Source: Porphyromonadaceae bacterium FC4 (GTDB lineage Bacteria > Bacteroidota > Bacteroidia > Bacteroidales > Porphyromonadaceae). Taken from it: DNA of 64,000 bases. The position numbers and the translations under genes were made by a program. Position 1 is the stretch's first letter. Every line of letters starts with the position of its first letter. The stretch lies in assembly GCA_900120395.1 (NCBI GenBank), contig LT635553.1, forward strand, positions 912,254 through 976,253, in the 5' to 3' direction. Below, piece by piece: positions 1 through 64,000 of the stretch. The notes beneath the pieces were generated by a model that did no database searches, was not told where the DNA came from, and saw only the letters and a program-made list of their open reading frames with translations.

Positions 1-1320
1 GTAGGGGGTGCCATTCAGGATACTCTCGACGATGCTCTGTATCAAGTTGAGCTGAAACTTTTTAGAGCTGGGCGCCGTGGAGACCGTGGAAACCGTGGAC
101 ACTATATTGTATAGAGAGTGTAGAGGAGGGTTCTCCTCGTCCACATTGCCATCCCAGCTGATGATATTCATATCGACGAGATGCTGGTAGACCCTGTCGA
201 AAATCTCCGACACAGTCCCTTGCTGCCAATACTTGATAGCACCACGCCCTCCTCCTGTAGCACCGATAATGTAAAATTGTCGCTCATCCTCCCAATGCTG
301 CCCTTTGCCACGGTTGCCACGGATAGCTTTGAACTGTTCGAGCAATTTGTGGGTTTCCTGCGTGGGGTTAGGAGCTTTCTCTTTGCTCCGATTTCTTCTC
401 TTCGGTTTGTCATCTTCTATGGTGGACTCCTCCTCGTCTTGCTTATCCTTATGGTCTACGAATGTTACGTCTCGGAAGGTGTTATTGATGCTCTCATTCA
501 AGACATCTGAGTTCCAAAACACATAGCGAATGCTCCCAAGATCATAGTGTGTATTGGGATTGTCGCATAAACTATTGAAGGCCGTAGCATAAGCAAAAGC
601 TGCATATTTAGATATAGGCGCATTGTCCAAATCTTTTACACCTCTTCCGTACGAGCAGAAAGCTGGTTGGTTGAAAGAGACCAAAGGGGTTCCATCACCT
701 CTTTTGGAGTCTGGCAACTGAATTGGCGTATGCTTCTCTACTAGAGGCCCCTCCATTCCTGTAATCAGACAAAGTCCTGTAATCTTGCCTAACGAGAGTT
801 GCTCTTCTGCCCACAAAAGAGCGTCATTATCGGAAGCTATAATACCAGTAGAGCCTTTTAATTGGAATGATATCCAGTCGGTTTCATTGACATCTTTGAA
901 AGACTCTAAGACCTCAGGACTTTTATACAGCCCTTTTGAGTAGAATTGCTGTACGGCTTTGAACGATTTGTTCTCTGGATAGAGCTCTGCAAATGAGTTA
1001 ACTATCTTCACAAATAGGTTGAGAGCATTTTGGGATCGCTTGGTCTTCGAGCCTTTATCTATCCCAAGAATATACATTTTCTTATCCCATAAGTGGTTGG
1101 CTTCAACGCCACTTGTCCTGCCCACACCTGGGATTACTAGATACTCTTTCCCATTACTGTTTTTGTCACTAGTATCTTTGAGGGGCTTTAATCTCACGAA
1201 AGAACCATCTTCCTTGATGATGATAGCCCAAGCGATGACTTTATACTCCAATCCAGGAGGAGCAATAAGCTGCAGTTTGTTCATCGCTTCGTAGTAGTTG
1301 TATAGTGCTTGTAGGATCAT
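1..1320 (-). CDS. cas8c: Type I-C CRISPR Cas8c (Csd1) large Cascade subunit, C-terminus off the left edge
   Basis: The minus strand is open for 440 codons, from ATG at 1320 to the window edge, with no stop. Csd1/Cas8c is the large subunit of the type I-C Cascade complex and takes part in PAM recognition and recruitment of Cas3. The protein begins MILQALYNYYEAM. It then carries features I associate with Csd1: YILGIDKGSKTK near residue 85, a FNQPAFCSYG block near 205, a charged linker near 285-310, a G-rich IIGATGGGRGAI stretch near 350, and NGTPY at the last visible residues. Its ATG overlaps the cas5c stop (ATGA), so translation is coupled. The family is usually well over 500 residues, so about 100-200 are missing. 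cas7, cas4, cas1, cas2 and the array would be expected further left. Confidence 0.88.
   Translation of the reverse strand, partial: MILQALYNYYEAMNKLQLIAPPGLEYKVIAWAIIIKEDGSFVRLKPLKDTSDKNSNGKEYLVIPGVGRTSGVEANHLWDKKMYILGIDKGSKTKRSQNALNLFVKIVNSFAELYPENKSFKAVQQFYSKGLYKSPEVLESFKDVNETDWISFQLKGSTGIIASDNDALLWAEEQLSLGKITGLCLITGMEGPLVEKHTPIQLPDSKRGDGTPLVSFNQPAFCSYGRGVKDLDNAPISKYAAFAYATAFNSLCDNPNTHYDLGSIRYVFWNSDVLNESINNTFRDVTFVDHKDKQDEEESTIEDDKPKRRNRSKEKAPNPTQETHKLLEQFKAIRGNRGKGQHWEDERQFYIIGATGGGRGAIKYWQQGTVSEIFDRVYQHLVDMNIISWDGNVDEENPPLHSLYNIVSTVSTVSTAPSSKKFQLNLIQSIVESILNGTPY
75..101. repeat. Three in-frame 9-bp repeats inside cas8c
   Basis: The nonamer ccgtggaga/ccgtggaaa/ccgtggaca occurs three times head to tail. 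On the coding strand it encodes a repeated Val-Ser-Thr tripeptide in a low-complexity linker of Cas8c. Because the unit is a multiple of three, changes in copy number would lengthen or shorten the linker without a frameshift. Confidence 0.7.
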
Positions 1321-2075
1321 CTCAGTATCTCATTACTATCCATTGGGGGGACGAGGATGACGCCCTCGGTCATCTCCGCATGATAAAACATAGCTGGGGG
1401 ATTCTTCCTATCCCGCTCGAAGTCCATGTCGTAGAGCATGATGCTTAGGTCGCGACTCTCAGGGATAGGTCTGGGCTCTAGGACTGTCTCACCATGCTCT
1501 AGGTCTACATACTCAAAGGAGCAGGTGAACTCACGACACCCTAGGTAAGGCATCGTGAAGCATTGCCCAGCTTTGGCTCTACGCTCGAAGATCTCTTGGT
1601 ACTTTCTGGGGTTCTCCGCCTTACGCTCGGCTTCGCTGTACTCCTCGTTGTAATGCTTCTGACAACTAGCTGAGCGGTTCCTCACGGGGATGTAGACCAT
1701 CTTAGCATAGATCCGATAGTCTACGTCACACAAGATGTAGGAGGCGCGTTGCTGTCGCTTATCAGACACATCAAATCCATTTGTGCCGTAAGAGCTATCC
1801 TTTATCTTCTTCTCATTGTAACTTGTGATTGCTTCCACCTCATTTCGCTTGATGGTAAACCGCTTGATTGGGGCTAGCACCTCTATCTTCGTGATCTCCC
1901 AGCGTATGGCGGGCTTCCAGTAGATCGCCTGAAAGATGGCTCGCGCTGCACTGGGCGTGATCACGTCATAGCTGACACGCTCCACCTTCATCTCGGGACG
2001 TGTGAAGCAGGCGAAGGGACCACGCACACGCAGGCAGTACTCTCTATCTATGTACTCTTCCATATATCTATACAT
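1317..2075 (-). CDS. cas5c: Type I-C CRISPR Cas5c (Cas5d), crRNA-processing nuclease
   Basis: This 252-residue protein matches Cas5c/Cas5d, the RAMP protein that replaces Cas6 in type I-C systems by cutting the pre-crRNA and then caps the crRNA 5' handle in Cascade. Family blocks are easy to see: GPFACFTRPEMKVERVSYDV near residues 19-38, TPSAARAIFQAIYWKP directly after, and PYLGCREFTCSFEY near 195. A Lys-His pair lies in the CQKHYNEEY segment near 140, where the catalytic pair of the family is expected; I did not align it. The first ATG (2075) overlaps the end of cas3 by 8 bp. A second ATG at 2063 (MEEYIDREYC) is an equally plausible start. The 3' end overlaps cas8c by ATGA. Confidence 0.93.
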   Translation of the reverse strand: MYRYMEEYIDREYCLRVRGPFACFTRPEMKVERVSYDVITPSAARAIFQAIYWKPAIRWEITKIEVLAPIKRFTIKRNEVEAITSYNEKKIKDSSYGTNGFDVSDKRQQRASYILCDVDYRIYAKMVYIPVRNRSASCQKHYNEEYSEAERKAENPRKYQEIFERRAKAGQCFTMPYLGCREFTCSFEYVDLEHGETVLEPRPIPESRDLSIMLYDMDFERDRKNPPAMFYHAEMTEGVILVPPMDSNEILR

Positions 2076-4386
2076 CCAAGAATGTTAATGTCCTATCGAT
2101 TATTTGTATCCCAGTCTCCGAGCTATAGAGCTTATCATCGATTAAATAAGCGATGCCGCTCTCACTCACTGAGATGCTTCCTTTCAAATTTAAACAATCT
2201 TTTTCATAAAGGCTAATGGTAAAACGATTCATTTGTCGGTACTCCTGTCGTGTCAGCGGAAGGTTGCTTTGGAGCTTCTTGATGATCGCTTTCCCCGCAT
2301 CGCCGTAGGGAATGACGATAGGAGTATCCTGATTCTCGATGTACCTAAAGTTCTCGCTCGCCGTCTCGTAGTCGAAGCGTAGCCCCTCACACCGCTCGTC
2401 ATCCACATCCCAAAGCAGAGGGGAGACCCTCTTATCTTTCTCCCGGGTCTTCTTGTTGTCGAAGCAATCGACATCATTATAGAACGCCTTGTAGTAGCGC
2501 TCTATCTCCTCTCTCTGAGGAGCTCCCTGCTCAGCCAGCCGATCAAGCAGATCCTCCAGGGCACCTTGCGCCCAGCTCATCTCACCCGGGATGTCCGTCC
2601 CATCAGTAAGGCGAAAGATATAGACCTCGCCAGGCTCTGCCATACGACCCTCGCGGTTGCACCGCCCAGCGGCCTGCATGACCGAGTCTAGGCCCGCCAT
2701 CGCTCGGTAGACCACGGGGAAGTCTAGGTCTACACCAGCCTCGACCAGCTGCGTACTAACGACACGCACCGGTTCTCCAGCCTTCAGGCGACGGCGTATC
2801 TCCTCTATGCGCTCCTGAATGTGTGCCGAGCACATCCTGCGTGAGAGATGTATCAGCCCCTTGCCCGACTTGTCTTGAGCTTGCAGAGCGGCATAGAGAC
2901 GAGCCGCATCCTTGCGACTATTCACGATACAGAGGAAGCTCTCGTGCTCGGCCAACCGCTCGGCTAGCTCCTCTGTAGAGAGCTTGAGTAGGTCCCAATG
3001 GTAGCGAACCTTGTCAAAAGGTGCAAAGTGCTCGGCATCATAAGGTACAACCTCCCGAATGGGCTCCTCGAGGAAGAAGAACTCATGACCGATCCGCTTG
3101 CTGTCTGCTAGGATGTTTTCGTCAAAGACCGGTAGCGTGGCGGTACAGAAGAGAGGCTCTACACGGAAGGCGTAGTGAAGACTTTCCACCACACGCAGGA
3201 TCGGGTTGAGCAGCCGAGGGGGAAACATCTGCACCTCATCAAAGACAACGACCGAGTTGCAAATGTTGTGTAGCTTACGACAGCGACTCACACGATGAGC
3301 GTAGAGCGACTCGAAGAACTGTACATTGGTCGTCACGACGAGTGGCACGTCCCAGTTTTCTGTCATGAGCTTGGTGTACTCCAGAGCTTCGTCAGCTCGC
3401 TCCTTGGCATCTACATCTGAGTGATGCTCCAGCACTTGATTCGCCCCAAAGATCTCCCTAAAGGTTTGCGCTGTCTGGGTGATGATCGAGGTGTAGGGGA
3501 TGACGTAGATGATGCGCTCACACCCTTGCGCTATGGCGTGCTCTAGAGCCCACATCATCGAGGAGACCGTCTTGCCCGCACCAGTGGGGAGCGTAAGCGA
3601 GTAGATCTTTCGCTTAGCCGTGCGCCCATGGTTGCGACATTGGTCAAGAAAGGCAGCTCGCGCCTCATTGATCCGCCCATCGCGGTTGAAGTGTGACACA
3701 TACTCCTCTAGCTGTTTGCGCATCTCCTCTAGCGAAGCCTTAGCGCTCTGACGAATAAGGCTTTTGTCGGGAGTCATAAACCGCTCCGTGTCGAGGAAGT
3801 CTGCGTCTACCAAGCAGGAGAAAAGCATACGGATCAGCAGCTGGTAGTCTTCTTGGTATTGCTCGTTCCACACGGCAGTGACCTTGTCCAGAGAGGCTTT
3901 GTACAGAAGCTCTTCAAGCTGTCTCGCCTCAGGTTGGAGTCCCTTGACTAAGTTTGCGACTGCTCTCTTGGTATCACTAGAGTCCACAACTTGTCCTTTC
4001 CACTCAGAAGCATCGTAGAGCCCTCGGTGGTGAGCCCCGATGCAGAGCGAGAGGATCTTGAGTAGTTGCTGATTACCGCCCACCTGCTTTAAGTCGTAGG
4101 CGTAGCGTGCTCCTGCGGGGCTGTGCGGGGTACGCCACCCGTTGAGCATTGGGTCTAGACCGGACTGCTGACGTATGTAGCGCTGGAAGCCCTCTTGGTA
4201 CTTGCCCAAGTCGTGCAGGAGCCCCAGCAGGTAACCGATCTCGCCAAGCTCTGGATAAGTGGTGATGCGCTCAGCGTAGCTCTGCGCCAGCTCCGCCACG
4301 CCGTGTAGATGATCTAATAGAGGTTGCGTCTCGTAGGAGCCATCCTCTAGAGCCCTTACGTGGGCTATCTGCTCTGTGTCGTGCAT
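2068..4386 (-). CDS. cas3: Type I-C CRISPR Cas3 HD nuclease-helicase
   Basis: Cas3 is the effector nuclease-helicase recruited by Cascade to unwind and degrade target DNA. The 772-residue protein has an N-terminal HD nuclease domain: His26/His28 in LLDHLHG, His58-Asp59 in LLHDLGKY, and His119-His120 in GAHHRG. It is followed by a superfamily 2 helicase with Walker A TLPTGAGKT (265-273), Walker B DEVQ (383-386), motif III TAT (415-417) and motif VI QAAGRCNREGR near 580. DEVQ in place of DEAH/DExH also occurs in other Cas3 proteins. The nuclease and helicase residues look intact. It is the first gene of the visible cas operon, with about 350 bp of divergent intergenic DNA upstream that also holds a copy of the 44-bp repeat family. 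Confidence 0.95.
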   Translation of the reverse strand: MHDTEQIAHVRALEDGSYETQPLLDHLHGVAELAQSYAERITTYPELGEIGYLLGLLHDLGKYQEGFQRYIRQQSGLDPMLNGWRTPHSPAGARYAYDLKQVGGNQQLLKILSLCIGAHHRGLYDASEWKGQVVDSSDTKRAVANLVKGLQPEARQLEELLYKASLDKVTAVWNEQYQEDYQLLIRMLFSCLVDADFLDTERFMTPDKSLIRQSAKASLEEMRKQLEEYVSHFNRDGRINEARAAFLDQCRNHGRTAKRKIYSLTLPTGAGKTVSSMMWALEHAIAQGCERIIYVIPYTSIITQTAQTFREIFGANQVLEHHSDVDAKERADEALEYTKLMTENWDVPLVVTTNVQFFESLYAHRVSRCRKLHNICNSVVVFDEVQMFPPRLLNPILRVVESLHYAFRVEPLFCTATLPVFDENILADSKRIGHEFFFLEEPIREVVPYDAEHFAPFDKVRYHWDLLKLSTEELAERLAEHESFLCIVNSRKDAARLYAALQAQDKSGKGLIHLSRRMCSAHIQERIEEIRRRLKAGEPVRVVSTQLVEAGVDLDFPVVYRAMAGLDSVMQAAGRCNREGRMAEPGEVYIFRLTDGTDIPGEMSWAQGALEDLLDRLAEQGAPQREEIERYYKAFYNDVDCFDNKKTREKDKRVSPLLWDVDDERCEGLRFDYETASENFRYIENQDTPIVIPYGDAGKAIIKKLQSNLPLTRQEYRQMNRFTISLYEKDCLNLKGSISVSESGIAYLIDDKLYSSETGIQIIDRTLTFLDV

Positions 4387-4736
4387 AGCGTGGTTATACT
4401 TTAATCGTATTAATAGTATTTAGAGTTCTGTTTACACTATGACTAAGATACACTTTAGCCAAGAGAACTGCAAGGGTCTTGCGTACATTCCAGTTTGTTG
4501 ACGGATAGAAGGGAAAAGTTTCCAGTAGGAAACAAAACGATTTGACGGATAGAAGCGAAATGTTTCCTACTGGAAACTTTTTTGTGCGTGGGATGGTTTT
4601 GTAATGTGTTGTATATGAGCTTGTTGTTTGGGCTTCCCATGTGGGTCGATCTTTGTTTGATTGGACGAGGTATTTTGGGAGGTTTTATCAGTCGGTGGAA
4701 AGTGGTAAATTTGATAAAATAAAATAGTCTCAAAAA
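4387..4736. other. Divergent intergenic region between cas3 and sufS
   Basis: This region lies between the starts of cas3 (minus) and sufS (plus) and must hold both promoters. The only structure I can support is the repeat at 4498-4583. The AT-rich stretch directly before sufS (4705-4735) is a likely promoter area but has no clear TAnnTTTG box. I see no gene, tRNA or CRISPR array here. Confidence 0.6.
4498..4583 (+). repeat. Interspersed 44-bp-unit dimer repeat, copy 1
   Basis: There are two units, each starting TTGACGGATAGAAG and each containing a GTTTCC/GGAAAC hairpin, ending in TTTTTT. This copy differs from the others: the second hairpin has its loop reversed (TACT instead of AGTA). As a result 4514-4533 and 4562-4581 form a perfect 20-bp inverted repeat around a 28-bp spacer. 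Confidence 0.9.
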
Positions 4737-5969
4737 ATGGTAGATCATAAGGATATAAGTAAGATAAGGCACTCCTTCCCAGGGCTGGAGCAGGAGATCT
4801 ATGGTGGTAAAAAGCTGGTGTACTTGGATAACGCGGCGACCACGCAGCGTCCATCCGAAGTCATCAAGATCTTCGCTGACCATAGCCTTTACAGTAATGC
4901 CAACATACACAGGGGGGTTCACTACCTTAGCCGGAAAGCGACTGAGGCTCATGAAGAGGCTCGGCAGTATGTGGCGGATTTGATTCACGCAGATGAGGCT
5001 GCAGAAGTACTCTTCACGAGAGGAACCACCGAGGGGATCAACCTTGTGGCAGGCACCTTTTGTCGGACCTTTATGCGTCCCGGCGATGAGGTCATAGTCA
5101 CTGAGATGGAGCACCACTCGAATATAGTCCCTTGGCAAATGGTTGAGGAGACCTATGGGATCAAAGTGCAGGCATGTAGGGTGAACGATGATGGTACGCT
5201 GGACATGGAGCATTTGCGCGAACTGATCGGGGAGCGGACGAAGATGATTGCCCTCTGCTTTTCTTCCAATGTGCTCGGAACGGTAAACCCGGTGCGTGAG
5301 GTTGCCCGGATGGCTCATGACCGAGGAATTGCTGTCCTTGTCGATGCTGCCCAGACTATCGCCCACCGTGCCGTGGATGTCCGGGAGCTTGACTGTGATT
5401 TTTTGGCTTTTAGTGGACATAAGGTATATGGTCCGACGGGTATAGGGGTTCTGTATGGTAAGCGGAAATGGCTTGAGAAGCTGCCACCCTACCAAGGCGG
5501 AGGGGAGATGATCAGTCATGTGAGCTTTGAGGGAACATCGTACGGTGAGATACCCTATAAGTACGAGGCCGGCACTCCGGACTTTATAGGCAGTGTGGCA
5601 TTGCAGCGTGCGCTGCAGTTTGTGAGCGAGATTGGCTATGACACTATCCGTGAACAGGAGGAAAACCTGCTTGCCTATGCGACAGAGAAGTTGGCAGCAG
5701 TACCTGATCTGAAGATCTATGGGACAGCTCCTGACAAAGAGCCGGTCATCTCATTTTTAATTGATGGGGTACACCCCTACGACCTGGGTACATTGCTGGA
5801 TCGCATGGGGATTGCGGTTCGGACGGGACATCACTGTGCTCAGCCACTGATGGAGCGTTTTGGCATAGAGGGGACTTTGAGAGCCAGCTTTGCAGTCTAC
5901 AATACTAGGGAGGAGGTAGATGCCTTTGTGGATGCGCTCAACAGGCTGATCCCGATGCTCAAAAAGTGA
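4737..5969 (+). CDS. sufS: SufS-type cysteine desulfurase
   Basis: This is a PLP-dependent class V aminotransferase-fold enzyme that takes sulfur from L-cysteine as a persulfide for Fe-S cluster assembly. It is 410 residues, normal for the SufS/CsdA group (type II desulfurases). The PLP lysine is K229 in FSGHKVYGPTG. The persulfide cysteine is C367 in RTGHHCAQP, in the short loop typical of SufS rather than the longer IscS loop. A TEMEHHSNIVPW block is also clear. sufBCD are not upstream, so the desulfurase is separated from the scaffold genes here. It is the first gene of a tight five-gene run ending in the FHA protein, and its stop overlaps the next gene by 4 bp. Confidence 0.95.
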   Translation: MVDHKDISKIRHSFPGLEQEIYGGKKLVYLDNAATTQRPSEVIKIFADHSLYSNANIHRGVHYLSRKATEAHEEARQYVADLIHADEAAEVLFTRGTTEGINLVAGTFCRTFMRPGDEVIVTEMEHHSNIVPWQMVEETYGIKVQACRVNDDGTLDMEHLRELIGERTKMIALCFSSNVLGTVNPVREVARMAHDRGIAVLVDAAQTIAHRAVDVRELDCDFLAFSGHKVYGPTGIGVLYGKRKWLEKLPPYQGGGEMISHVSFEGTSYGEIPYKYEAGTPDFIGSVALQRALQFVSEIGYDTIREQEENLLAYATEKLAAVPDLKIYGTAPDKEPVISFLIDGVHPYDLGTLLDRMGIAVRTGHHCAQPLMERFGIEGTLRASFAVYNTREEVDAFVDALNRLIPMLKK

Positions 5970-6685
5970 GCGAGGAGCTTTGTCTATATGCTATGAGTAC
6001 ACGACCTGAGGAGAGAATGGTAGAGATCGAACTGGGGGGGATTGGCAATCTGAGCAATGACCCCGGAGTGGTGGTCTTATTGCTGATGCCCGCAGGGTCG
6101 GCCTTGTCGCCTTATCCAGACGGACAGGTGCCGGTGTTTCCGGTGCCCATTGATATGTTTACGGGTCGGCTGTATCTGCGAAGGTTGTACCGCACGCTCA
6201 GGGGGCTTGATATGAGTAGTGAGGTGTTGGCAGGATACTGTAGGGCTGTGAATATCACTCTCGACCGTGTAAATATCCGCTTGGACGACTCTGCTGTCCG
6301 GACAGAGCTCGAGGTGTCTCACTCTGATGGATGCCAAGAGTCGCTCCCGGTGCATCTGCACCGGACTGTGCTTGTTGCCGTACTCAATCGTATACCGGTG
6401 TATGTGGAGTCCAGCCTTTTGGATAGAATGGCACAGAATGTCCGGATACAGGGAGCAGATGAGTGGCAGGATGATCCGGCTACCATCGAGCGAGCGCAGG
6501 TACATGCTCTTAGGGAGTTGATCACTTCGGGCGCCACTCCTGATGCCATGCCGGATGAACAAAGACTGTTTTTGAACAGTCTGGATGCAGAGGTGCTGAG
6601 TGCATTATTGGATATTTCTGTGCAGGCAGAGAACTTTGAATGGGCAGCGTATCTGCAAAAGATGAAAGGTGACGATGAGCAATAG
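5966..6685 (+). CDS. Divergent bifunctional-nuclease (DUF151)-like protein with UVR-like tail, copy A
   Basis: This 239-residue protein has an arrangement I associate with the DUF151/bifunctional nuclease family followed by a UVR motif, as in many Bacteroidetes. VEIELGGIGNLSN near residue 19 is the first strand. VNITLDRVNIRL near 97 is a central strand. PVHLHRTVLVAVLNRIPVYV (126-145) sits where the family has its conserved DARPSDAIALA...PIYV block, but the acidic and Ser residues of that block are missing. The end, AENFEWAAYLQKMK, resembles the UVR motif (E.FE.A..L). It starts at GTG 5966, overlapping the sufS stop by 4 bp; ATG at 5993 is possible. The family assignment is inference from pattern, and it may have lost nuclease activity. 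Confidence 0.55.
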   Translation: MSEELCLYAMSTRPEERMVEIELGGIGNLSNDPGVVVLLLMPAGSALSPYPDGQVPVFPVPIDMFTGRLYLRRLYRTLRGLDMSSEVLAGYCRAVNITLDRVNIRLDDSAVRTELEVSHSDGCQESLPVHLHRTVLVAVLNRIPVYVESSLLDRMAQNVRIQGADEWQDDPATIERAQVHALRELITSGATPDAMPDEQRLFLNSLDAEVLSALLDISVQAENFEWAAYLQKMKGDDEQ

Positions 6686-7385
6686 ACTTAGTGACTTTGG
6701 GGCACAGATGGCTCCTCCTCTGGATCAGACAGTGCAGATGACTTTTCACCGACTGGAAAAGCCGGACGATCAGGACAATAAACGTGCTGCCGCCATTATA
6801 CTACGAACGGTTAGCCATGTAGAGGAGGCTCGCGAGTACCCGGTGCTTGTCCCGAAGTATGATGAGAAGGACTTCATGATAGCAGAGCACTACTTCATAG
6901 CCCAAAGGCGTGAAGACTATGACCTGATCGGTGAACTGGAGGAGCACTTCCGGATATCATTGAGGTATGTTTTGCTATGGGAGTCTATGGTGGACGAGAC
7001 TCTACAGGCTCAGATGACTCTGCTCACACATGAGGGGGAGAAGGCGGCTTTTCCGGTCAGCCCACACAATGCCGTGCTCTATGCTATGCTGCACAATATG
7101 CCAATCTTGGTCGAGAAAAGGTTGGTCGAGCAACAAAAGCCGGTCACAAGATTTCCTAACGAACAAAACGATATGTCCTTTGAGGAGCGTTATGTGAGAA
7201 TGTATATGGAGATTTACCGCCAGGCAATACTGGAAAATAAGCTACCTGACGCATATAGCCCTACAGAGCTGGAGCAAGGCTTTTACTTCGTTGGACGCGA
7301 AGGGCTGCGAGAGTTGGAGCAGTTGGCTGTGGAGAATGAGCGCTTTGAGTGGGCACAGGTCATCAGCGATTTTCTGAAAAAGTAA
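6675..7385 (+). CDS. Divergent bifunctional-nuclease (DUF151)-like protein with UVR-like tail, copy B
   Basis: This 236-residue protein is paralogous in layout to the gene before it. It has an N-terminal region ending in short beta strands, a block AAFPVSPHNAVLYAMLHNMP followed by ILVEKRLVEQQ near 120-150 that aligns with the PIYV block of DUF151, and a C-terminal ENERFEWAQVISDFLKK resembling a UVR motif. The canonical acidic residues are again absent. I chose ATG 6675 (MSNRLSDFG) over an in-frame GTG at 6669; it overlaps copy A by 11 bp. Being in the same operon with matching domain order suggests an old tandem duplication. The biochemical function is unknown. Confidence 0.5.
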   Translation: MSNRLSDFGAQMAPPLDQTVQMTFHRLEKPDDQDNKRAAAIILRTVSHVEEAREYPVLVPKYDEKDFMIAEHYFIAQRREDYDLIGELEEHFRISLRYVLLWESMVDETLQAQMTLLTHEGEKAAFPVSPHNAVLYAMLHNMPILVEKRLVEQQKPVTRFPNEQNDMSFEERYVRMYMEIYRQAILENKLPDAYSPTELEQGFYFVGREGLRELEQLAVENERFEWAQVISDFLKK

Positions 7386-7426
7386 CTTCCCCAAACCGTA
7401 ATAACTAATCTAATTGGTACTGAGTG

Positions 7427-8146
7427 ATGGAGGATTTTCCCTTATTTGTCGTCCCGGATGTCGAGCTTACAGGCTGCCTATCGGAGGAAGAGTCGCACCA
7501 TGCTAGCCGAGTTCTTCGGATGCAGGTGGGTGATAGGATGTATGTGACGAATGGTGCGGGGGACCTATACTTAGCCGAGCTGAGGGAGGTGTCCGGAAAA
7601 GAATTGTCGGTGGAGCTTATAGAGAAAGTGCCGGTGACCGCTCCGTCGCATCCGGAATTGCACATGGCAGTTACCCCGCTGAAGAACGCAGATAGGACGG
7701 AGTGGCTTCTTGAGAAGTTGGTAGAGGTGGGGCTTGGAACTTTCTCCTTGGTAATGACTGAACGAACAGTGCGAAAGCATATCAAAATGCAGCGCCTTGA
7801 AAAAGTGATGTTGGCAGCCATGAAACAGTCACGTAAGCGCACGATGACCCGGATCGGGCAATACGAATCGTTGGACGAATTTTGTGATCTTTCCTTTCCC
7901 GGTCAGAAGTTTATCGCCTACTGTGGCGAGGAATATCCAAAGCAAGAACTGGCAAAGGTACTGAAGCCCGCTATGCCTACCTTAGTCCTAATAGGTCCCG
8001 AGGGAGATTTTACACCTGAGGAAGTGCGACGAGCAGTAGAGTGTGGATTCGTCCCCGTCAGCCTGGGTCAAGAGAGACTCAGAAGTGAAACAGCAGCCAT
8101 GTATGCCGGAATGCTGCATCATATCCTAAATACTCAAGCAGAATGA
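7427..8146 (+). CDS. rsmE: 16S rRNA m3U1498 methyltransferase RsmE
   Basis: RsmE is a SPOUT-class methyltransferase that methylates N3 of U1498 in 16S rRNA in the assembled 30S subunit. The 239-residue length fits. The C-terminal knot motifs are clear: LIGPEGDFTPEEV near 187, and LGQERLRSETAAMYAGMLHH near 214, where SAM binds. The N-terminal PUA-like domain carries the SHHASRVLRM motif near 24. I chose ATG 7427 rather than an adjacent GTG at 7424. The stop overlaps the next start (ATGA). Confidence 0.95.
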   Translation: MEDFPLFVVPDVELTGCLSEEESHHASRVLRMQVGDRMYVTNGAGDLYLAELREVSGKELSVELIEKVPVTAPSHPELHMAVTPLKNADRTEWLLEKLVEVGLGTFSLVMTERTVRKHIKMQRLEKVMLAAMKQSRKRTMTRIGQYESLDEFCDLSFPGQKFIAYCGEEYPKQELAKVLKPAMPTLVLIGPEGDFTPEEVRRAVECGFVPVSLGQERLRSETAAMYAGMLHHILNTQAE

Positions 8147-8670
8147 TGAAGATAACCTGCCCCTACTGTGGAGAAGCGACATCTACTCAGGCGCCAAGCG
8201 TCTCTCAGGCAAAAGCCCTGAAAACAGTGTGTGCGCATTGCCACAAGCCTATAGCGGTATATTCACAACAAGCAGCCATGCAGATGCACCACGACCGGTC
8301 AATCCGTGCTGTGCTGATGGAGTCGAGTGATTTGGATAATCAGGGTGTGTACTTAAAGGTTGTCGAGAGTGATCTGGCGGACAGCCAGATACTGCCGGTG
8401 CCACTAGGGGAGTCTGTGCTTGGAAGATACAATAAGAATAGTCGAGCAGAACTCCAAGTGCTCACAGATGATGTGGACTTTGGACGAAATCAAGCCCGCC
8501 TATGGCTGACAAAGAAGGGAAGCATGACTATATCGGATAACGATAGTATTGCCGGGACCTATGTAAACGGCACTCTACTTGCCTCCGGGGATAGGATGAC
8601 GCTGCACGATGGCGATGTGCTGACCATGGGGGCAACGGTCCTTATCGTCCATTTAGATAAGATCAATTAG
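8143..8670 (+). CDS. Zinc-ribbon plus FHA-domain protein
   Basis: This 175-residue protein opens with a four-cysteine zinc ribbon (CPYCGEA at residue 6 and CAHCHKP near 31). It continues with a forkhead-associated domain: LGRYNKNS near 91, FGRNQARLWL near 116, then DSIAGTYVNGTLL and DGDVLTMGATVLIV. FHA domains bind phosphothreonine peptides. Here the usual S-R-x-H binding motif reads G-R-N-Q-A and the loop Asn before T-x-V-N-G is replaced, so phosphopeptide binding is uncertain. It is the last gene of the sufS run, overlapping rsmE by 4 bp. Similar zinc-ribbon/FHA proteins occur in Bacteroidetes. The partner is unknown. Confidence 0.75.
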   Translation: MMKITCPYCGEATSTQAPSVSQAKALKTVCAHCHKPIAVYSQQAAMQMHHDRSIRAVLMESSDLDNQGVYLKVVESDLADSQILPVPLGESVLGRYNKNSRAELQVLTDDVDFGRNQARLWLTKKGSMTISDNDSIAGTYVNGTLLASGDRMTLHDGDVLTMGATVLIVHLDKIN

Positions 8671-8716
8671 CCCGATACAACAGAGCCTGCCTGCACAAGT
8701 GCCCTAGGGAAGCAAT

Positions 8717-8974
8717 TTATTCCTCTATAGGAAACTGCTCTCTAAGCTTCTTACGCTTTTCCTTTCTCAGATTTCTATTGAAGAAAAAGCGGGCAATGTA
8801 TTGTCCTATCCTAATGACAATAGCGATGCCTGCCAAGGTGTAGAACCACGTCCGATCCTCGGGCGTGACAAAGAATACCACCATGGCGGCTATTGCCAAT
8901 AGTAGAAAAAGAACGGTGATTAGCGAGTAGGTCTGTCTAAAATCCATTTGTGGCTTTGGTCCAAAGTTTTTCAA
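8717..8974 (-). CDS. Small two-helix membrane protein, unknown function
   Basis: This 85-residue protein has two hydrophobic helices (about residues 17-36 and 43-60) and a strongly basic C-terminus (NRNLRKEKRKKLREQF). The positive-inside rule would put the tail in the cytoplasm. ATG at 8947 (MDFRQTYS) is an alternative start. It follows the glycosidase gene on the same strand with a 65-bp gap, so it may be the last gene of the rsmA-mgtE operon. I do not recognise the family. Confidence 0.6.
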   Translation of the reverse strand: MKNFGPKPQMDFRQTYSLITVLFLLLAIAAMVVFFVTPEDRTWFYTLAGIAIVIRIGQYIARFFFNRNLRKEKRKKLREQFPIEE

Positions 8975-9039
8975 TTGTATCCGGTAGTTCTCTCCTTCGG
9001 ATCTGCCCGATTGCTCCGATGAAATGGTGCAGCCTATAT

Positions 9040-10569
9040 CTACAAGACAGCATGAATATCTCGAGCAACAATGTGTTCGTGGTTGTACCGATCTACACGG
9101 GTAATGGTAAACGATACCTTGAACTTCTTCCCCAGATCCAGAGGTCGATACCTGGTGGCATTGGTGATGGCTGTTACATTTTCTGCTTGCAGGATATCTT
9201 TTAGCGAAGCTTTGCGCTTGTGGGTATATATGACGTAATAACGCGTCTCAAGTCCCGGTGGCATGGGCACGTCTCCCAACCAAACCAACTCTTGGTAGAG
9301 CTCTCCCTCAAGTAAGTGAGCCGACCGCTTGGGCTCAGGAAAGTTGTCTAGGTTATCAGGGTAGGGGGTAGGGGGTATGAGAGCAGGGTACTTCCAGTAG
9401 TTTTTTGAAATGGTGCTTCTGACTCCTTTGTAATCAATAAATAGATCATCAGCAGGCCATAAGACATTCCCATCCGAGATGTCCACGGCGATATTTAGCT
9501 TGGGAAGCAACTGCCTGTGATCCATCGTGCGACGAATAGACTGTCCAATGTAGTAGTGTGCGTTTTGGATGTTTTCGCCCCACCAATAAGCCAGCTCGGT
9601 ATAGTCTGCCAGCTTGTGCCCCATGTGCCAGTATAGCTGAGGGGCGATGTAGTCGACCCAGTGCATTTGATCCCACAGTAGGATGTCGGCATACAAGTCA
9701 TCATAGTTTTGGAGCCCGTTGGTCTTGGAGCCGGTCGGGTCACTTTTCTCATTGCGATAGATGCCAAACGGGCTGACTCCAAATCGCACATACGGTTTGA
9801 TACTCTTGACGGTCCGGTGCACTTGCTTGATGAGTAAGTTCACGTTTTCACGTCTGAAATCTCCTATTCCCAGTCCTCTAGTCTCTCCCATACGGCGATA
9901 GTCCTCTTGGTCAGGAAAAGGTACGCCGGCTTTTGGATAGGGGTAGAAGTAATCATCCATGTGCAGTCCATCAATATCGTATCGGCTGACAATATCTGCT
10001 ACGACCCGACAGGTATAGTCCCGAACGGATTGCAGTGCGGGGTTGAATAGTAGCAAGTCCTCATATTGCACAAACCATTCGGGGTGCTTATAGTAGGGAT
10101 GGTTTCTCGCAAGTGGTTGGGACCTGTTGGTCGATGCTCTATAGGGGTTGATCCAGGCATGCAGCTCCATACATCGCTGATGGCATTCGTCGATCATGAA
10201 AGCCAGTGGGTCCCAAAAAGGCTCCGGGCTGATCCCTTGCTGTTTGCTCAGGAAGCGACTCCAAGGCTCATATGGGGAATAGTACCAAGCGTCCGCCTCG
10301 CTGCGTACTTGAAAAAAGACAGCATTGACCCCCATCTCCTTGAGCTGGTCCAGCTTAGACCTGAAGAAGTTCTGGAGCTCCTCCGTTGTCATCTGTGCGT
10401 ATTGGTTGCGAAATACGGTAGGGATCCATGCAGCTCGCATCTCTACACGCCGGTGTACATACTCAGTCTTTGTCGCTTTCTCGGCATGTTTTTGGACAGT
10501 CGTCTTTTTAGATCCACAGCCTGTGACCACTAGCAGCACAGTCAGGGCGAAAAGGAGCTTGTGTTTCAT
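9040..10569 (-). CDS. Family 10-like glycosyl hydrolase lipoprotein (GHL10/DUF187)
   Basis: This 509-residue exported protein has a lipoprotein signal (MKHKLLFALTVLLVVTGCGS, lipobox Cys18). The catalytic-domain pattern of the GHL10 (DUF187) family follows: RAAWIPTVF near 45, LKEMGVNAVFFQVRSEADAW near 76, MELHAWINPYRAS near 133, and DIDGLHMDDYFYPYP near 198. The C-terminal part (VAPQLYWHMG, then a small beta domain) fits the family. Substrates in this family are poorly known and often thought to be cell-wall or complex glycans. The start ATG overlaps the mgtE stop by 4 bp, so it belongs to the rsmA-mgtE transcript. Confidence 0.85.
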   Translation of the reverse strand: MKHKLLFALTVLLVVTGCGSKKTTVQKHAEKATKTEYVHRRVEMRAAWIPTVFRNQYAQMTTEELQNFFRSKLDQLKEMGVNAVFFQVRSEADAWYYSPYEPWSRFLSKQQGISPEPFWDPLAFMIDECHQRCMELHAWINPYRASTNRSQPLARNHPYYKHPEWFVQYEDLLLFNPALQSVRDYTCRVVADIVSRYDIDGLHMDDYFYPYPKAGVPFPDQEDYRRMGETRGLGIGDFRRENVNLLIKQVHRTVKSIKPYVRFGVSPFGIYRNEKSDPTGSKTNGLQNYDDLYADILLWDQMHWVDYIAPQLYWHMGHKLADYTELAYWWGENIQNAHYYIGQSIRRTMDHRQLLPKLNIAVDISDGNVLWPADDLFIDYKGVRSTISKNYWKYPALIPPTPYPDNLDNFPEPKRSAHLLEGELYQELVWLGDVPMPPGLETRYYVIYTHKRKASLKDILQAENVTAITNATRYRPLDLGKKFKVSFTITRVDRYNHEHIVARDIHAVL

Positions 10570-11924
10570 TTCAGAAGAGCGAAAAATAGTTGAGTAATGC
10601 TCATGTAGATAAACATCCCGACAAGGTCGTTGGTGATGGTGATAAATGGACCGGTTGCACGAGCCGGATCCATTTTGAGTTTATTCAGAGTGAGCGGTAC
10701 CAGTGTGCCAAATATGCTCGCAAAGAGTACCACTGTGAACAGACTAATGGATACACTCGCCATGATCACTAGGTCACGGATGTAGAAGTAGTTGTACACA
10801 AAGACCACAAGCGCAATGATGCTGGCATTGATAAGGGCAACAGCCAGCTCCTTGACGATCAGCTGTAGAGTCTTGCCGGGGCGTAGCGAATTGCTTGCTA
10901 AGTCTTGCACAATGATAGCAGAGGACTGCATCCCTACGTTACCTCCTGTCCCTCCTATCAGTGGGATGAAGATGGAAAGAGCAGGGAGCTGGGCAAAGAC
11001 ACTGTCGTACTGTCCGAGTAGTACCGAGTTGAATATTCCACCTGCCATACCTATGAGCAGCCATGGTAGGCGAGCTCCGGTTTGTCGAAAGACGGAGTCA
11101 GAGCTTTCGATATCTTGAGAAAGACCGGATGCGAGCTGATAGTCTTTCTCATGCTGTTCGCGCATCTCATCGACCACGTCGTCTACGGTGATGACGCCTA
11201 CCAGTCTTCCGATGGAGTCAACTACCGGTATGGCCACCAGGTCGTATCGGTCAAAAGCATTGATGACCTCCTCGATGGTATCACTTACATGCAGCAGCAC
11301 CGGGTCACGCTCCATGACATTCCTGACTCTGTTGACGGAGGGGTTGGTGATTACCTTTTTGATCGGCAGGGTCCCCACCAGCTTATTGTCGTCATCGACC
11401 ACATAGATATAGTACAGTTCGTCCAGGTCCTCTGCCTGAGAGCGCATCTCATCCACGCACTTGGGCATGGACCAGTTCTCATTGATGGCGACCATCTCTT
11501 TCCGCATCACACCACCGGCAGTATCCTCGTCGTAGTGGAGGAGGTCGATGATGTCTCCCGCTTGCTCCACATCATCCACCAGGGAGAGGATGGACTCCTG
11601 CTGATCTTCATCCAGGTCGCGGATGAGCTCTGCCGCATCATCCGTATCCATGTTCGACAGGAGCTTCGTCGCAATATCCTCGTCAGATATGTGCTGCAGG
11701 ATGTTTTGCTGGTCGTCGTCATCGAGCTCTAGGAGTACGTCTGCTGCCGTCTCATTCGGCAGCAGCTGATGCAGGTAGATGGCATCATCAGTGCTTGATT
11801 TCTCCAGCAGTTCGGCAAGGTCGGTCGCATGCAGGGTAGGGATGATCTTCTCCAGCTCTTCGGTATTCCTACTCTTGACCAGCGACGCTATCTTATCTAT
11901 TCCTTTATACTTTTGCTCCATCAT
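10566..11924 (-). CDS. mgtE: MgtE-family magnesium transporter
   Basis: MgtE is a gated inner-membrane Mg2+ channel/transporter. The 452-residue protein has the standard order: an alpha-helical N domain rich in acidic residues (to about 130), two CBS domains (about 135-255), and five transmembrane helices. It carries the signature PLIGGTGGNVGMQSSAIIVQ near 325-345 and a conserved PLTLNKLKMDPARATGP near 412. The length matches the family. Cytoplasmic Mg2+ binding by the N and CBS domains is known to close the pore, so it regulates itself. It overlaps rsmA upstream and the glycosidase downstream by 4 bp each. Confidence 0.95.
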   Translation of the reverse strand: MMEQKYKGIDKIASLVKSRNTEELEKIIPTLHATDLAELLEKSSTDDAIYLHQLLPNETAADVLLELDDDDQQNILQHISDEDIATKLLSNMDTDDAAELIRDLDEDQQESILSLVDDVEQAGDIIDLLHYDEDTAGGVMRKEMVAINENWSMPKCVDEMRSQAEDLDELYYIYVVDDDNKLVGTLPIKKVITNPSVNRVRNVMERDPVLLHVSDTIEEVINAFDRYDLVAIPVVDSIGRLVGVITVDDVVDEMREQHEKDYQLASGLSQDIESSDSVFRQTGARLPWLLIGMAGGIFNSVLLGQYDSVFAQLPALSIFIPLIGGTGGNVGMQSSAIIVQDLASNSLRPGKTLQLIVKELAVALINASIIALVVFVYNYFYIRDLVIMASVSISLFTVVLFASIFGTLVPLTLNKLKMDPARATGPFITITNDLVGMFIYMSITQLFFALLK

Positions 11925-12709
11925 TCTTCTTTTGCTTGGTTGACCGCATTGGTCAGTGTCACAAAGTCCTCTACCCCCAGCTGCTCCGGTCTCAGCCCCA
12001 TGAGGTGGTCCACCTCTCCGGGCAGCACCACCTTCCCCACAAGCGGCTTGAGCGAGTTGCGGAGTGTCTTTCTCCTCTGGTTGAACGTTGTCTTCACCAC
12101 AGTCTTGAATAAAAGCTCATCACAGCCTAGCTCTTTTCGGTCGTTCCGGATGAGCCGGATCACGCCACTCTTCACCTTTGGAGGAGGGCTAAAGACCCCT
12201 GGCTCCACCGTGAAGAGGTACTCTACATCATACCATGCCTGGAGCAGCACACTCAGTATCCCATACTCTTTGCTTCCGGGAGGCGACGCCAGGCGTCTGG
12301 CTACTTCACGCTGCAGCATACCACCGGCAACGGGGATCAGCTCCTTGTAGTCCAAAATCTTGAAGAAGATCTGCGACGAGATATTGTAGGGGTAGTTGCC
12401 GATGACCATAAAAGGTTGCTCGGGACCAAATACTTCCGACAAGTTTAGTCTCAGAAAGTCGTCGTGAATAATGCTTGCCCTGAGGTCCGGAAAGGCAGCG
12501 CGTAGATAGTCTACAGACTCGTCATCAAGCTCGACTACTTTCACCTGCCGGTGCTCCTCCAGTAGGTACTTCGTCAGTACGCCCATACCCGGACCAACCT
12601 CTAAAACAGGGTGGTCAAAGCCTGAGATGATGTGTGCGATCCGCTCAGCGATACCTTCGTCCCGAAGGAAGTGTTGACCTAGTGCTTTTTTGGCGTGTAC
12701 CGGATTCAT
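11921..12709 (-). CDS. rsmA: 16S rRNA dimethyladenosine transferase RsmA (KsgA)
   Basis: RsmA makes N6,N6-dimethyladenosine at A1518 and A1519 of 16S rRNA late in 30S assembly. I chose ATG 12709 (MNPVHAKKALGQHFLRD), which gives 262 residues, the usual size. Upstream in-frame codons do not resemble the family and lie across the promoter. SAM-binding motif I is VLEVGPGMGVLTKYL near 37, the catalytic motif is IGNYPYNISSQI near 104, and the C-terminus has FNQRRKTLRNSL. It is the first gene of the rsmA-mgtE-glycosidase operon, with 4-bp overlaps. Confidence 0.95.
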   Translation of the reverse strand: MNPVHAKKALGQHFLRDEGIAERIAHIISGFDHPVLEVGPGMGVLTKYLLEEHRQVKVVELDDESVDYLRAAFPDLRASIIHDDFLRLNLSEVFGPEQPFMVIGNYPYNISSQIFFKILDYKELIPVAGGMLQREVARRLASPPGSKEYGILSVLLQAWYDVEYLFTVEPGVFSPPPKVKSGVIRLIRNDRKELGCDELLFKTVVKTTFNQRRKTLRNSLKPLVGKVVLPGEVDHLMGLRPEQLGVEDFVTLTNAVNQAKEE

Positions 12710-12756
12710 GGGTTTGAGTTCTTGTTTTTGTCTATAAGGAAGTCCACGAAATGTGG

Positions 12757-12793
12757 TACTTTTGCAAATATAGCTGTGACAAGCTGGTGCAAA
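12757..12793. promoter_or_regulatory. Abutting divergent -7 boxes for rsmA and the YbhN-type gene
   Basis: On the minus strand TATATTTG (12772 to 12765) lies 17 bases from TTTG (12793 to 12790), a Bacteroidetes-type promoter about 50 bases before rsmA. On the plus strand TACTTTTG (12757-12764) is a -7 box about 115 bases before the YbhN-type gene, though its -33 element is weak. The two -7 boxes touch end to end in TTTGCAAA. Confidence 0.5.
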
Positions 12794-12883
12794 CTTACCA
12801 AAAATGGATGGGAAAGCCGGATAACTATAGGTCATACTTGTCTGTTCGGTACTAACAAAAAAAGACTAAGTCATATTTTACAT

Positions 12884-13879
12884 ATGAAGCTAACGCTCAA
12901 AGGTACGCTCAAAGTAACTCTACCCTTGCTTGTAGGAGCACTGATCCTTTGGTTCTTGTACCGAAATATAGACGTTGACAGACTGCTTCACACCCTTAGG
13001 GCGGACTCCAAGTGGTGGGTCATCGTTGTCGCTTCCCTCTTTGGGACGATTGGCAATACCTTCCGGGGGCTTAGATGGGATATCATGCTTCGCCAGTTGG
13101 ATCCTCCGGTCAAGACCTTGACTAATTCGATCCTTACAACTCAAGGAACCTATGCGGTCAACATGGTTCTGCCTCGGTTGGGGGAGATATGGCGCTGTGG
13201 AACCATGAAATTATATACAGGGCTGTCCTTTTCCAAATTATTTGGTACCGTAGTTATGGACCGAGCTTTGGATATCCTTGTCGGCGTTGTATTAGCCATT
13301 AGTGCAGCGTTGCTCAACTATCCCTTTTTCTACACCTTCTTTCGCGACAACCCCGACTTTATTGAGCGAGTCGAGACTTTTTCCGGGTCAACTACTTTCT
13401 GGATCCTTCTTGCTGTATTCCTAGTCGTTTTGGTTGTAGGGATTGTCTTGCTGAGACGATTCGGTTTTTGGGAGAAGTTCATGCATAACCTTAGAGATAT
13501 ATGGAGCGGGGTGCAGACTGTTTTTACGCTCAATAGGCGATGGAGTTTTCTCCTCTACACGGTGCTTATTTGGGTTAGCTACTTCCTACAGTTTTATCTG
13601 ACCTTTTATGCTTTTAGCTTTATGGCAGGTCTTGGTTGGGAAGTAGCCTTGATGGCATTTGTGCTGATTACGTTCTCTATGGTGGCGCCCGTTCAGGCAG
13701 GACTTGGCGCATGGCACTTCATGGTCATCTATACGCTTGTCTTCTTCGGTATTGGTCGTGATGATGCCGGCTCTTTTGCGTTGATCGTCCACACCTTTCA
13801 GACGCTTTGGACCACCCTGGTAGGGCTCCTCTGTATCGCCGTACTCTCGCTCTACAATCGATCCGCTGCCGCTAAGTGA
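12884..13879 (+). CDS. YbhN/AglD-type polytopic membrane protein (LPG synthase TM-domain family)
   Basis: This 331-residue integral membrane protein has about eight hydrophobic helices and resembles the flippase-like domain of lysylphosphatidylglycerol synthases (YbhN/UPF0104 family). Typical features are FLYRNIDVDRLLHTLR near 22, TFRGLRWDIMLRQL near 62, a VNMVLPRLGEIWRCGTMKLY block near 92-110, and VMDRALDILVG near 125. There is no lysyl-transferase domain, so it does not itself modify phosphatidylglycerol. The substrate is unknown. I chose ATG 12884 (MKLTLKGTLK); the 63 in-frame codons before it cross the promoter. The stop overlaps the queG start (GTGA). Confidence 0.8.
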   Translation: MKLTLKGTLKVTLPLLVGALILWFLYRNIDVDRLLHTLRADSKWWVIVVASLFGTIGNTFRGLRWDIMLRQLDPPVKTLTNSILTTQGTYAVNMVLPRLGEIWRCGTMKLYTGLSFSKLFGTVVMDRALDILVGVVLAISAALLNYPFFYTFFRDNPDFIERVETFSGSTTFWILLAVFLVVLVVGIVLLRRFGFWEKFMHNLRDIWSGVQTVFTLNRRWSFLLYTVLIWVSYFLQFYLTFYAFSFMAGLGWEVALMAFVLITFSMVAPVQAGLGAWHFMVIYTLVFFGIGRDDAGSFALIVHTFQTLWTTLVGLLCIAVLSLYNRSAAAK

Positions 13880-14796
13880 CGACGACCGACCGGATACTTC
13901 GCCTGGCAAAAGAGCTCGGTGCAGATGCTGTGGGCGTGTCACGTCTGGGACCGGTGGCATCCGACCATAGTAGGCTGTACGAGCAGTGGATCAATAGTGG
14001 CAAAAACGGCAAAATGGCGTATCTCTCTCGAAACAATGCGCTGAGGTTTCACCCCGGTGACGACATCCTCCCCGGAGCCCGGTCGGTCATCATCGTGGCA
14101 CTCAGCTACTACCCCCGGGAGCTGCAAGACCCGCAGGCACCCCGGGTCTCAAAGTATGCCTACGGCACCGACTACCACACGGTCATGAGGCGGTATCTGA
14201 CTACTCTCGGAAACCTAATTCACCGGGACATTGAGGGGCATGCCTACCGGGCGATAGTGGACACCGTCCCATTCCTGGAGCGGTACTGGGCGGAGGTGGC
14301 AGGGGTAGGGTTCATCGGACGCAATCACAACCTGATTGTCCCCGGAGTGGGGAGCTACGTCTTTCTGGGCGAGCTGCTGACCACCCTGTCGCTCGAACCG
14401 ACCGGCCCGAGCCGGCACTATTCATGCGGAGCTTGTTCGCGCTGTGTCGAGAACTGCCCCACCCGGGCACTGACCGCCCAAGGGCTGGATGCGAGGCGGT
14501 GTATCAGCTACCTGACGATCGAGCACCGAGGTCCGATCCCCGAGGAGCTGGCAGAGAGGTTTGAGCGACGTTTCTATGGCTGCGACACCTGCCAGGATGT
14601 CTGCCCGTACAATCACCGCTCCACTGTACAGCGACTCTTCCCTCCGTCCGATGCCGTCCTCCGACTGACGGCGCATGATCTCCGCTGCTTCACCCGGGAG
14701 ACCTACGACAGGCTGACCCGCGACAGTGCCATCTCCCGAGCCAAGTGCCCGGAGCTGAAGCGCAACGCCGAGATTTTCTTGAAGAACAATCCCTAA
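13876..14796 (+). CDS. queG: Epoxyqueuosine reductase QueG
   Basis: QueG reduces epoxyqueuosine to queuosine in tRNA using cobalamin and two 4Fe-4S clusters. The 306-residue protein has an N-terminal cobalamin-binding region (MAYLSRN...RFHPGDDILPGARSV) and two ferredoxin-like motifs, CGACSRCVENCPTRAL near 185 and CDTCQDVCPYNH near 235. GTG at 13876 is the start, overlapping the previous stop by 4 bp. The C-terminal HEAT-like region of longer homologues is absent, which is common. The gene looks richer in G+C than its neighbours by eye. cobO, elsewhere in the window, belongs to corrinoid metabolism. Confidence 0.93.
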   Translation: MTTTDRILRLAKELGADAVGVSRLGPVASDHSRLYEQWINSGKNGKMAYLSRNNALRFHPGDDILPGARSVIIVALSYYPRELQDPQAPRVSKYAYGTDYHTVMRRYLTTLGNLIHRDIEGHAYRAIVDTVPFLERYWAEVAGVGFIGRNHNLIVPGVGSYVFLGELLTTLSLEPTGPSRHYSCGACSRCVENCPTRALTAQGLDARRCISYLTIEHRGPIPEELAERFERRFYGCDTCQDVCPYNHRSTVQRLFPPSDAVLRLTAHDLRCFTRETYDRLTRDSAISRAKCPELKRNAEIFLKNNP

Positions 14797-14879
14797 TCCT
14801 TCCGCCAAGTCTTTCTTCCTCCCTGCCATTTCCAGGAATGAAGTGTACCCACTTTTGTAGAGGTTACGGGCTATAAATC

Positions 14880-14918
14880 ATTTCGCAATGTGAAATAAAA
14901 AATCTCACATTGCGAAAT
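14880..14918. repeat. 14-bp perfect inverted repeat between convergent genes
   Basis: ATTTCGCAATGTGA (14880-14893) and its complement (14905-14918) flank an 11-base AT-rich loop. Each arm with its inner flank makes an imperfect palindrome, ATTTCGCAATGTGAAAT, which looks like a paired protein-binding site. There is no U-run on either strand, so a simple intrinsic terminator is less likely. It lies between queG and the SGNH hydrolase, which are convergent. Confidence 0.6.
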
Positions 14919-14975
14919 AAACATTAGACCTGGGGGAAACCACCCCTACCAGTTGATTGTGTTGGTCAAGCCGAT

Positions 14976-15761
14976 CTACTTATTATTGACTGCTTCAATG
15001 AGTTTTGGCTTGAGTGCATCCGTCCAGATTTTGTATCCTTTGGCATTCATATGCAGCCTGTCCTCAACCCAAATGTCTTGTCGGATATTCTCGGGATTGA
15101 GTTTGTCATTTTCCGGATGGCTGTACATTAGAGTAGGGATGTCAAGGTACTCCACACCCTCAGTAATGGAGGCAAAATCATGGAATAGCTGATTTACTCT
15201 GACCTGCATGGGGAGTAAATGACCTCTTGCGGGCGAAGGCTTCATGCCAATGAGGAAAATCGGAACATCAGCATACTCAGTCTGTAGTTTAGAAATAAAG
15301 ACTCTGAATAGGTCAATGATCTCAAGTGCTGTTATGTCGTCTTTACCTCCTGTGATGTCATTTTCGCAATAAAGTACAATTGCTCGAGGATTGTAATCCC
15401 TTGCAATCACGTCGTAGTTGTAGATCATGTCGCGTATAGCTGATCCTCCATAAGAGCGGCGAATAATATTGAGTGGAGCCATGTCATCATAGATGGTAGA
15501 CCACATGTTGATCGATGAGCTTCCCAAGAAGAGTACATCACAATCCTTGGACTCGAGATCTATGTTTTCCTGGAAGTAGCGCTTGATGTCTTTGTCATAG
15601 CGTGTGATGAACTTGTGGCTGTCCAGTCTGTCAACCGTTATTGTGGCGTGCGTACGTACCTGTTGATCTTGAGCAACCGCTTTGATGGACGTGAATGTGC
15701 AGAGCAAAAGACTCAGTACGAGTGTATACGTTGCAACCGGCTTGGAATGTAAGTGTTTCAT
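14976..15761 (-). CDS. Exported SGNH/GDSL-family hydrolase
   Basis: This 261-residue protein has an N-terminal signal peptide (hydrophobic VATYTLVLSLLLCTFTSIKA, cleavage near AVA-Q). SGNH blocks follow: VLFLGSSSINMWS with the Ser nucleophile near residue 80, RSYGGSAIRDM with the block II Gly, YCENDITGGKD with the block III Asn, and EDRLHMNAKGYKIW with the Asp-x-x-His pair near 243. Members are esterases or lipases of the cell envelope; the substrate is unknown. It stands alone on its strand, convergent with queG and divergent from tsaC. Confidence 0.85.
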   Translation of the reverse strand: MKHLHSKPVATYTLVLSLLLCTFTSIKAVAQDQQVRTHATITVDRLDSHKFITRYDKDIKRYFQENIDLESKDCDVLFLGSSSINMWSTIYDDMAPLNIIRRSYGGSAIRDMIYNYDVIARDYNPRAIVLYCENDITGGKDDITALEIIDLFRVFISKLQTEYADVPIFLIGMKPSPARGHLLPMQVRVNQLFHDFASITEGVEYLDIPTLMYSHPENDKLNPENIRQDIWVEDRLHMNAKGYKIWTDALKPKLIEAVNNK

Positions 15762-15927
15762 GAAGTTAGAAGTGATAAAAGTGTTTTTTTAGTTTGAATA
15801 TAGGTTTACGAGTTGTCAGTGCTACGCAATATAAATAAAAACATGTACTGCGACAAGACTTTTCTTGCTATAAATGCAAGAAAAGGTTTTAGAAAAACTT
15901 ATGCTATTGTCACCTTTAGAGGAGTCC
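15762..15927. other. Upstream region of the SGNH gene, with a hairpin
   Basis: This AT-rich region has a 10-bp perfect inverted repeat, CTTTTCTTGC at 15859-15868 and its complement at 15876-15885, around a 7-base loop. It sits in the upstream region of the SGNH gene and may be an operator or a weak terminator. No gene is visible. Confidence 0.45.
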
Positions 15928-16018
15928 AAAAGTTTCACGGATAGTAGCGAAAGGTTTCCAGTAGGAAAGAAAATGATTTGACGGATAGAGGCGAACTCTT
16001 TCCAGTAGGAAATTTTTT
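15928..16018 (+). repeat. Interspersed 44-bp-unit dimer repeat, copy 2
   Basis: It starts AAAAGTTTCACGGATAG and ends CCAGTAGGAAATTTTTT, so the left end is roughly the inverse complement of the right end. The second hairpin is damaged (CTTTCCAGTAGGAAAT). It lies between the divergent SGNH and tsaC genes. Confidence 0.9.
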
Positions 16019-16091
16019 GCCACCAAGAAACTTTCTTTTCTGAACTAATAGCTCTACAGTTTTTGACATCTCCTGAATGCAGTGGAAAGGG

Positions 16092-16126
16092 TTGGTTGTG
16101 GATCCAGTAAAATGATGTTATCTTTG
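16092..16126 (+). promoter_or_regulatory. Promoter of the tsaC-clcA-fmt-GH110 operon
   Basis: The -7 box TATCTTTG is at 16119-16126, and TTG at 16096-16098 lies 20 bases upstream, the Bacteroidetes primary sigma pattern. This predicts a leader of about 70-75 bases before the tsaC ATG at 16207 and supports that start over the in-frame codon at 16156. Confidence 0.65.
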
Positions 16127-16206
16127 GGTTCTAATCGGTGCGATTGTCTTAAATCGTGACGTTTTTTGTTTATTTTTACGTCCAGTATATCGTTTTTGCC
16201 AGCGTC

Positions 16207-16803
16207 ATGAAAAGAAAAGAGGAACTGAAATCACCCAGGTATGAGCTTGATGATTTGAATGAAGCACTCCGTACCCTCAAAGCAGGAGGACTAATCCTCT
16301 ATCCAACGGATACCATATGGGGGATCGGCTGTGATGCTACCAATGCTGAGGCTGTCTCTCGGGTATTTGAGCTGAAGCGGCGCGACGATGCCAAGGCACT
16401 GATCAGCATCGTGCAGACCAATGCGATACTTCCTCTCCTGATGACCAAAGTACCCCCTGTGGCATACGACCTGATCGACGCTGCTATCCAGCCACTGACC
16501 ATCATCTACCCCGATGTGCACGGACTGGCTCCCAACCTTTTGGCAGAAGATGGGAGTGCCGGTATAAGGGTGGTGGATGAACTATTCTGTAACAAACTAT
16601 GTGAGCGTTTCCGAAACCCCATCGTTAGTACAAGTGCTAATATCTCCGGAGAGCCCTCGCCGGCTAGCTTTAGGGAGATCAGTGACGAGATCAAGAATGG
16701 GGTGGACTATATCGTGCAGTACAGGCAAAATGAGCGGACGCCACACGTGGCATCCAATATCATCAAGCTGGAGGTAGATGGCGCATTTAAGCTAATAAGA
16801 TGA
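16207..16803 (+). CDS. tsaC: Threonylcarbamoyl-AMP synthase (TsaC/YrdC/Sua5 family)
   Basis: It makes threonylcarbamoyl-AMP from Thr, bicarbonate and ATP for the t6A37 modification of ANN-decoding tRNAs. From ATG 16207 (MKRKEELKSPRYEL) it is 198 residues, the short TsaC form without the C-terminal Sua5 domain. Conserved segments are LILYPTDTIWGIGCDATN near 33, LKRRDDAKALISIV near 59, and IVSTSANISGEPSPASF near 140. It is the first gene of an operon; its stop overlaps the clcA start by 4 bp (ATGA). Confidence 0.93.
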   Translation: MKRKEELKSPRYELDDLNEALRTLKAGGLILYPTDTIWGIGCDATNAEAVSRVFELKRRDDAKALISIVQTNAILPLLMTKVPPVAYDLIDAAIQPLTIIYPDVHGLAPNLLAEDGSAGIRVVDELFCNKLCERFRNPIVSTSANISGEPSPASFREISDEIKNGVDYIVQYRQNERTPHVASNIIKLEVDGAFKLIR

Positions 16804-18602
16804 AACAGCAAAAGCCGACCAGCAGTGCGGTCCTTAGGTTCCTCCGATGGCGTGAGAAGCATATCCCCGAGCGAGTCCTTGTCGTAGGCTTGGCGTTCCT
16901 TACGGGGGTCGCATGTTCTATTGCTGCCGCTACGCTCAAAGGGACGATCGGACTCATACAAAATGCGGTGATGAGCTTCAACGGGCTGACACAGTTCAAC
17001 TACAGCTACTTGATCACACCGATCATCGGAATTTTGTTGTCCGGGTTGTTTGTGAAGTATATCGTGAAGGATGACATCGGGCATGGTATCTCCAAGATCC
17101 TCTTTGCAGTAAGTCAGCGCAAAAGCCGCATAAAGGTACACAACACCTGGACGTCTCTTGTCGCCTCATCGGTCACCATCGGGATGGGAGGATCCGTAGG
17201 AGCAGAGGCACCGATCGTGCTTACAGGATCGGCGATAGGGAGTAACATCGGTCGGTTTTTCCGGCTGGAGCATGGCAACCTTATGCTCTTGGTGGGGTGT
17301 GGCGCTGCCGGGGCTGTGGCAGGGATATTCAAAGCACCGATCACCGGTCTGGTCTTTGTGATCGAAGTGCTTTTGATGGACTTGACGCTCAACTCGGTTA
17401 TGCCACTGCTTGTGGCATCAGTGACGGCAGCTACGATGAGCTATCTTTTCTTTGGGATGGAGGCTATGTTCCCCTATGTAGCGGAGAATCCCTTTACCCT
17501 TGAGCGGATCCCGATGGTCTTCTTTCTTGGAATTGCCTGCGGGCTCATGGCGATCTACTTTGTGAAGATGACCGTGCGGCTGGAGACAAAGCTCAAGAGC
17601 CTAAGCGAGTGGAGAAAGTTTGCTCTGTGTGCGGTCGCGCTAAGCACACTTATATTCCTATTCCCTCCACTTTATGGTGAGGGGTATAAGACCATATTGG
17701 ATCTTATTACCGGACAGATAGAGCATCTGATGGATGGCTCGCCCTTTGAGCTGCTGAAAGACTCGGGAGTGATGATCCTTCCCCTTTTTCTTGCCTTGAT
17801 TATCTTCACAAAGGTCATTGCAACGGTATCCACCAATAGTGGGGGGGGGAGTGGTGGTGTCTTTGCGCCCAGCCTTTTTGTCGGGGCTGTCGTCGGCTTT
17901 GTCTTTAGCTTCTTGATGAATCGCTTCGGGGTAGGGCCGTTCTTGCCTACAGAGAATTTCACTCTGATGGGTATGGCAGGCTTGATGGCGGGAGTGATGC
18001 ATGCTCCACTTACCGGGACATTTTTGATCGCAGAGCTCTCCGGAGGATACAACCTCTTTTTGCCCTTGCTGGTGGTCTCTGTCACCAGCTACGGTGTCTC
18101 CAGGCTGTTTTTGTCCCACAATATATACGCCCTGAGATTGGCGGAGGAGGGTAAGCTCGTTACCCACCAAAAGGATAGGGCGGTACTGACACTTATGGAT
18201 GTGGAGCAGGTCCTTGAGGATGACTTTAGCATACTCAAGCCGGACATGACACTGGGCGATGCGGTACGTATTTTTTCGAGTAGTGAAAGTACCCGAAACA
18301 TCATGCCCGTCGTCGAAGATGATGGCCATATGGTGGGGATGATCCTACTGGATAATATTCGCAATATCATGTTTAGGCCCGAACTGTACGATCGAATGCA
18401 GGTGAGTAAGATCATGGTCGTGCCGAGCATCCGAATACAAACAACAATGAGTATGGAGGAGGTGATGAGGGCATTTGAGGACTCCAAGACATGGAATCTC
18501 CCGGTCGAGACCCCGGATGGTGAATATGTGGGCTTTGTGAGCAAATCGAAGATATTTAACTCTTATCGAGAGATCCTGAATGAGAATTTCGGGGGAGATT
18601 GA
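16800..18602 (+). CDS. clcA: CLC-family chloride channel/antiporter with C-terminal CBS domains
   Basis: This 600-residue CLC protein has a membrane domain (about 20-430) and a CBS pair (about 455-590) on the cytoplasmic side. Selectivity-filter segments can be followed: MGGSVGAEAPIVLTG near 130 keeps the gating glutamate (GREGP in the E. coli protein, GAEAP here), GGGSGGVFAPSLFVGAVVG near 350 is the GxFxP loop, and AGIFKAPITGLVFVIEVLL is the GIFKAP helix. CBS pairs in CLC proteins bind nucleotides and tune gating. Antiporter versus channel activity cannot be read from the sequence. It overlaps tsaC by 4 bp. Confidence 0.93.
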   Translation: MKQQKPTSSAVLRFLRWREKHIPERVLVVGLAFLTGVACSIAAATLKGTIGLIQNAVMSFNGLTQFNYSYLITPIIGILLSGLFVKYIVKDDIGHGISKILFAVSQRKSRIKVHNTWTSLVASSVTIGMGGSVGAEAPIVLTGSAIGSNIGRFFRLEHGNLMLLVGCGAAGAVAGIFKAPITGLVFVIEVLLMDLTLNSVMPLLVASVTAATMSYLFFGMEAMFPYVAENPFTLERIPMVFFLGIACGLMAIYFVKMTVRLETKLKSLSEWRKFALCAVALSTLIFLFPPLYGEGYKTILDLITGQIEHLMDGSPFELLKDSGVMILPLFLALIIFTKVIATVSTNSGGGSGGVFAPSLFVGAVVGFVFSFLMNRFGVGPFLPTENFTLMGMAGLMAGVMHAPLTGTFLIAELSGGYNLFLPLLVVSVTSYGVSRLFLSHNIYALRLAEEGKLVTHQKDRAVLTLMDVEQVLEDDFSILKPDMTLGDAVRIFSSSESTRNIMPVVEDDGHMVGMILLDNIRNIMFRPELYDRMQVSKIMVVPSIRIQTTMSMEEVMRAFEDSKTWNLPVETPDGEYVGFVSKSKIFNSYREILNENFGGD

Positions 18603-18627
18603 GTGTGCATTATTGAAACATCATAGA

Positions 18628-19581
18628 ATGAGAATCGTTTTTTTTGGAACGCCGGAGTTTGCCTCCACTGTACTTGAGCGGATGGTAGATCACGGGTGTG
18701 GTATCGTAGGAGTGGTGACCACTCCCGACAGACCCTCGGGACGCGGGCATCGATTGCAGCCCTCTTCTGTAAAGGAGACTGCGCAGAAGCTACTTCCCGG
18801 TACCCCTATACTCCAGCCTGATAAACTTCGTGACAATGACTTTCTTGATACCCTAAGGGCGTTGGAAGCCGATCTCTTTGTTGTTGTGGCATTCCGTATG
18901 CTGCCGCGTGACGTGTGGGCGATGCCTAAGTGCGGGACTTTTAATCTTCATGCGTCGCTGTTGCCAAGGTATCGAGGTGCGGCACCGATACAGCACGCCA
19001 TCCTCAACGGTGAAAGCATGACCGGAGTAACGACCTTCTTCCTTGATGAGGATATCGATACAGGTCGTATACTATTACAACGCAGTGTGACTATATCCGA
19101 CACCGACAACGGAGGAACACTGCATGACAAACTCATGGATGTAGGGGCTGACCTTGTCTGTGAAACCATTGACCTGATCAAAAACGCTGAGCCGGGCATA
19201 CACCTAGGCACTAGCCAGAAGGAGCTAATGACCGGTGAACCGCTGCCTTCTGCCCCAAAGATCTTCAAGGAAGATAGAGAGCTACACTTTACCAAGGATA
19301 GTGCCCGGCAAATCTTATTGCGCATCCGTGCCATGAGTCCATATCCTGCCGCTCTTGCTCTTTTGTCAGATGGAGTGGAGATAAAGGTGTTTGATGCGCG
19401 GGTGCTCCCTGATGTGCCCGGATTGAACCCCGGTGAGGTGCACATTACCGATGATAGGCGGCTCATTGTGCAAACTGTAGAAGGTGCTGTACTGCTGCTC
19501 GTGATCCAAGCTCCGTCAAAGCGGAGGATGGCGGTAGAGGACTACCTGCTTGGCAATGAGATAACCGCAACATTTCAATAA
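18628..19581 (+). CDS. fmt: Methionyl-tRNA formyltransferase
   Basis: Fmt transfers a formyl group from 10-formyl-THF to initiator Met-tRNA. It is 317 residues from ATG 18628 (MRIVFFGTPEFAST); 16 in-frame codons before this belong to the overlap with clcA. Formyltransferase motifs are FVVVAFRMLP near 89 and the catalytic stretch FNLHASLLPRYRGAAPIQHA near 105-124 (Asn-His), then GVTTFFLDEDIDTG near 131. The C-terminal OB-fold domain (LRIRAMSPYPAAL onward) is present. It lies 25 bp after clcA and 7 bp before the GH110 gene. Confidence 0.96.
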   Translation: MRIVFFGTPEFASTVLERMVDHGCGIVGVVTTPDRPSGRGHRLQPSSVKETAQKLLPGTPILQPDKLRDNDFLDTLRALEADLFVVVAFRMLPRDVWAMPKCGTFNLHASLLPRYRGAAPIQHAILNGESMTGVTTFFLDEDIDTGRILLQRSVTISDTDNGGTLHDKLMDVGADLVCETIDLIKNAEPGIHLGTSQKELMTGEPLPSAPKIFKEDRELHFTKDSARQILLRIRAMSPYPAALALLSDGVEIKVFDARVLPDVPGLNPGEVHITDDRRLIVQTVEGAVLLLVIQAPSKRRMAVEDYLLGNEITATFQ

Positions 19582-19588
19582 GTGACTA

Positions 19589-21331
19589 ATGAATCTGACC
19601 ACTATGCCTCCTATCTTTCAATTCGTAAATCGAGCTCTCCTGGCTCTGTTGCTCTGCCTATTGCCGGTATGGTCTATGGGGCAATCTTTCACCCTAGAGC
19701 AGTACGGTGGTAGAGCCAATGACTCAACACATGATAATGGTCCGGCACTTGTCAAAATGCTTGATGCACTAAAGAGAGCCAATCAATCCGGTCAGGCGGT
19801 AAAAGTCAATCTGGGCTCCGGGGATTACCATATCTGGGATACGCATCTACCTACTCATGAGATCTTTATATCCAATCATGACCATGTGGATCAGCGTGCC
19901 GTGGCATTTTGGTTGGATGGGCTGAAAGGTGTGACGATCCAAGGGGTGAATACCAAGCTCCTCTTTCACGGACGTCTTATTCCATTCGTCCTCTCAAATT
20001 GTGAAGATGTGACTGTCTGTGGGGTCAGTGTCGACTATCTTCGACCGGCATTGACACAAATCACCATCAAGGAGGTCTCTGATGATGTAGTTCGTGCTGA
20101 GGTGTTGGAGGAGTCCAAGTGGAGAGTTGACAAGGATAGGTTTGTCCTGGAGTGTGAGGGCTTTGATGTTGTCCCTAATAGCTGTATGCCCTTTTCCGCC
20201 GACGGGCATATGAAGTGGAACCGTGCTGATATCTCCTTTAAACCCTCCAAGGTGGCACGAGCCGATGATGGCTCGATCCTGCTCTATGGATGGTCCGAAA
20301 GGGAGCACCTAAAGCCTCAAGATGTCTATGTTCTTCGAACCTACGCACGTCCCACCCCCGGTGTCGTTATCTCTGACAGCAGAAGAGTGACTCTTCGGGA
20401 TGTGGCGATCCACTATGCAGAAGGGATGGGCTGCTTGGCTCAAAATAGTGATGACCTTACCTTAGATCACTTTTCCGTCAAGCTTCCTGATGGGTCGCCC
20501 AGGCATTTCACGACTCAGGCAGATGCTACACACTTCTCCGGATGTCGGGGGTACATCCGGTCCACGGATGGGATCTATGAAAATATGGCTGACGATGCGA
20601 TCAATGTCCATGGTACTTACCTACGGGTCGATAGTATCTTAGATGCCCGACACTTGAGAGTTACGTTTGCACATGGTCAGACCTTCGGTATTGGATGGTA
20701 TCGAGAGAATGATGAAGTGGCGCTTATTGATCGCCATACGCTCAAGCCACTCTTTACCTCCAAGGTCGCTGACTACCGTGAGGTTTCGAAAAAGGAATCC
20801 ATTGTCGTTCTAGAGAGACCGCTTCCGGAAAACATCATTGCGGATTTAGTGCCGTTGGCGATAGAGAATCTGTCTGCTTATCCTACAGTAGACTTTGGCT
20901 ACAACGTTGTCCGAAATAATCGGGCACGCGGCTCTCTTTTCTCGACCAGACAAAAGGTACTCTGCCACCACAACCTATTTGACCATACCCATGGCAGTGC
21001 TATTTTGCTCTGTGGCGATGCCAACGGCTGGTATGAGAGTGGTCCTTGTGAGCACATCGTCATCTCCGACAATCATTTCGTGAATGCTCTGACAGCTATG
21101 TACCAATTCACCCATGCTGTTATATCAATCGATCCGGAAATTCGGCAAAAGGAAAATGGCTTTAGCTATCACAAGAGGATCGTGATCAAGGATAACACCT
21201 TCACTACCTTTCCATCCCCGCTGTATTACGCAGAGTCGGTCGAGGAGCTGATCATCAAAAATAACCGGGTCATCCCTACGAATGACTATCTGCCCATCTT
21301 TGAAAATACCGACTCGCGGATCATTCATTGA
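19589..21331 (+). CDS. Exported GH110 alpha-1,3-galactosidase (parallel beta-helix)
   Basis: This 580-residue protein has a signal peptide (LLALLLCLLPVWSMGQ) and the GH110 pattern. An FTLEQYGGRANDSTHDNGPA start gives the first helical rungs. HEIFISNHDHVDQRAVAFWL near 92 matches the ISNHDQ block of Bacteroides alpha-1,3-galactosidases, followed by LLFHGRLIPFVLSNCEDV. A DGIYENMADDAINVHGTYL block near 326 likely carries the catalytic acidic residues. GH110 enzymes remove terminal alpha-1,3-galactose, for example from blood group B or linear B glycans. It sits 7 bp after fmt, so it appears joined to a housekeeping operon. Its 3' end overlaps the convergent regulator by 11 bp. Confidence 0.82.
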   Translation: MNLTTMPPIFQFVNRALLALLLCLLPVWSMGQSFTLEQYGGRANDSTHDNGPALVKMLDALKRANQSGQAVKVNLGSGDYHIWDTHLPTHEIFISNHDHVDQRAVAFWLDGLKGVTIQGVNTKLLFHGRLIPFVLSNCEDVTVCGVSVDYLRPALTQITIKEVSDDVVRAEVLEESKWRVDKDRFVLECEGFDVVPNSCMPFSADGHMKWNRADISFKPSKVARADDGSILLYGWSEREHLKPQDVYVLRTYARPTPGVVISDSRRVTLRDVAIHYAEGMGCLAQNSDDLTLDHFSVKLPDGSPRHFTTQADATHFSGCRGYIRSTDGIYENMADDAINVHGTYLRVDSILDARHLRVTFAHGQTFGIGWYRENDEVALIDRHTLKPLFTSKVADYREVSKKESIVVLERPLPENIIADLVPLAIENLSAYPTVDFGYNVVRNNRARGSLFSTRQKVLCHHNLFDHTHGSAILLCGDANGWYESGPCEHIVISDNHFVNALTAMYQFTHAVISIDPEIRQKENGFSYHKRIVIKDNTFTTFPSPLYYAESVEELIIKNNRVIPTNDYLPIFENTDSRIIH

Positions 21332-22490
21332 GTACATTCTTATTCTGCTCTCTGTACCGGAGTGGAGACAGGCCTGTGATGAGTTTGAACTGTCTGGAGA
21401 GTGATTTGTAGTTCAAAAACCCAAGATCAGTAGCAATATCTTTGACATTCCCCTCCGAGAGGAGTAGGGCTTGAGCAAACCTGGCAATACGTAGCTCAAG
21501 GATATACTTATACACCGAAAGGTGCGTCGCCTCTCGGAAGCGTTTCTCAAATTGTCGCCTGCAGAGCGGGACCTGCTTGAGCACATCCTCCACTGATATT
21601 TCCGTAGTGGCGTGTTCGTGTATGTACTTTAGTGCCACTCGTACATGTGGATCATCGGTCGTGATTATATCCGTTGAGATTCGCTCTACCACTTTGATGG
21701 GCTTCCCAACCACATCGGTAGCGTCTGTCAGGGTCCCATTCAGCAGCTCTGCGATCTGCATGGCGACATCATGGGCTGTCTGCTCGACGTCAAGAAGGAT
21801 GCTGGACAGAGGTGGGTCAGATAGTGAGCAAACGGTTTCGTCATTATCCACTCCCAGTATGGCGAGCTGGATCGGTATTTTGATGTCGTTTACCTTGCAG
21901 ATCTCGGTGAGTCTGCTGCCCTGGTTGTCATCACAGGCAAAAACAGCCGTCCCATGTGGTAGGTTTTTCAGAAAGGCCACCAGGTTGGGCATTTCATAAA
22001 ACCATACATCGTCGATCGATTGCCCTTCATAGATGGAGAGGTTATTTCCGTAGCCCGCTTCTTCCAGGAAGTGCTGAAAGCCCATGCAGCGCTCTTTACT
22101 CCAAAAAGCATCCCTATATCCGACAAATGCAAAGCTGGTATAGCCCTTTTGCACGAAAAACTGTGCCGCCATACGCCCCGTAGCTATATAGTCTGACGAG
22201 AGGCTGGGTACTCTGGAGAAACGCTCTTTGTAGTCTTGGGCAAACACGACCATCCCGGCATTTCTATAGGCCAGTGCCTCTTCTTCGTTTTCAAAACGTC
22301 CAAGGATGGCATCAGCTTCCCAAAACTTAGCCCACTCCAGCACCCCTGCTACACCGTTTCGCTCTCTGTAGGATGGAGGCATGCGACTGACCACCCATGC
22401 TTCGTGCCTCCTGGAGTATTCCAGTACCCCTTTTAGAATTTTATAGGCAAAGGACTCGGTAAAGTCAGATAAGAGTATGAGCTTGATCAT
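21321..22490 (-). CDS. XylR-type regulator: periplasmic-binding-like sensor plus AraC DNA-binding domain
   Basis: This 389-residue protein has an N-terminal LacI/PBP1-like ligand domain: GRFENEEEALAYRNAGM, LSSDYIATGRMAAQFFVQKG, FVGYRDAFWSKERCMGF and LAILGVDNDETVCSLSDPPL. An AraC-type helix-turn-helix pair follows (ISVEDVLKQVPLCRRQFEKR and FLNYKSLSRQFKLITGLSPL, residues about 295-380). This is the XylR arrangement; such proteins sense sugars and activate catabolic genes. It is convergent with the GH110 gene and lies 114 bp downstream of the GH63-like gene on the same strand, so either could be a target. The ligand is unknown. Confidence 0.85.
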   Translation of the reverse strand: MIKLILLSDFTESFAYKILKGVLEYSRRHEAWVVSRMPPSYRERNGVAGVLEWAKFWEADAILGRFENEEEALAYRNAGMVVFAQDYKERFSRVPSLSSDYIATGRMAAQFFVQKGYTSFAFVGYRDAFWSKERCMGFQHFLEEAGYGNNLSIYEGQSIDDVWFYEMPNLVAFLKNLPHGTAVFACDDNQGSRLTEICKVNDIKIPIQLAILGVDNDETVCSLSDPPLSSILLDVEQTAHDVAMQIAELLNGTLTDATDVVGKPIKVVERISTDIITTDDPHVRVALKYIHEHATTEISVEDVLKQVPLCRRQFEKRFREATHLSVYKYILELRIARFAQALLLSEGNVKDIATDLGFLNYKSLSRQFKLITGLSPLRYREQNKNVLNE

Positions 22491-22603
22491 AACCTAGGTC
22501 ATTGGAATAAAGGTCGGCAGTCCTCACGATGTTTGCTCATCAGATCTGCTAATCGCCCGTCAGCTCTTAGTCGGGTGCATGAACAATTGCTCACATCGGG
22601 TAT

Positions 22604-24226
22604 TTAGTAGGTGCCGCTTGCCGTAACTTCGACTTTTTCCTCCTTGTCCCCATACCTCAGTACAAGTGTAAACGGGACATTCGTTTTGATCGAAATGGCG
22701 GGGCGCTCGTTGAGACGGCTTCTCTTGCCGGCACGTAGTGAAATCTCACCATTAGGTCCGTAAGGATAGCGGTCCACCCCATGACTCTCCAGGAGGTTTA
22801 GATCCCAGCTGATCTGACTCTTTGAGTAGTCCGCCCTAATCCCCATGACATACTCTAGCAGCACAGCTATAGGAGCGACACCACCCCAGCCGACAAAGTT
22901 ATCTCTTGCCATGAAGCCCGGCTCAGCTGACTCAGGTGCATAGTACTCCCAGAATGTCCCCGTTTTCTTGTACACCTCGAGTACGTTGTTGTAGTGGTTC
23001 ATGGCTACTTGGTGAGCCAGTTTGTGGTAGCCCTTTTCTGCTAAGCCATAGAGCACCATGTAGTTGGTCCCGGGCCATACGCCCCCCTGCCAGTACCTGC
23101 CGTTTGCTCGATATTTGGGGTGGTTGGCAGCCAATGACGGCACACAGTGGGTTCGGGCAAAGGTGGTGGTGTCTGTCAAGTGTGAGACCAGACGGTCAGT
23201 CTGACCTTGACTGAGGACATCGGTCAGTAGCGCCCAGTATGCGCTGACCCCCATCGTTTCACAAAGACTACCGTCACGGTATTGGTCGTACAAGAAGCCA
23301 CTCTCTTCATCCCATAGGTTTTCTCGGACATATTTGGTCAGCTCTTCTGCCTCTGTTTCGTAGTTTTCGATCTCTTGCCAGCGTTCAATGTAGAAGCCCA
23401 TCTGCAGTAGTTCGTGGGCAATGAAGATCTGCTGGAGGTTTGTATCCAGCCATACCATATGTCCATGAGAGAAGATAGGGTTGTACTCGTCCTGTACTCG
23501 AGGCATGTTATCCATGCCTGTCCCCCAGCCACTGGACCAGTAAGTGCCATTCGGCCAGGTTCGATTCAGATGAAGCCAGTTGTAGTATCCACACAGTACC
23601 GGAAATACCTTGTGCAGACGATCCATATCTCCATACTGCCTGAAGTAGCACATCTCTGCCCACGGAATGAGATTGGGGCCCGTGCTTGTCGGATCGTACC
23701 GGTGAAAAGCATCCGAACCATCAGCACGGATCTCTCGGCATATAAACCCGTCTTGGTGTTGGTGTGAGTAAAAGTTGTCCAATGTGCGGTGAAAGGGGAA
23801 GAACCGCTCCCCATACTTCGCAAACATCAGAATAAACGAGGTGTCCCACATGAAGATATTTCCATTGTAGGCGGTGTCTATATAAGTACAAACGAAGCCG
23901 CTACCCTCCTTTGGATCCGTAATGTTCTGAATACCTATCTTCCACGCTTTCCAGTACATCTCTATCTCTTTTTCATGTCCCTCCCAGATAGGGCTTGGCA
24001 GTATCTTGCGTGCCTCTTCGTAGCTTCCATGTGGGATGATCTCCGGCTTGGCGTTGATGAACGCATTCTCGGTCACGAAGAGTTCCTTTACATACGTGTT
24101 TTTATAGGGCAGACGATACTTTGGGCCCGGGGCACCGTCTATCTGGCTTAGCGCAGGCAGGCATGCCAGTAAGCTGAATGTTAGGGTGCCCAATAGTCTC
24201 TTGATCCGGTTGTCGTGATGAGTCAT
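22604..24226 (-). CDS. Exported GH63/trehalase-like (alpha/alpha)6 glycosidase
   Basis: This 540-residue protein has a signal peptide (LLGTLTFSLLACLPALSQ) and a six-hairpin toroid of the GH37/GH63 group. Key segments are YNGNIFMWDTSFILMFAKYG near 124, SSGWGTGMDNMPRVQD near 222 where the group places its catalytic acid, GRYWQGGVWPGTNYMVLYGL near 360, and GTFWEYYAPESAEPG near 410 with the likely second carboxylate. A short beta domain closes the protein. Related enzymes release glucose or mannose units from alpha-linked glycans or glycerate glycosides; the exact specificity is unclear. It may share a transcript with the XylR-type gene. Confidence 0.75.
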   Translation of the reverse strand: MTHHDNRIKRLLGTLTFSLLACLPALSQIDGAPGPKYRLPYKNTYVKELFVTENAFINAKPEIIPHGSYEEARKILPSPIWEGHEKEIEMYWKAWKIGIQNITDPKEGSGFVCTYIDTAYNGNIFMWDTSFILMFAKYGERFFPFHRTLDNFYSHQHQDGFICREIRADGSDAFHRYDPTSTGPNLIPWAEMCYFRQYGDMDRLHKVFPVLCGYYNWLHLNRTWPNGTYWSSGWGTGMDNMPRVQDEYNPIFSHGHMVWLDTNLQQIFIAHELLQMGFYIERWQEIENYETEAEELTKYVRENLWDEESGFLYDQYRDGSLCETMGVSAYWALLTDVLSQGQTDRLVSHLTDTTTFARTHCVPSLAANHPKYRANGRYWQGGVWPGTNYMVLYGLAEKGYHKLAHQVAMNHYNNVLEVYKKTGTFWEYYAPESAEPGFMARDNFVGWGGVAPIAVLLEYVMGIRADYSKSQISWDLNLLESHGVDRYPYGPNGEISLRAGKRSRLNERPAISIKTNVPFTLVLRYGDKEEKVEVTASGTY

Positions 24227-24352
24227 AAGTCAGGTGTTTGTAAATGATGGTAAATATACCGAATTATACCCTCTTGGACGAAACAAGGGTAGGGGCATTC
24301 AAGCGGAACTTGTGGTTGGAATTGTCTTGATTTTTTCCGCCGTGTATCATGC

Positions 24353-24445
24353 AAAAAAGTTTCACGGATAAAAGGGAAATGTTTTCAGTAGGAAAGAAAA
24401 TGATTTGACGGATAGTAGCGATCTGTTTCCAGTAGGAAACTTTTT
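24353..24445 (+). repeat. Interspersed 44-bp-unit dimer repeat, copy 3
   Basis: The left end AAAAAAGTTTCACGGAT is the near inverse complement of the right end, GGAAACTTTTT. It contains two units, the first with a mismatch in its hairpin (TTTTCAGTAGGAAA). It lies in the 430-bp gap between the GH63-like gene and nanT, which otherwise holds only a terminator. Confidence 0.9.
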
Positions 24446-24559
24446 CAGCACAAGTCAACTCCTTATATGCGAGGTTGAAGAGTAAGAAGGAAAGAGCCCC
24501 GGTGGCTCAGTAAAAGACAATGCCACCAAAGCCCCTACCGACCATCAGTGTGAATACGA

Positions 24560-24593
24560 AAAAGGATCCGGATCTGCGGATCCGAATCCTTTT
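24560..24593. terminator. Bidirectional terminator after nanT
   Basis: AAAAGGATCCGGATC and GGATCCGAATCCTTTT form an imperfect inverted repeat with a very short loop. A-runs and U-runs flank it, so it can work in both directions. It lies 64 bp past the nanT stop on the minus strand. Confidence 0.7.
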
Positions 24594-24656
24594 ATCAACA
24601 GTTTCTTTATTGCCGGTATTAGTGACGGCTATTATCGGTAATAGACTAACCCTGCA

Positions 24657-25928
24657 TTAGGAGTGGAAGTGCTTTGCTTTCATGTCGGCATGCTTAGGCT
24701 TGAGGAAGATCAACTCCAGTGCAAGAGCAATCACCAGCACACCGCCGAGGAGGGCAAAGGTGAGTCCGAGATTCTCCGCACCCTTGTCTGCCCAAGCACC
24801 CATCAGCTGGGTGATGAGAGCGCCGGCAAAGACGCCCATCATATTCATAAATCCATAGGCAGTCGAGCGGAGATGGTCCGGGACAAACTGGCAAAGGATC
24901 GGCATATTATTGGCATCAAAGAGCCCATAGCCGATACCGAAGAAGAGGGTCGCCCCGACGAGGAAGACGATGGAACTCCCCAGACCTATGAGGACCAGAG
25001 CAGGGATCATCATCCCCAGCCCAATCGCTCCGGTGTAGACGCGCCCGCGGACATCTTTCCGCTGCCATCTATCCGAGACCACACCGCCCACTAGCACGCC
25101 CGCGAAGCTGCTGGCAGCGATGGAGATGGTGGAGAGGGGACCGGCGATGCTCATGGTGATGCCTTCGAGGTTTTCATTGAAGAGTGTTGGCAGCCAGTTC
25201 TTGGTCGCCCACCCGGGTAGGCTCGGTACGGCAAAGACGAAGAGCAATACCCAGAAGGCAGGCGTGCGGAAGAGGCTCCCCAGTGAGGCACCCAGCCCTG
25301 GTGCGGCAGCAGCGTGCTGTCGGCGCTCAAGGGCCTTTTCCCGGAGGGTGTGCTTGTCGTGCAGGAGCAGCATCAGCACCAGTCCATAGCCGATACCGAT
25401 GAGACCGAGGTAGTGGAAGACACTCTGCCAGCTCATGCCGATGGAGAGCGTCTCCCCAAAGCCTCCCAGCGCCTGACCGATGTAGATACCGGTCATGTGG
25501 ATGCCGACGGCGAGGGAGCGGGTCCGTCCTATATGGTACTCGGCGATCAGAGCCAATCCGGCCGGAATGTAAAGTGCCTCACTGACGCCCATCGTGGCAC
25601 GGAGCCACCACATTTGCTCAAAGGTGGTGCACCATGCCATCGCCGTTGTCACCGCACTCCAGACGATGAGGCTGCCGATGATGAGCCACTTGCGACTTAG
25701 TCGGTCGGCGATGGAGCCGGCGATGGGGCTGAAGATACCGTAGATCCAGAGGAAGGCGGCCATGAGGCGACCAAAATTCTCCGCCGACTGCAGCTCAGTG
25801 ATGTCGGCACCAATCTGTGCCTGCATGGTGGAGAGCAGTTGCCGATCCATATAGTTCAGCAGAGCGACGATCCAGAGCAGCCCGACAACGAGCCAGGGAT
25901 ACCAGTTTTTCTCTTTTAACGTAGACAT
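24657..25928 (-). CDS. nanT: MFS transporter, probable sialic acid permease NanT
   Basis: This is a 423-residue major facilitator protein with 12 hydrophobic helices. MFS signature blocks are RLMAAFLWIYGIFSPIAGSI then ADRLSRKWLIIGS near 67 (the loop 2-3 motif) and GGVVSDRWQRKDVRGRVYTG in the second half. Its assignment as NanT rests on context: it follows nanA and the nanE remnant on the same strand, the nanL-nanE-nanT order described for Bacteroides fragilis, where NanT is an MFS protein. Substrate specificity cannot be read directly. With nanE deleted, it now begins only 10 bp after the remnant's stop codon. Confidence 0.75.
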   Translation of the reverse strand: MSTLKEKNWYPWLVVGLLWIVALLNYMDRQLLSTMQAQIGADITELQSAENFGRLMAAFLWIYGIFSPIAGSIADRLSRKWLIIGSLIVWSAVTTAMAWCTTFEQMWWLRATMGVSEALYIPAGLALIAEYHIGRTRSLAVGIHMTGIYIGQALGGFGETLSIGMSWQSVFHYLGLIGIGYGLVLMLLLHDKHTLREKALERRQHAAAAPGLGASLGSLFRTPAFWVLLFVFAVPSLPGWATKNWLPTLFNENLEGITMSIAGPLSTISIAASSFAGVLVGGVVSDRWQRKDVRGRVYTGAIGLGMMIPALVLIGLGSSIVFLVGATLFFGIGYGLFDANNMPILCQFVPDHLRSTAYGFMNMMGVFAGALITQLMGAWADKGAENLGLTFALLGGVLVIALALELIFLKPKHADMKAKHFHS

Positions 25929-25938
25929 ACCTATTGTT

Positions 25939-26149
25939 TTATTGATCCAAAATTTCCTCTGCGAGGAGGATGAGCTTAGTCAGCATGCGAGGAAGGTGGA
26001 AGGGACCCGTCGCGATCAATGCAGGTGAGCAAGCCGCCATACTCTCAGTCGAGACCATGCTCGAGCCAGAAGGGGAGGATACTCTCCAGCAGTTTCTCTC
26101 TGCACTGAGTGACGAGATGATGTAGGTAGGTCTTTGTTTCTTGGCTCAT
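25939..26149 (-). pseudogene. nanE: nanE (AGE-family ManNAc 2-epimerase) remnant with internal deletion
   Basis: Only the two ends of an N-acylglucosamine 2-epimerase gene remain. ATG at 26149 overlaps the nanA stop (ATGA) and begins a reading frame that includes ESILPFWLEHGLD, a TGA stop, then EYGGLLTCIDRDG. After that, in a different frame, GPFHLPRMLTKLILLAEEIL leads to a TAA at 25939. These two pieces match the first 45 residues and the last 20 of the intact epimerase at 45147-46343 (ILPFWLKHGID, GGMYTCVDRDG, KGPFHIPRMLVKATLL). About 330 codons have been lost, joined within a GGG run, with one stop codon and a frame change. The gene cannot make an epimerase. It stood between nanA and nanT, as in nanLET operons. 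Confidence 0.9.
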
Positions 26150-27081
26150 AGCTTATTGCAGTAGTCAAAGAAGTGGAGCTCCTCCAGTGCTCTCCGGATG
26201 GCCTGCTCTTCCTCCGGCTCTATGGAGTGGAAGGGAATGCGATTGGGACCGAGGTCGAGGCCGATCAGCTTCATGATACGCTTCCCGGCGACGATGTTTC
26301 CTCTGTACTTAGCGATAACGTTAATCACGTCTTGAGCGTAGTTTTGCGCTTTCTTTGCACCCTCGAGATCGCCCTTCTCCCAGCAGGAGATCACCTGAGT
26401 GAGTACGCGGCCGATGTAGTTGCCGGTGCCGCTGATACCCCCTTTGGCACCGCCCATGACAAGAGCGGAGAGGATCGTCTCATCGAGGCCATAGAGCATG
26501 TCGTACTTACCATCCTTGTAGAGCATGCACTGGTTGTACTCGTAGTTGCTTTCGTAGGTGTATTTCAGCCCGGCAAAGGTGGGGACCTCCTTCTCCATAA
26601 CCCTCATGAAGTCGGTCATTGGGAGGAACGTACCATTGAAGGCAGGGATGTGGTAGTAGTAGAAGGGGAGCTCCGGGGCACCCTTGGCGATCTCACGGCA
26701 GTAGGCGGCGAGATCCTCCACGCGGCTCACCTTGGGAAAGGGCGAGGCCATGGCACCGATGCCGAAAGCACCGATCTCTTGGGCGTGACGAGCCAGCTCG
26801 CGTGACTCCTTGATAGAGGTAGAGCCTACATGGACGATGAGACGGAAGTCGTCCCACTCGATGGCGGCGCGCCATGCCTCGGCGAGGCGGATACGCTCCT
26901 CCTTTGTCAGCATATAGCCCTCGCCGGAGGAACCGTTGATGAAGACACCCTTCAGCCCATTGCTGTGGAGCATCCGGGCATAGGTGGGGATGATATCGGT
27001 GTTGATCTCCTCAGCAGCCGCATCCTTGTAAGGTGTAAACGGGGCTACTAGCAGCCCTTTGATCTTAGCAAATTCAGCCAT
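26146..27081 (-). CDS. nanA: N-acetylneuraminate lyase
   Basis: This class I aldolase of the DHDPS/NAL family splits Neu5Ac into ManNAc and pyruvate. It is 311 residues, a standard length. Marks are GVFINGSSGEGYMLTKEER (46-64, the GSSGE carboxylate-binding loop), Tyr143 in FYYYHIPAF, and the Schiff-base lysine K173 in FAGLKYTYESN. The position of the HIP and YTYESN residues favours NAL over DHDPS. It is the first gene of a nanLET-type operon whose second gene (nanE) is now a remnant. A possible -7 box TATCTTCG lies about 45 bp upstream on the minus strand, but its -33 element is poor. Confidence 0.9.
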   Translation of the reverse strand: MAEFAKIKGLLVAPFTPYKDAAAEEINTDIIPTYARMLHSNGLKGVFINGSSGEGYMLTKEERIRLAEAWRAAIEWDDFRLIVHVGSTSIKESRELARHAQEIGAFGIGAMASPFPKVSRVEDLAAYCREIAKGAPELPFYYYHIPAFNGTFLPMTDFMRVMEKEVPTFAGLKYTYESNYEYNQCMLYKDGKYDMLYGLDETILSALVMGGAKGGISGTGNYIGRVLTQVISCWEKGDLEGAKKAQNYAQDVINVIAKYRGNIVAGKRIMKLIGLDLGPNRIPFHSIEPEEEQAIRRALEELHFFDYCNKL

Positions 27082-27328
27082 AATTAAGATATTAAATTGT
27101 AGGGTTCAGACGTTTTGAATACACGAAGATACTAATAAATCACGCTAATGCGAAGTGTTTGATTTGGTATTGAGTGGCTAATATCACCGTGCTAAGAATC
27201 TATGACCTATAGGTCAATTTTATACCCACATAATTGGTATACAAGATCTTCCAGACACCTGGCTACAAGGGTGGAGTCAGAGATTATGACGGTAGTTGGG
27301 AGAAGTAACCATCCCTGATAGAGTTAGT

Positions 27329-27371
27329 GAGGGGGCGTGTCACACAGCAGTGTGGCGCGCCCCCTCTTTTT
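27329..27371 (+). terminator. Plus-strand-oriented strong terminator with no plus-strand gene before it
   Basis: A 17-bp stem (27329-27345 with 27350-27366) with loop AGCA is followed by TTTTT on the plus strand. Two of the pairs are G-U wobbles only in plus-strand RNA; in minus-strand RNA they would be A-C mismatches and there would be no U-run. The flanking genes (nanA and the sialate esterase) are both on the minus strand. Confidence 0.7.
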
Positions 27372-27390
27372 GTGCTATGGTCCCGATAGA

Positions 27391-29499
27391 CTACTGCTCC
27401 GGGATGGGTAGGATAAATGTGGGTACCGGCTGTCCACCGGCGGTACGTAGGTTGGCATCTGTCCAGCCGGTGAAAGCATAGGCGATGGAGACGATCCGAA
27501 GAGATCCCTCAGGACGTTTGATCCTCAGGCCTGCCCTGTCGATCTTGCCACTGAGGGGGATCCAATGCCCATCCAGCGTCTCCCCAAGGAGACCTCGCAC
27601 TTCGGCTCCGTCGGAGGTCTCTATAGCCCCTGCCCCGGCATCCAGTAAGAGCCTCCATCCATCGGCACATGCCTCGATGCGCATGGGTCTTGCCGCAGTC
27701 GCTTCTGCTCCATTCCGGTGACCGTAGACAGACTGAAGAGCCAGTTGTGCGGCACGCTCGCCGAGAGGCGTCTTGTCGTGGTAGTGCACATCGTCCCGCT
27801 CGCCTAGGTCATAGCTGGTGACCAGGCTTACCCCCTTCATCTCTTCTGCCATGCGCCGCTGAAGATCCCTGAATCGCCCCCAGGATGGCCGGTCCAGGTT
27901 GCTTAGCTGCACTGTCAGCACAGGTAGATCAGTACCGAAGTGCCGACGCAGATCCCGCACAAAGTGGGGAAAGAGGAGACTGTACTGCTCCGCATTCTCT
28001 GCATCACTCTCGCCCTGATACCACAGTACGCCGGAGAGCGACTGCCCATAGATAAGGCGGTAGCCTGTCTCTTCGTTGAAGGAGGGGTCATAGCTGTGTC
28101 TCTGAAAGGGATCCTTCGTGAGTTGTAGGTTGGTGTCCATTCGCTCCCGACACCACTGCATGGTGTAGTCGTTATCTCGCCAGTGATCAAAGACCTTAGC
28201 AAATCTCGGGTCGTCCTCCAGTATGTCTCTGCTCACCCATGAGGTGAGGGGGGTGCCTCCATTGTCTATCTCAATGACGCCTACCGGTACGTCCAGTGCA
28301 CTTGCCATCTGAGCGGCAAAAGCATATCCTACGGCTGAGAAGTCGAGTGCTGCCCCTGTGCTGACTGCACGCCAGGCACCATGGTAAAAGTCAAGCTCAT
28401 TAGCTCGACGCAGAGCCTCCTCGCTCCAAGGTCTGCTGTCTGTCTCTGCAAAAGGCCTCAGACGAAGTAGCCGAAGGGTTTCCTTCTGAGGATGGTGGAC
28501 CACCGCATAGTCCGAGCCTCCGGTGGCATCCCTGAGCGGGAATGCCATATTACTCTGACCGGTGACGAGCCAGACCTCTCCCACGAGGAGGTCGGAGAGA
28601 GTGATTGTTTTCTCTTTTCCCTCCACAGACAATACCTGAGGCTCTCTGGTTGCCCCTCCGGCAGGGAAGGTGATCGACCACTTACCATCATCTCCTACCG
28701 GAGCAGAGAGATAGCGTTTGCCTCGCCACTGGAGAGTGATTCGGTCCCCCCTGTCAGCATGGCCGGCGATCGTGTGGGTCACCCCCCGTCTCAGCACCAT
28801 ATTAGGTTGCCATGCGCCATCGATACAGAGACCGCCATAGTCCCCCGTGAGGCATCGGAAGACCGTCTCAGCCAGATGACGAGCACCGCGAGCATTGGGG
28901 TGAAGCGTAGGTGGATCGGTGATTAGGTCAGGGCGGTGGCGAAACGCCTCGTAGAGATCGATAAGTTTAGTCTGTCGGGCCTCTGCCACACGTGGAATCA
29001 GTCCCTGCAGGATCCGCTGCCAGTCGTGTGTGGAGGATATGTATCGTGAGTGACAGGGGAAGATGGGAGTCATGCTGCAGATCCGGATGTCCATTGCCGG
29101 ATTGACCGCTCTGAGGGAGTCGATCAGGGCACAGTAGTCTGCCACGAAGCGATCCCGGTAGTGTGGAAAGTTGCGAGGGTCTGTGTCGTTGAGTCCTAGG
29201 TGAATCACCGCTACATCAGGTTTGAATGCAAGTGCCGCAGCATACTCCTTCGTCTTCACGTAGGGATTGTGTCCGTCCGTGAGGAGGGTAGAGCCACTGT
29301 GACCGAAGTTCCGCACTTCATATTCTTCGCCAAGGAGATGCCCAAGGATAGTGGGGTAGGACTGCACCGCCGGATCCTCCAGCCCGTATCCATAGGTGAC
29401 AGAATTGCCGATACAGGCGACCCTAATGCACTGCGCCGAGAGCGAGGGCATGTGCGCCAAGCAGCTCCACAGAAGCAGCAGTAGAGTACTTTGTCTCAT
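27391..29499 (-). CDS. Two-domain sialate O-acetylesterase (SGNH plus SASA)
   Basis: This is a 702-residue exported esterase. From ATG 29499 (MRQSTLLLLLWSCL) it has a signal peptide; a further upstream ATG at 29535 would mask it. The first SGNH domain has CIGNSVTYGYG near 28, HLGLNDTDPRN near 101 and LHPNARGARHLAE near 204. A beta linker follows, then a sialate-O-acetylesterase (SASA) domain with GEVWLVTGQSNMAFPL near 304, VGVIEIDNGGTPLTSW near 414, and WYQGESDAENAEQY near 485. Such double esterases remove O-acetyl groups from sialic acid so sialidase and lyase can act. I recall NanS of Tannerella forsythia and EstA of B. fragilis as similar. It lies next to nanA and nanM. Confidence 0.85.
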   Translation of the reverse strand: MRQSTLLLLLWSCLAHMPSLSAQCIRVACIGNSVTYGYGLEDPAVQSYPTILGHLLGEEYEVRNFGHSGSTLLTDGHNPYVKTKEYAAALAFKPDVAVIHLGLNDTDPRNFPHYRDRFVADYCALIDSLRAVNPAMDIRICSMTPIFPCHSRYISSTHDWQRILQGLIPRVAEARQTKLIDLYEAFRHRPDLITDPPTLHPNARGARHLAETVFRCLTGDYGGLCIDGAWQPNMVLRRGVTHTIAGHADRGDRITLQWRGKRYLSAPVGDDGKWSITFPAGGATREPQVLSVEGKEKTITLSDLLVGEVWLVTGQSNMAFPLRDATGGSDYAVVHHPQKETLRLLRLRPFAETDSRPWSEEALRRANELDFYHGAWRAVSTGAALDFSAVGYAFAAQMASALDVPVGVIEIDNGGTPLTSWVSRDILEDDPRFAKVFDHWRDNDYTMQWCRERMDTNLQLTKDPFQRHSYDPSFNEETGYRLIYGQSLSGVLWYQGESDAENAEQYSLLFPHFVRDLRRHFGTDLPVLTVQLSNLDRPSWGRFRDLQRRMAEEMKGVSLVTSYDLGERDDVHYHDKTPLGERAAQLALQSVYGHRNGAEATAARPMRIEACADGWRLLLDAGAGAIETSDGAEVRGLLGETLDGHWIPLSGKIDRAGLRIKRPEGSLRIVSIAYAFTGWTDANLRTAGGQPVPTFILPIPEQ

Positions 29500-29633
29500 G
29501 AATAAGTCAGATAAGTAGGTTTTTAACCCCTCCAATATCCGAAAAATTTAGATTAGGGCAAAAGAAAGTAGGAGATAAACGCCATCCGGATAATTTCCTT
29601 GTATAAAAAGAGAACTCTATGTAAGGATATTGG

Positions 29634-29641
29634 TACCTTTG
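29634..29641 (+). promoter_or_regulatory. -7 box for nanM
   Basis: TACCTTTG matches the Bacteroidetes -7 consensus and lies 57 bases before the nanM ATG. No good TTTG sits 20 bases upstream, so the promoter may need an activator. Confidence 0.5.
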
Positions 29642-29698
29642 GATAAGACCTTTGTAATGCGTTCTGTCGTCAATAGATGAGACGACACAAGAGAGTCA

Positions 29699-30937
29699 AT
29701 GAAGGATAGAATAAGTATAAGACCTCGCTTTGCGCTGCTCCTCGGACTGATGATCAGCCTGATGGGCTCGGGATGTCGAGCAAATCAGGAGAGTAAGACT
29801 ACGATGAGTCGACTGACAAAGATCGCCCTCCCTCAGGAGTTCGTCTCCGATGAGGAAGGGTTGGAGAAGGGAGTCTCCGGAGCATTTGCCGGAGTGCTGG
29901 GAGAGTGGCTGATCTATGGTGGAGGGTGCAACTTTCCCGACAAGGGACCCCTTGAGGGGGGGCAGAAGCGCTTCTACAGCAGGATCCACGCCCTGCGTAT
30001 ATCGGGCGAGGGTGAGGTCCTTGACACACTTACGCTAGGTGCTCTCGAACGACCCTCCGGCTACGGAGCCTCACTTCGGTCGGAGGAGGGGGACACACTC
30101 TACTTCATCGGTGGTACCGATGGTACCGCTTCCCTCCGCTCGATCTGCAGGATCACTCTGAACAAAAAAGGTGTGCCGACGCTCGAGCGCCAGACAGATG
30201 CTCTCTCTCATGGATGGTATGAGGGTAGCGCAGCTATCGTAGGTAGACGGCTTTGCCTAGTGGGTGGCTGGGCTGCACCCGGACGGCCGATGCGTGAAGT
30301 GGAGGCGATGGATCTGCATGAGGGTGGCGAGCTTCGACCTATCGCTCCGTTACCTGACGGAGTACGCATACAGCCGATTGCCTTTGCCCACTCGGGCAAG
30401 CTTTTTGTCTGCGGAGGCTTTGCGCCGTCAGAGGGAGGGAGAGCGCCGCTGATGCAGGACAGGAGCTACGCCCTACGGCTCGGGGATGAGACTGCCGAGT
30501 GGCAGCTGGTCAGCGACCATCCCGTGCTGGAGGAGGGCGGCCGCAAGCTCCTCTTCGTAGGTACTGCTGTGGCGTATGATGAGGTCGCTGAGAGGATCTA
30601 TGCAGTGGGAGGTGTGGACTACGATATCTTCCGGAGTGCACTGGAGCGCGAGTATCGTCAGGGGCTGGCGACAGCATCAGGTGACCGGGCAGCGCTGGAG
30701 GACTTCGCCCGACAGCGCATCGAGTACATGACGCGCGATCCGGAGGCATACTGCTTCATGCCACACACGATCAACCTTGACTACGAGAGCGGTGAGTGGT
30801 CTGTTGTGGCTACGGATACCGCTTTCGCCACTGCCGGTAGTGCTTTGGCCGCTCAGGGCGGTACACTCTACCTCGTGGGTGGGGAGAGGAAGCCGGGTGT
30901 GCGCACGCCGGATATTTGGCAACTGTGTCTCGACTGA
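29699..30937 (+). CDS. nanM: N-acetylneuraminate epimerase (mutarotase) NanM, lipoprotein
   Basis: NanM speeds conversion of alpha-Neu5Ac, as released by sialidase, to the beta anomer used by transporters. The 412-residue protein is a kelch beta-propeller with a lipoprotein signal (LLLGLMISLMGSGCRANQ, Cys26), so it is likely anchored at a membrane facing the periplasm or outside. Kelch-like GG turns recur: EWLIYGGGCNFPDKGPLEGG near 70, LYFIGGTDGTASL near 138, LCLVGGWAAPGRPMREV near 182, LFVCGGFAPSEGG near 233, IYAVGGVDYD near 300, and LYLVGGERKPGVRTPDIW at the end. It is divergent from the sialate esterase across a 200-bp gap. Confidence 0.85.
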   Translation: MKDRISIRPRFALLLGLMISLMGSGCRANQESKTTMSRLTKIALPQEFVSDEEGLEKGVSGAFAGVLGEWLIYGGGCNFPDKGPLEGGQKRFYSRIHALRISGEGEVLDTLTLGALERPSGYGASLRSEEGDTLYFIGGTDGTASLRSICRITLNKKGVPTLERQTDALSHGWYEGSAAIVGRRLCLVGGWAAPGRPMREVEAMDLHEGGELRPIAPLPDGVRIQPIAFAHSGKLFVCGGFAPSEGGRAPLMQDRSYALRLGDETAEWQLVSDHPVLEEGGRKLLFVGTAVAYDEVAERIYAVGGVDYDIFRSALEREYRQGLATASGDRAALEDFARQRIEYMTRDPEAYCFMPHTINLDYESGEWSVVATDTAFATAGSALAAQGGTLYLVGGERKPGVRTPDIWQLCLD

Positions 30938-31033
30938 GATGATAATGATATATGAAATAGGGGAGCCGGGTCGCAGGATGCGAACCGGCTCTCTATCTAT
31001 ATGGGGGATCGCCTGGTGACGTGTGCTGAAAAA

Positions 31034-31117
31034 TGACGGATAGAAGAGAAATGTTTCCGGTAGGAAAGAGAACGATTTGACGGATAGTAGTGATCTGTTT
31101 CCAGTAGGAAACTTTTT
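31034..31117 (+). repeat. Interspersed 44-bp-unit dimer repeat, copy 4
   Basis: Two units begin TGACGGATAGAAG and TGACGGATAGTAG, with hairpins TTTCCGGTAGGAAA and GTTTCCAGTAGGAAAC, ending TTTTT. It lies between nanM and the rRNA promoters and is oriented towards the 16S gene. It could terminate nanM transcription, since the last hairpin plus U-run has terminator form. Confidence 0.9.
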
Positions 31118-31206
31118 GCGGTCATGCGGTTACTTTTTGTGATGTCTGTATCTGTTTGTTTATCAGGAAGAAGGGTGAACGTTTGGTTGGTTTTGTGGTT
31201 GGGGTG

Positions 31207-31238
31207 TTTGGTGGTGTGAGAAATTGTTTCTACCTTTG
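31207..31238 (+). promoter_or_regulatory. rRNA promoter P1
   Basis: TTTG (31207-31210), 20 bases, then TACCTTTG (31231-31238): an exact fit to the Bacteroidetes primary sigma consensus. It lies 115 bp upstream of a second promoter of the same form. Confidence 0.8.
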
Positions 31239-31322
31239 CACTCGCAAACGAGCAAGAGTGTTTTCGTTTTTTCCACCTGCGGATGCGCAGGACAAGGTGT
31301 TTCGGGGATTTTTCTTCGATAT

Positions 31323-31353
31323 TTTGTGGGAAAGGAAACTTTTTGTACCTTTG
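31323..31353 (+). promoter_or_regulatory. rRNA promoter P2
   Basis: TTTG (31323-31326), 19 bases, then TACCTTTG (31346-31353). Tandem strong promoters are usual for rRNA genes. The predicted start near 31360 gives a leader of about 260 bases. Confidence 0.8.
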
Positions 31354-31411
31354 CAAAACCAACGCCAAAAAGCTGGCGTTAACGAGGAGGTCATAGACAT
31401 AATGAACAAGG

Positions 31412-31444
31412 GCATCGCGCCGTTTTCTGATTTTGGTGCGATGC
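31412..31444 (+). other. Leader hairpin in the rRNA transcript
   Basis: GCATCGCGCC (31412-31421) pairs with GGTGCGATGC (31435-31444). A purine-rich AACGAGGAGG and an ATG lie just before it, giving an 18-codon mini-ORF (31402-31458). Translation is doubtful. The hairpin may help antitermination or processing. Further down, 31527-31546 can pair with sequence after the 16S gene (see finding). Confidence 0.5.
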
Positions 31445-31617
31445 GAACAAACAAGTAGTACAAGGGATATTTTTATAGATATAAGAATGTGCCACGTTAA
31501 TTTTCAGACGAGAGACTAACTTGGGTGTTTACGTACAACCTAAGCCGAGGAGGACTTTCTTTTTGATCTAGGTAAAGGATATCGTCTGCTTTTATAGTAG
31601 ACACAATTATTTTACTA

Positions 31618-33153
<1,536 letters not shown>

Positions 33154-33437
33154 TGGAGCCATTTCGAGAGGAATAGTTCTCTGTTATAGATGGTTTAGGT
33201 GGTAGACATTCGGAGGTTGGTCTTCCGAGTCTGAAGGGTCACGGTCGTGGGTGTATGCCCATGTGTGACCGAAGTGGTTCATGCTTCTGCATGGGTTGGT
33301 TGCTGCTTTGTGCAGTATGCTCCTATGTAGCCTGCGTGACTACTTGTTTGTCGTCCTTGTTTATTTTTTTTCTATCTTTTCGGATGGATAATGTCTCTTC
33401 CTTTTTCATATTTTCCGAGCATATCTTTTTGCTCTAT
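33154..33437 (+). other. 16S 3' flank without tRNA or 23S
   Basis: I searched this stretch by eye for tRNA-Ile, tRNA-Ala and the start of 23S and found none. 33192-33207 (GGTTTAGGTGGTAGAC) can pair with the leader at 31527-31546, which would form the long-range processing stem around pre-16S. Several local hairpins are present. The T-rich part from 33340 is not coding. Confidence 0.6.
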
Positions 33438-33473
33438 CAGTTTGTCTTATCCTGAAGACAGACTGTTTTTTTT
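33438..33473 (+). terminator. Intrinsic terminator of the 16S transcript
   Basis: An 11-bp stem, CAGTTTGTCTT (33438-33448) with AAGACAGACTG (33455-33465), with loop ATCCTG, is followed by eight T residues. The single non-Watson-Crick pair is a wobble in plus-strand RNA, so it is oriented for the 16S transcript. Confidence 0.85.
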
Positions 33474-33541
33474 GTTCTGGTATGGTCTGCTTTATTCATG
33501 CCCGGGACTTGTATTATGGCGGATGAGACCTGAGAGGAGCG

Positions 33542-33573
33542 TTGGTTAATTCTACGAAAAAGGTTTACCTTTG
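33542..33573 (+). promoter_or_regulatory. polA promoter
   Basis: TTGG (33542-33545), 20 bases, then TACCTTTG (33566-33573). The -7 box runs into an in-frame TTG at 33571, so that codon cannot be the translation start. The transcript would begin near 33580. Confidence 0.75.
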
Positions 33574-33597
33574 AGTAAAAGAAAAACAAAGCTTGTT

Positions 33598-36381
33598 ATG
33601 CCCGATAAACTATACCTACTCGATGCGTATGCCTTGATCTATAGAGGCTATTTCCCTTTTGTAAACAATCCTCGCCTCACATCACAGGGAGATGATACTT
33701 CGGCAGTGGTAGGTTTTCTCAATACTTTTGATGATATACTCAACCGTGCAGGTGCGGCATACGTAGCCGTTGTATTTGATCCTCCTACACCTACGTTTAG
33801 ACACATTCAATATCCGGAGTACAAAGCTCAGCGCGAGCGTACGCCGGAAGCAATCAGCTACGCCGTTCCCTATATACGACAGATCATAGAGGCACGCGGT
33901 GTGAAGATCTTCACCGTAGATGGGTATGAAGCGGATGATATCATTGGCACGATCGCTCATCGTGCGGCAAGTCATCATCCGGACCTGGAGATCTTTATGA
34001 TCACCCCAGACAAAGACTACGGGCAGCTCGTGACGGAGAAGATACATATTCTCAAGCCGGCTAAAGGTGGGCAGTATGATGACCTAGGGCCGAGCGAAGT
34101 GGCAGAGATGCACGGGCTGAAGGATTCAAGCCAAGTAATTGACTACTTGGCACTTATGGGAGATAGCTCGGATAATATACCGGGTATCCCAAAGGTCGGA
34201 AAGAAGACAGCAGCCAATCTGCTCCAAGAGTTTGGCTCTATAGAGGGTATATACGAGCATATCGACGAAGTACCGGGAAAGGTGGTTAAAAACAACTTGA
34301 TCGAATACCAAGCTCAGCTCAAACAGGCACGGGAATTGGTAACTATCGTCAGAGATGCCCCGGTTGATTTCAAGCTGGAAGATATGCTTCCGCTTCCTGC
34401 TGACTACGAGAAGCTGACGGAGCTCTATCAAGAGCTTGAGTTCAACACCAAGCTTCGTAAACTCCAGGAGGAGATGGGTGAGCTGCCAACACCACAACGT
34501 GAACGCTCGCTTTTTGATGAGCCGGTCTTTGCCGGCTCAGATAAGGAGGAGAATAACCCAAATCCAGAAAAAAGAGAGTGCGACTACCAGCTGCTTACTG
34601 AGCGAGAAGGGATCGAGGACCTTGCTAAAAAGCTTATGGCAGCGGAAGCTTTCGCATTTGATACTGAGACAGAGGGACTGAATCCCCTTGAGGATGCCAT
34701 AGTGGGGTTGTCCATAGCTATAAAGCCTCACGAGGCGTGGTACATTCCTCTGTCTCCTATGCATGCTGAAGCGGTAGAGCAGCTGAGACCCTTTCGTGAG
34801 GTTTTTAGGAATAAGAAAATCCTGAAAATAGGTCAGAACTTGAAGTTTGATCTCAAAGTTCTCTCTCGATACAATGTCACTTCGGAGGGTCCATTTTGGG
34901 ATACGATGATCGCTCACTACCTTATCAATCCTGAGCAGAGGCATGGCATGGACTACATTGCTCCGATCTACTTGGGGTTCAAGCCAATGCCGATAGAGGA
35001 GTTGATCGGTCCTAGAGGTAAAAAACAGTTGACCATGGGACAGTTGAGTCCGGAAACGGTACTGCCTTATGCTGCTGAAGATGCGGATGTCACGCTTCAA
35101 CTGTATGAGGTTCTGAAGCCCAAAATAGAGAACGATCAGGCGCTGAAAGAACTGTTCTATAAAGTGGAAATGCCTCTGATGAGAGTACTTCTGGAGATGG
35201 AACTTGAGGGTGTCAAGCTTGATGCTCATCTGCTCAAGAACGCTGTGCAAGAAATGGGTGAAAGCTTGAAAAAACTCGAGCAAGAAATCTACGATAGTGC
35301 CGGTCTCAGCTTCAATATAGGCTCCCCGAAGGAAGTCGGCGAGGTTCTTTTTGATCACCTCAAGCTTGTAGATAAACCGGCAAAAACACCTACCGGACAG
35401 TATAAGACTAATGAAGAGACCCTTGAAAAGATCAGTGACCTTCATCCTGTGGTTAATTTGATCCTTGACTACCGGGGGCAGCGTAAACTACTAAATACCT
35501 ATGTCGAACCCCTGCCAGAATATATTAGCCCTAGTGATGGTCGGATTCATACCACTTATAATCAAACAGTGACAGCCACAGGGCGTCTCTCTAGTTCGGA
35601 TCCAAACCTTCAGAATATCCCCATCCGTAGTTCAGCCGGTCGACAGATTCGTGTCGCTTTTACCGGTCATCACCCTGAGAAAGGTGACCGCTTTGTATCT
35701 GCTGACTACTCTCAAATTGAACTACGTATCATGGCGCATTTGAGTGGTGATGAGAATCTTATTCGAGCTTTTCAAGAAGGTATGGATATCCATGCAGTCA
35801 CAGCGGGGCATATTTATGGTATTCAACCGGAAGATGTATCACCAGAGTACCGTAGGAGAGCTAAGACTGCGAACTTTGGTATCATCTATGGTATTTCTGC
35901 ATTTGGCCTGAGCAGTCGTCTCTCTATATCGCGTAGCGAAGCCAGCAGTCTTATCAATGGCTATTTTGAGTCCTTCCCTGCTGTTAAGGATTATATGAAT
36001 AAGGCTATACGTCAAGCCAGTGACCAGGGATACGTAGAAACACTCATGGGGCGAAGACGCTATCTGCCCAATATCAACTCTAGGAACGCCAATGTCCGAG
36101 GAGGGGCAGAGCGCAATGCTATCAATGCCCCGATTCAGGGCTCTGCCGCTGATATTATCAAACTGGCTATGATCAGAGTACAGCAAAGACTCGAGAAGGA
36201 AAAGCTCCAAGCTAGGATGATCCTGCAGGTTCATGATGAGCTGTGTTTTACTTGTCCTCAAGACGAAACCGACGCTCTAGTCTCACTGATTAGAGAAGAG
36301 ATGGAGGGAGTCATGCCTAAGCTGTCTGTGCCTCTCATCGTAGATGTAGGTGTGGGTAAAAATTGGTTCGAAGCTCATTGA
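33598..36381 (+). CDS. polA: DNA polymerase I
   Basis: PolA fills gaps and removes RNA primers in replication and repair. From ATG 33598 (MPDKLYLLDAYALIYRG) it has 927 residues with all three domains. The 5'-nuclease has VDGYEADDIIGTIA near 110 and LMGDSSDNIPGIPKVGKKTA near 190. The 3'-5' exonuclease has AFDTETEGLNPLE near 350 with Asp and Glu kept, so proofreading looks active. The polymerase has FVSADYSQIELRIMAHLSGD near 698, RRRAKTANFGIIYGISAFGL near 752 and LQVHDELCF near 877. An upstream in-frame TTG (33571) lies within the promoter and is rejected. It is followed 1 bp later by the HhH protein gene. Confidence 0.97.
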   Translation: MPDKLYLLDAYALIYRGYFPFVNNPRLTSQGDDTSAVVGFLNTFDDILNRAGAAYVAVVFDPPTPTFRHIQYPEYKAQRERTPEAISYAVPYIRQIIEARGVKIFTVDGYEADDIIGTIAHRAASHHPDLEIFMITPDKDYGQLVTEKIHILKPAKGGQYDDLGPSEVAEMHGLKDSSQVIDYLALMGDSSDNIPGIPKVGKKTAANLLQEFGSIEGIYEHIDEVPGKVVKNNLIEYQAQLKQARELVTIVRDAPVDFKLEDMLPLPADYEKLTELYQELEFNTKLRKLQEEMGELPTPQRERSLFDEPVFAGSDKEENNPNPEKRECDYQLLTEREGIEDLAKKLMAAEAFAFDTETEGLNPLEDAIVGLSIAIKPHEAWYIPLSPMHAEAVEQLRPFREVFRNKKILKIGQNLKFDLKVLSRYNVTSEGPFWDTMIAHYLINPEQRHGMDYIAPIYLGFKPMPIEELIGPRGKKQLTMGQLSPETVLPYAAEDADVTLQLYEVLKPKIENDQALKELFYKVEMPLMRVLLEMELEGVKLDAHLLKNAVQEMGESLKKLEQEIYDSAGLSFNIGSPKEVGEVLFDHLKLVDKPAKTPTGQYKTNEETLEKISDLHPVVNLILDYRGQRKLLNTYVEPLPEYISPSDGRIHTTYNQTVTATGRLSSSDPNLQNIPIRSSAGRQIRVAFTGHHPEKGDRFVSADYSQIELRIMAHLSGDENLIRAFQEGMDIHAVTAGHIYGIQPEDVSPEYRRRAKTANFGIIYGISAFGLSSRLSISRSEASSLINGYFESFPAVKDYMNKAIRQASDQGYVETLMGRRRYLPNINSRNANVRGGAERNAINAPIQGSAADIIKLAMIRVQQRLEKEKLQARMILQVHDELCFTCPQDETDALVSLIREEMEGVMPKLSVPLIVDVGVGKNWFEAH

Positions 36382-36382
36382 T

Positions 36383-38203
36383 ATGATTAAAAGGCACCTC
36401 GGCATTTTTATTCTACTGGTCTCCTTGGTGCCTTTATCCCTCTATGGACAATCTATACGCCAAATAGAGCTTATCCTGGAGCTTTTGCCCGAGGGTGAAC
36501 AGGATCGACAAATAATAGTAGAACAATTGGAAGACCTAGTCAAATCTCCAATTGACCTAAATTCTGCCTCTGCTGAACAACTTATCTTGTTGCCATTCCT
36601 AGATGACTTCTCCGTTCGGAATATTCTTCTGCTAAGATCGCAAAAAGGAGGTTTTAGGAGTATCTACGAAATCAAAGAAGCACTTCCTGAGCTTCCTGAG
36701 CAGTATCTTGAACTTCTTGAGCCCTTCATTAGGGTAGGGGAGAGTCCCTATACCTATCATAAGCGAACTCGACATGACTTTTTCATCGGCTCTTCTATGC
36801 CTATAAAGAGACAGACTTCGAACTCTTTGGAAGTACGATACGAAGGGAGAAAAGATGGCGTACTTACCTGGCATTTTGCGGGTCAAAAGGATAAGGGGGA
36901 GAGTTGGCTCCCTCTGCGTCATGGTGGGTTTGATTATCTTACCGGAAACCTTTTCTGGAATAAAGAACGATATAGTCTGGTGGTGGGAGACTATCGACTT
37001 ACTACCGCTCATGGACTTTTGCTCGGCATGGGAAATGGTTACTTTTCAGCATTGAAGTTTGGAGGAAACGGTTCCGGAAGATGGGTGGGACAGCTCAAGC
37101 CTCATAGATCTTTTAGAGAAACGGGATTCCTCAGAGGAGTTGCCGTGCACGTACATCCTGAGTCTCCACTTTCTGTGCTTCTGTTCTCTGGCTTTGAGCC
37201 GATCGATGCTCGTCTTGAAGAGAATAGTATTCGTACGTTTTATAGAACCGGTTTTCACCGTACAGAGGCAGAGCAGCGTTACCGCCACACTGCTAGATGT
37301 GAGATGATCGGCGGTAATTTAGCCTACCGTAGCAAAAGTGTAGAGCTTGCCCTTACTACGCTTTTGTATCGATATCGTACCAAGCAGGGTGAAGCACTAT
37401 CACCCTACCGCCTGTACCCTCAGCGTACTCCCTTATGGCAAAATAGCTTGAGCGTTAACTACAAGAGTGGTCCTTTTCAATCTACAGCAGAGCTGGTATT
37501 GGATAAAAAAGACAGGAGTGCGGCTCAGGGTGCAATCATATATCGAGATGAGGCTTTCGGCACTTTGGCTCTACAAGGGCGCTATTATGGTGTTAGCTAT
37601 ATAAGTCCATATGCAGCTCCTGACAGTCATTACTCCTCCACTCGTGGAGAGAGGGGTTTACGTCTAATGTGGGAGGGGGAGGTCGCCTATTGGGTTACAG
37701 GACGTCTGTTTATTGATCGATTTAGGCGTATAGGTCCATCCTCTTCTCCTCCCGGGCACGTTATTTCGGCTCGTATTAATTATTCCAACGATCCTTGGTG
37801 GATTACAGCATCTGCTCAGTATGTTGCTGTGAAAAAAGATGCTCAGCGATTCACAGCTCGTATTCAGGGTGACCGTTCATTTTTCTCATCTTGGTCGTTA
37901 CGAGCAGGGGTCCAAGTCTCAAAGCAAAATCCGGAGCCACTAGGCTATTCCTTTTATTCGCGTTTGCACTATCACAAGGACAACTTCATGGCAGAGGGTG
38001 GGGTGCAATACTATCGTCTGTATGGATCCGTTGTTCGTGGGCAGCTCGGTTACATGCCCTACTTGTACACTCCGTCAATGCTTAGAGGCAGTGGAGTGCA
38101 CTATTTTGCGACGATGCGCTATAAGCTCACACCTGCTTTGCAACTTAATACCCGTATACATCCCTCGTTTCTTGATGCTAGCCTTGTTCTGACACTCCAA
38201 TAA
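36383..38203 (+). CDS. Exported HhH protein with predicted outer-membrane beta-barrel
   Basis: This 606-residue protein starts at ATG 36383 (MIKRHLGIFILLVSLVPLSL), with a signal peptide ending near YGQ. Residues about 45-115 hold helix-hairpin-helix motifs of ComEA type: SPIDLNSASAEQLILLPFLD and then KGGFRSIYEIKEALPEL. The rest alternates hydrophobic and aromatic residues in short strands with polar loops, ending in LNTRIHPSFLDASLVLTLQ, as expected of a beta-barrel. HhH motifs bind DNA without sequence specificity. Such a protein at the cell surface could act in DNA uptake, but this is inference. It probably shares the polA transcript. Confidence 0.65.
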   Translation: MIKRHLGIFILLVSLVPLSLYGQSIRQIELILELLPEGEQDRQIIVEQLEDLVKSPIDLNSASAEQLILLPFLDDFSVRNILLLRSQKGGFRSIYEIKEALPELPEQYLELLEPFIRVGESPYTYHKRTRHDFFIGSSMPIKRQTSNSLEVRYEGRKDGVLTWHFAGQKDKGESWLPLRHGGFDYLTGNLFWNKERYSLVVGDYRLTTAHGLLLGMGNGYFSALKFGGNGSGRWVGQLKPHRSFRETGFLRGVAVHVHPESPLSVLLFSGFEPIDARLEENSIRTFYRTGFHRTEAEQRYRHTARCEMIGGNLAYRSKSVELALTTLLYRYRTKQGEALSPYRLYPQRTPLWQNSLSVNYKSGPFQSTAELVLDKKDRSAAQGAIIYRDEAFGTLALQGRYYGVSYISPYAAPDSHYSSTRGERGLRLMWEGEVAYWVTGRLFIDRFRRIGPSSSPPGHVISARINYSNDPWWITASAQYVAVKKDAQRFTARIQGDRSFFSSWSLRAGVQVSKQNPEPLGYSFYSRLHYHKDNFMAEGGVQYYRLYGSVVRGQLGYMPYLYTPSMLRGSGVHYFATMRYKLTPALQLNTRIHPSFLDASLVLTLQ

Positions 38204-38287
38204 GTGTTGAAAAACGAGATGTAAAGGTTAAAAACTAACAAAACACGAGGAAATATGCCTTTTTATGGGACTAAAGACGGAAAAGTG

Positions 38288-38318
38288 TTGTTCATGTCCA
38301 AAATGATACGTATATTTG
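38288..38318 (+). promoter_or_regulatory. Promoter of a candidate small RNA
   Basis: TTG (38288-38290) lies 20 bases before TATATTTG (38311-38318), a good Bacteroidetes promoter, with no open reading frame downstream before a terminator. Confidence 0.65.
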
Positions 38319-38323
38319 CATTG

Positions 38324-38401
38324 TGGTTTTTTCATAATAGTATTAGATTAAAGGTTAAACAAGAAAGGTTTGGGATGTCGTGAGGCATCCTTTTCTGTTT
38401 T
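38324..38401 (+). ncRNA. Candidate small RNA of about 78 nt
   Basis: It begins about 6 bases past a consensus -7 box. It runs through an AT-rich unstructured stretch (TTTTTTCATAATAGTATTAG, then AAAGGTTAAACAAGAAAGG) and ends in a compact terminator. That terminator is GGATGTC-GTGA-GGCATCC, a 7-bp stem closed by a GNRA tetraloop (38373-38390), followed by TTTTCTGTTTT. There is no start codon with a useful ORF. Promoter plus terminator 80 bases apart in a region between HhH gene and pepC fits an independent sRNA. I recall similar AT-rich leaders in Bacteroidales but cannot name a family. Confidence 0.55.
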
Positions 38402-38491
38402 ATAGGGGGAGGTACTATTATTTGATTGCTCAGCAGTATGGGGGCGGAGTAAACCTCTTATAGGTCAATAACTGTTGGCATGATTAGAAAA

Positions 38492-38529
38492 GTAGCCCGA
38501 GTAGAGTGAAGTCACTCTACTCGGGCTAC
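38492..38529. terminator. Terminator of the cdd-dnaX-pepC operon
   Basis: A perfect 18-bp stem, GTAGCCCGAGTAGAGTGA and its complement, closes a 2-base loop. On the minus strand it is followed by TTTTCTAAT. It lies 44 bp past the pepC stop. Confidence 0.85.
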
Positions 38530-38572
38530 GAAGTTTTGAAAAGGATTTTCGGAGATCTAAATCCTTGGTTAT

Positions 38573-39790
38573 TTAGATGCCGAGCTTAGTGCGGATAGCT
38601 CTTGGGATTGCATCTTTATGAACAACGATGTTCATTGTCTTGCCAGCGACAAATGCTTTTGATGCGTACCAAATTCCGTTATACTTACCGGCGTCTTCTC
38701 CCCAAGAGTTTTTCACCATATAGAAAGGTTTCCCTGTCTGATCATTGGCAAGTCCATATATGAGCATCCCGTGATCGTCCGTGGTAGAGAGGTCGTCAAA
38801 GCCTTTTTGGCGATACTCTTGTGTTACCTTTATTTCGGGAGATCCGGGTGTCCTGATGAGTTGACCTATGGAGACTCTGTTGTTATTACCAGAGCTACCT
38901 ATCCAACGTGCTTGATCTGATCCATGGTCAGAGTTTGCTGCTTCTACATCTACCAATACCGCAAGTCCGTTCCGAGTAAAACCAGCTTCGCTTACGTCTG
39001 ATCCCCATGCAACAGTATATCCATTATCTACTGCGTTGTCGATTACTTCTATGAGCTCCTCAATTGGAAGGTTGTAGGACAACCCATGGCGCCAGTTATC
39101 CGGGATTTCTAGTACAAACTGACTGTAGAAGGGGTGGTGTGAAAAAGAGGTAAGGGATACATAGTTATTGGGATCAAGCTTGAGTGCCTGTGCAAATGTT
39201 GCCGGAGTATAGCTCTTACCCTCGTACGTAAAGCTCTGTGGAGCTTTGCCCAGATAGGCGTCTATGATCCCGTCAAATGCTTCTTCCCAAGCGGAGCTTA
39301 GATGCCCGGCTTTATCCATTTCTTTTACGAGAGCGTCAACAAACCCCTTGGCTATGGCTTCCATCTCTGTGTGCGTGTGACGTTTTGCGCCATAGTTGAG
39401 GCCGATCATTTCCTCCATGGGGACAACACCGTGACTCCCGAGAACATGTAGGACATCTCCGAATGCGCCTCCTTGAGCAAAGTTGAGAAAGCCGTGGTAG
39501 CGGACGAAGTCTCTTGCCTTATCTTTGTAACTCTGGGATACAATATACATGGGAGCTAGGATCACTTCCTTTCCGGTGAGACGGTATGCCTCAGCCTCGA
39601 GAAATCCGATCCCGCTAAAAGACCAGCAGGTACCGGTATTTGCCTGATCCTGTATTGGTGAGATCTTAGTTTCTTTGATGGTGGTAAACTTGTAGCCTTC
39701 CGGCTCTTGACTAGGCTCTTGCGCTAGTGCTGGAACTGCTAAAAAAGCAACTAGAGCACTACTTGCCAGTAGTTGATTTAGTCTTTTCAT
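38573..39790 (-). CDS. pepC: Exported C1-family cysteine peptidase (aminopeptidase C / bleomycin hydrolase type)
   Basis: This 405-residue peptidase has a signal peptide (LLASSALVAFLAVPALAQ), so unlike cytosolic PepC it acts in the periplasm or outside. The catalytic Cys is in PIQDQANTGTCWSFSGIGFL (about Cys54), the His in TTDDHGMLIYGLA (about 340), and the Asn in YMVKNSWGEDAG (about 363). Overall order matches the BleH/PepC group. It likely takes part in peptide breakdown for nutrition, in keeping with dpp4 nearby and with a proteolytic lifestyle. It is the last gene of the cdd-dnaX-pepC run (34-bp gap after dnaX), before a strong terminator. Confidence 0.9.
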   Translation of the reverse strand: MKRLNQLLASSALVAFLAVPALAQEPSQEPEGYKFTTIKETKISPIQDQANTGTCWSFSGIGFLEAEAYRLTGKEVILAPMYIVSQSYKDKARDFVRYHGFLNFAQGGAFGDVLHVLGSHGVVPMEEMIGLNYGAKRHTHTEMEAIAKGFVDALVKEMDKAGHLSSAWEEAFDGIIDAYLGKAPQSFTYEGKSYTPATFAQALKLDPNNYVSLTSFSHHPFYSQFVLEIPDNWRHGLSYNLPIEELIEVIDNAVDNGYTVAWGSDVSEAGFTRNGLAVLVDVEAANSDHGSDQARWIGSSGNNNRVSIGQLIRTPGSPEIKVTQEYRQKGFDDLSTTDDHGMLIYGLANDQTGKPFYMVKNSWGEDAGKYNGIWYASKAFVAGKTMNIVVHKDAIPRAIRTKLGI

Positions 39791-39824
39791 TCTGTTTCGA
39801 TTTTATTTTTGATTTATGAAAAAG

Positions 39825-41624
39825 TTAGCTCATCGGGCGGAGGTCTAGATCTTCTGCAAACTTTGCAAACCACTCATTGGTCTTCTCAAAGTGTTCAAAT
39901 TTAGCCTCCGGAGTTTTGAGTTCGTTGTCCTGTATTGTATTGTCAATCTCTATCTGTATTCGGATGTTGTCGTTTTGCAGACTGTCCGCTAAGTATTTTA
40001 GTATTCCTGGAAGTTGGTCATTGAGTTGTCTTGCTTCTGTGTCATTGCCCACTTTTACCTCAAGATCGGCAACAGTGCCCGTGACTATATGAGGCTGATA
40101 GCTGAGCATTGCATGTCGGACGAGCATTTGACCCTTGGGCATTTTTGCAGCGTAGCTGTTCCATGCCTTGTGTAGGTCTTCATTAGAAAAGTCGGAGTTC
40201 CTTGCCTCGGACAGTGCTACCTTCTCTTGCTTCTGGAGTTTCTGCTCTTCGACAGTCGTTTTTCCTGTCAAGAGGTTAAAGCCAAAGTGCTGCTGCGCTT
40301 TCGATATATTGTGTTTTGTGGATGATGTTGTAGTCGGTGTTGTCCCAGCCTGGGTATTTGTTGTGGAGACTGATTGACGGTAGACTTTGGCTTCGGGTGC
40401 TTTCCTCGCTTCCCTCTTCTCATTTGCCGTCCTCTCTTGCTCTGAGTTTGATGGGGTGGGGGACGTCACGGTTTTAGGCGTAGAGGATGTGCCATCTGCT
40501 TCGTTTTGTGGGGTCGGGTACAGACTGCTTGTGGGGCACTTTTCGACCATTTTTAGCAGAGCCACCTCTAGAGCCAAACGCTTTTCGCTACTGTTTTTGT
40601 ACTGAGCTCCAAACGCTGTACTGATCTTCAAGAACTCCCAAAGGAGCTGCGTCTTTGAATACTGTCCCGCCTTGAGTAGGCGTTGACGAATAGAGTCAGG
40701 CGCCTCTACGATGCTTGCAGTCTCCGGGCTTTGGGAAAGAAGGACGTTCCGAAGAAACGTAGAAAAACCACGCATGATATTGTCTCCTTCGTAGCCGCGG
40801 CGTAAGAGTGCATCGATAAGAAGCAGTACTTGGTCATGCTTGCCTTGGAGGATGAATGCCAGGAGCTGGAAATACTCATCTTCATCCAGGAGGTTGAGGT
40901 TATCTCTGACACCTTGGATCGTTATAACGCCATTGCCAAATCCTGCGATCTGGTCAAACATGCTCAAGGCATCGCGCATACCCCCATCCGCGCTGATGGC
41001 AATGAGTTGCAGAGCTTCTGTATCAGCTTGGATATTCTCTTCTTTAGCTACATACTGGAGATGACGGGTGATGTCCTCCGGAGTAATCCTGTTGAAGTCA
41101 TGCACCTGACAGCGAGAGATGATGGTAGGAAGGACTTTATTCTTCTCTGTAGTCGCAAGGATAAATATAGCGTGTGCAGGCGGTTCCTCAAGTGTTTTTA
41201 GGAACGCATTGAAAGCACTACTCGATAGCATATGCACCTCGTCAATGATGTACACACGATACTTACCCACCGAGGGAGGAATATAGACCTGCTCGGTGAG
41301 CTGCCGGATGTCGTTGACAGAGTTGTTGGATGCCGCATCCAGCTCAAAGATATTGTATGAGCGTTGTTCGTTGGCTGCCACACAACTCTCACACTCATTG
41401 CATGCCTCTCCCTTGTCTGTACGGTGAAGGCAGTTGATGGTTTTGGCAAAAATACGGGCGCACGAAGTCTTTCCCACTCCTCTCGGACCGCAGAATAGAT
41501 AAGCATGAGACAGCTTGTCCTGAAGAATGGCGTTGCGGAGTGTTGTGGTCAGAGCTTCCTGACCTACGACGCTGGCAAAGGTGCTTGGACGGTATTTCCT
41601 TGCGGAAACAACAAAATTACTCAT
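39825..41624 (-). CDS. dnaX: DNA polymerase III subunit gamma/tau
   Basis: DnaX is the ATPase of the clamp loader. The 599-residue protein has Walker A GPRGVGKTSCARIFAKTINC near 45, a zinc-binding Cys cluster CNECESC near 77, DEVHMLS near 126, and the SRC sensor motif near 167. A proline/threonine-rich linker (about 365-450) with TNTQAGTTPTTTSSTK precedes a C-terminal domain that contacts DnaE/DnaB in tau. I see no obvious slippery site for gamma production, though I did not search thoroughly. It starts 6 bp after cdd. Confidence 0.95.
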   Translation of the reverse strand: MSNFVVSARKYRPSTFASVVGQEALTTTLRNAILQDKLSHAYLFCGPRGVGKTSCARIFAKTINCLHRTDKGEACNECESCVAANEQRSYNIFELDAASNNSVNDIRQLTEQVYIPPSVGKYRVYIIDEVHMLSSSAFNAFLKTLEEPPAHAIFILATTEKNKVLPTIISRCQVHDFNRITPEDITRHLQYVAKEENIQADTEALQLIAISADGGMRDALSMFDQIAGFGNGVITIQGVRDNLNLLDEDEYFQLLAFILQGKHDQVLLLIDALLRRGYEGDNIMRGFSTFLRNVLLSQSPETASIVEAPDSIRQRLLKAGQYSKTQLLWEFLKISTAFGAQYKNSSEKRLALEVALLKMVEKCPTSSLYPTPQNEADGTSSTPKTVTSPTPSNSEQERTANEKREARKAPEAKVYRQSVSTTNTQAGTTPTTTSSTKHNISKAQQHFGFNLLTGKTTVEEQKLQKQEKVALSEARNSDFSNEDLHKAWNSYAAKMPKGQMLVRHAMLSYQPHIVTGTVADLEVKVGNDTEARQLNDQLPGILKYLADSLQNDNIRIQIEIDNTIQDNELKTPEAKFEHFEKTNEWFAKFAEDLDLRPMS

Positions 41625-41630
41625 CGGAAA

Positions 41631-42107
41631 TCAGAGACTAGATGCATCGAAGTTGATGGGAAGTAAGTCACGACAGTCCGAAATAATCTTGGCTGATTTT
41701 TCGCCTGCAAGGATTACCGAAAAGGGTTGTTTGAAACGGTCGGCCACCTCCAGCATGACCTGTCGACAGCCGCCACACGGTGCAGCAAGATTTGCCATCT
41801 TGCCATCTTCGCGCATCGCCACTACCGCTAGCTTAGCTACCGGGTCTTCGGGGTACTTTGCTCCGGCATAGAAAAGGGCTGTACGCTCAGCGCAAAGACC
41901 GGATGGATAGGCTGCATTTTCTTGATTTGATCCGGTGACAATCCGTCCGCTGTTGAGACGGAGAGCCGCACCAACCCTGAAGTGAGAGTACGGTGCGTAG
42001 GCATCGGTCGCTGCAGCTTTTGCATGCTCAACCAACTCCTGATCTGCTGATGAAAGGTCTGTCAGATCTAGTTCTTCTATTGGGATGATTATATTTTTAC
42101 TACTCAT
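41631..42107 (-). CDS. cdd: Cytidine deaminase
   Basis: Cdd deaminates cytidine and deoxycytidine in pyrimidine salvage. The 158-residue length matches the tetrameric type. Zinc and catalytic residues are the CAERTA motif near 73 (Cys, Glu) and APCGGCRQVMLE near 109 (Cys, Cys). SGRIVTGSNQENAAYPSGL matches the substrate loop. It is the first gene of the operon with dnaX and pepC. Confidence 0.95.
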   Translation of the reverse strand: MSSKNIIIPIEELDLTDLSSADQELVEHAKAAATDAYAPYSHFRVGAALRLNSGRIVTGSNQENAAYPSGLCAERTALFYAGAKYPEDPVAKLAVVAMREDGKMANLAAPCGGCRQVMLEVADRFKQPFSVILAGEKSAKIISDCRDLLPINFDASSL

Positions 42108-42368
42108 TGATCCAACTCTATTAGAGGTGAAAGGGCTTTGCTTAAGGGAAAAGCCCTCTTGGGTAAAGTTACTATTTTTATCCTAATCAACCCATATACA
42201 GATCTTGAATCTAGGTGATCAAGTTAGGCGCCTTACGAAAAATCATCTTTCACGTCTCCCCATACAGAAAAGGGAGGTCTGGATCAGAAATAGGAATAAA
42301 TCAACGAATGCTGTATGCTGTTGATAAACAGATAGATGTCGATCCTAAAAAAGAGGCTGCCTAATGGC
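42108..42368. other. Upstream region of cdd, no gene seen
   Basis: This is the cdd promoter side. A possible minus-strand -7 box, TAACTTTA, lies about 60 bp before cdd. A short hairpin AAAGGGCTTTGC/AAGGGAAAAGCCCT is near 42130-42155. The remainder is featureless to me: no ORF with a ribosome binding site, no tRNA. Confidence 0.4.
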
Positions 42369-42456
42369 AAAAAGTTTCCTACTGGAAACAGATCTCTTCT
42401 ATCCGTCAAATCGTTCTCTTTCCTACTGGAAACTTTTCGCTACTATCCGTCAAATT
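42369..42456 (-). repeat. Interspersed 44-bp-unit dimer repeat, copy 5 (inverted)
   Basis: This is the only copy in minus orientation. Read on the minus strand it begins TTTGACGGATAGTAGCGAAA and ends GTTTCCAGTAGGAAACTTTTT. It lies between rpsU and cdd, both on the minus strand, so it keeps the same orientation relative to the downstream gene (cdd) as most other copies have. Confidence 0.9.
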
Positions 42457-42566
42457 TCTTGCTCGTGTCGGAACGAAGAATAGAGAGGAAATTCTAATGG
42501 ACTGCTCTGCAGTCAAACCGGAAAAGATGCTTGTGAACCAACTAACCCAGATATATGGAGAAAAAG

Positions 42567-42600
42567 CAAGGGGTGCATTGTCATGACAATGCACCCCTTG
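42567..42600. terminator. Terminator of rpsU, 34-bp perfect palindrome
   Basis: CAAGGGGTGCATTGTCA and its exact complement are joined with no spacer. On the minus strand it is followed by CTTTTTCTCC. It lies about 140 bp past the rpsU stop. Confidence 0.8.
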
Positions 42601-42742
42601 TGTATCTAAACAACACCTCCTAGGATGTATAATTTATGTGTTACCTGCTTTAAATGTAAAGAGTCTCCGGTTTGCTCCCAGCGTGTGGCAGTAGCCTAAG
42701 AAAAGCATATGCTCACCTAGGGCGAACCGATTTACTCAAATA

Positions 42743-42937
42743 CTACTCCAGCTCTTCCTGGCGGAGACGCTGAACGTAACGAGCTTTTTCCATTTTGCGA
42801 CGCTTGACAGCAGACGGCTTCTTGAATTCCTTCCTGTCACGTAGCTGGCGCATGGTTCCGGTACGGTCAAACTTCCGCTTGAATTTCTTCAGGGCTCTTT
42901 CGATGTTCTCACCCTGCTTTACGGGTACAATGATCAT
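42743..42937 (-). CDS. rpsU: 30S ribosomal protein S21
   Basis: This is a 64-residue basic protein (MIIVPVKQGENIERALKKFK start; RRKMEKARYVQRL end) of S21 type. It binds the 16S 3' end near the anti-SD and helps translation initiation. It is a single-gene transcript with its own promoter and terminator. Confidence 0.95.
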   Translation of the reverse strand: MIIVPVKQGENIERALKKFKRKFDRTGTMRQLRDRKEFKKPSAVKRRKMEKARYVQRLRQEELE

Positions 42938-43017
42938 AAATTAAATTCTCTCGTAGTTGTTGTTGTATGATGTAAATTGCTTAAAACTAACGTGCAGCTC
43001 CCTCAATACTGCGGTGG

Positions 43018-43049
43018 CAAAGGTACTTATTTTATCTGAAACTCACAAG
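43018..43049 (-). promoter_or_regulatory. rpsU promoter
   Basis: On the minus strand TACCTTTG (43025 to 43018) lies 20 bases after CTTG (43049 to 43046). The leader would be about 70 bases. Confidence 0.7.
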
Positions 43050-43108
43050 CTTAAGCAAGGTTTATGACCTTGGGGCATCCCTCTTTCAAGTGCAATAGTG
43101 GTTCAAAC

Positions 43109-43666
43109 TTAGCAATCAAATCCGGGGCGAGAGAGTGTGCCGTGTGTACTGTAGTAGTGCTTGACCTCCTCCATCTCAGTGACAAGGTCTGCATAGTCGA
43201 TGAGCTCCTTTGGCGCATACCTGCCTGTGATGATAACCTCTACGCCGGGTGCACGCTTTTCAAGAGTAGAAAGCACAGCCTCTATATCAATCAGTCTGTA
43301 GTGGCATGCAATGGTAAGCTCGTCGAGAATAACCAGGTCATATGCACCGCTTGACATGATTTTTTCAACATGGTTCAGTGCCTGCTTAGCCGCTTGGAGG
43401 TCGGTATGGTCGGGATCCTTAGTAATAAAGCACCCGCTGCCAAGCTGCCGGATGAGCAATCTGCCCGGCTCAAAAAGCTCTTGCAGTCGGGTCTCATGGT
43501 ATGGGATATTCTTTACAAACTGCCCTATATATACACTTAGCCCCGCTCCTAGTGCTCTTACCGCAAGGCCAAACGCGGCCGTCGTTTTTCCTCTGCCATT
43601 GCCCGTATAGACTTGCACGTAGCCTTTTGGCTGATCACCCATGGTTACGGCAGATTTATCTGGCAT
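43109..43666 (-). CDS. cobO: Cob(I)alamin adenosyltransferase (CobO/BtuR)
   Basis: It transfers the adenosyl group of ATP to cob(I)alamin or corrinoid precursors. The 185-residue length fits the CobA/BtuR type. The P-loop is YTGNGRGKTTAAFGLAVRAL near 21. ILDELTIACHYRLID near 113 is the Asp-Glu block, and EVIITGRYAPKELIDYADLVTEM follows. It starts 3 bp after the lactonase stop, so the two are cotranscribed. No other cobalamin synthesis genes are here, so salvage is likely. Confidence 0.93.
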   Translation of the reverse strand: MPDKSAVTMGDQPKGYVQVYTGNGRGKTTAAFGLAVRALGAGLSVYIGQFVKNIPYHETRLQELFEPGRLLIRQLGSGCFITKDPDHTDLQAAKQALNHVEKIMSSGAYDLVILDELTIACHYRLIDIEAVLSTLEKRAPGVEVIITGRYAPKELIDYADLVTEMEEVKHYYSTHGTLSRPGFDC

Positions 43667-43669
43667 TGA

Positions 43670-44779
43670 CTAGAAACGATCCCATAGGATAAAGACTGGT
43701 TTTTGCACCAGTATTGTCAGCTGGCTGCGGGTAAGCTTGCCTGACTTTTTGTCGCGGATAAAGACTTGGACTTCGTTGCTATCTCTTGCAGCCACAGCGA
43801 TGTAGTCATCTGTCGGGCTAATAGCAAATTGCCTGGGATGTGCCCCGGTCGGGCAAAAACCGACTTCGGACAGTTTGCCATCAGCTTCAACACCGTAGAT
43901 CAGGATACCGGGAGTCCCACTTCTGAAGGAGGCATAAAGGTGCTTTCCGCTATGGCTCAGGGATATGTGTGCCCCGGTGCTGTGTGCCCCGGTGTCAATC
44001 GTCTGGATAAGCGAGAGCTTGCCATTGTGGTGTTTGTACACATAGATTCGAGGGCTTTTTTCAGCTATCAGGTAGGCATAGCGACCGGTGCCATCAAAGA
44101 TTAGGTGACGTGGACCGGTACCTTTGGGTAGATCGGTGTGCTCGGTATCAATGGTCAAAGGGGGATTGGTCCGACTGGTATTGAAGTGAAAAACCTTGTC
44201 TTGTGCCAAGTCCGGGACGAAGAGCCCTTTGCCGTTTGGGGTTATTACAACAGCATGGGGGTGTGATGTCCCGGCTGAAGTTAAGTCAATCCGCCAGTCA
44301 GCTTGCTCTAGGAAGCCCTTTTTATCGGTGTTGAACAGAGTGATTGACCCTGATCCATAGTTTGCTGTTAGGACTTTGTCATCCAATACGCTTACATATG
44401 TAGGGGCATTGCCTAGTGTGTATGACTGATTGAGTAGCGTGAGTTCGCCGCTGATTTTGTTTAGCTCGTAGGCAGATACTGTGGGTTGATCTGTAGTCTC
44501 GTTTGTCACGTACAAAACACTATTTCGACGGTTAAGAGCCATGTACGTTGGGGACGGAGTCAGTACTTTCCCAGTGTGTTCTGCTCGAAGTGTCTCGGGG
44601 TTGATGCTATAGCTCTGTATGGTGCCGCTCTTTTCTGTTTGCCCCAGTGTGCCTATGAGCATGAGTTCATGATCCACACCACTTGTTGGCTGAGGGTGTT
44701 CTGTTTTGTTGAAGATTCCACAGCCGGAGAGAATCCAGGCTGTGGCAATTAGGATGGTAAGCTTGTGGAAGTATCTCAT
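43670..44779 (-). CDS. Lactonase-family seven-bladed beta-propeller lipoprotein (6-phosphogluconolactonase-like)
   Basis: This 369-residue protein belongs to the lactonase family typified by YbhE/Pgl. It has a lipoprotein signal (LTILIATAWILSGCGIFNK, Cys20), so it is exported, which argues against cytosolic 6-phosphogluconolactonase. Propeller repeats include NRRNSVLYVTNETTDQPTV near 89, HPHAVVITPNGKGLFVPDL near 173, GTGPRHLIFDGTGRYAYLI near 219, AHISLSHSGKHLYASFRSG near 263, and AHPRQFAISPTDDYIAVA near 310. The natural substrate is unknown. It is the first gene of a two-gene run with cobO. Confidence 0.8.
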   Translation of the reverse strand: MRYFHKLTILIATAWILSGCGIFNKTEHPQPTSGVDHELMLIGTLGQTEKSGTIQSYSINPETLRAEHTGKVLTPSPTYMALNRRNSVLYVTNETTDQPTVSAYELNKISGELTLLNQSYTLGNAPTYVSVLDDKVLTANYGSGSITLFNTDKKGFLEQADWRIDLTSAGTSHPHAVVITPNGKGLFVPDLAQDKVFHFNTSRTNPPLTIDTEHTDLPKGTGPRHLIFDGTGRYAYLIAEKSPRIYVYKHHNGKLSLIQTIDTGAHSTGAHISLSHSGKHLYASFRSGTPGILIYGVEADGKLSEVGFCPTGAHPRQFAISPTDDYIAVAARDSNEVQVFIRDKKSGKLTRSQLTILVQKPVFILWDRF

Positions 44780-44865
44780 GATCTTAGCGTTTTATCTCTA
44801 TTGCTCGTTGTCACTGTTCACCACATCTGGTGCGATTGGACGAGCTTCATGGACAATAATCAATA

Positions 44866-44894
44866 CAAAGGTATCTCAAAAACAGGAAAACAAG
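44866..44894 (-). promoter_or_regulatory. Promoter of the lactonase-cobO run
   Basis: On the minus strand TACCTTTG (44873 to 44866) has CTTG about 18 bases upstream (44894 to 44891). The leader would be about 80 bases. Confidence 0.6.
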
Positions 44895-45146
44895 AAATCA
44901 AGCAGATAGCGAATATATTTCGAAAAATACCCGTGGATTACTTGGAATTGTTTATATTTGTCTTGTTGCTGCATGGGTTAGTAAAATAATCAATGAACCG
45001 CAGCTTGATTAGAGAAAATAACAGCGCTGGCTGTTGCTATCTTTTGTATTGATTGCAGAAGAGTAGTTTCCTTTATTGCTCCACTCTACTGTCAACCAAG
45101 ACTTTTTATATTGACTTTTTTGAATACTACATACAAAATAAGAACA
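44895..45146. other. Upstream region of the AGE-family epimerase
   Basis: AT-rich with no gene. TATCTTTTG near 45038-45046 could be a -7 box for the epimerase, giving a leader of about 100 bases; its -33 element is weak. Confidence 0.4.
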
Positions 45147-46343
45147 ATGGACGGATATTGCTGTAAAGAGCTAATAAGCACCTACACGAGAGAGCTTGAA
45201 GAGAACATATTGCCCTTTTGGCTGAAGCATGGAATAGACCCCGAAAATGGGGGAATGTACACTTGTGTGGACCGAGATGGCACATTGATGGATGGCACAA
45301 AGTCTGTGTGGTTCCAAGGGAGGTCTGCATATATCTTCTCATATGTGTATAACCACATCAAGAAGGATCAAAAGTACTTGGATGCAGCTCGGAATATCAT
45401 AGACTTCATGGATGCACACTGCTTTGACGACAGAGGGCGAATGTATTTCGAAGTCATGGCTGACGGTACCCCTCTACGTATGCGTAGGTATGTGTTTTCC
45501 GAAACCTTTGCAATCATTGCCTACGCTGAGTATGCGTTGGCTACCGGAGATCAAGCGTACGTCAAAAAGGCAGAAGAGTTATTTGAGAAAACCCTTTATT
45601 TCCTCAACACTCCGGGGATCCTCGCACCTAAGTACCTTCCTACTCAGGAGGCGATAGGGCATAGTATCTGTATGATCATGATGAATACAGCGGTGGTGCT
45701 GGCTCAGGTCAGCAATCTGCCGAGGATTCGCAAGCAAGTAGAGGAGTCTTTCCGTACCATCAAAGATAAGCTTTATCATCCGGAGGTCAACGCACTCCTA
45801 GAAATGGTCACGCCTGAAGGAGAGATGATCAACACTTTGGGTGGAAGGGTTATTAATCCCGGACACTGCATCGAGACGTCATGGTTCTTGATGGAGGCGG
45901 CACGTACTTTGCCAGATCTTTCTTGCGCTCAGGAGATGATGGACTTTTCATTTACGGTACTCAACGATGCATGGAGCTGGGGATGGGATGAGCAGTATGG
46001 TGGTATCATCAACTTCAAGGACGCTAAAGGATTTCCCGCTCAAGACTACTCGCAGGATATGAAGTTTTGGTGGCCTCAGACAGAGGCTATCGTTGCTAAT
46101 CTGTACGCCTATCTATTGAGTGGTGAGGATCAATACCTCGATCGCCATCAGATGGCGCATGATTGGGCATGGAAGCACTTGAAGGATACAGAGTACCCTG
46201 AGTGGTACGGCTACCTCCACCGCGATGGGACGGTGGCTCAGCCTGCGAAAGGAAATCTATTCAAAGGACCTTTTCATATCCCCCGTATGTTGGTAAAGGC
46301 AACTCTGCTATGCCGTGAAATAGAGGAAAAGAAAGGAAAGTAA
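45147..46343 (+). CDS. AGE-family N-acylglucosamine 2-epimerase, intact
   Basis: This 398-residue protein is an (alpha/alpha)6-barrel of the AGE/RnBP family, which interconverts N-acetylmannosamine and N-acetylglucosamine or acts on related sugars. It starts at ATG 45147 (MDGYCCKELISTYT). Family segments are ENILPFWLKHGIDPENGG near 17, GTKSVWFQGRSAYIFSYVYN near 50, NPGHCIETSWFLMEAA near 236 with the His-Glu pair, FWWPQTEAIVANLYAY near 310, and YPEWYGYLHRDG near 352 with a second conserved His. It stands alone, 19 kb from the sialic acid locus whose own nanE is deleted, and may replace it. It differs enough from the remnant not to be a recent copy. Cellobiose 2-epimerase activity is an alternative. 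Confidence 0.85.
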   Translation: MDGYCCKELISTYTRELEENILPFWLKHGIDPENGGMYTCVDRDGTLMDGTKSVWFQGRSAYIFSYVYNHIKKDQKYLDAARNIIDFMDAHCFDDRGRMYFEVMADGTPLRMRRYVFSETFAIIAYAEYALATGDQAYVKKAEELFEKTLYFLNTPGILAPKYLPTQEAIGHSICMIMMNTAVVLAQVSNLPRIRKQVEESFRTIKDKLYHPEVNALLEMVTPEGEMINTLGGRVINPGHCIETSWFLMEAARTLPDLSCAQEMMDFSFTVLNDAWSWGWDEQYGGIINFKDAKGFPAQDYSQDMKFWWPQTEAIVANLYAYLLSGEDQYLDRHQMAHDWAWKHLKDTEYPEWYGYLHRDGTVAQPAKGNLFKGPFHIPRMLVKATLLCREIEEKKGK

Positions 46344-46360
46344 TAGATGTAAATCAAGAT

Positions 46361-46393
46361 GAGCCCCTAGGATTCGGAAGATCCTAGGGGCTC
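46361..46393. terminator. Terminator after the AGE-family gene
   Basis: A perfect 13-bp stem, GAGCCCCTAGGAT and its complement, has a 7-base loop and is followed by ACTTATTTAG. It lies 17 bp past the stop. Confidence 0.7.
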
Positions 46394-46720
46394 ACTTATT
46401 TAGATCGCGTCGGGAAAAAGTGACAAAACTCCGAAATGTAAGGATTTGAGGCTGACCCAAGCTCTGCAATCCGCTGTCACCAGCAAGCTGATGAACCTCA
46501 AAAGAGGTTGCGGCCAGACATCACAAGGATCAAGGATCTCGGAAGTGTAATGTATTGATGAGTTTCCCATTTACCCGACGCGAATAGCAATATGCATTGT
46601 TGTCGTCAGACCTACGCTTAGGTCTCAAAACAAAGTTACGAAAACATTTCATACTTCCAAAGCATTGGTCTTCTCAGGTCTGATGCCGTAGGATTTTTGC
46701 CCTTAGGATGAGGGCGAAAA
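46394..46720. other. Non-coding stretch, no gene recognised
   Basis: About 330 bases of mixed composition without an ORF I can support on either strand. It could be decayed coding DNA, but I found no family match by eye. It ends with a hairpin (46694-46721, ATTTTTGCCCT and AGGGCGAAAAAT) of bidirectional terminator form right against repeat copy 6. Confidence 0.4.
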
Positions 46721-46806
46721 ATTTGACGGATAGTAGCGAAAAGTTTCCAGTAGGAAAGAAAACGATTTGACGGATAGTAGCAAACGGTTTCCAGTAGGAA
46801 ACTTTT
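46721..46806 (+). repeat. Interspersed 44-bp-unit dimer repeat, copy 6
   Basis: Two units begin TTTGACGGATAGTAGC 44 bases apart, with hairpins AGTTTCCAGTAGGAAAG and GGTTTCCAGTAGGAAAC, ending TTTT. It lies 55 bp before the -7 box of the DUF2807 gene. Confidence 0.9.
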
Positions 46807-46860
46807 GGGGGTGCACTTTGCTTATTTCAGGAAGGATTCTGTTAGTGGATCAAAATTCAG

Positions 46861-46868
46861 TAAGTTTG
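46861..46868 (+). promoter_or_regulatory. -7 box of the DUF2807-dpp4 run
   Basis: TAAGTTTG fits the TAnnTTTG consensus. It lies 51 bases before ATG 46920, and the -33 element is poor. Confidence 0.5.
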
Positions 46869-46919
46869 TAATCGACACTTCAACGAAACAATGTAATAAC
46901 TATAGTGACAAGGAACAAT

Positions 46920-47696
46920 ATGACACGAACTATCAGTATTTTCACGACACTAATCCTTACCATCTTGGCTTCAGTAGAAATCGCCACTGCACAGGATACA
47001 ACACGGGAGTTTGGCTCAAATGTGAACGAGATCTACGTGAGTGGAGCTTTTGACGTGACGGTGGTACCAGAGATGAAGACGGCAGTGCAGTTTAGCGCTA
47101 GTGAGGCAGAGAAAGTAAATATAACCACAAGGTCCGGCAAGCTAATAATTACACAAAGAAACGACAAAAGAGCAGAGGATCCCAAGTCAGCTGATCAGAG
47201 AATAAAACTGAGGGTAGGGGTCGCCAATATGGCTGATCTTGAAGAAGTGGACGTGGAGGGTTATTCGAAACTAACTCTCGATGCAAAAGGAGTGCTAATC
47301 AAGAGCCTGGAGCTCAGCGCAAGTGGAGCATCAGAGCTGGTTGTTAAAGTTCAAGCAAAAGAGCTCGAAGTAGACGTAGATGGCGCGTCTACTGCTGTTG
47401 TGACCGCCAATACTACTCAAGAGATTTCATACGAAGTGTCGGGAGCGTCCAAGCTGATCCATAATGGGGACTTCAAAAAACTTGATCTTGATGTTTCAGG
47501 ATCAAGTAAAGCCACCCTCTCTGGAGTCGGAGACAAAGTGGACATTGATGCCTCCGGCGTCAGCAGTATTGATGCCTCGGCGCTAAGAGCAAAAGTAGGT
47601 AAGGTGGATGCCAGTGGCCTATCAAAAATAAAAACCAATATCCTTGATCCTGTCATCTCGGCTTCGGGACTCTCAAGGATCACGAATAAAAACTAA
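46920..47696 (+). CDS. DUF2807 (GIN domain) exported protein
   Basis: This 258-residue protein has a signal peptide (MTRTISIFTTLILTILASVE, cleavage near ATA-Q). The rest is a right-handed beta-solenoid of the DUF2807 'putative auto-transporter adhesin head GIN domain' type. It opens VNEIYVSGAFDVTVVPEMKT and carries repeated Ser-Gly-(Ala/Ser)-Ser turns: LSASGASELVV, DVDGASTAVV, EVSGASKLIH, DVSGSSKATL, DASGVSSIDA, DASGLSKIKT. Such proteins are common in Bacteroidetes; the function is unknown, likely envelope-associated. An in-frame GTG at 46905 is less likely than ATG 46920. dpp4 follows after 28 bp. Confidence 0.85.
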   Translation: MTRTISIFTTLILTILASVEIATAQDTTREFGSNVNEIYVSGAFDVTVVPEMKTAVQFSASEAEKVNITTRSGKLIITQRNDKRAEDPKSADQRIKLRVGVANMADLEEVDVEGYSKLTLDAKGVLIKSLELSASGASELVVKVQAKELEVDVDGASTAVVTANTTQEISYEVSGASKLIHNGDFKKLDLDVSGSSKATLSGVGDKVDIDASGVSSIDASALRAKVGKVDASGLSKIKTNILDPVISASGLSRITNKN

Positions 47697-47724
47697 TTTG
47701 AAGTCAATCAAATTGATAAACGAA

Positions 47725-49899
47725 ATGACTTTTCGAAATAAATTACTTCTTCTTTTTGTCCTGGTTTTTGGTATTACTGGTACCAGTGTTGCTCAGCAAT
47801 TTGACCTCAAGGATTTAGTAGAATATAGATATTATCCCAAGAGTGCCGGTAGTGGTTTTCGCTCTCTTCCTGATGGAGAGCACTATACCATTATGAGTCC
47901 TGACAGGACAAAGATCCTCAAGTATGCGTACTCAAGTGGCGAGCTTGTGGACACTCTTTTTGATGTGGAAAAAGCTCGTGAGTGTGACTTTGGTAGTTTT
48001 GATGACTATATCATCAGTGATAACGGTCTCCGGATTATTATCCTCAGAGAAACAAAGCCACTATACCGTAGGAGCCGCTTTTATACCGCTTACCACTACG
48101 ATGTGCGCCGAAACATGATCTCTCCGCTCAATGAGACACCGGGAAAGGTGAGAATCCCTACTTTTTCACCCAATGGTCGTATGTGTGCCTACGTGATTGA
48201 CAATGATATCTACATCAAGAAATTTGACTACGATACAGAAGTGCGTGTCACGACCGATGGCCAGTGGAACCATGTGCTCAATGGAGTGACCGACTGGGTG
48301 TATGAGGAGGAGCTCTATCAGATCAACACGATGACGTGGAGTGAAGACAGTAAGTATCTTACCTTTTTGCGCACAGATGAAAGCAATGTCAAGCTATTCG
48401 AAATGACTGTTTTTGGGACAGGAAATTACCCACATACGTACGACTATAAGTACCCAAAAGCAGGAGAGGAAAATGCAAAGACCGGGATACGCCTCTATCA
48501 TGTGGACAACCGAAATACGGTTAGCCTGCTTGAAAAAGAACTTTCGACTGAGGAGCAGTACATACCCCGCATGGAGTATCATGATGGTAAACTGTACATT
48601 CTTACCCTCAATCGTAATCAGAATCACCTGAGGACCTACCAGGTCGACCCGGATAGTCGGGTGGCTAAGCTGTGGATGCAGCATAGCGATGACTGCTACA
48701 TAGATACCAATAGCTGGGTTCTCCAGATGCAAATAACCCCCAAGGGCACTTATTACGTTAGTGACGAGAGCGGAACAGCTCAGATCTATCTGTACTCCAC
48801 TGCAGGGACAAGGCAAAAGCAGCTTACGAGCTCACCGTATGATGTGACAGAAGTCTATGGAGTCTCTCCTGCAGGAGAGGTCTTTTACCAAATAGCCGCT
48901 CCCACACCCATGGACAGACAGGTGGTAGCAACCACCCTGGATGGACGTACCAGGCTTCTTTCGCCCGAGACCGGCTACTCGAGAGCAACCTTTAGTGCGG
49001 ATATGGGGTATTATCTGCTGGAACACTCGACCATTACCAAGCTGCCTAAGTACTCAATCTACTCAGGGAAAAGTGCGAAGGAGCTGCTTTTACTTGAAGA
49101 TAATAGCGAGCTCCGCAACGTTTTGTCTAAGAAAAATAGGGCGCATAGGGAGTTTATCCGGCTTAATACCGCCAATGGTCAAGTGCTCAATGCCCTAGTG
49201 ACTAAGCCCATAGGCTTTGTGGAGGGGAAGCGTTACCCTGTCGTTATGACCCAGTATAGTGGTCCGGGATCTCAAGAGGTCCTCAATCGCTTCTCTCTCA
49301 ACTGGGAGCAGTATCTCGCACAAGAAGGATTTGTGGTGGTCAGTGTGGATGGTCGAGGTACCGGAGGGCGTGGACGTGATTTTTTGAAGTGTACGTACCA
49401 ACAGCTGGGACTCATAGAAAGCGAAGACCAAATAATGGCTGCTCAAGCTCTTGCCGAGCTTCCTTATGTAGACGGGAGTAATATAGCCATATGGGGATGG
49501 AGCTATGGCGGATATAATGTCTTGATGAGCATGAGCCGCGGTCAAGGTACGTTCAAGGCCGGCATCGCAGTCGCACCACCTACCGACTGGCGACTATACG
49601 ATACGATATACACCGAGCGCTACATGCGTACACCACAGCAAAACCGTAGTGGATACGATCAAGCGTCTGTCTTTACCCACATCTCCGGATTACAAGGTGC
49701 GCTTTTGCTTGTACAAGGCACTGCAGACGATAATGTGCACTTTCAGAATGTCATGCACTTAGTCCCCTACCTAGTGGACCATAACAAAGACTACCGCATG
49801 CTGATTTACCCGGACAGAGACCACAGTATCCGTGGAGGTAATACCTCTAATCACCTATATCGACAGATGGTCAACTTCCTGAAAGAAAATCTGAAGTAG
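47725..49899 (+). CDS. dpp4: Dipeptidyl peptidase IV
   Basis: DPP IV removes Xaa-Pro and Xaa-Ala dipeptides from the N-terminus of peptides in the periplasm, feeding an amino-acid-based metabolism. From ATG 47725 (MTFRNKLLLLFVLVF) it has 724 residues with a signal peptide ending near SVAQ. A propeller domain includes the double-Glu region DWVYEEELYQ near 192 that binds the substrate amine. The hydrolase domain places the triad at Ser593 (WGWSYGGYN), Asp668 (GTADDNVH) and His700 (DRDHSIRGG), the positions I recall for P. gingivalis DPP4. In-frame codons upstream fall inside the preceding gene. lipA follows at once. Confidence 0.96.
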   Translation: MTFRNKLLLLFVLVFGITGTSVAQQFDLKDLVEYRYYPKSAGSGFRSLPDGEHYTIMSPDRTKILKYAYSSGELVDTLFDVEKARECDFGSFDDYIISDNGLRIIILRETKPLYRRSRFYTAYHYDVRRNMISPLNETPGKVRIPTFSPNGRMCAYVIDNDIYIKKFDYDTEVRVTTDGQWNHVLNGVTDWVYEEELYQINTMTWSEDSKYLTFLRTDESNVKLFEMTVFGTGNYPHTYDYKYPKAGEENAKTGIRLYHVDNRNTVSLLEKELSTEEQYIPRMEYHDGKLYILTLNRNQNHLRTYQVDPDSRVAKLWMQHSDDCYIDTNSWVLQMQITPKGTYYVSDESGTAQIYLYSTAGTRQKQLTSSPYDVTEVYGVSPAGEVFYQIAAPTPMDRQVVATTLDGRTRLLSPETGYSRATFSADMGYYLLEHSTITKLPKYSIYSGKSAKELLLLEDNSELRNVLSKKNRAHREFIRLNTANGQVLNALVTKPIGFVEGKRYPVVMTQYSGPGSQEVLNRFSLNWEQYLAQEGFVVVSVDGRGTGGRGRDFLKCTYQQLGLIESEDQIMAAQALAELPYVDGSNIAIWGWSYGGYNVLMSMSRGQGTFKAGIAVAPPTDWRLYDTIYTERYMRTPQQNRSGYDQASVFTHISGLQGALLLVQGTADDNVHFQNVMHLVPYLVDHNKDYRMLIYPDRDHSIRGGNTSNHLYRQMVNFLKENLK

Positions 49900-50799
49900 A
49901 TGGACAAAGCACCCATACTTCGAAAGCCAAAATGGTTGAAGTCTGCTCTCTCCAGCACCCACCATTACCAGGAGACGTCTAGTACAATTCACGGTGCAGG
50001 TCTGCATACGATATGTGCTAGTGGCAAATGTCCTAATCGGTCGGAGTGTTGGAGTCGTGGTACGGCTACCTTCATGATAGGGGGAAACTATTGCACCCGT
50101 GCTTGTCGGTTTTGTGCCACTGCATTTGACAAGCACCCTCCTGCTCTAGATCCACTCGAACCTATACGCGTGGCGGAGAGCATTCATCGTATGGGGCTAA
50201 AGTATGCAGTCATCACTTCTGTGGATCGTGATGACTTGCCGGATGGTGGTGCTGAACATTGGCGACAAACGATTGAAGAAATTCGTGAAAAGTCACCCGG
50301 TACAAAGATCGAAGTGCTCATCCCGGATTTTGATGGAGATGAGACCGCTATCGACACCGTTCTATCAGCTTGCCCTGATGTTGTCGGGCACAACCTAGAG
50401 ACTGTTGAGCGCTTGACTCCTATAGTACGCTACCGTGCCACCTATCGGTCTAGCTTGTCTGTACTTAGGCATATACACGAGGCCGGCTTTGTATGTAAGA
50501 CGGGTATTATGGTCGGACTGGGTGAGACTGCGGATGAAGTCTATGCTCTTTTTAGCGATTGCCTGGACAGTGGCGTCTCAACACTCACCATCGGTCAATA
50601 TCTTAGACCTAGCCACAAGCATATACCTGTCGTGGAATACGTCCATCCGGACCAATTCAGGCACTACAAAGAAGTGGGGGAAAGCATGGGCTTGAGCCAC
50701 GTGGAGAGTGGACCTCTCGTGCGTTCCTCTTACCATGCGGATGCTCAGTTTGAACATGCTAAACATCACCTAGACCTCAAGGACCTTATTAGTCGATGA
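49900..50799 (+). CDS. lipA: Lipoyl synthase
   Basis: LipA is a radical SAM enzyme that inserts two sulfurs into octanoyl groups on lipoyl domains. It is 299 residues. The auxiliary cluster motif is CASGKCPNRSEC near 39-50, and the radical SAM motif is CTRACRFC near 65-72. ITSVDRDDLPDGGAEHW and GHNLETVERLTPIVR follow, and RSSYHA near the C-terminus gives the auxiliary cluster Ser ligand. The ATG directly follows the dpp4 stop. Confidence 0.96.
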   Translation: MDKAPILRKPKWLKSALSSTHHYQETSSTIHGAGLHTICASGKCPNRSECWSRGTATFMIGGNYCTRACRFCATAFDKHPPALDPLEPIRVAESIHRMGLKYAVITSVDRDDLPDGGAEHWRQTIEEIREKSPGTKIEVLIPDFDGDETAIDTVLSACPDVVGHNLETVERLTPIVRYRATYRSSLSVLRHIHEAGFVCKTGIMVGLGETADEVYALFSDCLDSGVSTLTIGQYLRPSHKHIPVVEYVHPDQFRHYKEVGESMGLSHVESGPLVRSSYHADAQFEHAKHHLDLKDLISR

Positions 50800-50826
50800 G
50801 CTATTAGTCATTAGCTCTAGTAGAGA

Positions 50827-50862
50827 AAGCCCCGGCACTCAAGCTTTAGAGTGCCGGGGCTT
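50827..50862. terminator. Bidirectional terminator between lipA and the Na/Pi transporter
   Basis: A 14-bp perfect stem, AAGCCCCGGCACTC and its complement, has loop AAGCTTTA. It is followed by TTACTGTTTTCT on the plus strand and preceded by an A-rich flank. It serves two convergent genes. Confidence 0.85.
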
Positions 50863-50887
50863 ACTGTTTTCTTAACTCTTAAATGAA

Positions 50888-52720
50888 TTATTCTGAGACG
50901 TGCTTTTTACCAGTGATTGCCTCAACCACATTGATGGAGTAGTCAGCAAGATGCTCATACTCGTCAATCAGGTCAAGGTAATAGACCGACTCCGGGTATT
51001 CATACTCCTTTTTGTCCAGAGCATGCAGATTTTCTTTGATGAGCATGTCTCGTTTGTTGTTTACATCATGCTCAAGATTTTCTGCGACATAAAACAGATC
51101 AGGAGTCTTCTCGTCTGCATCCAGCGTCTCTATAGTATGGTCGACTACTTGCTCTACAAGCGCATGCATCTCCTGTAGCCTTTTCTTTAGTTCGGGACCA
51201 AACATTATGTCGTTATCGTTACGCCTCTTAATGATTTGCCCCATATTATAGCAAGCATCACCCATGCTCTCGATCTCCGTTGCAGCCGTCATGAGTACTC
51301 GGACCTCTCTCCGTGAGTCACTACTCAGATCTCCCTCGGATAGTTCGCTAAGGTATTCTACAATCTCTACCTCGATGCGGTCGCAGATGTTTTCATACTT
51401 CTGCAGACGGTTATAATTACGCTCAAAGTCTTCCGTATCCTCCGTGAAGAGAAGGAGTTGGACCATCCGAAGCATCTCCCGTACTTTCTGTGCATAGCTC
51501 GTTGCCTCCTTGTGCACCTGCAGTAGGGATAGCTCACTTGTGGAGAGCATACGTGTGCTCAAGAATTGTAGATGAGCAAAACTCTTCTTCTTCTCGGACT
51601 TCTTGCTGGGCTGAATCACCAACTCACAGATCTTCACATACAGCGGTATGAACCAGATCATTATTGCCGAATTGGTGACGTTGAATAAGGTGTGGAATAA
51701 TGCCAACCCTATGCTACAAGCTCCAGCCATAGAGGTGAGGGTTGCCTGAAGCCCTGCCATCTCTGCATTGTTTGTGATGAGGGCACCACCGGTTAGCATC
51801 TCCACCTGTTCAGGCGAGTACTGGAGGGAAAGTTGGTTGATCAAGGGGTAGAGATCTCTAGGATCCGGACCGTGCATGGTCAATATATACCCTACGAGAT
51901 TAACTATTGGGTAAAAGAAAATAAGCACCCATGCTACCCCAAACACATTAAAAAGGAAGTGTGAAAATGCTGTGCGTTTGGCAGCAATGTTAGCATTTAG
52001 TGCCGCAATATTTGCGGTGATGGTGGTACCAATGTTTTCACCAAGTATCATGGCTGTGGCAAGCTCGAAAGGTATCCACCCCTTAGCACACATGATTAGC
52101 GTGATGGCTACCATAGCACTTGAGGACTGTACGATACAGGTCAAGACTGTTCCTATCAACAAGAAAAGAAGTACGGACCAGTACCCCATATCTGTGTATT
52201 TTTGCACAAAGGCGAGTGCGTCGGGGTTGTTTTGGAGATCCGGCATCGAATCTTTTAGGAACTGGAGTCCAAGGAAGAGCAGCGAAAAGCCTATGACAAA
52301 CTCTCCCCATGAGTTTAGGTTTGTTTTTTTTGAAAAGAAGAGGGGGAGAGAAAGAGATAGGAGGGGAATGGCAAAAGCTGAGATGTCAACCTTGAAGCCC
52401 AGAAGCGATATAATCCATGCGGTTACTGTCGTTCCGATATTTGCCCCCATGATGACACTAATGGACTGGGCTAAGTTGAGTAGTCCTGCGTTGACAAAGC
52501 TTACCACCATCAGCGTTGTTCCACTCGACGACTGGATCAATGCAGTGACAAGTATTCCTGTCAGTACTCCTAGGAAACGATTATGAGTCATGGCGGAAAG
52601 AACATTCCGCATGCCATCACCAGCTACTTTCTGCAGTCCTTCGCTCATGATCTTCATTCCATACAGGAAGAGACCTAGAGATCCGAGCAGATACAAGAAG
52701 TCTAGAAAACTATATTCCAC
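50888..52720 (-). CDS. Na/Pi cotransporter with PhoU-like domain
   Basis: This 610-residue protein of the PNaS family has two inverted membrane repeats, each with the QSSS signature: ALIQSSSGTTLMVVSFVNAG near 61 and CIVQSSSAMVAITLIMCAKG near 197. A cytoplasmic helical PhoU-like region (about 400-600) includes ESMGDACYNMGQI. It imports phosphate with sodium. ppk, 4 kb away, also belongs to phosphate metabolism. The start ATG is at 52720; the upstream region is shared with the divergent DUF4924 operon. Confidence 0.92.
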   Translation of the reverse strand: MEYSFLDFLYLLGSLGLFLYGMKIMSEGLQKVAGDGMRNVLSAMTHNRFLGVLTGILVTALIQSSSGTTLMVVSFVNAGLLNLAQSISVIMGANIGTTVTAWIISLLGFKVDISAFAIPLLSLSLPLFFSKKTNLNSWGEFVIGFSLLFLGLQFLKDSMPDLQNNPDALAFVQKYTDMGYWSVLLFLLIGTVLTCIVQSSSAMVAITLIMCAKGWIPFELATAMILGENIGTTITANIAALNANIAAKRTAFSHFLFNVFGVAWVLIFFYPIVNLVGYILTMHGPDPRDLYPLINQLSLQYSPEQVEMLTGGALITNNAEMAGLQATLTSMAGACSIGLALFHTLFNVTNSAIMIWFIPLYVKICELVIQPSKKSEKKKSFAHLQFLSTRMLSTSELSLLQVHKEATSYAQKVREMLRMVQLLLFTEDTEDFERNYNRLQKYENICDRIEVEIVEYLSELSEGDLSSDSRREVRVLMTAATEIESMGDACYNMGQIIKRRNDNDIMFGPELKKRLQEMHALVEQVVDHTIETLDADEKTPDLFYVAENLEHDVNNKRDMLIKENLHALDKKEYEYPESVYYLDLIDEYEHLADYSINVVEAITGKKHVSE

Positions 52721-52883
52721 AACAAAAAGTCAAGACACTAATAAGATGTCGTATTTATTACTGTCGAGGAAGGCGGTGAAATTAACGGTTTGCGACAAGT
52801 ACCCACCTCGAAAAAATGATCAAACCGCCACTATGCAAAGGTAGAATAAATAAACTAAATTTTAAAACAACGGATGTGTACTG
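52721..52883. other. Upstream region of the Na/Pi transporter gene
   Basis: AT-rich, no gene. A minus-strand TACCTTTG box (complement of 52836-52843, CAAAGGTA) fits a promoter for the transporter with a leader of about 110 bases. Confidence 0.5.
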
Positions 52884-52977
52884 AAAAAAAGTTTCACGGA
52901 TAGTAGCGAACTGTTTCCAGTAGGAAAGAAAACGATTTGACGGATAGAAGAGATCTGTTTCCAGTAGGAAACTTTTT
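52884..52977 (+). repeat. Interspersed 44-bp-unit dimer repeat, copy 7
   Basis: The left end AAAAAAAGTTTCACGG and right end GGAAACTTTTT are inverse complements over 10 bases. It has two units and intact hairpins. It lies between the divergent Na/Pi transporter and DUF4924 genes. Confidence 0.92.
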
Positions 52978-53240
52978 GCTTTCGGAAAACAGTTTTTTAT
53001 TTTGCCTATATCTATTTGTTTATTAGAGACATACGTGGCTGATTGTTTTTCTCCTGCTCCGGGAGTCCAATGTTGTGTTCCGACTCAAGAATATAATGGC
53101 TTGGCTGTGTCGTAATGAGCGATCCGCTTGCGTCGCTATTTATTTGGAGGAAAATACGGAGAGAGGCTTTTTGTGAAGTGGCAATACGGGGTGACCTAAA
53201 TGGTATATGTAATCCACAGATAGATGTAGTAGGAAATGGG
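52978..53240. other. Intergenic DNA before the DUF4924 operon, no gene seen
   Basis: About 260 bases with no supportable ORF, tRNA or repeat. A short GAGCGATCCGCTTGCGTCGCT hairpin-like stretch is near 53118-53138. The function is unknown. Confidence 0.35.
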
Positions 53241-53248
53241 TAACTTTG
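53241..53248 (+). promoter_or_regulatory. -7 box of the DUF4924-rfbD-prfC-ppk operon
   Basis: TAACTTTG fits the consensus; no clear -33 element. It overlaps an in-frame codon at 53246, which rules that out as a start and supports ATG 53276. Confidence 0.55.
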
Positions 53249-53275
53249 ACTGTACGTTTAGAACTCTCAATCCCG

Positions 53276-53833
53276 ATGATAGTAGCTAAGAAAAAAAGAA
53301 AAGAAAACATAGTCGAGTACATCCTCTATATGTGGCAAGTAGAGGATATCATCAGAATGCTTGGGTTCGATACCGACCGTATTCACGACTATGTCCAAAA
53401 AGGATATCAGCTCTCTCCGGAGCTTATGGAGGAGACCGAGGAGTGGTATAATGACCTCGCTGTCCAGATGCAGCTGCAGGATGTGACCGAGTCAGGACAC
53501 ATAATGGCCCTGAATACCATCGTGCAGGAGCTGCAGGACCTCACGGACAGATTGCTTCGCTCACCTTCTCAATCCCTGTTTTCATCCCTATACTATGCCG
53601 TCCTTCCTAATATCGTCGGGCTTCGCGAGCGGTCGGGGGGACATGACTATGATGAGGTGGAGGCTTGCTTGGTGGGCATATATGGATATCTTGTCCTGAG
53701 GTCTCGAGGAGAGGAGGTGTCTGATGAAACAACTGAGTCAATCAAGCAGTTTAGCACGTTCCTAGCCATGCTGGCAGACCGATACAGAAGTATAGAGGAG
53801 GGAACCTTGAGCCTTGAGGTGGATGACAACTAG
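53276..53833 (+). CDS. DUF4924-family protein
   Basis: This 185-residue, mostly helical and acidic protein starts MIVAKKKRKENIVEYILYMW, which I recognise as the DUF4924 family of Bacteroidetes. A DIIRMLGFDTDRI segment follows, then a YYAVLPNIVGLRERSGGHDY block near 106. No catalytic motif or signal peptide is visible; it is cytosolic. It is the first gene in a tight operon and overlaps rfbD by 11 bp. The function is unknown. Confidence 0.75.
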   Translation: MIVAKKKRKENIVEYILYMWQVEDIIRMLGFDTDRIHDYVQKGYQLSPELMEETEEWYNDLAVQMQLQDVTESGHIMALNTIVQELQDLTDRLLRSPSQSLFSSLYYAVLPNIVGLRERSGGHDYDEVEACLVGIYGYLVLRSRGEEVSDETTESIKQFSTFLAMLADRYRSIEEGTLSLEVDDN

Positions 53834-54686
53834 TACTAAGCCCAAGGTGTGGCTGACCGGTGCGGGGGGGCAGCTGGGATCGGCACTGTTGCACCTTTTC
53901 CCTACGCCTGAGTTATTTAGTTGGTGCCCGACCACTCACGGTGAGCTAGACCTCACTGACGGTGAGGCGGTCCGGAGTTTTCTGAGTAAAGCAGACCCTG
54001 TGGCGATCGTCAACTGCGCTGCGTATACAGATGTGGAAGGGGCAGAAACGGATCGGGTGCGTGCCTATGCAGCCAATAGTGACGTGCCCCGACTGCTTAG
54101 CTCCCTGCACGATCGTGTGGTGCATATCGGTACGGACTACGTGTACGATGGAACAAAAGGGACTGCTTACCGTGAAGGTGAGGGCGATGAGCACCCCCTC
54201 TCCGTCTACGGTGCAAGTAAGCTGATGGGTGAGCAAAGAGCGCACCAAAATGGTGCAGTCGTCCTACGGACGTCGTGGCTCTATGGTCCCGTAAAGTGGG
54301 GTGGTGGAGGATTTTATGGGAAGATACGGAAGCAAGTGGAGCAGCAACGATCCTTGCGAGTGGTCACGGACGAAGTAAGCTGTCCCACAAGCACCCTTAC
54401 GCTGTCAAGGGTCATATACAAGATCCTCACAGACTCATGGACTCCGGGGCTCTATCATGTGACGGATCAAGGGGAGGCGAGTAGGTATGATTTTGCTAAA
54501 GAGATAGCCCGGCAACTGGGCTATGATTGCGAAATAGAGAGGCTAACCATGGCTGACATTGACCTCAAGGCAAGGCGCCCACACTACAGTGTGCTCGAGG
54601 TCGGTGCCTTGCAACAAAGGTATCCCGACATTTTTAGACCATGGGAGGTGGCACTAAGTGAAGTAATAAAAGTAGATAACGAATGA
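53823..54686 (+). CDS. rfbD: dTDP-4-dehydrorhamnose reductase
   Basis: RfbD/RmlD is the last enzyme of dTDP-L-rhamnose synthesis, an extended short-chain reductase of 287 residues. The Rossmann motif is LTGAGGQLGSALLHLF near 11, with VNCAAYTDVEGAE near 61 and the catalytic HIGTDYVYDGTKG (Thr/Tyr region) and VYGASKLMGEQ (YxxxK) near 100-140. I chose ATG 53823 over an in-frame TTG at 53814. rfbA, B and C are not in the window. It overlaps both neighbours. Confidence 0.93.
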   Translation: MTTSTKPKVWLTGAGGQLGSALLHLFPTPELFSWCPTTHGELDLTDGEAVRSFLSKADPVAIVNCAAYTDVEGAETDRVRAYAANSDVPRLLSSLHDRVVHIGTDYVYDGTKGTAYREGEGDEHPLSVYGASKLMGEQRAHQNGAVVLRTSWLYGPVKWGGGGFYGKIRKQVEQQRSLRVVTDEVSCPTSTLTLSRVIYKILTDSWTPGLYHVTDQGEASRYDFAKEIARQLGYDCEIERLTMADIDLKARRPHYSVLEVGALQQRYPDIFRPWEVALSEVIKVDNE

Positions 54687-56263
54687 GATTTAACGAAGCT
54701 GAAATAGCAAGTCGACGGACATTTGCAGTCATAGCACACCCTGATGCAGGGAAAACTACTCTGACAGAAAAACTCCTCCTTTTTGGTGGAGCGATACATG
54801 TGGCAGGTGCAGTCAAGAGCAACAAAATAAGAAAGACTGCCACGTCTGACTGGATGGAGATTGAGAAGCAGAGAGGAATATCTGTTGCAACATCCGTGAT
54901 GGGCTTTGACTACGAAGGGTACAAGATCAATATCTTGGACACTCCGGGGCACCAGGATTTTGCGGAGGATACATTTAGGACGCTGACTGCTGTGGACTCT
55001 GTGATCATCGTTATTGATGGCGCTAGGGGAGTTGAGCTACAGACAAAACGGCTAATGGAGGTGTGTCGCATGCGCAAGACTCCGGTGATTGTCTTTGTCA
55101 ACAAGATGGACCGTGAGGCTCAGGATCCATTTGATCTATTGGACGAAATCGAAGAAGAGCTTCAGATTGCAACGACGCCACTATCCTGGCCGGTAGATTC
55201 GGGAGATAGGTTTAGAGGGGTATATAATGTGTACGAGGGAACCATGGCTATATTTAGCGGTCAGGACAAGAGTCATGTGACCGAGCGCGTAGAGGTAGAT
55301 GTTCAGTCTCAGGACGCTCTCCGGTATATGTCCGAAAGTCAAGCCAAGAAACTTGTAGAAGATCTGGAGATTATCCACGAGATTTATCCGGGTCTGGATG
55401 AAAAGCGATATCTAGACGCCGAACTGGCACCGGTGTTTTTTGGCTCTGCGCTCAATAACTTTGGAGTAAAAGAGCTTCTCGACACCTTTGTCAAGGTGGC
55501 TCCGAGTCCTCAGCCGACCAAGGCAGAAGAGCGAACGGTGGAGCCATATGAGCAAAACTTTACAGGCTTTGTATTTAAGATACATGCGAATATGGATCCC
55601 AATCATCGTAGTAGCATTGCTTTTGTAAAGATTTGTTCGGGGAAGTTTGAGCGCAATACGAATTACCACCATGTACGTTTGGATCGTGACTTTCGTTTTA
55701 GCAGTCCTACGGCTTTCATGGCACAAAAGAAGGAGGTGGTGGATGAGGCTTTTGCAGGAGATATTGTCGGGCTCCCGGATACGGGCAACTTTAAGATCGG
55801 GGATACTCTGACAGAGGGGGAAAGCTTGCACTTCAGAGGGTTGCCCAGCTTTAGTCCCGAGTTATTTAAGTATATTGAGAATGCTGATCCCCAGAAGTCT
55901 AAGCAGCTTCACAAAGGAATTGAGCAGCTAATGGGTGAGGGGGTCGCTCAGCTTTTTACCAATACATATAATGGACGAAAGCTGATCGGGACTGTGGGAC
56001 AACTGCAGTTTGAGGTGATTGAATACCGCCTTCTGCACGAATATAATGCCAAGTGTAGATGGGAGCCTATTAGTCTGTATAAAGCGTGTTGGATCGGGTC
56101 TGATAATGCGGAGACCCTCGAGGACTTTAAGAGACGAAAAGCGCAGTATATGGCTGTTGATACAAGAGGAAGGGATGTATATCTGGCAGACTCTGCCTAC
56201 ATGCTTCGGATGGCACAGCAAGAGTTTCCGGATATAAAGTTTCACTTCTCTAATGAATTTTAG
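54683..56263 (+). CDS. prfC: Peptide chain release factor 3
   Basis: RF3 is a GTPase that removes RF1/RF2 from the ribosome after termination. The 526-residue protein has G1 AHPDAGKTTLTEKLL near 18, the switch I region EKQRGISVATSV near 58, G3 DTPGHQDFAEDTFRTL near 85, and G4 VNKMDRE near 140. Domain II/III segments QLMGEGVAQLF and GTVGQLQFEV are clear. It overlaps rfbD by 4 bp; ppk follows after 8 bp. Confidence 0.96.
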   Translation: MRFNEAEIASRRTFAVIAHPDAGKTTLTEKLLLFGGAIHVAGAVKSNKIRKTATSDWMEIEKQRGISVATSVMGFDYEGYKINILDTPGHQDFAEDTFRTLTAVDSVIIVIDGARGVELQTKRLMEVCRMRKTPVIVFVNKMDREAQDPFDLLDEIEEELQIATTPLSWPVDSGDRFRGVYNVYEGTMAIFSGQDKSHVTERVEVDVQSQDALRYMSESQAKKLVEDLEIIHEIYPGLDEKRYLDAELAPVFFGSALNNFGVKELLDTFVKVAPSPQPTKAEERTVEPYEQNFTGFVFKIHANMDPNHRSSIAFVKICSGKFERNTNYHHVRLDRDFRFSSPTAFMAQKKEVVDEAFAGDIVGLPDTGNFKIGDTLTEGESLHFRGLPSFSPELFKYIENADPQKSKQLHKGIEQLMGEGVAQLFTNTYNGRKLIGTVGQLQFEVIEYRLLHEYNAKCRWEPISLYKACWIGSDNAETLEDFKRRKAQYMAVDTRGRDVYLADSAYMLRMAQQEFPDIKFHFSNEF

Positions 56264-56271
56264 AAGGAGAA

Positions 56272-58368
56272 ATGAATATGAAGGACGAAAAAGACCGTGC
56301 CAATGATGTAGAAAATAAAGATTACCGCTTTTGGGACAGGGATGTCAGCTGGCTTTCTTTCAACAAACGAGTCCTGCTGGAGTCACTGGATCAAACTAAT
56401 CCCATATATGAGCGCCTCAATTTTCTCTCGATCTTTAGCTCAAACTTAGAGGAGTTTTACCAGATCCGAGTGGCAGGGCTAAAAGCTTCAATTGAGCGCC
56501 GAAAGCGTACAACGCGCAAGGGTGTTCGGGAGCTAACAGACAGGCTCCAAGCGGTGACTAAGGAAGTGAAGGAGCAGGAGATGCTCTTTCGACATGCGTG
56601 GGAGGATGTGATGGTCCCTGACTTCAAGTCCGTAGGTGTGGATATATACACCGATTTTAGAGACTACCCTGACGAGGTGAAGACCTTTGTACGTACCTAC
56701 TTCTTGCAGGAAATTTTCCCTTTTATACAGCCGGTATGTATTGCGCCTACTTTGCTCCACACGTTTATTCGCGATAAGCGGATTTACCTATGTGTCGAGG
56801 TCATCGGGAAGTCTGATGGTGTGGTGAGCTACTACATGATAAAGCTTCCTTTCACCAAAGCTCCTAGGTTTCTTCAAGTACCATCGGAGGAGGGACGGTA
56901 CGCCTACACGTTTTTGGATGAGGTCATACGATTGGGGCTTCCATTGATCTTCCCCGGTTATAATGTTTCGGGGTCATGGAGTTTCAAGATATCCCGAGAC
57001 GCGGATGTGGTTATTGACGAGGACAAGGGTGGGGAGCAGCTGGCTCAAAACATTGAGGAACTTATCAGCAAAAGAAAGATAGGTGATATTACTCGATTCC
57101 AGTATGATGATGCTATGCCCTCTCATATGAGAGAGATGCTACAAGAGAGCTTTGGGATCCATCCCGGGGACATGTTAGTGGCAAGGCGCCACCTTCAGCT
57201 GCAGGACCTGAGAAAACTACCCAATCCATTGGGTCCGGAGTATGCACAGCAGTATCCTGCACCTATACCTCACTTGAGGTGGGAGCAGTCTGAGAGTCGT
57301 ATCGATCATATTTTAGCTCAGGATGAGGCTCTCTATGTCCCGTACGTATCGTTTCAGTACCTATTGGATCTTCTGGACGAAGCTTGCTTTGATGAGCGGG
57401 TGAAAGCTATCAAGCTGACACAGTATCGGGTAGCTGAGGACTCGGAAGTAATTGATACGCTAATCAAGGCGGCTACTCATGGAAAAGAGGTAACAGTCTT
57501 TGTGGAGTTGAAGGCTCGTTTTGATGAAGAGAATAACCTAATCACAGCACAGCGGATGATTAGGCATGGGATTAAGATCATCTATTCTCTTCCTAAGCTT
57601 AAGGTCCACGCCAAGACATCTGTCATCGAGTTTCACGAGGGCGCTGTCCCGGATAAGCCCGGTATTGCTATCTTTAGCACAGGAAACTTCAATGAGAAAA
57701 CGGCAAAAATATACTCTGATATTACGGTCTTCTCTTCACGAAAGGAGCTCTCTTCGGAGTTAATTCAGCTTTTTCGCTACCTCGAAAATACCAAAGGTGA
57801 GTACCACTTCAATCACCTCCTTGTGGCAAGTAAAGGAATGGTGGAGCACATCCATGAGCTTATCGAATACGAGACGAATGAAGCGCGTCATGGGCGTCCG
57901 GCACGCATGGTGCTAAAGATGAACTCTCTGGAAGAAAAGGGCGTGATTGCTAAGCTATACGAGGCCTCCGAGGCAGGAGTGAAGATCGACTTGCTCGTGC
58001 GAGGTATTTGCAGACTTGTTCCCAATCAACCATACAGTAGGAATATCCGTGTCATCCGCTTGGTGGATATTTACTTGGAGCATGCTCGCATTTGGTATTT
58101 CTACCACGGAGGAGGTGAGCTGTATTTCGTATCGAGTGCAGATTGGATGAGGCGCAACCTCTATCGAAGAATAGAGTGTGCTGCTCCCATCGTAGATCCA
58201 AAGCTAAAAAAACTACTACACGGTATCTTAGAGCTGGGTATGGCTGATACGGTAAAGGCAGTCTACTTGGATGAGCACCTCAATAATGTCCCGAAACAAG
58301 ACGGTCGTCCCAACCTTAGGGCTCAAAAAGAACTGTACAATTTGCTTGGTGATTTTGTGAAGCCCTGA
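56272..58368 (+). CDS. ppk: Polyphosphate kinase 1
   Basis: PPK1 makes inorganic polyphosphate from ATP at the membrane periphery. It is 698 residues. The N-terminal blocks DVSWLSFNKRVLLES and FLSIFSSNLEEFYQIRVAGL are typical. VPYVSFQYLLDLLDEA and IKLTQYRVAEDSEV precede the phosphorylated His (about residue 446, KVHAKTSVI). STGNFNEKTAKIYSDITVFS and a second HxK-like region, LVRGICRLVPNQP, follow. It is the last gene of the DUF4924 operon. No terminator is visible before the convergent wbqC-like gene 52 bp on. Confidence 0.95.
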   Translation: MNMKDEKDRANDVENKDYRFWDRDVSWLSFNKRVLLESLDQTNPIYERLNFLSIFSSNLEEFYQIRVAGLKASIERRKRTTRKGVRELTDRLQAVTKEVKEQEMLFRHAWEDVMVPDFKSVGVDIYTDFRDYPDEVKTFVRTYFLQEIFPFIQPVCIAPTLLHTFIRDKRIYLCVEVIGKSDGVVSYYMIKLPFTKAPRFLQVPSEEGRYAYTFLDEVIRLGLPLIFPGYNVSGSWSFKISRDADVVIDEDKGGEQLAQNIEELISKRKIGDITRFQYDDAMPSHMREMLQESFGIHPGDMLVARRHLQLQDLRKLPNPLGPEYAQQYPAPIPHLRWEQSESRIDHILAQDEALYVPYVSFQYLLDLLDEACFDERVKAIKLTQYRVAEDSEVIDTLIKAATHGKEVTVFVELKARFDEENNLITAQRMIRHGIKIIYSLPKLKVHAKTSVIEFHEGAVPDKPGIAIFSTGNFNEKTAKIYSDITVFSSRKELSSELIQLFRYLENTKGEYHFNHLLVASKGMVEHIHELIEYETNEARHGRPARMVLKMNSLEEKGVIAKLYEASEAGVKIDLLVRGICRLVPNQPYSRNIRVIRLVDIYLEHARIWYFYHGGGELYFVSSADWMRRNLYRRIECAAPIVDPKLKKLLHGILELGMADTVKAVYLDEHLNNVPKQDGRPNLRAQKELYNLLGDFVKP

Positions 58369-58420
58369 CCTCCGGTCATTCTTGGTGTGCTCTGACTGCT
58401 GGGCGCTTCAGCCTGCTCCC

Positions 58421-59026
58421 TCAGCCCTTTATGCTGTTTAGTGCTGTCGCCTGTGCATACGGGCCCTCGCACAGGACGAGATCAAGAGCGGAAACAGACG
58501 AGATGAAGCCGTACTTTTCCTCAAAAACCTGCCAGTACCTTGGCATGGTCACACTTGAGGGAAAAGAAGGATCTCCATACTCAGGTCTGAAATCTGCACC
58601 AGTCGGGAGTTGAATCACGGAGCTTGGAGCGGCTATGTCGAGCACACGGCAAATAAACTCCAGCCATAGCTCATTGTACCCGGTAAGGGTTAGTGTGTTT
58701 TCATTATAAATAAGACCGAGGAGTTGCTCCTCATAGTGTCCCCAAAATGGGGCACTCCTATAGGCCGACCTCAAGGTCTGCTCCAGTCGATGCCTCCACG
58801 CCCCATGCTCGGATAGTAGGATCTCTGCTGTCGGTGGAGTAGGGTAGGTATACTTTTTCACGGGAATGGAGAAGTCCGTAGGTCCATTTGCTGTCATTAG
58901 GGTACACCTATTGCGCAGTGTCTGTTTTTGATACAGTTCTCCGGTATATACTATGGCCTCCGGATGCTTGACCAAGGTCTCTATATATACTGTACTGGGA
59001 CAGAAGAGAGAGGGCAGGGCAATCAT
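58421..59026 (-). CDS. WbqC-like family protein
   Basis: This 201-residue protein has WbqC-family features: LPSLFCPSTVYIETLVKHPE at the start, QKQTLRNRCTLMTANGPTDF near 34, SIPVKK, and SEHGAWRHRLEQTLRSAYRS near 72 followed by PFWGHYE. WbqC-like proteins are found in O-antigen loci but their activity is not established. It is the last gene of the dapB-lepB run, starting 1 bp after its neighbour. Confidence 0.85.
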   Translation of the reverse strand: MIALPSLFCPSTVYIETLVKHPEAIVYTGELYQKQTLRNRCTLMTANGPTDFSIPVKKYTYPTPPTAEILLSEHGAWRHRLEQTLRSAYRSAPFWGHYEEQLLGLIYNENTLTLTGYNELWLEFICRVLDIAAPSSVIQLPTGADFRPEYGDPSFPSSVTMPRYWQVFEEKYGFISSVSALDLVLCEGPYAQATALNSIKG

Positions 59027-59027
59027 C

Positions 59028-59396
59028 TTAGCGAAAGGGCAATACGAGTATCACTTTCCCCCGAATCTGATCAACAGCTACATCCACATATTCCACTTGA
59101 TCCAATGTGACCTTGTAGGCAGGAGACGGGCTTGTTGTATAAGATTGAACCTTCGCCGGCAGGTCTAGTGTCGCGCCATTATTGTCAGTAATGGTGATCA
59201 GGGCGATATCTCCCGGTTGTGTTGGTTTGCTCAAGAAGCTGACCAGCACAAGACTATTTGAGCGTACCGTATTGGAGCTCTCTACGTAGTAGCTACCCAC
59301 CACGAAAAGTCGCAGAGCCACCACAACCGCCAATACCGGTAAGAGTATTAGCCAGAGAGGTTTTTTGCTTACTCCATCTGAACGCTTTCGGCTCAT
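59028..59396 (-). CDS. Minimal S26 (signal peptidase)-like protein lacking the lysine box
   Basis: This 122-residue protein has a basic N-terminus, one transmembrane helix (14-34), and then YYVESSNTVRSNSLVLVSFL, which lines up with the serine box of signal peptidase I (box B). PGDIALITITDN follows as in S26 proteins. The end, VDQIRGKVILVLPFR, lines up with the last LepB box (IVGKPLFIW). The KRVVGMPGD lysine box and everything between are absent. It is directly downstream of lepB (1-bp gap). I infer a degenerate or non-catalytic paralogue. Its assignment rests on short motifs and position. Confidence 0.5.
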   Translation of the reverse strand: MSRKRSDGVSKKPLWLILLPVLAVVVALRLFVVGSYYVESSNTVRSNSLVLVSFLSKPTQPGDIALITITDNNGATLDLPAKVQSYTTSPSPAYKVTLDQVEYVDVAVDQIRGKVILVLPFR

Positions 59397-59397
59397 G

Positions 59398-60822
59398 TCA
59401 CTTGGGTACGGTAAACATCCTATTCCACCGGATTTTACCCCTGAAAAGACTCTTATCTTTATCCAAGGAAAGCCAGATGAAAAGAGGCTTGCCTACTATG
59501 TGGTCCTCCGGGACATACCCCCAGCAGCGAGAGTCAGCTGAGTTATGCCTGTTATCTCCCATCATAAAGTAGTAGTCCATCTCAAAAGTATAAGTGTCGG
59601 TAGGTAGCCCATCGATCAAAATGGTCTGATCTTGTACACTCAGTGTGTGGTGTTCGTAGTTCCGTATGCAGTGTTCGTACAGGGGTAGATTTTCTAAGGT
59701 CAATCGTACCGTAGCACCCTTTTTAGGGATCCATATCGGTCCGTAGTTGTCCCGCTCCCATGTGTTACTGTCTGTCAAAGGATAGGTGGGGAAATCTTTG
59801 TTGCGAGGAGAGGGCTCTACCACAATGTTCTTTACGGCACTGTTTTTACGCAACTTCTCCAGCATGGTGTTGGTTAGGGGAAAGTGGTAGACATTTCCGT
59901 AGTTGGTCTGTCCGATTGTATCCCGCTCCAGTCCCAGAGAGCTGAAAAGTGGATCGTATGTGGAACTTGCTCCGTCAAGCAAGAGTAGGTCATCGTTAGC
60001 GATTCCCAACTCTTGCAGGTCTTTGGCTGCGATATGCTTGGCTCCGGTCTGTACAAAGTAGTTGAGCTGTGCATGCTCCGGCCAAGGCTGTAGTTGGTTG
60101 TTGATGTAGAGCTGGTTCTCTATGATCTGAAGTGAGTCACCCGGCATCCCGACCACCCGCTTCACGTAGTGATCGCGCATATCCACCGGGCGATACTCTA
60201 TTTTCCCAAATGTCCGCTCATCCATCCACACCCGCTCCCTTCCATACTGGTGTACCAGAGTATAGTAGTCCGGGTTGGTTATCCTTGATGTGATGGTGTC
60301 TCCCGGGGGAAAGTTAAAAACAACGATGTCATTTCGCTCCACTTTTCCCAAGCCCGGTAGACGTCTATACTTCATCTGCGGCTCAGCTATATACGCCTTC
60401 TTGCCATTCCATGGAAAGCGATTGTGTACGAGCGGAAACGCCAGAGGGGTCATTGGTAATCTTGGTCCGTAGCTTAGTTTGCTGACAAATAAATGATCTC
60501 CCACCAGGTTTGTCTTCTCTAGTGAAGACGTTGGTATTTTAAATTGTTGAAAGACCAAGATGTTTAGTGAGTGCACAAGCAAAACCACAACTACGACATC
60601 TTCTACAAGCTTCATTGTACTCTGCACCCATTTTTTGTCCGATTTTTGCCACCATCTCCATGGTATGTAGTGGGTGACATACCCGTCAAAAAACAGTAGT
60701 CCTAGGATCAGAAATACCCATATGCTCCTCATCCATAGACCTAATGTGAGTGAAATAATAAGCCAAAAAGATAGCCATGCCCAGTCTCCTTTGCTGAGCT
60801 GAGAAAAATCTATTTTTTTCAT
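59398..60822 (-). CDS. lepB: Signal peptidase I
   Basis: LepB removes signal peptides from exported proteins at the inner membrane. The 474-residue form is long, as usual in Bacteroidetes. There are N-terminal transmembrane helices (about 14-45 and 75-92). The Ser box is FKIPTSSLEKTNLVGDHLFV with Ser100 at the nucleophile position. The Lys box is HYVKRVVGMPGDSLQ with Lys221. YFMMGDNRHNSADSRCWG near 425 is box E, and IVGKPLFIWLS follows. It is between dapB (15-bp gap) and the S26-like gene. Confidence 0.95.
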   Translation of the reverse strand: MKKIDFSQLSKGDWAWLSFWLIISLTLGLWMRSIWVFLILGLLFFDGYVTHYIPWRWWQKSDKKWVQSTMKLVEDVVVVVLLVHSLNILVFQQFKIPTSSLEKTNLVGDHLFVSKLSYGPRLPMTPLAFPLVHNRFPWNGKKAYIAEPQMKYRRLPGLGKVERNDIVVFNFPPGDTITSRITNPDYYTLVHQYGRERVWMDERTFGKIEYRPVDMRDHYVKRVVGMPGDSLQIIENQLYINNQLQPWPEHAQLNYFVQTGAKHIAAKDLQELGIANDDLLLLDGASSTYDPLFSSLGLERDTIGQTNYGNVYHFPLTNTMLEKLRKNSAVKNIVVEPSPRNKDFPTYPLTDSNTWERDNYGPIWIPKKGATVRLTLENLPLYEHCIRNYEHHTLSVQDQTILIDGLPTDTYTFEMDYYFMMGDNRHNSADSRCWGYVPEDHIVGKPLFIWLSLDKDKSLFRGKIRWNRMFTVPK

Positions 60823-60837
60823 TGGGGGGAAGTTCGC

Positions 60838-61557
60838 TTATAGCTTTAGAAGATTGTCCATGCCAAAAATTCCCTTCTTACCCTGTATGTATTCTGCGGC
60901 AAGCACTGCTCCTAGGGCGAGCCCTTCACGACCGTGTGCTTCGTGCTCTATGCGTATTGTGTCTTGATCACATTTGAATGTGACCCGATGGACACCGGGA
61001 ACTTCTCCCTCACGTATGGAATGTATAGGAATTGTCTTTTCAGTCACTGATCCAGGTAGCTCTGCCGGAGCCAGATAAGACTGGATATCTGACTTCCGAG
61101 CAAGTTGCTCTAGGATGTCCTGGGCTATTGTCAGTGCAGTGCCACTGGGGTAGTCTATTTTGTGTACATGGTGCACCTCCTCCACGCTAACGTCATACTG
61201 AGGGAAGGAGTTCATGTACCGAGCAAGATCCTTGGTGATCTTTCGGAACAGATGAACACCAATACTGAAGTTGGATGCGTAGAAAAAAGTACCATCCAAG
61301 GCTTCTACATGGTCTGCCACGTTGTCCCATTGCTCAAGCCATCCGGTGGTCCCTGATACCACGGGGAGACCCTGTTTCAGTGCAGCAATGATGTTCGAGG
61401 GGGCTTCACTTGGGCCGGTGAACTCCACAACGACATCGCACTCAGGAAGTACGGTCCAACCTTCGTTCAGCTTAGCAACGATTTCATGTCCTCGGCTTTC
61501 AGCTACTTTCTCTATGACATGGCCCATGCGACCATAGCCTAATAGTACTATCTTCAT
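60838..61557 (-). CDS. dapB: 4-hydroxy-tetrahydrodipicolinate reductase
   Basis: DapB works in lysine and diaminopimelate synthesis. The 239-residue protein has NAD(P) motif GYGRMGHVIEKVAESRGHEI near 7, VEFTGPSEAPSNI near 49, SGTTGWLEQW near 73, ASNFSIGVHLFRKITK near 94, VEEVHHVHKIDYPSGTAL near 127 with the catalytic HH and K, and HEAHGREGLALGAV near the end. It is the first gene of the dapB-lepB operon. Confidence 0.95.
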   Translation of the reverse strand: MKIVLLGYGRMGHVIEKVAESRGHEIVAKLNEGWTVLPECDVVVEFTGPSEAPSNIIAALKQGLPVVSGTTGWLEQWDNVADHVEALDGTFFYASNFSIGVHLFRKITKDLARYMNSFPQYDVSVEEVHHVHKIDYPSGTALTIAQDILEQLARKSDIQSYLAPAELPGSVTEKTIPIHSIREGEVPGVHRVTFKCDQDTIRIEHEAHGREGLALGAVLAAEYIQGKKGIFGMDNLLKL

Positions 61558-61688
61558 ATCCTTTATTACAGTTTAAACCTAGTGATACAAAGGTAAATAA
61601 ATTAGAGATAATCCGCTATTCGTCCACTAACTGCTCCAAGACAGTTGCGATTGAAAGACCTCTGCTTTTCCCGGATCCGGATCGAGCC

Positions 61689-61779
61689 AAAAAAATTGAC
61701 GGATAGTAGCAAACAGTTTCCAGTAGGAAAGAAAACGATTTGACGGATAGGAGAGATCTGTTTCCAGTAGGAAACTTTT
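61689..61779 (+). repeat. Interspersed 44-bp-unit dimer repeat, copy 8
   Basis: The two units begin TTGACGGATAGTAGC and TTGACGGATAGGAG, with hairpins AGTTTCCAGTAGGAAAG and TGTTTCCAGTAGGAAAC, ending TTTT. It lies between the divergent dapB and rplS genes, about 20 bp before the rplS -33 element. Confidence 0.92.
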
Positions 61780-61797
61780 GACCTATAAGTCCTAACA

Positions 61798-61829
61798 TTG
61801 GTTGGGGTCAGAATATTTTAGTATCTTTG
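61798..61829 (+). promoter_or_regulatory. rplS promoter
   Basis: TTGG (61798-61801), 20 bases, then TATCTTTG (61822-61829). The leader to the ATG is about 80 bases. Confidence 0.75.
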
Positions 61830-61915
61830 CGGTGCTTTGCGTAACCTCTGGTGAGATATGAGTTGCTTACGAATGTTGCGTTTGGTCAATTACTAATTCA
61901 ATAAAGCAGAATAAC

Positions 61916-62266
61916 ATGGACTTAATTAAGCTAGTAGAAAAAGAGTTCGCTACGGACAAGGAACTTGCAGAGTTCAGCAGTGGAGACACGATTTCTGTTG
62001 CGTACCGAATCAAAGAGGGTGCGAAAGAGCGTATCCAGGTCTTTCGTGGAGATGTGTTGCGCATTTCCGGCGAAGGGGTGAATAAACGTTTCACTGTTCG
62101 CAAGATGTCCAACGGTATCGGAGTAGAGCGAATCTTCCCGATGAACTCCCCTTTTATTGAGGAGATCACTGTACACAAAAAAGGACGTGTACGTAGAGCT
62201 AAGCTCAACTACCTCCGTAGCAGACGTGGCAAGAGCGCACGAATTCGCGAGCGTCGTTCGTTCTGA
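61916..62266 (+). CDS. rplS: 50S ribosomal protein L19
   Basis: The 116-residue protein is of standard size for L19, at the 30S-50S interface. Family segments are FSSGDTISVAYRIKEGAKER near 20, VFRGDVLRISG near 40, TVRKMSNGIGVERIFPMNSP near 58, and KLNYLRSRRGKSARIRERRS near the C-terminus. It is transcribed alone, between its own promoter and terminator. Confidence 0.97.
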   Translation: MDLIKLVEKEFATDKELAEFSSGDTISVAYRIKEGAKERIQVFRGDVLRISGEGVNKRFTVRKMSNGIGVERIFPMNSPFIEEITVHKKGRVRRAKLNYLRSRRGKSARIRERRSF

Positions 62267-62308
62267 TCGTTCTGATCGATCATTGCTCCTAGCACTTGAT
62301 GCTATAAA

Positions 62309-62344
62309 ATGCCTTGAGAGGATGACCTCTCAAGGCATTTTTTT
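62309..62344 (+). terminator. Terminator of rplS
   Basis: A 13-bp perfect stem, ATGCCTTGAGAGG and its complement, has loop ATGA and is followed by a run of about seven T. Confidence 0.9.
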
Positions 62345-62417
62345 GATTATTTGTGTATCTTGTGTAGTGAGAGGGAGAGTAACAAATGCCGAATCCAAAC
62401 AATACAGATGATGAATC

Positions 62418-63455
62418 ATGACTAAAAGAAGCGAAAAGATAAGAGTACTATTGACAGGTGCGGGAGGTCATATCGGGCGAAATGCCGTGGATCTTTTGCT
62501 GGCAAAAGAAAATGTCTTTGATGTCAGAGTCTTTGACCTTGACACCCCCAAAAATAGGGAGTATTTTGACCGTTATAAGGGGAAGATTGAGGTTTATTTC
62601 GGAGATATCACTTCTCCGGATGACCTGATTCTACCTGTCACCGGAGTAGATGCTGTGATCCATATGGCTTCTGTCATACCCCCGGTGGCATCAGACCATC
62701 CGGAGCTGGTGGATTCTGTGAACGTAGGTGGTACAAAAAACCTGGTGACGGCGATGGAGTCGTATGCACCCGATGCTTTTCTTATGTTTGCGTCAAGCGT
62801 AGCGGTGTATGGGGATCGCTTTCTCAATCCTTTCATCAATGTGACTGATCCGGTGAACCCAGTGTCTGATGATCATTATGGTGCAGGAAAAGTACTCATG
62901 GAGGAGACTGTGATGAATAGCAAGCTGCAGTGGACGATATTCCGTCTTTCCGCCATCATGGGAGCCGGTAATCATGTCATGTCGGGCTTGATGTTTCGCA
63001 TGCCGCTTGAGCAGCTTTTTGAGATTTGCACCCCTCGCGATACGGCACGTGCCTTTGTTGAGGGCGTGACAAAGGTGGAGCAGCTTACCGGAAAGATATT
63101 CAACCTAGGTGGTGGTCCCAGGTGTACAACTACCTACCGTACTTTTTTGGAGAATAACTTTAGGATCTATGGATTAGGCGCCTTCGACTTTCCGCTTCAT
63201 GCATTCGCTACCCAAAATTACCATTGTGGGTACTTTGAGGATGGCGATGATCTGGAGGACATTGTGCATTTTCGGAGAGATACGCTGGCTGACTACTACA
63301 GACAGCTCCGTAAGTCTATCCCGAGTGTTCAACGCATAGCGACACAACTCACAGCGAAACTGGTGAAAAGCTACTTGCTTCACTTGAGCAAACCCTATCA
63401 GGCAGTGAAAGAGAATGATGAAGAGGCGTTGAAGTTTTACTTCAGAGAGCACTAG
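62418..63455 (+). CDS. NAD-dependent epimerase/dehydratase family protein
   Basis: This 345-residue extended short-chain dehydrogenase has Rossmann motif LLTGAGGHIGRNAVDLLLAK near 11, VDAVIHMASVIPPVAS near 78, FASSVAVYGD near 124 with the Ser, and the YxxxK pair in DDHYGAGKVLMEE near 155. The C-terminal half is less conserved (NLGGGPRCTTTYRTFLENNF). The likely substrate is a nucleotide sugar or similar; the specificity is unclear. It is convergent with the next gene (3-bp gap). Confidence 0.8.
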   Translation: MTKRSEKIRVLLTGAGGHIGRNAVDLLLAKENVFDVRVFDLDTPKNREYFDRYKGKIEVYFGDITSPDDLILPVTGVDAVIHMASVIPPVASDHPELVDSVNVGGTKNLVTAMESYAPDAFLMFASSVAVYGDRFLNPFINVTDPVNPVSDDHYGAGKVLMEETVMNSKLQWTIFRLSAIMGAGNHVMSGLMFRMPLEQLFEICTPRDTARAFVEGVTKVEQLTGKIFNLGGGPRCTTTYRTFLENNFRIYGLGAFDFPLHAFATQNYHCGYFEDGDDLEDIVHFRRDTLADYYRQLRKSIPSVQRIATQLTAKLVKSYLLHLSKPYQAVKENDEEALKFYFREH

Positions 63456-63458
63456 TCG

Positions 63459-63980
63459 TTACTGCTTCGGCATAGAGACTATAGCAACAGCACACCGCCA
63501 CTCGTGAAGGCGTCGCTGTGCCAAGATTGGTGTACTCCCGTTGGCTATCATACGGAGTGCACCATCTTTTTTGACCTCAACTAACTGGATGTCTTTGGAG
63601 AAATGGGTGATTCGGTCCGAATAAGCCTTGTACACAGCTTCCTTGGCTGTCCAAAGCCAAAGGGGATGGAGCCAACCAATTTTGTTTAGTAGCACCTGCT
63701 CCTTGGGGGTTGCAAACCGAGAAAATGTTCGTGCAGCTTGGTCCCACTTATCCTCTACATCTATGCCAAGAGCTAGACTATGCTCACCCATGTAGATGCC
63801 TATGGTGGAGTGACAGTGCGAAATACTGATGGAGGCGGAATGACCGACAAGGTAGGGCTTACCGCTCTTCTCGTGTGCTAGAGTGACGGACTTTCCGAGT
63901 TCACGAGATACCGCTTGCTCGATGACAGGATGGGGATCAAGGTTCGGTCTGTTCGGAAGCAGTATTAGCTTTGGCTCCAT
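63459..63980 (-). CDS. 4'-phosphopantetheinyl transferase superfamily protein
   Basis: The 173-residue protein transfers phosphopantetheine from CoA to a carrier protein. Motifs are SISISHCHSTIGIYMG near 50, LGIDVEDKWDQAARTF near 71 with the metal-binding Asp and Glu, and WLWTAKEAVYKAYSD near 107 (WxxKEAxxK). It belongs to the Sfp/AcpT type rather than the short AcpS. The start ATG at 63980 lies 20 bp from the window edge. Confidence 0.9.
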   Translation of the reverse strand: MEPKLILLPNRPNLDPHPVIEQAVSRELGKSVTLAHEKSGKPYLVGHSASISISHCHSTIGIYMGEHSLALGIDVEDKWDQAARTFSRFATPKEQVLLNKIGWLHPLWLWTAKEAVYKAYSDRITHFSKDIQLVEVKKDGALRMIANGSTPILAQRRLHEWRCAVAIVSMPKQ

Positions 63981-64000
63981 TGGGGATGAATAGTACTTTG

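Follow-up and report, generated by a model that had tools for sequence, protein, structure and literature searches.

A probable long-form FopS-type small RNA gene in a Porphyromonas genome and its conserved relatives in neighbouring families

The window, i.e. the whole stretch of DNA analysed here, is 64,000 nucleotides long. In it a plus-strand gene ends at position 38203 and the 3' end of a minus-strand gene lies at 38573, and the interval between them holds, on the plus strand, a promoter, an AT-rich region and a terminator. A preliminary description had read this arrangement as a small RNA of ~78 nt that lies between two genes and is part of neither. The intergenic position proved accurate and the small RNA itself is supported by Rfam and by conservation, whereas its start is now placed one base earlier, at G38323, which gives a length of ~79 nt. 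The features are given below; the copy counts refer to 143 distinct long-form copies picked by the exact seed, from which copies near contig ends and identical 160-nt stretches had been removed.

36350..38203, plus strand: upstream neighbour, a 617-aa protein with a helix-hairpin-helix motif (HHH_3), outside the element
38288..38290, plus strand: -33 element TTG of a Bacteroidota-type promoter, assigned from the sequence; TTG lies within -38 to -32 in 134/143 long-form copies
38311..38318, plus strand: -7 element TATATTTG; TAnnTTTG stands exactly 4 nt ahead of the first GTG of the RNA in 138/143 long-form copies
38323..38401, plus strand: long-form FopS-family small RNA of ~79 nt, matching RF04319; 5' end placed from the Rfam alignment and the promoter spacing
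38323..38349, plus strand: long-form 5' seed, predicted to be single-stranded, GUGGUUUUUUCAUAAUAGUAUUAGAUU; the bases at 38326-38327 and 38335-38337 are inserted when compared with the Rfam FopS consensus
38350..38358, plus strand: second conserved block AAAGGUUAA (consensus of the relatives UAAGGUUAA); nt 28-35 of the RNA are 91-99% conserved per position over the 143 copies
38372..38401, plus strand: Rho-independent terminator with an 8-pair stem, a GUGA (GNRA) loop and a U-rich tail; the stem covaries in the relatives
38573..39790, minus strand: downstream convergent neighbour, a C1 cysteine peptidase of 405 aa, outside the element

The promoter, TTG-N20-TATATTTG, spans 38288-38318 with a spacer of 20 nt, and its earlier description as a good one holds: the pattern TTG-N20-TANNTTTG occurs four times in the 64 kb window, the mean in 100 shuffles being 0.51, and none of these shuffles reached four. 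TTG-N20-TATATTTG, or TAnnTTTG, is what we take to be the sigma-ABfr consensus, and the promoter of the small RNA agrees with this canonical type both here and in the relatives counted above. Upstream of the -33 element, between -50 and -39 from the RNA start, the 143 copies share further positions, namely T at -49 in 134 of them and, in about 100 at each position, A at -41 to -39, which could represent an UP-like element or the site of a regulator.

No coding sequence was found at the locus, which agrees with the earlier claim that the AT-rich region has no ORF. The 42-aa frame at 38255-38383 has no Pfam match and frames beginning inside the small RNA reach at most 27 codons, so that the peptide reading was dropped. 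Read-through as a 5' untranslated region is likewise unlikely, because the next gene lies on the opposite strand and all 114 of the 114 long-form copies flanked by 1 kb or more are intergenic relative to ORFs of at least 120 aa, with all four neighbour orientations represented (38, 30, 29 and 17 copies). Two further features were observed between the small RNA and the peptidase gene. A 17-pair hairpin with a T-rich tail at window positions 38492-38529 (minus strand) is likely the terminator of the convergent peptidase gene, and a LOOT RNA match of Rfam at 38452-38566 (plus strand) was rejected, its 32.5 bits being below the cut-off of 46.4 and probably driven by the overlapping long hairpin. 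Elsewhere in the window, the Rfam scan reported RF01693 (Bacteroidales-1, a suggested 6S RNA) at 46399-46585 on the minus strand with 61.8 bits.

A search of Rfam, which the preliminary description had proposed, identified the family. The model RF04319 (BTncRNA_FopS) aligns over its full length (1-71 of 71) to 38323-38402 with 52.9 bits and an E-value of 3.9e-7. This match came from an E-value-threshold scan of the intergenic region, while the default Rfam scan of the window was silent here because 52.9 bits is just below the curated cut-off of 56. In the Rfam alignment two insertions are visible, GU behind the first GUG and UAA between UUUUUCA and UAGUAUUAG (2 + 3 bases); thus, both seed blocks, UUUUUCAU and GUAUUAGAUU, are present, with three extra bases between them and two extra after GUG. 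The family cut-off cuts through the long forms, since four of seven named long-form loci scanned at it pass, with 62.8, 59, 57.1 and 56.6 bits, and three (L099, L100 and L141) give no match. In this genome four FopS-like matches were found: a canonical one above the cut-off (69.8 bits), the present copy, and two at 34.8 and 30.2 bits. By eye, the 34.8-bit match (L023) has no visible seed, and the 30.2-bit match (L024, G000:C3:292186-292259) has a degraded seed, lies directly behind a terminator hairpin and lacks a promoter; it is perhaps a decaying copy. Judged by sequence, the genome has two clear FopS copies and two weak matches. Other families fit the locus poorly: GibS (RF04182) scores 22.3 bits against a cut-off of 115, and BTnc231 (RF04180) gives a weak match at 38323-38526 with 23.6 bits against 80.4.

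The terminator with a GNRA-capped stem and a U-rich tail that had been described earlier is indeed found at 38372-38401. It consists of GGGATGTC-GTGA-GGCATCCT at 38372-38391 followed by TTTCTGTTTT, lies ~50 nt past the inferred start, and its fold of -11.3 kcal/mol (z -3.59) was not equalled in stability by any of 200 shuffles. The fold of the whole 78-nt RNA is unremarkable (z -1.68, 15/200 shuffles equally stable), and terminator-like sites are no more frequent than chance in the 3.6 kb around the element, where five were counted and 3.0 ± 1.9 were expected; for these two reasons it is conservation that carries the case. The covariation of the terminator was analysed in 51 of the 143 long-form copies, hand-picked to thin near-duplicates. 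In this alignment 92.0% of the cells are paired and 11 of 12 pairs have changed on both sides, no measure was reached by any of 500 shuffles, and slid versions scored far lower. The loop is GNGA in 51/51 aligned copies, some of which have one extra base behind it, and a GNRA-type loop on a stem of six standard pairs is found in 123 of all 143 copies, the other 20 failing this strict rule. The present copy has a U-G pair in the stem where 48 of the 51 have U-A. By predicted fold and covariation, the element has the architecture of FopS, in which a single-stranded 5' part precedes one Rho-independent terminator.

The AT-rich part, whose conservation had been named earlier as a possible sign of function, is clearly conserved, and no other part of the element is conserved as strongly. 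A DNA search with 38260-38420 found matches in 26 of 61 genomes, its own included, and the FopS covariance model had a match at E ≤ 0.01 in 28 of the 37 relatives, among them every one of the 23 searched genomes of the family of the window. For four of these relatives, 450 nt around the locus are identical to DNA of named organisms: G002, of the genus of the window, to Porphyromonas somerae DSM 23386, G005 to Porphyromonas sp. HMSC065F10, and G016 and G022, of the same family, to P. macacae and P. gulae. On this basis the window belongs to Porphyromonas as the genome collection defines it. Over the order, FopS was found in 88 of 393 genomes drawn, a count made with stricter filters by which weak matches are lost. 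At least 119 stretches of named genomes contain the 27-mer GTGGTTTTTTCATAATAGTATTAGATT without a mismatch. Among the 80 matches listed are Porphyromonas, Parabacteroides, Tannerella/Tannerellaceae, Massilibacteroides, Proteiniphilum, Seramator and Dysgonomonadaceae, the rest being unnamed Bacteroidales, Bacteroidia or Porphyromonadaceae, and none of these 80 is from Bacteroides or Prevotella. When two mismatches were allowed, the 393 genomes yielded 21 sites, spread over 10 genomes and 5 families, 19 of them exact and 2 with one mismatch, and the reversed 27-mer yielded no site. In the 143 copies nt 1-27 are identical because the copies were selected by an exact match; nt 28-35 lie outside the search pattern and are conserved to the degree given above, with the present copy deviating at nt 28. 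The conserved promoter spacing, the seed, the compensated stem and the intergenic placement together are the signature of a free-standing RNA gene. Very probably, the stretch is a real small-RNA gene homologous to FopS which, with its relatives, represents a long-form variant with a re-spaced seed.

Neither neighbour gene of the window was found by tblastn at the loci of 19 relatives (up to 1.5 kb on each side), so their copies sit elsewhere. With regard to phage carriage, no viral contig contained the exact 22-mer core and a distant search returned no phage record. Two P. distasonis records labelled as plasmids match the long form; one of them, L226 (NZ_OY725749.1, 43812-51899), combines four FopS-like places with succinate dehydrogenase genes and may therefore come from a chromosome. 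Tandem pairs of long forms, ~245-270 bp apart, were seen at L007, L013, L014 and L148, an apparent sign of local duplication.

In Bacteroides thetaiotaomicron, according to PMC11697453, the RRM protein RbpB associates with 14 FopS RNAs and binds their 5' part. Pairing of the 5' R1' seed takes place close to the start codon of susC BT_3983 and of other first genes of PULs, FopS-10 stops susC BT_3983 from being translated in vitro and RbpB lifts this block, the verified targets are mostly SusC-like transporters, and bile salts induce the RNAs. The same text describes the FopS RNAs as adjusting the uptake of glycans jointly with RbpB, and reports homologues within Bacteroidaceae and in one phage. 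Among the literature titles and abstract openings listed, none described FopS in Porphyromonas or Parabacteroides, although the Rfam member list may include them; a paper on P. gingivalis RRM proteins mentions FopS once, as a Bacteroides finding (PMC12119571). Compared with FopS of B. thetaiotaomicron as modelled in RF04319 and described in PMC11697453, the present RNA is alike in promoter type, in its single terminator hairpin and similar size, in a single-stranded 5' seed that ends in GUAUUAGAUU and is followed by AAGGUUAA, and in being intergenic (9/14 there) and present in more than one copy per genome. It differs in the two extra bases behind GUG and the three between UUUUUCAU and GUAUUAG, the latter of which shift by 3 nt the block that would pair upstream of the AUG; in copy number, with 2 clear copies as opposed to 12-15 in Bacteroides species; and in the partner, RbpB being present there while no RRM/RbpB protein was found in this genome. 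GibS has the R1 seed in common with FopS per the same source, but has a 142-nt model, a second seed R2 and another promoter, and BTnc231, whose weak match begins at the same base, 38323, is set apart by its low score.

The RNA-binding partner was pursued with RRM_1 (PF00076), which has no match in this genome. Neither this genome nor 11 congeners had a match over the cut-off (0/12 searched genomes of the genus, one of them 53% and one 89% complete), two genus genomes showing sub-threshold matches with E 0.3-0.6; in the sister genus 6 of 11 genomes have the domain. Over the order sample, an RRM match is found in 51 of the 88 FopS-bearing genomes and none in 37, and of the 305 genomes without FopS 206 have a match and 99 do not. 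That FopS depends on RRM proteins across the order was accordingly rejected, there being no association (Fisher p 0.10). In four family groups (f22, f26, f69 and f111) with 4-5 FopS genomes each no RRM match was seen. RNAs of the FopS type are thus maintained in genomes where no RbpB homologue can be detected; a more diverged RNA-binding protein is possible as a partner.

Candidate targets were sought from the seed, whose antisense reads AATCTAATACTATT-ATG-AAAAAACCAC (...ACTATT-ATG-AAAAAACCAC) and appears to resemble a start region generic to exported proteins (AUUAUGAAAAAAC). SusC-type genes above the curated cut-off number 32 in the genome. In one of them, G000:C4:321358-324708, the leader contains TTATGAAAAAACCA, a 14-nt perfect complement to nt 2-15 of the RNA, at -23 to -10 of the start; none of 300 shuffled seeds reached 14 nt in 30 SusC leaders, a test that used all 30 loci, three with uncertain starts. 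The 12-mer ATGAAAAAACCA occurs twice in the genome, at this leader and opposite the RNA itself, but its rarity alone proves little because the reversed control 12-mer occurs once. Among 18 non-FopS loci with the 12-mer, only this gene was recognised as having a SusC leader; in the congener G008 (L241) a 277-aa frame begins with the 12-mer and looks lipoprotein-like by eye. The site is not conserved in two orthologues with 70% and 65% identity, which have 8 and 7 nt of complement, and a P. macacae homologue (42% identical) has 13 nt over an ATG read as the start, 15 nt inside the start chosen by the script. We regard this SusC gene as one candidate target. Just before its start, the candidate site (L078 / L257) overlaps a 5-codon upstream mini-ORF (ATG AAA AAA CCA ATT TAG).

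With folding counted, the site is modest at -7.25 kcal/mol, 12 of 300 shuffled seeds being equally good, and the gene is not among the six best SusC leaders. Start codons were set by eye, for the 27 of 30 loci used in the duplex and folding tests and for all 30 in the test of complement length, and by rule in the orthologue comparison. Over these 27 SusC leaders, the real seed has a mean of -8.56 kcal/mol vs -6.85 for 20 shuffled seeds (best -8.38), and it is also stronger on control genes, -6.88 vs a shuffled average of -5.54 ± 0.76. A crude duplex test did not favour SusC leaders over other genes (p = 0.90). The folding-corrected comparison of SusC with control genes gave p = 0.036, with an observed difference of -1.68 vs -1.32 ± 0.55 for the shuffled seeds. 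Shuffled seeds give nearly the same difference, and SusC leaders as a class are not clearly preferred over other genes.

The gene anatomy, the homology to FopS, the conservation and the terminator structure are shown by the data above. We consider it likely that the locus is a stand-alone gene for a long-form FopS-type regulatory RNA of a Porphyromonas genome, most likely acting as FopS does in B. thetaiotaomicron; transcription, targets and repression by the small RNA we infer as follows. The RNA would start at about G38323 from a housekeeping-type Bacteroidota promoter, expose a single-stranded 5' seed antisense to AATCTAATACTATT-ATG-AAAAAACCAC and end at the GNRA-capped terminator. Its 5' end would pair around the start of mRNAs for outer-membrane proteins (SusC-like and similar), and pairing over the AUG and the lysine codons, or in the leader just ahead, would block ribosome entry. 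As no RbpB-type RRM protein was found in the genome, the RNA would act alone or with another protein.

Three other explanations are compatible with part of these data. The long form might act mainly on other targets, for example mRNAs of lipoproteins or other secreted proteins that start with AUG-AAA-AAA, the SusC match being incidental; the apparently generic start in the seed antisense, the lack of preference for SusC over other genes and the lipoprotein-like frame of the congener point that way. We consider this unlikely but not negligible, as the verified targets in B. thetaiotaomicron are mostly SusC-like transporters (PMC11697453), and the only 12-mer complement in the genome besides the antisense of the RNA precedes a SusC gene. 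The 27-35 near-invariant nt arguably exceed the demand of a single antisense target, and the binding of RbpB to the 5' part of FopS (PMC11697453) would fit a near-invariant segment that is a protein site, by which the RNA would titrate an RNA-binding protein or serve as its ligand, without base pairing. Such a role seems improbable, given that neither this genome nor the 11 congeners have an RRM match over the cut-off and that 37 of the 88 FopS-bearing genomes of the order sample have none. The least credible explanation is a decayed or non-expressed FopS copy: the score under the family cut-off, the U-G stem pair and the off-consensus nt 28 would agree with decay, yet the promoter, the 27-nt seed and the terminator are all intact and typical, and the Rfam alignment shows the five inserted bases that define the long form.

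For the long-form FopS-type RNA taken as a group, a further step is tentative, and we think it somewhat more likely to fail than to hold. The long form may be a distinct FopS-like subfamily of Porphyromonadaceae, Tannerellaceae and Dysgonomonadaceae that governs different surface-protein mRNAs, in Porphyromonas without an RRM-type RNA-binding protein. In this reading the seed would be perfectly antisense to the generic start of an export gene (AUUAUGAAAAAACC), from which a different set of governed surface-protein mRNAs would follow.

These results have several consequences for the study of FopS. The Rfam cut-off for the family hides part of the group. The long form is present in a genus in which no RRM protein was detected in any of the 12 genomes searched, two of them under 90% complete, and this makes the need of FopS-type RNAs for RbpB directly testable. 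Finally, neighbouring families, Porphyromonas included, carry the long form nearly unchanged, which suggests that the FopS circuit is wider than Bacteroidaceae.
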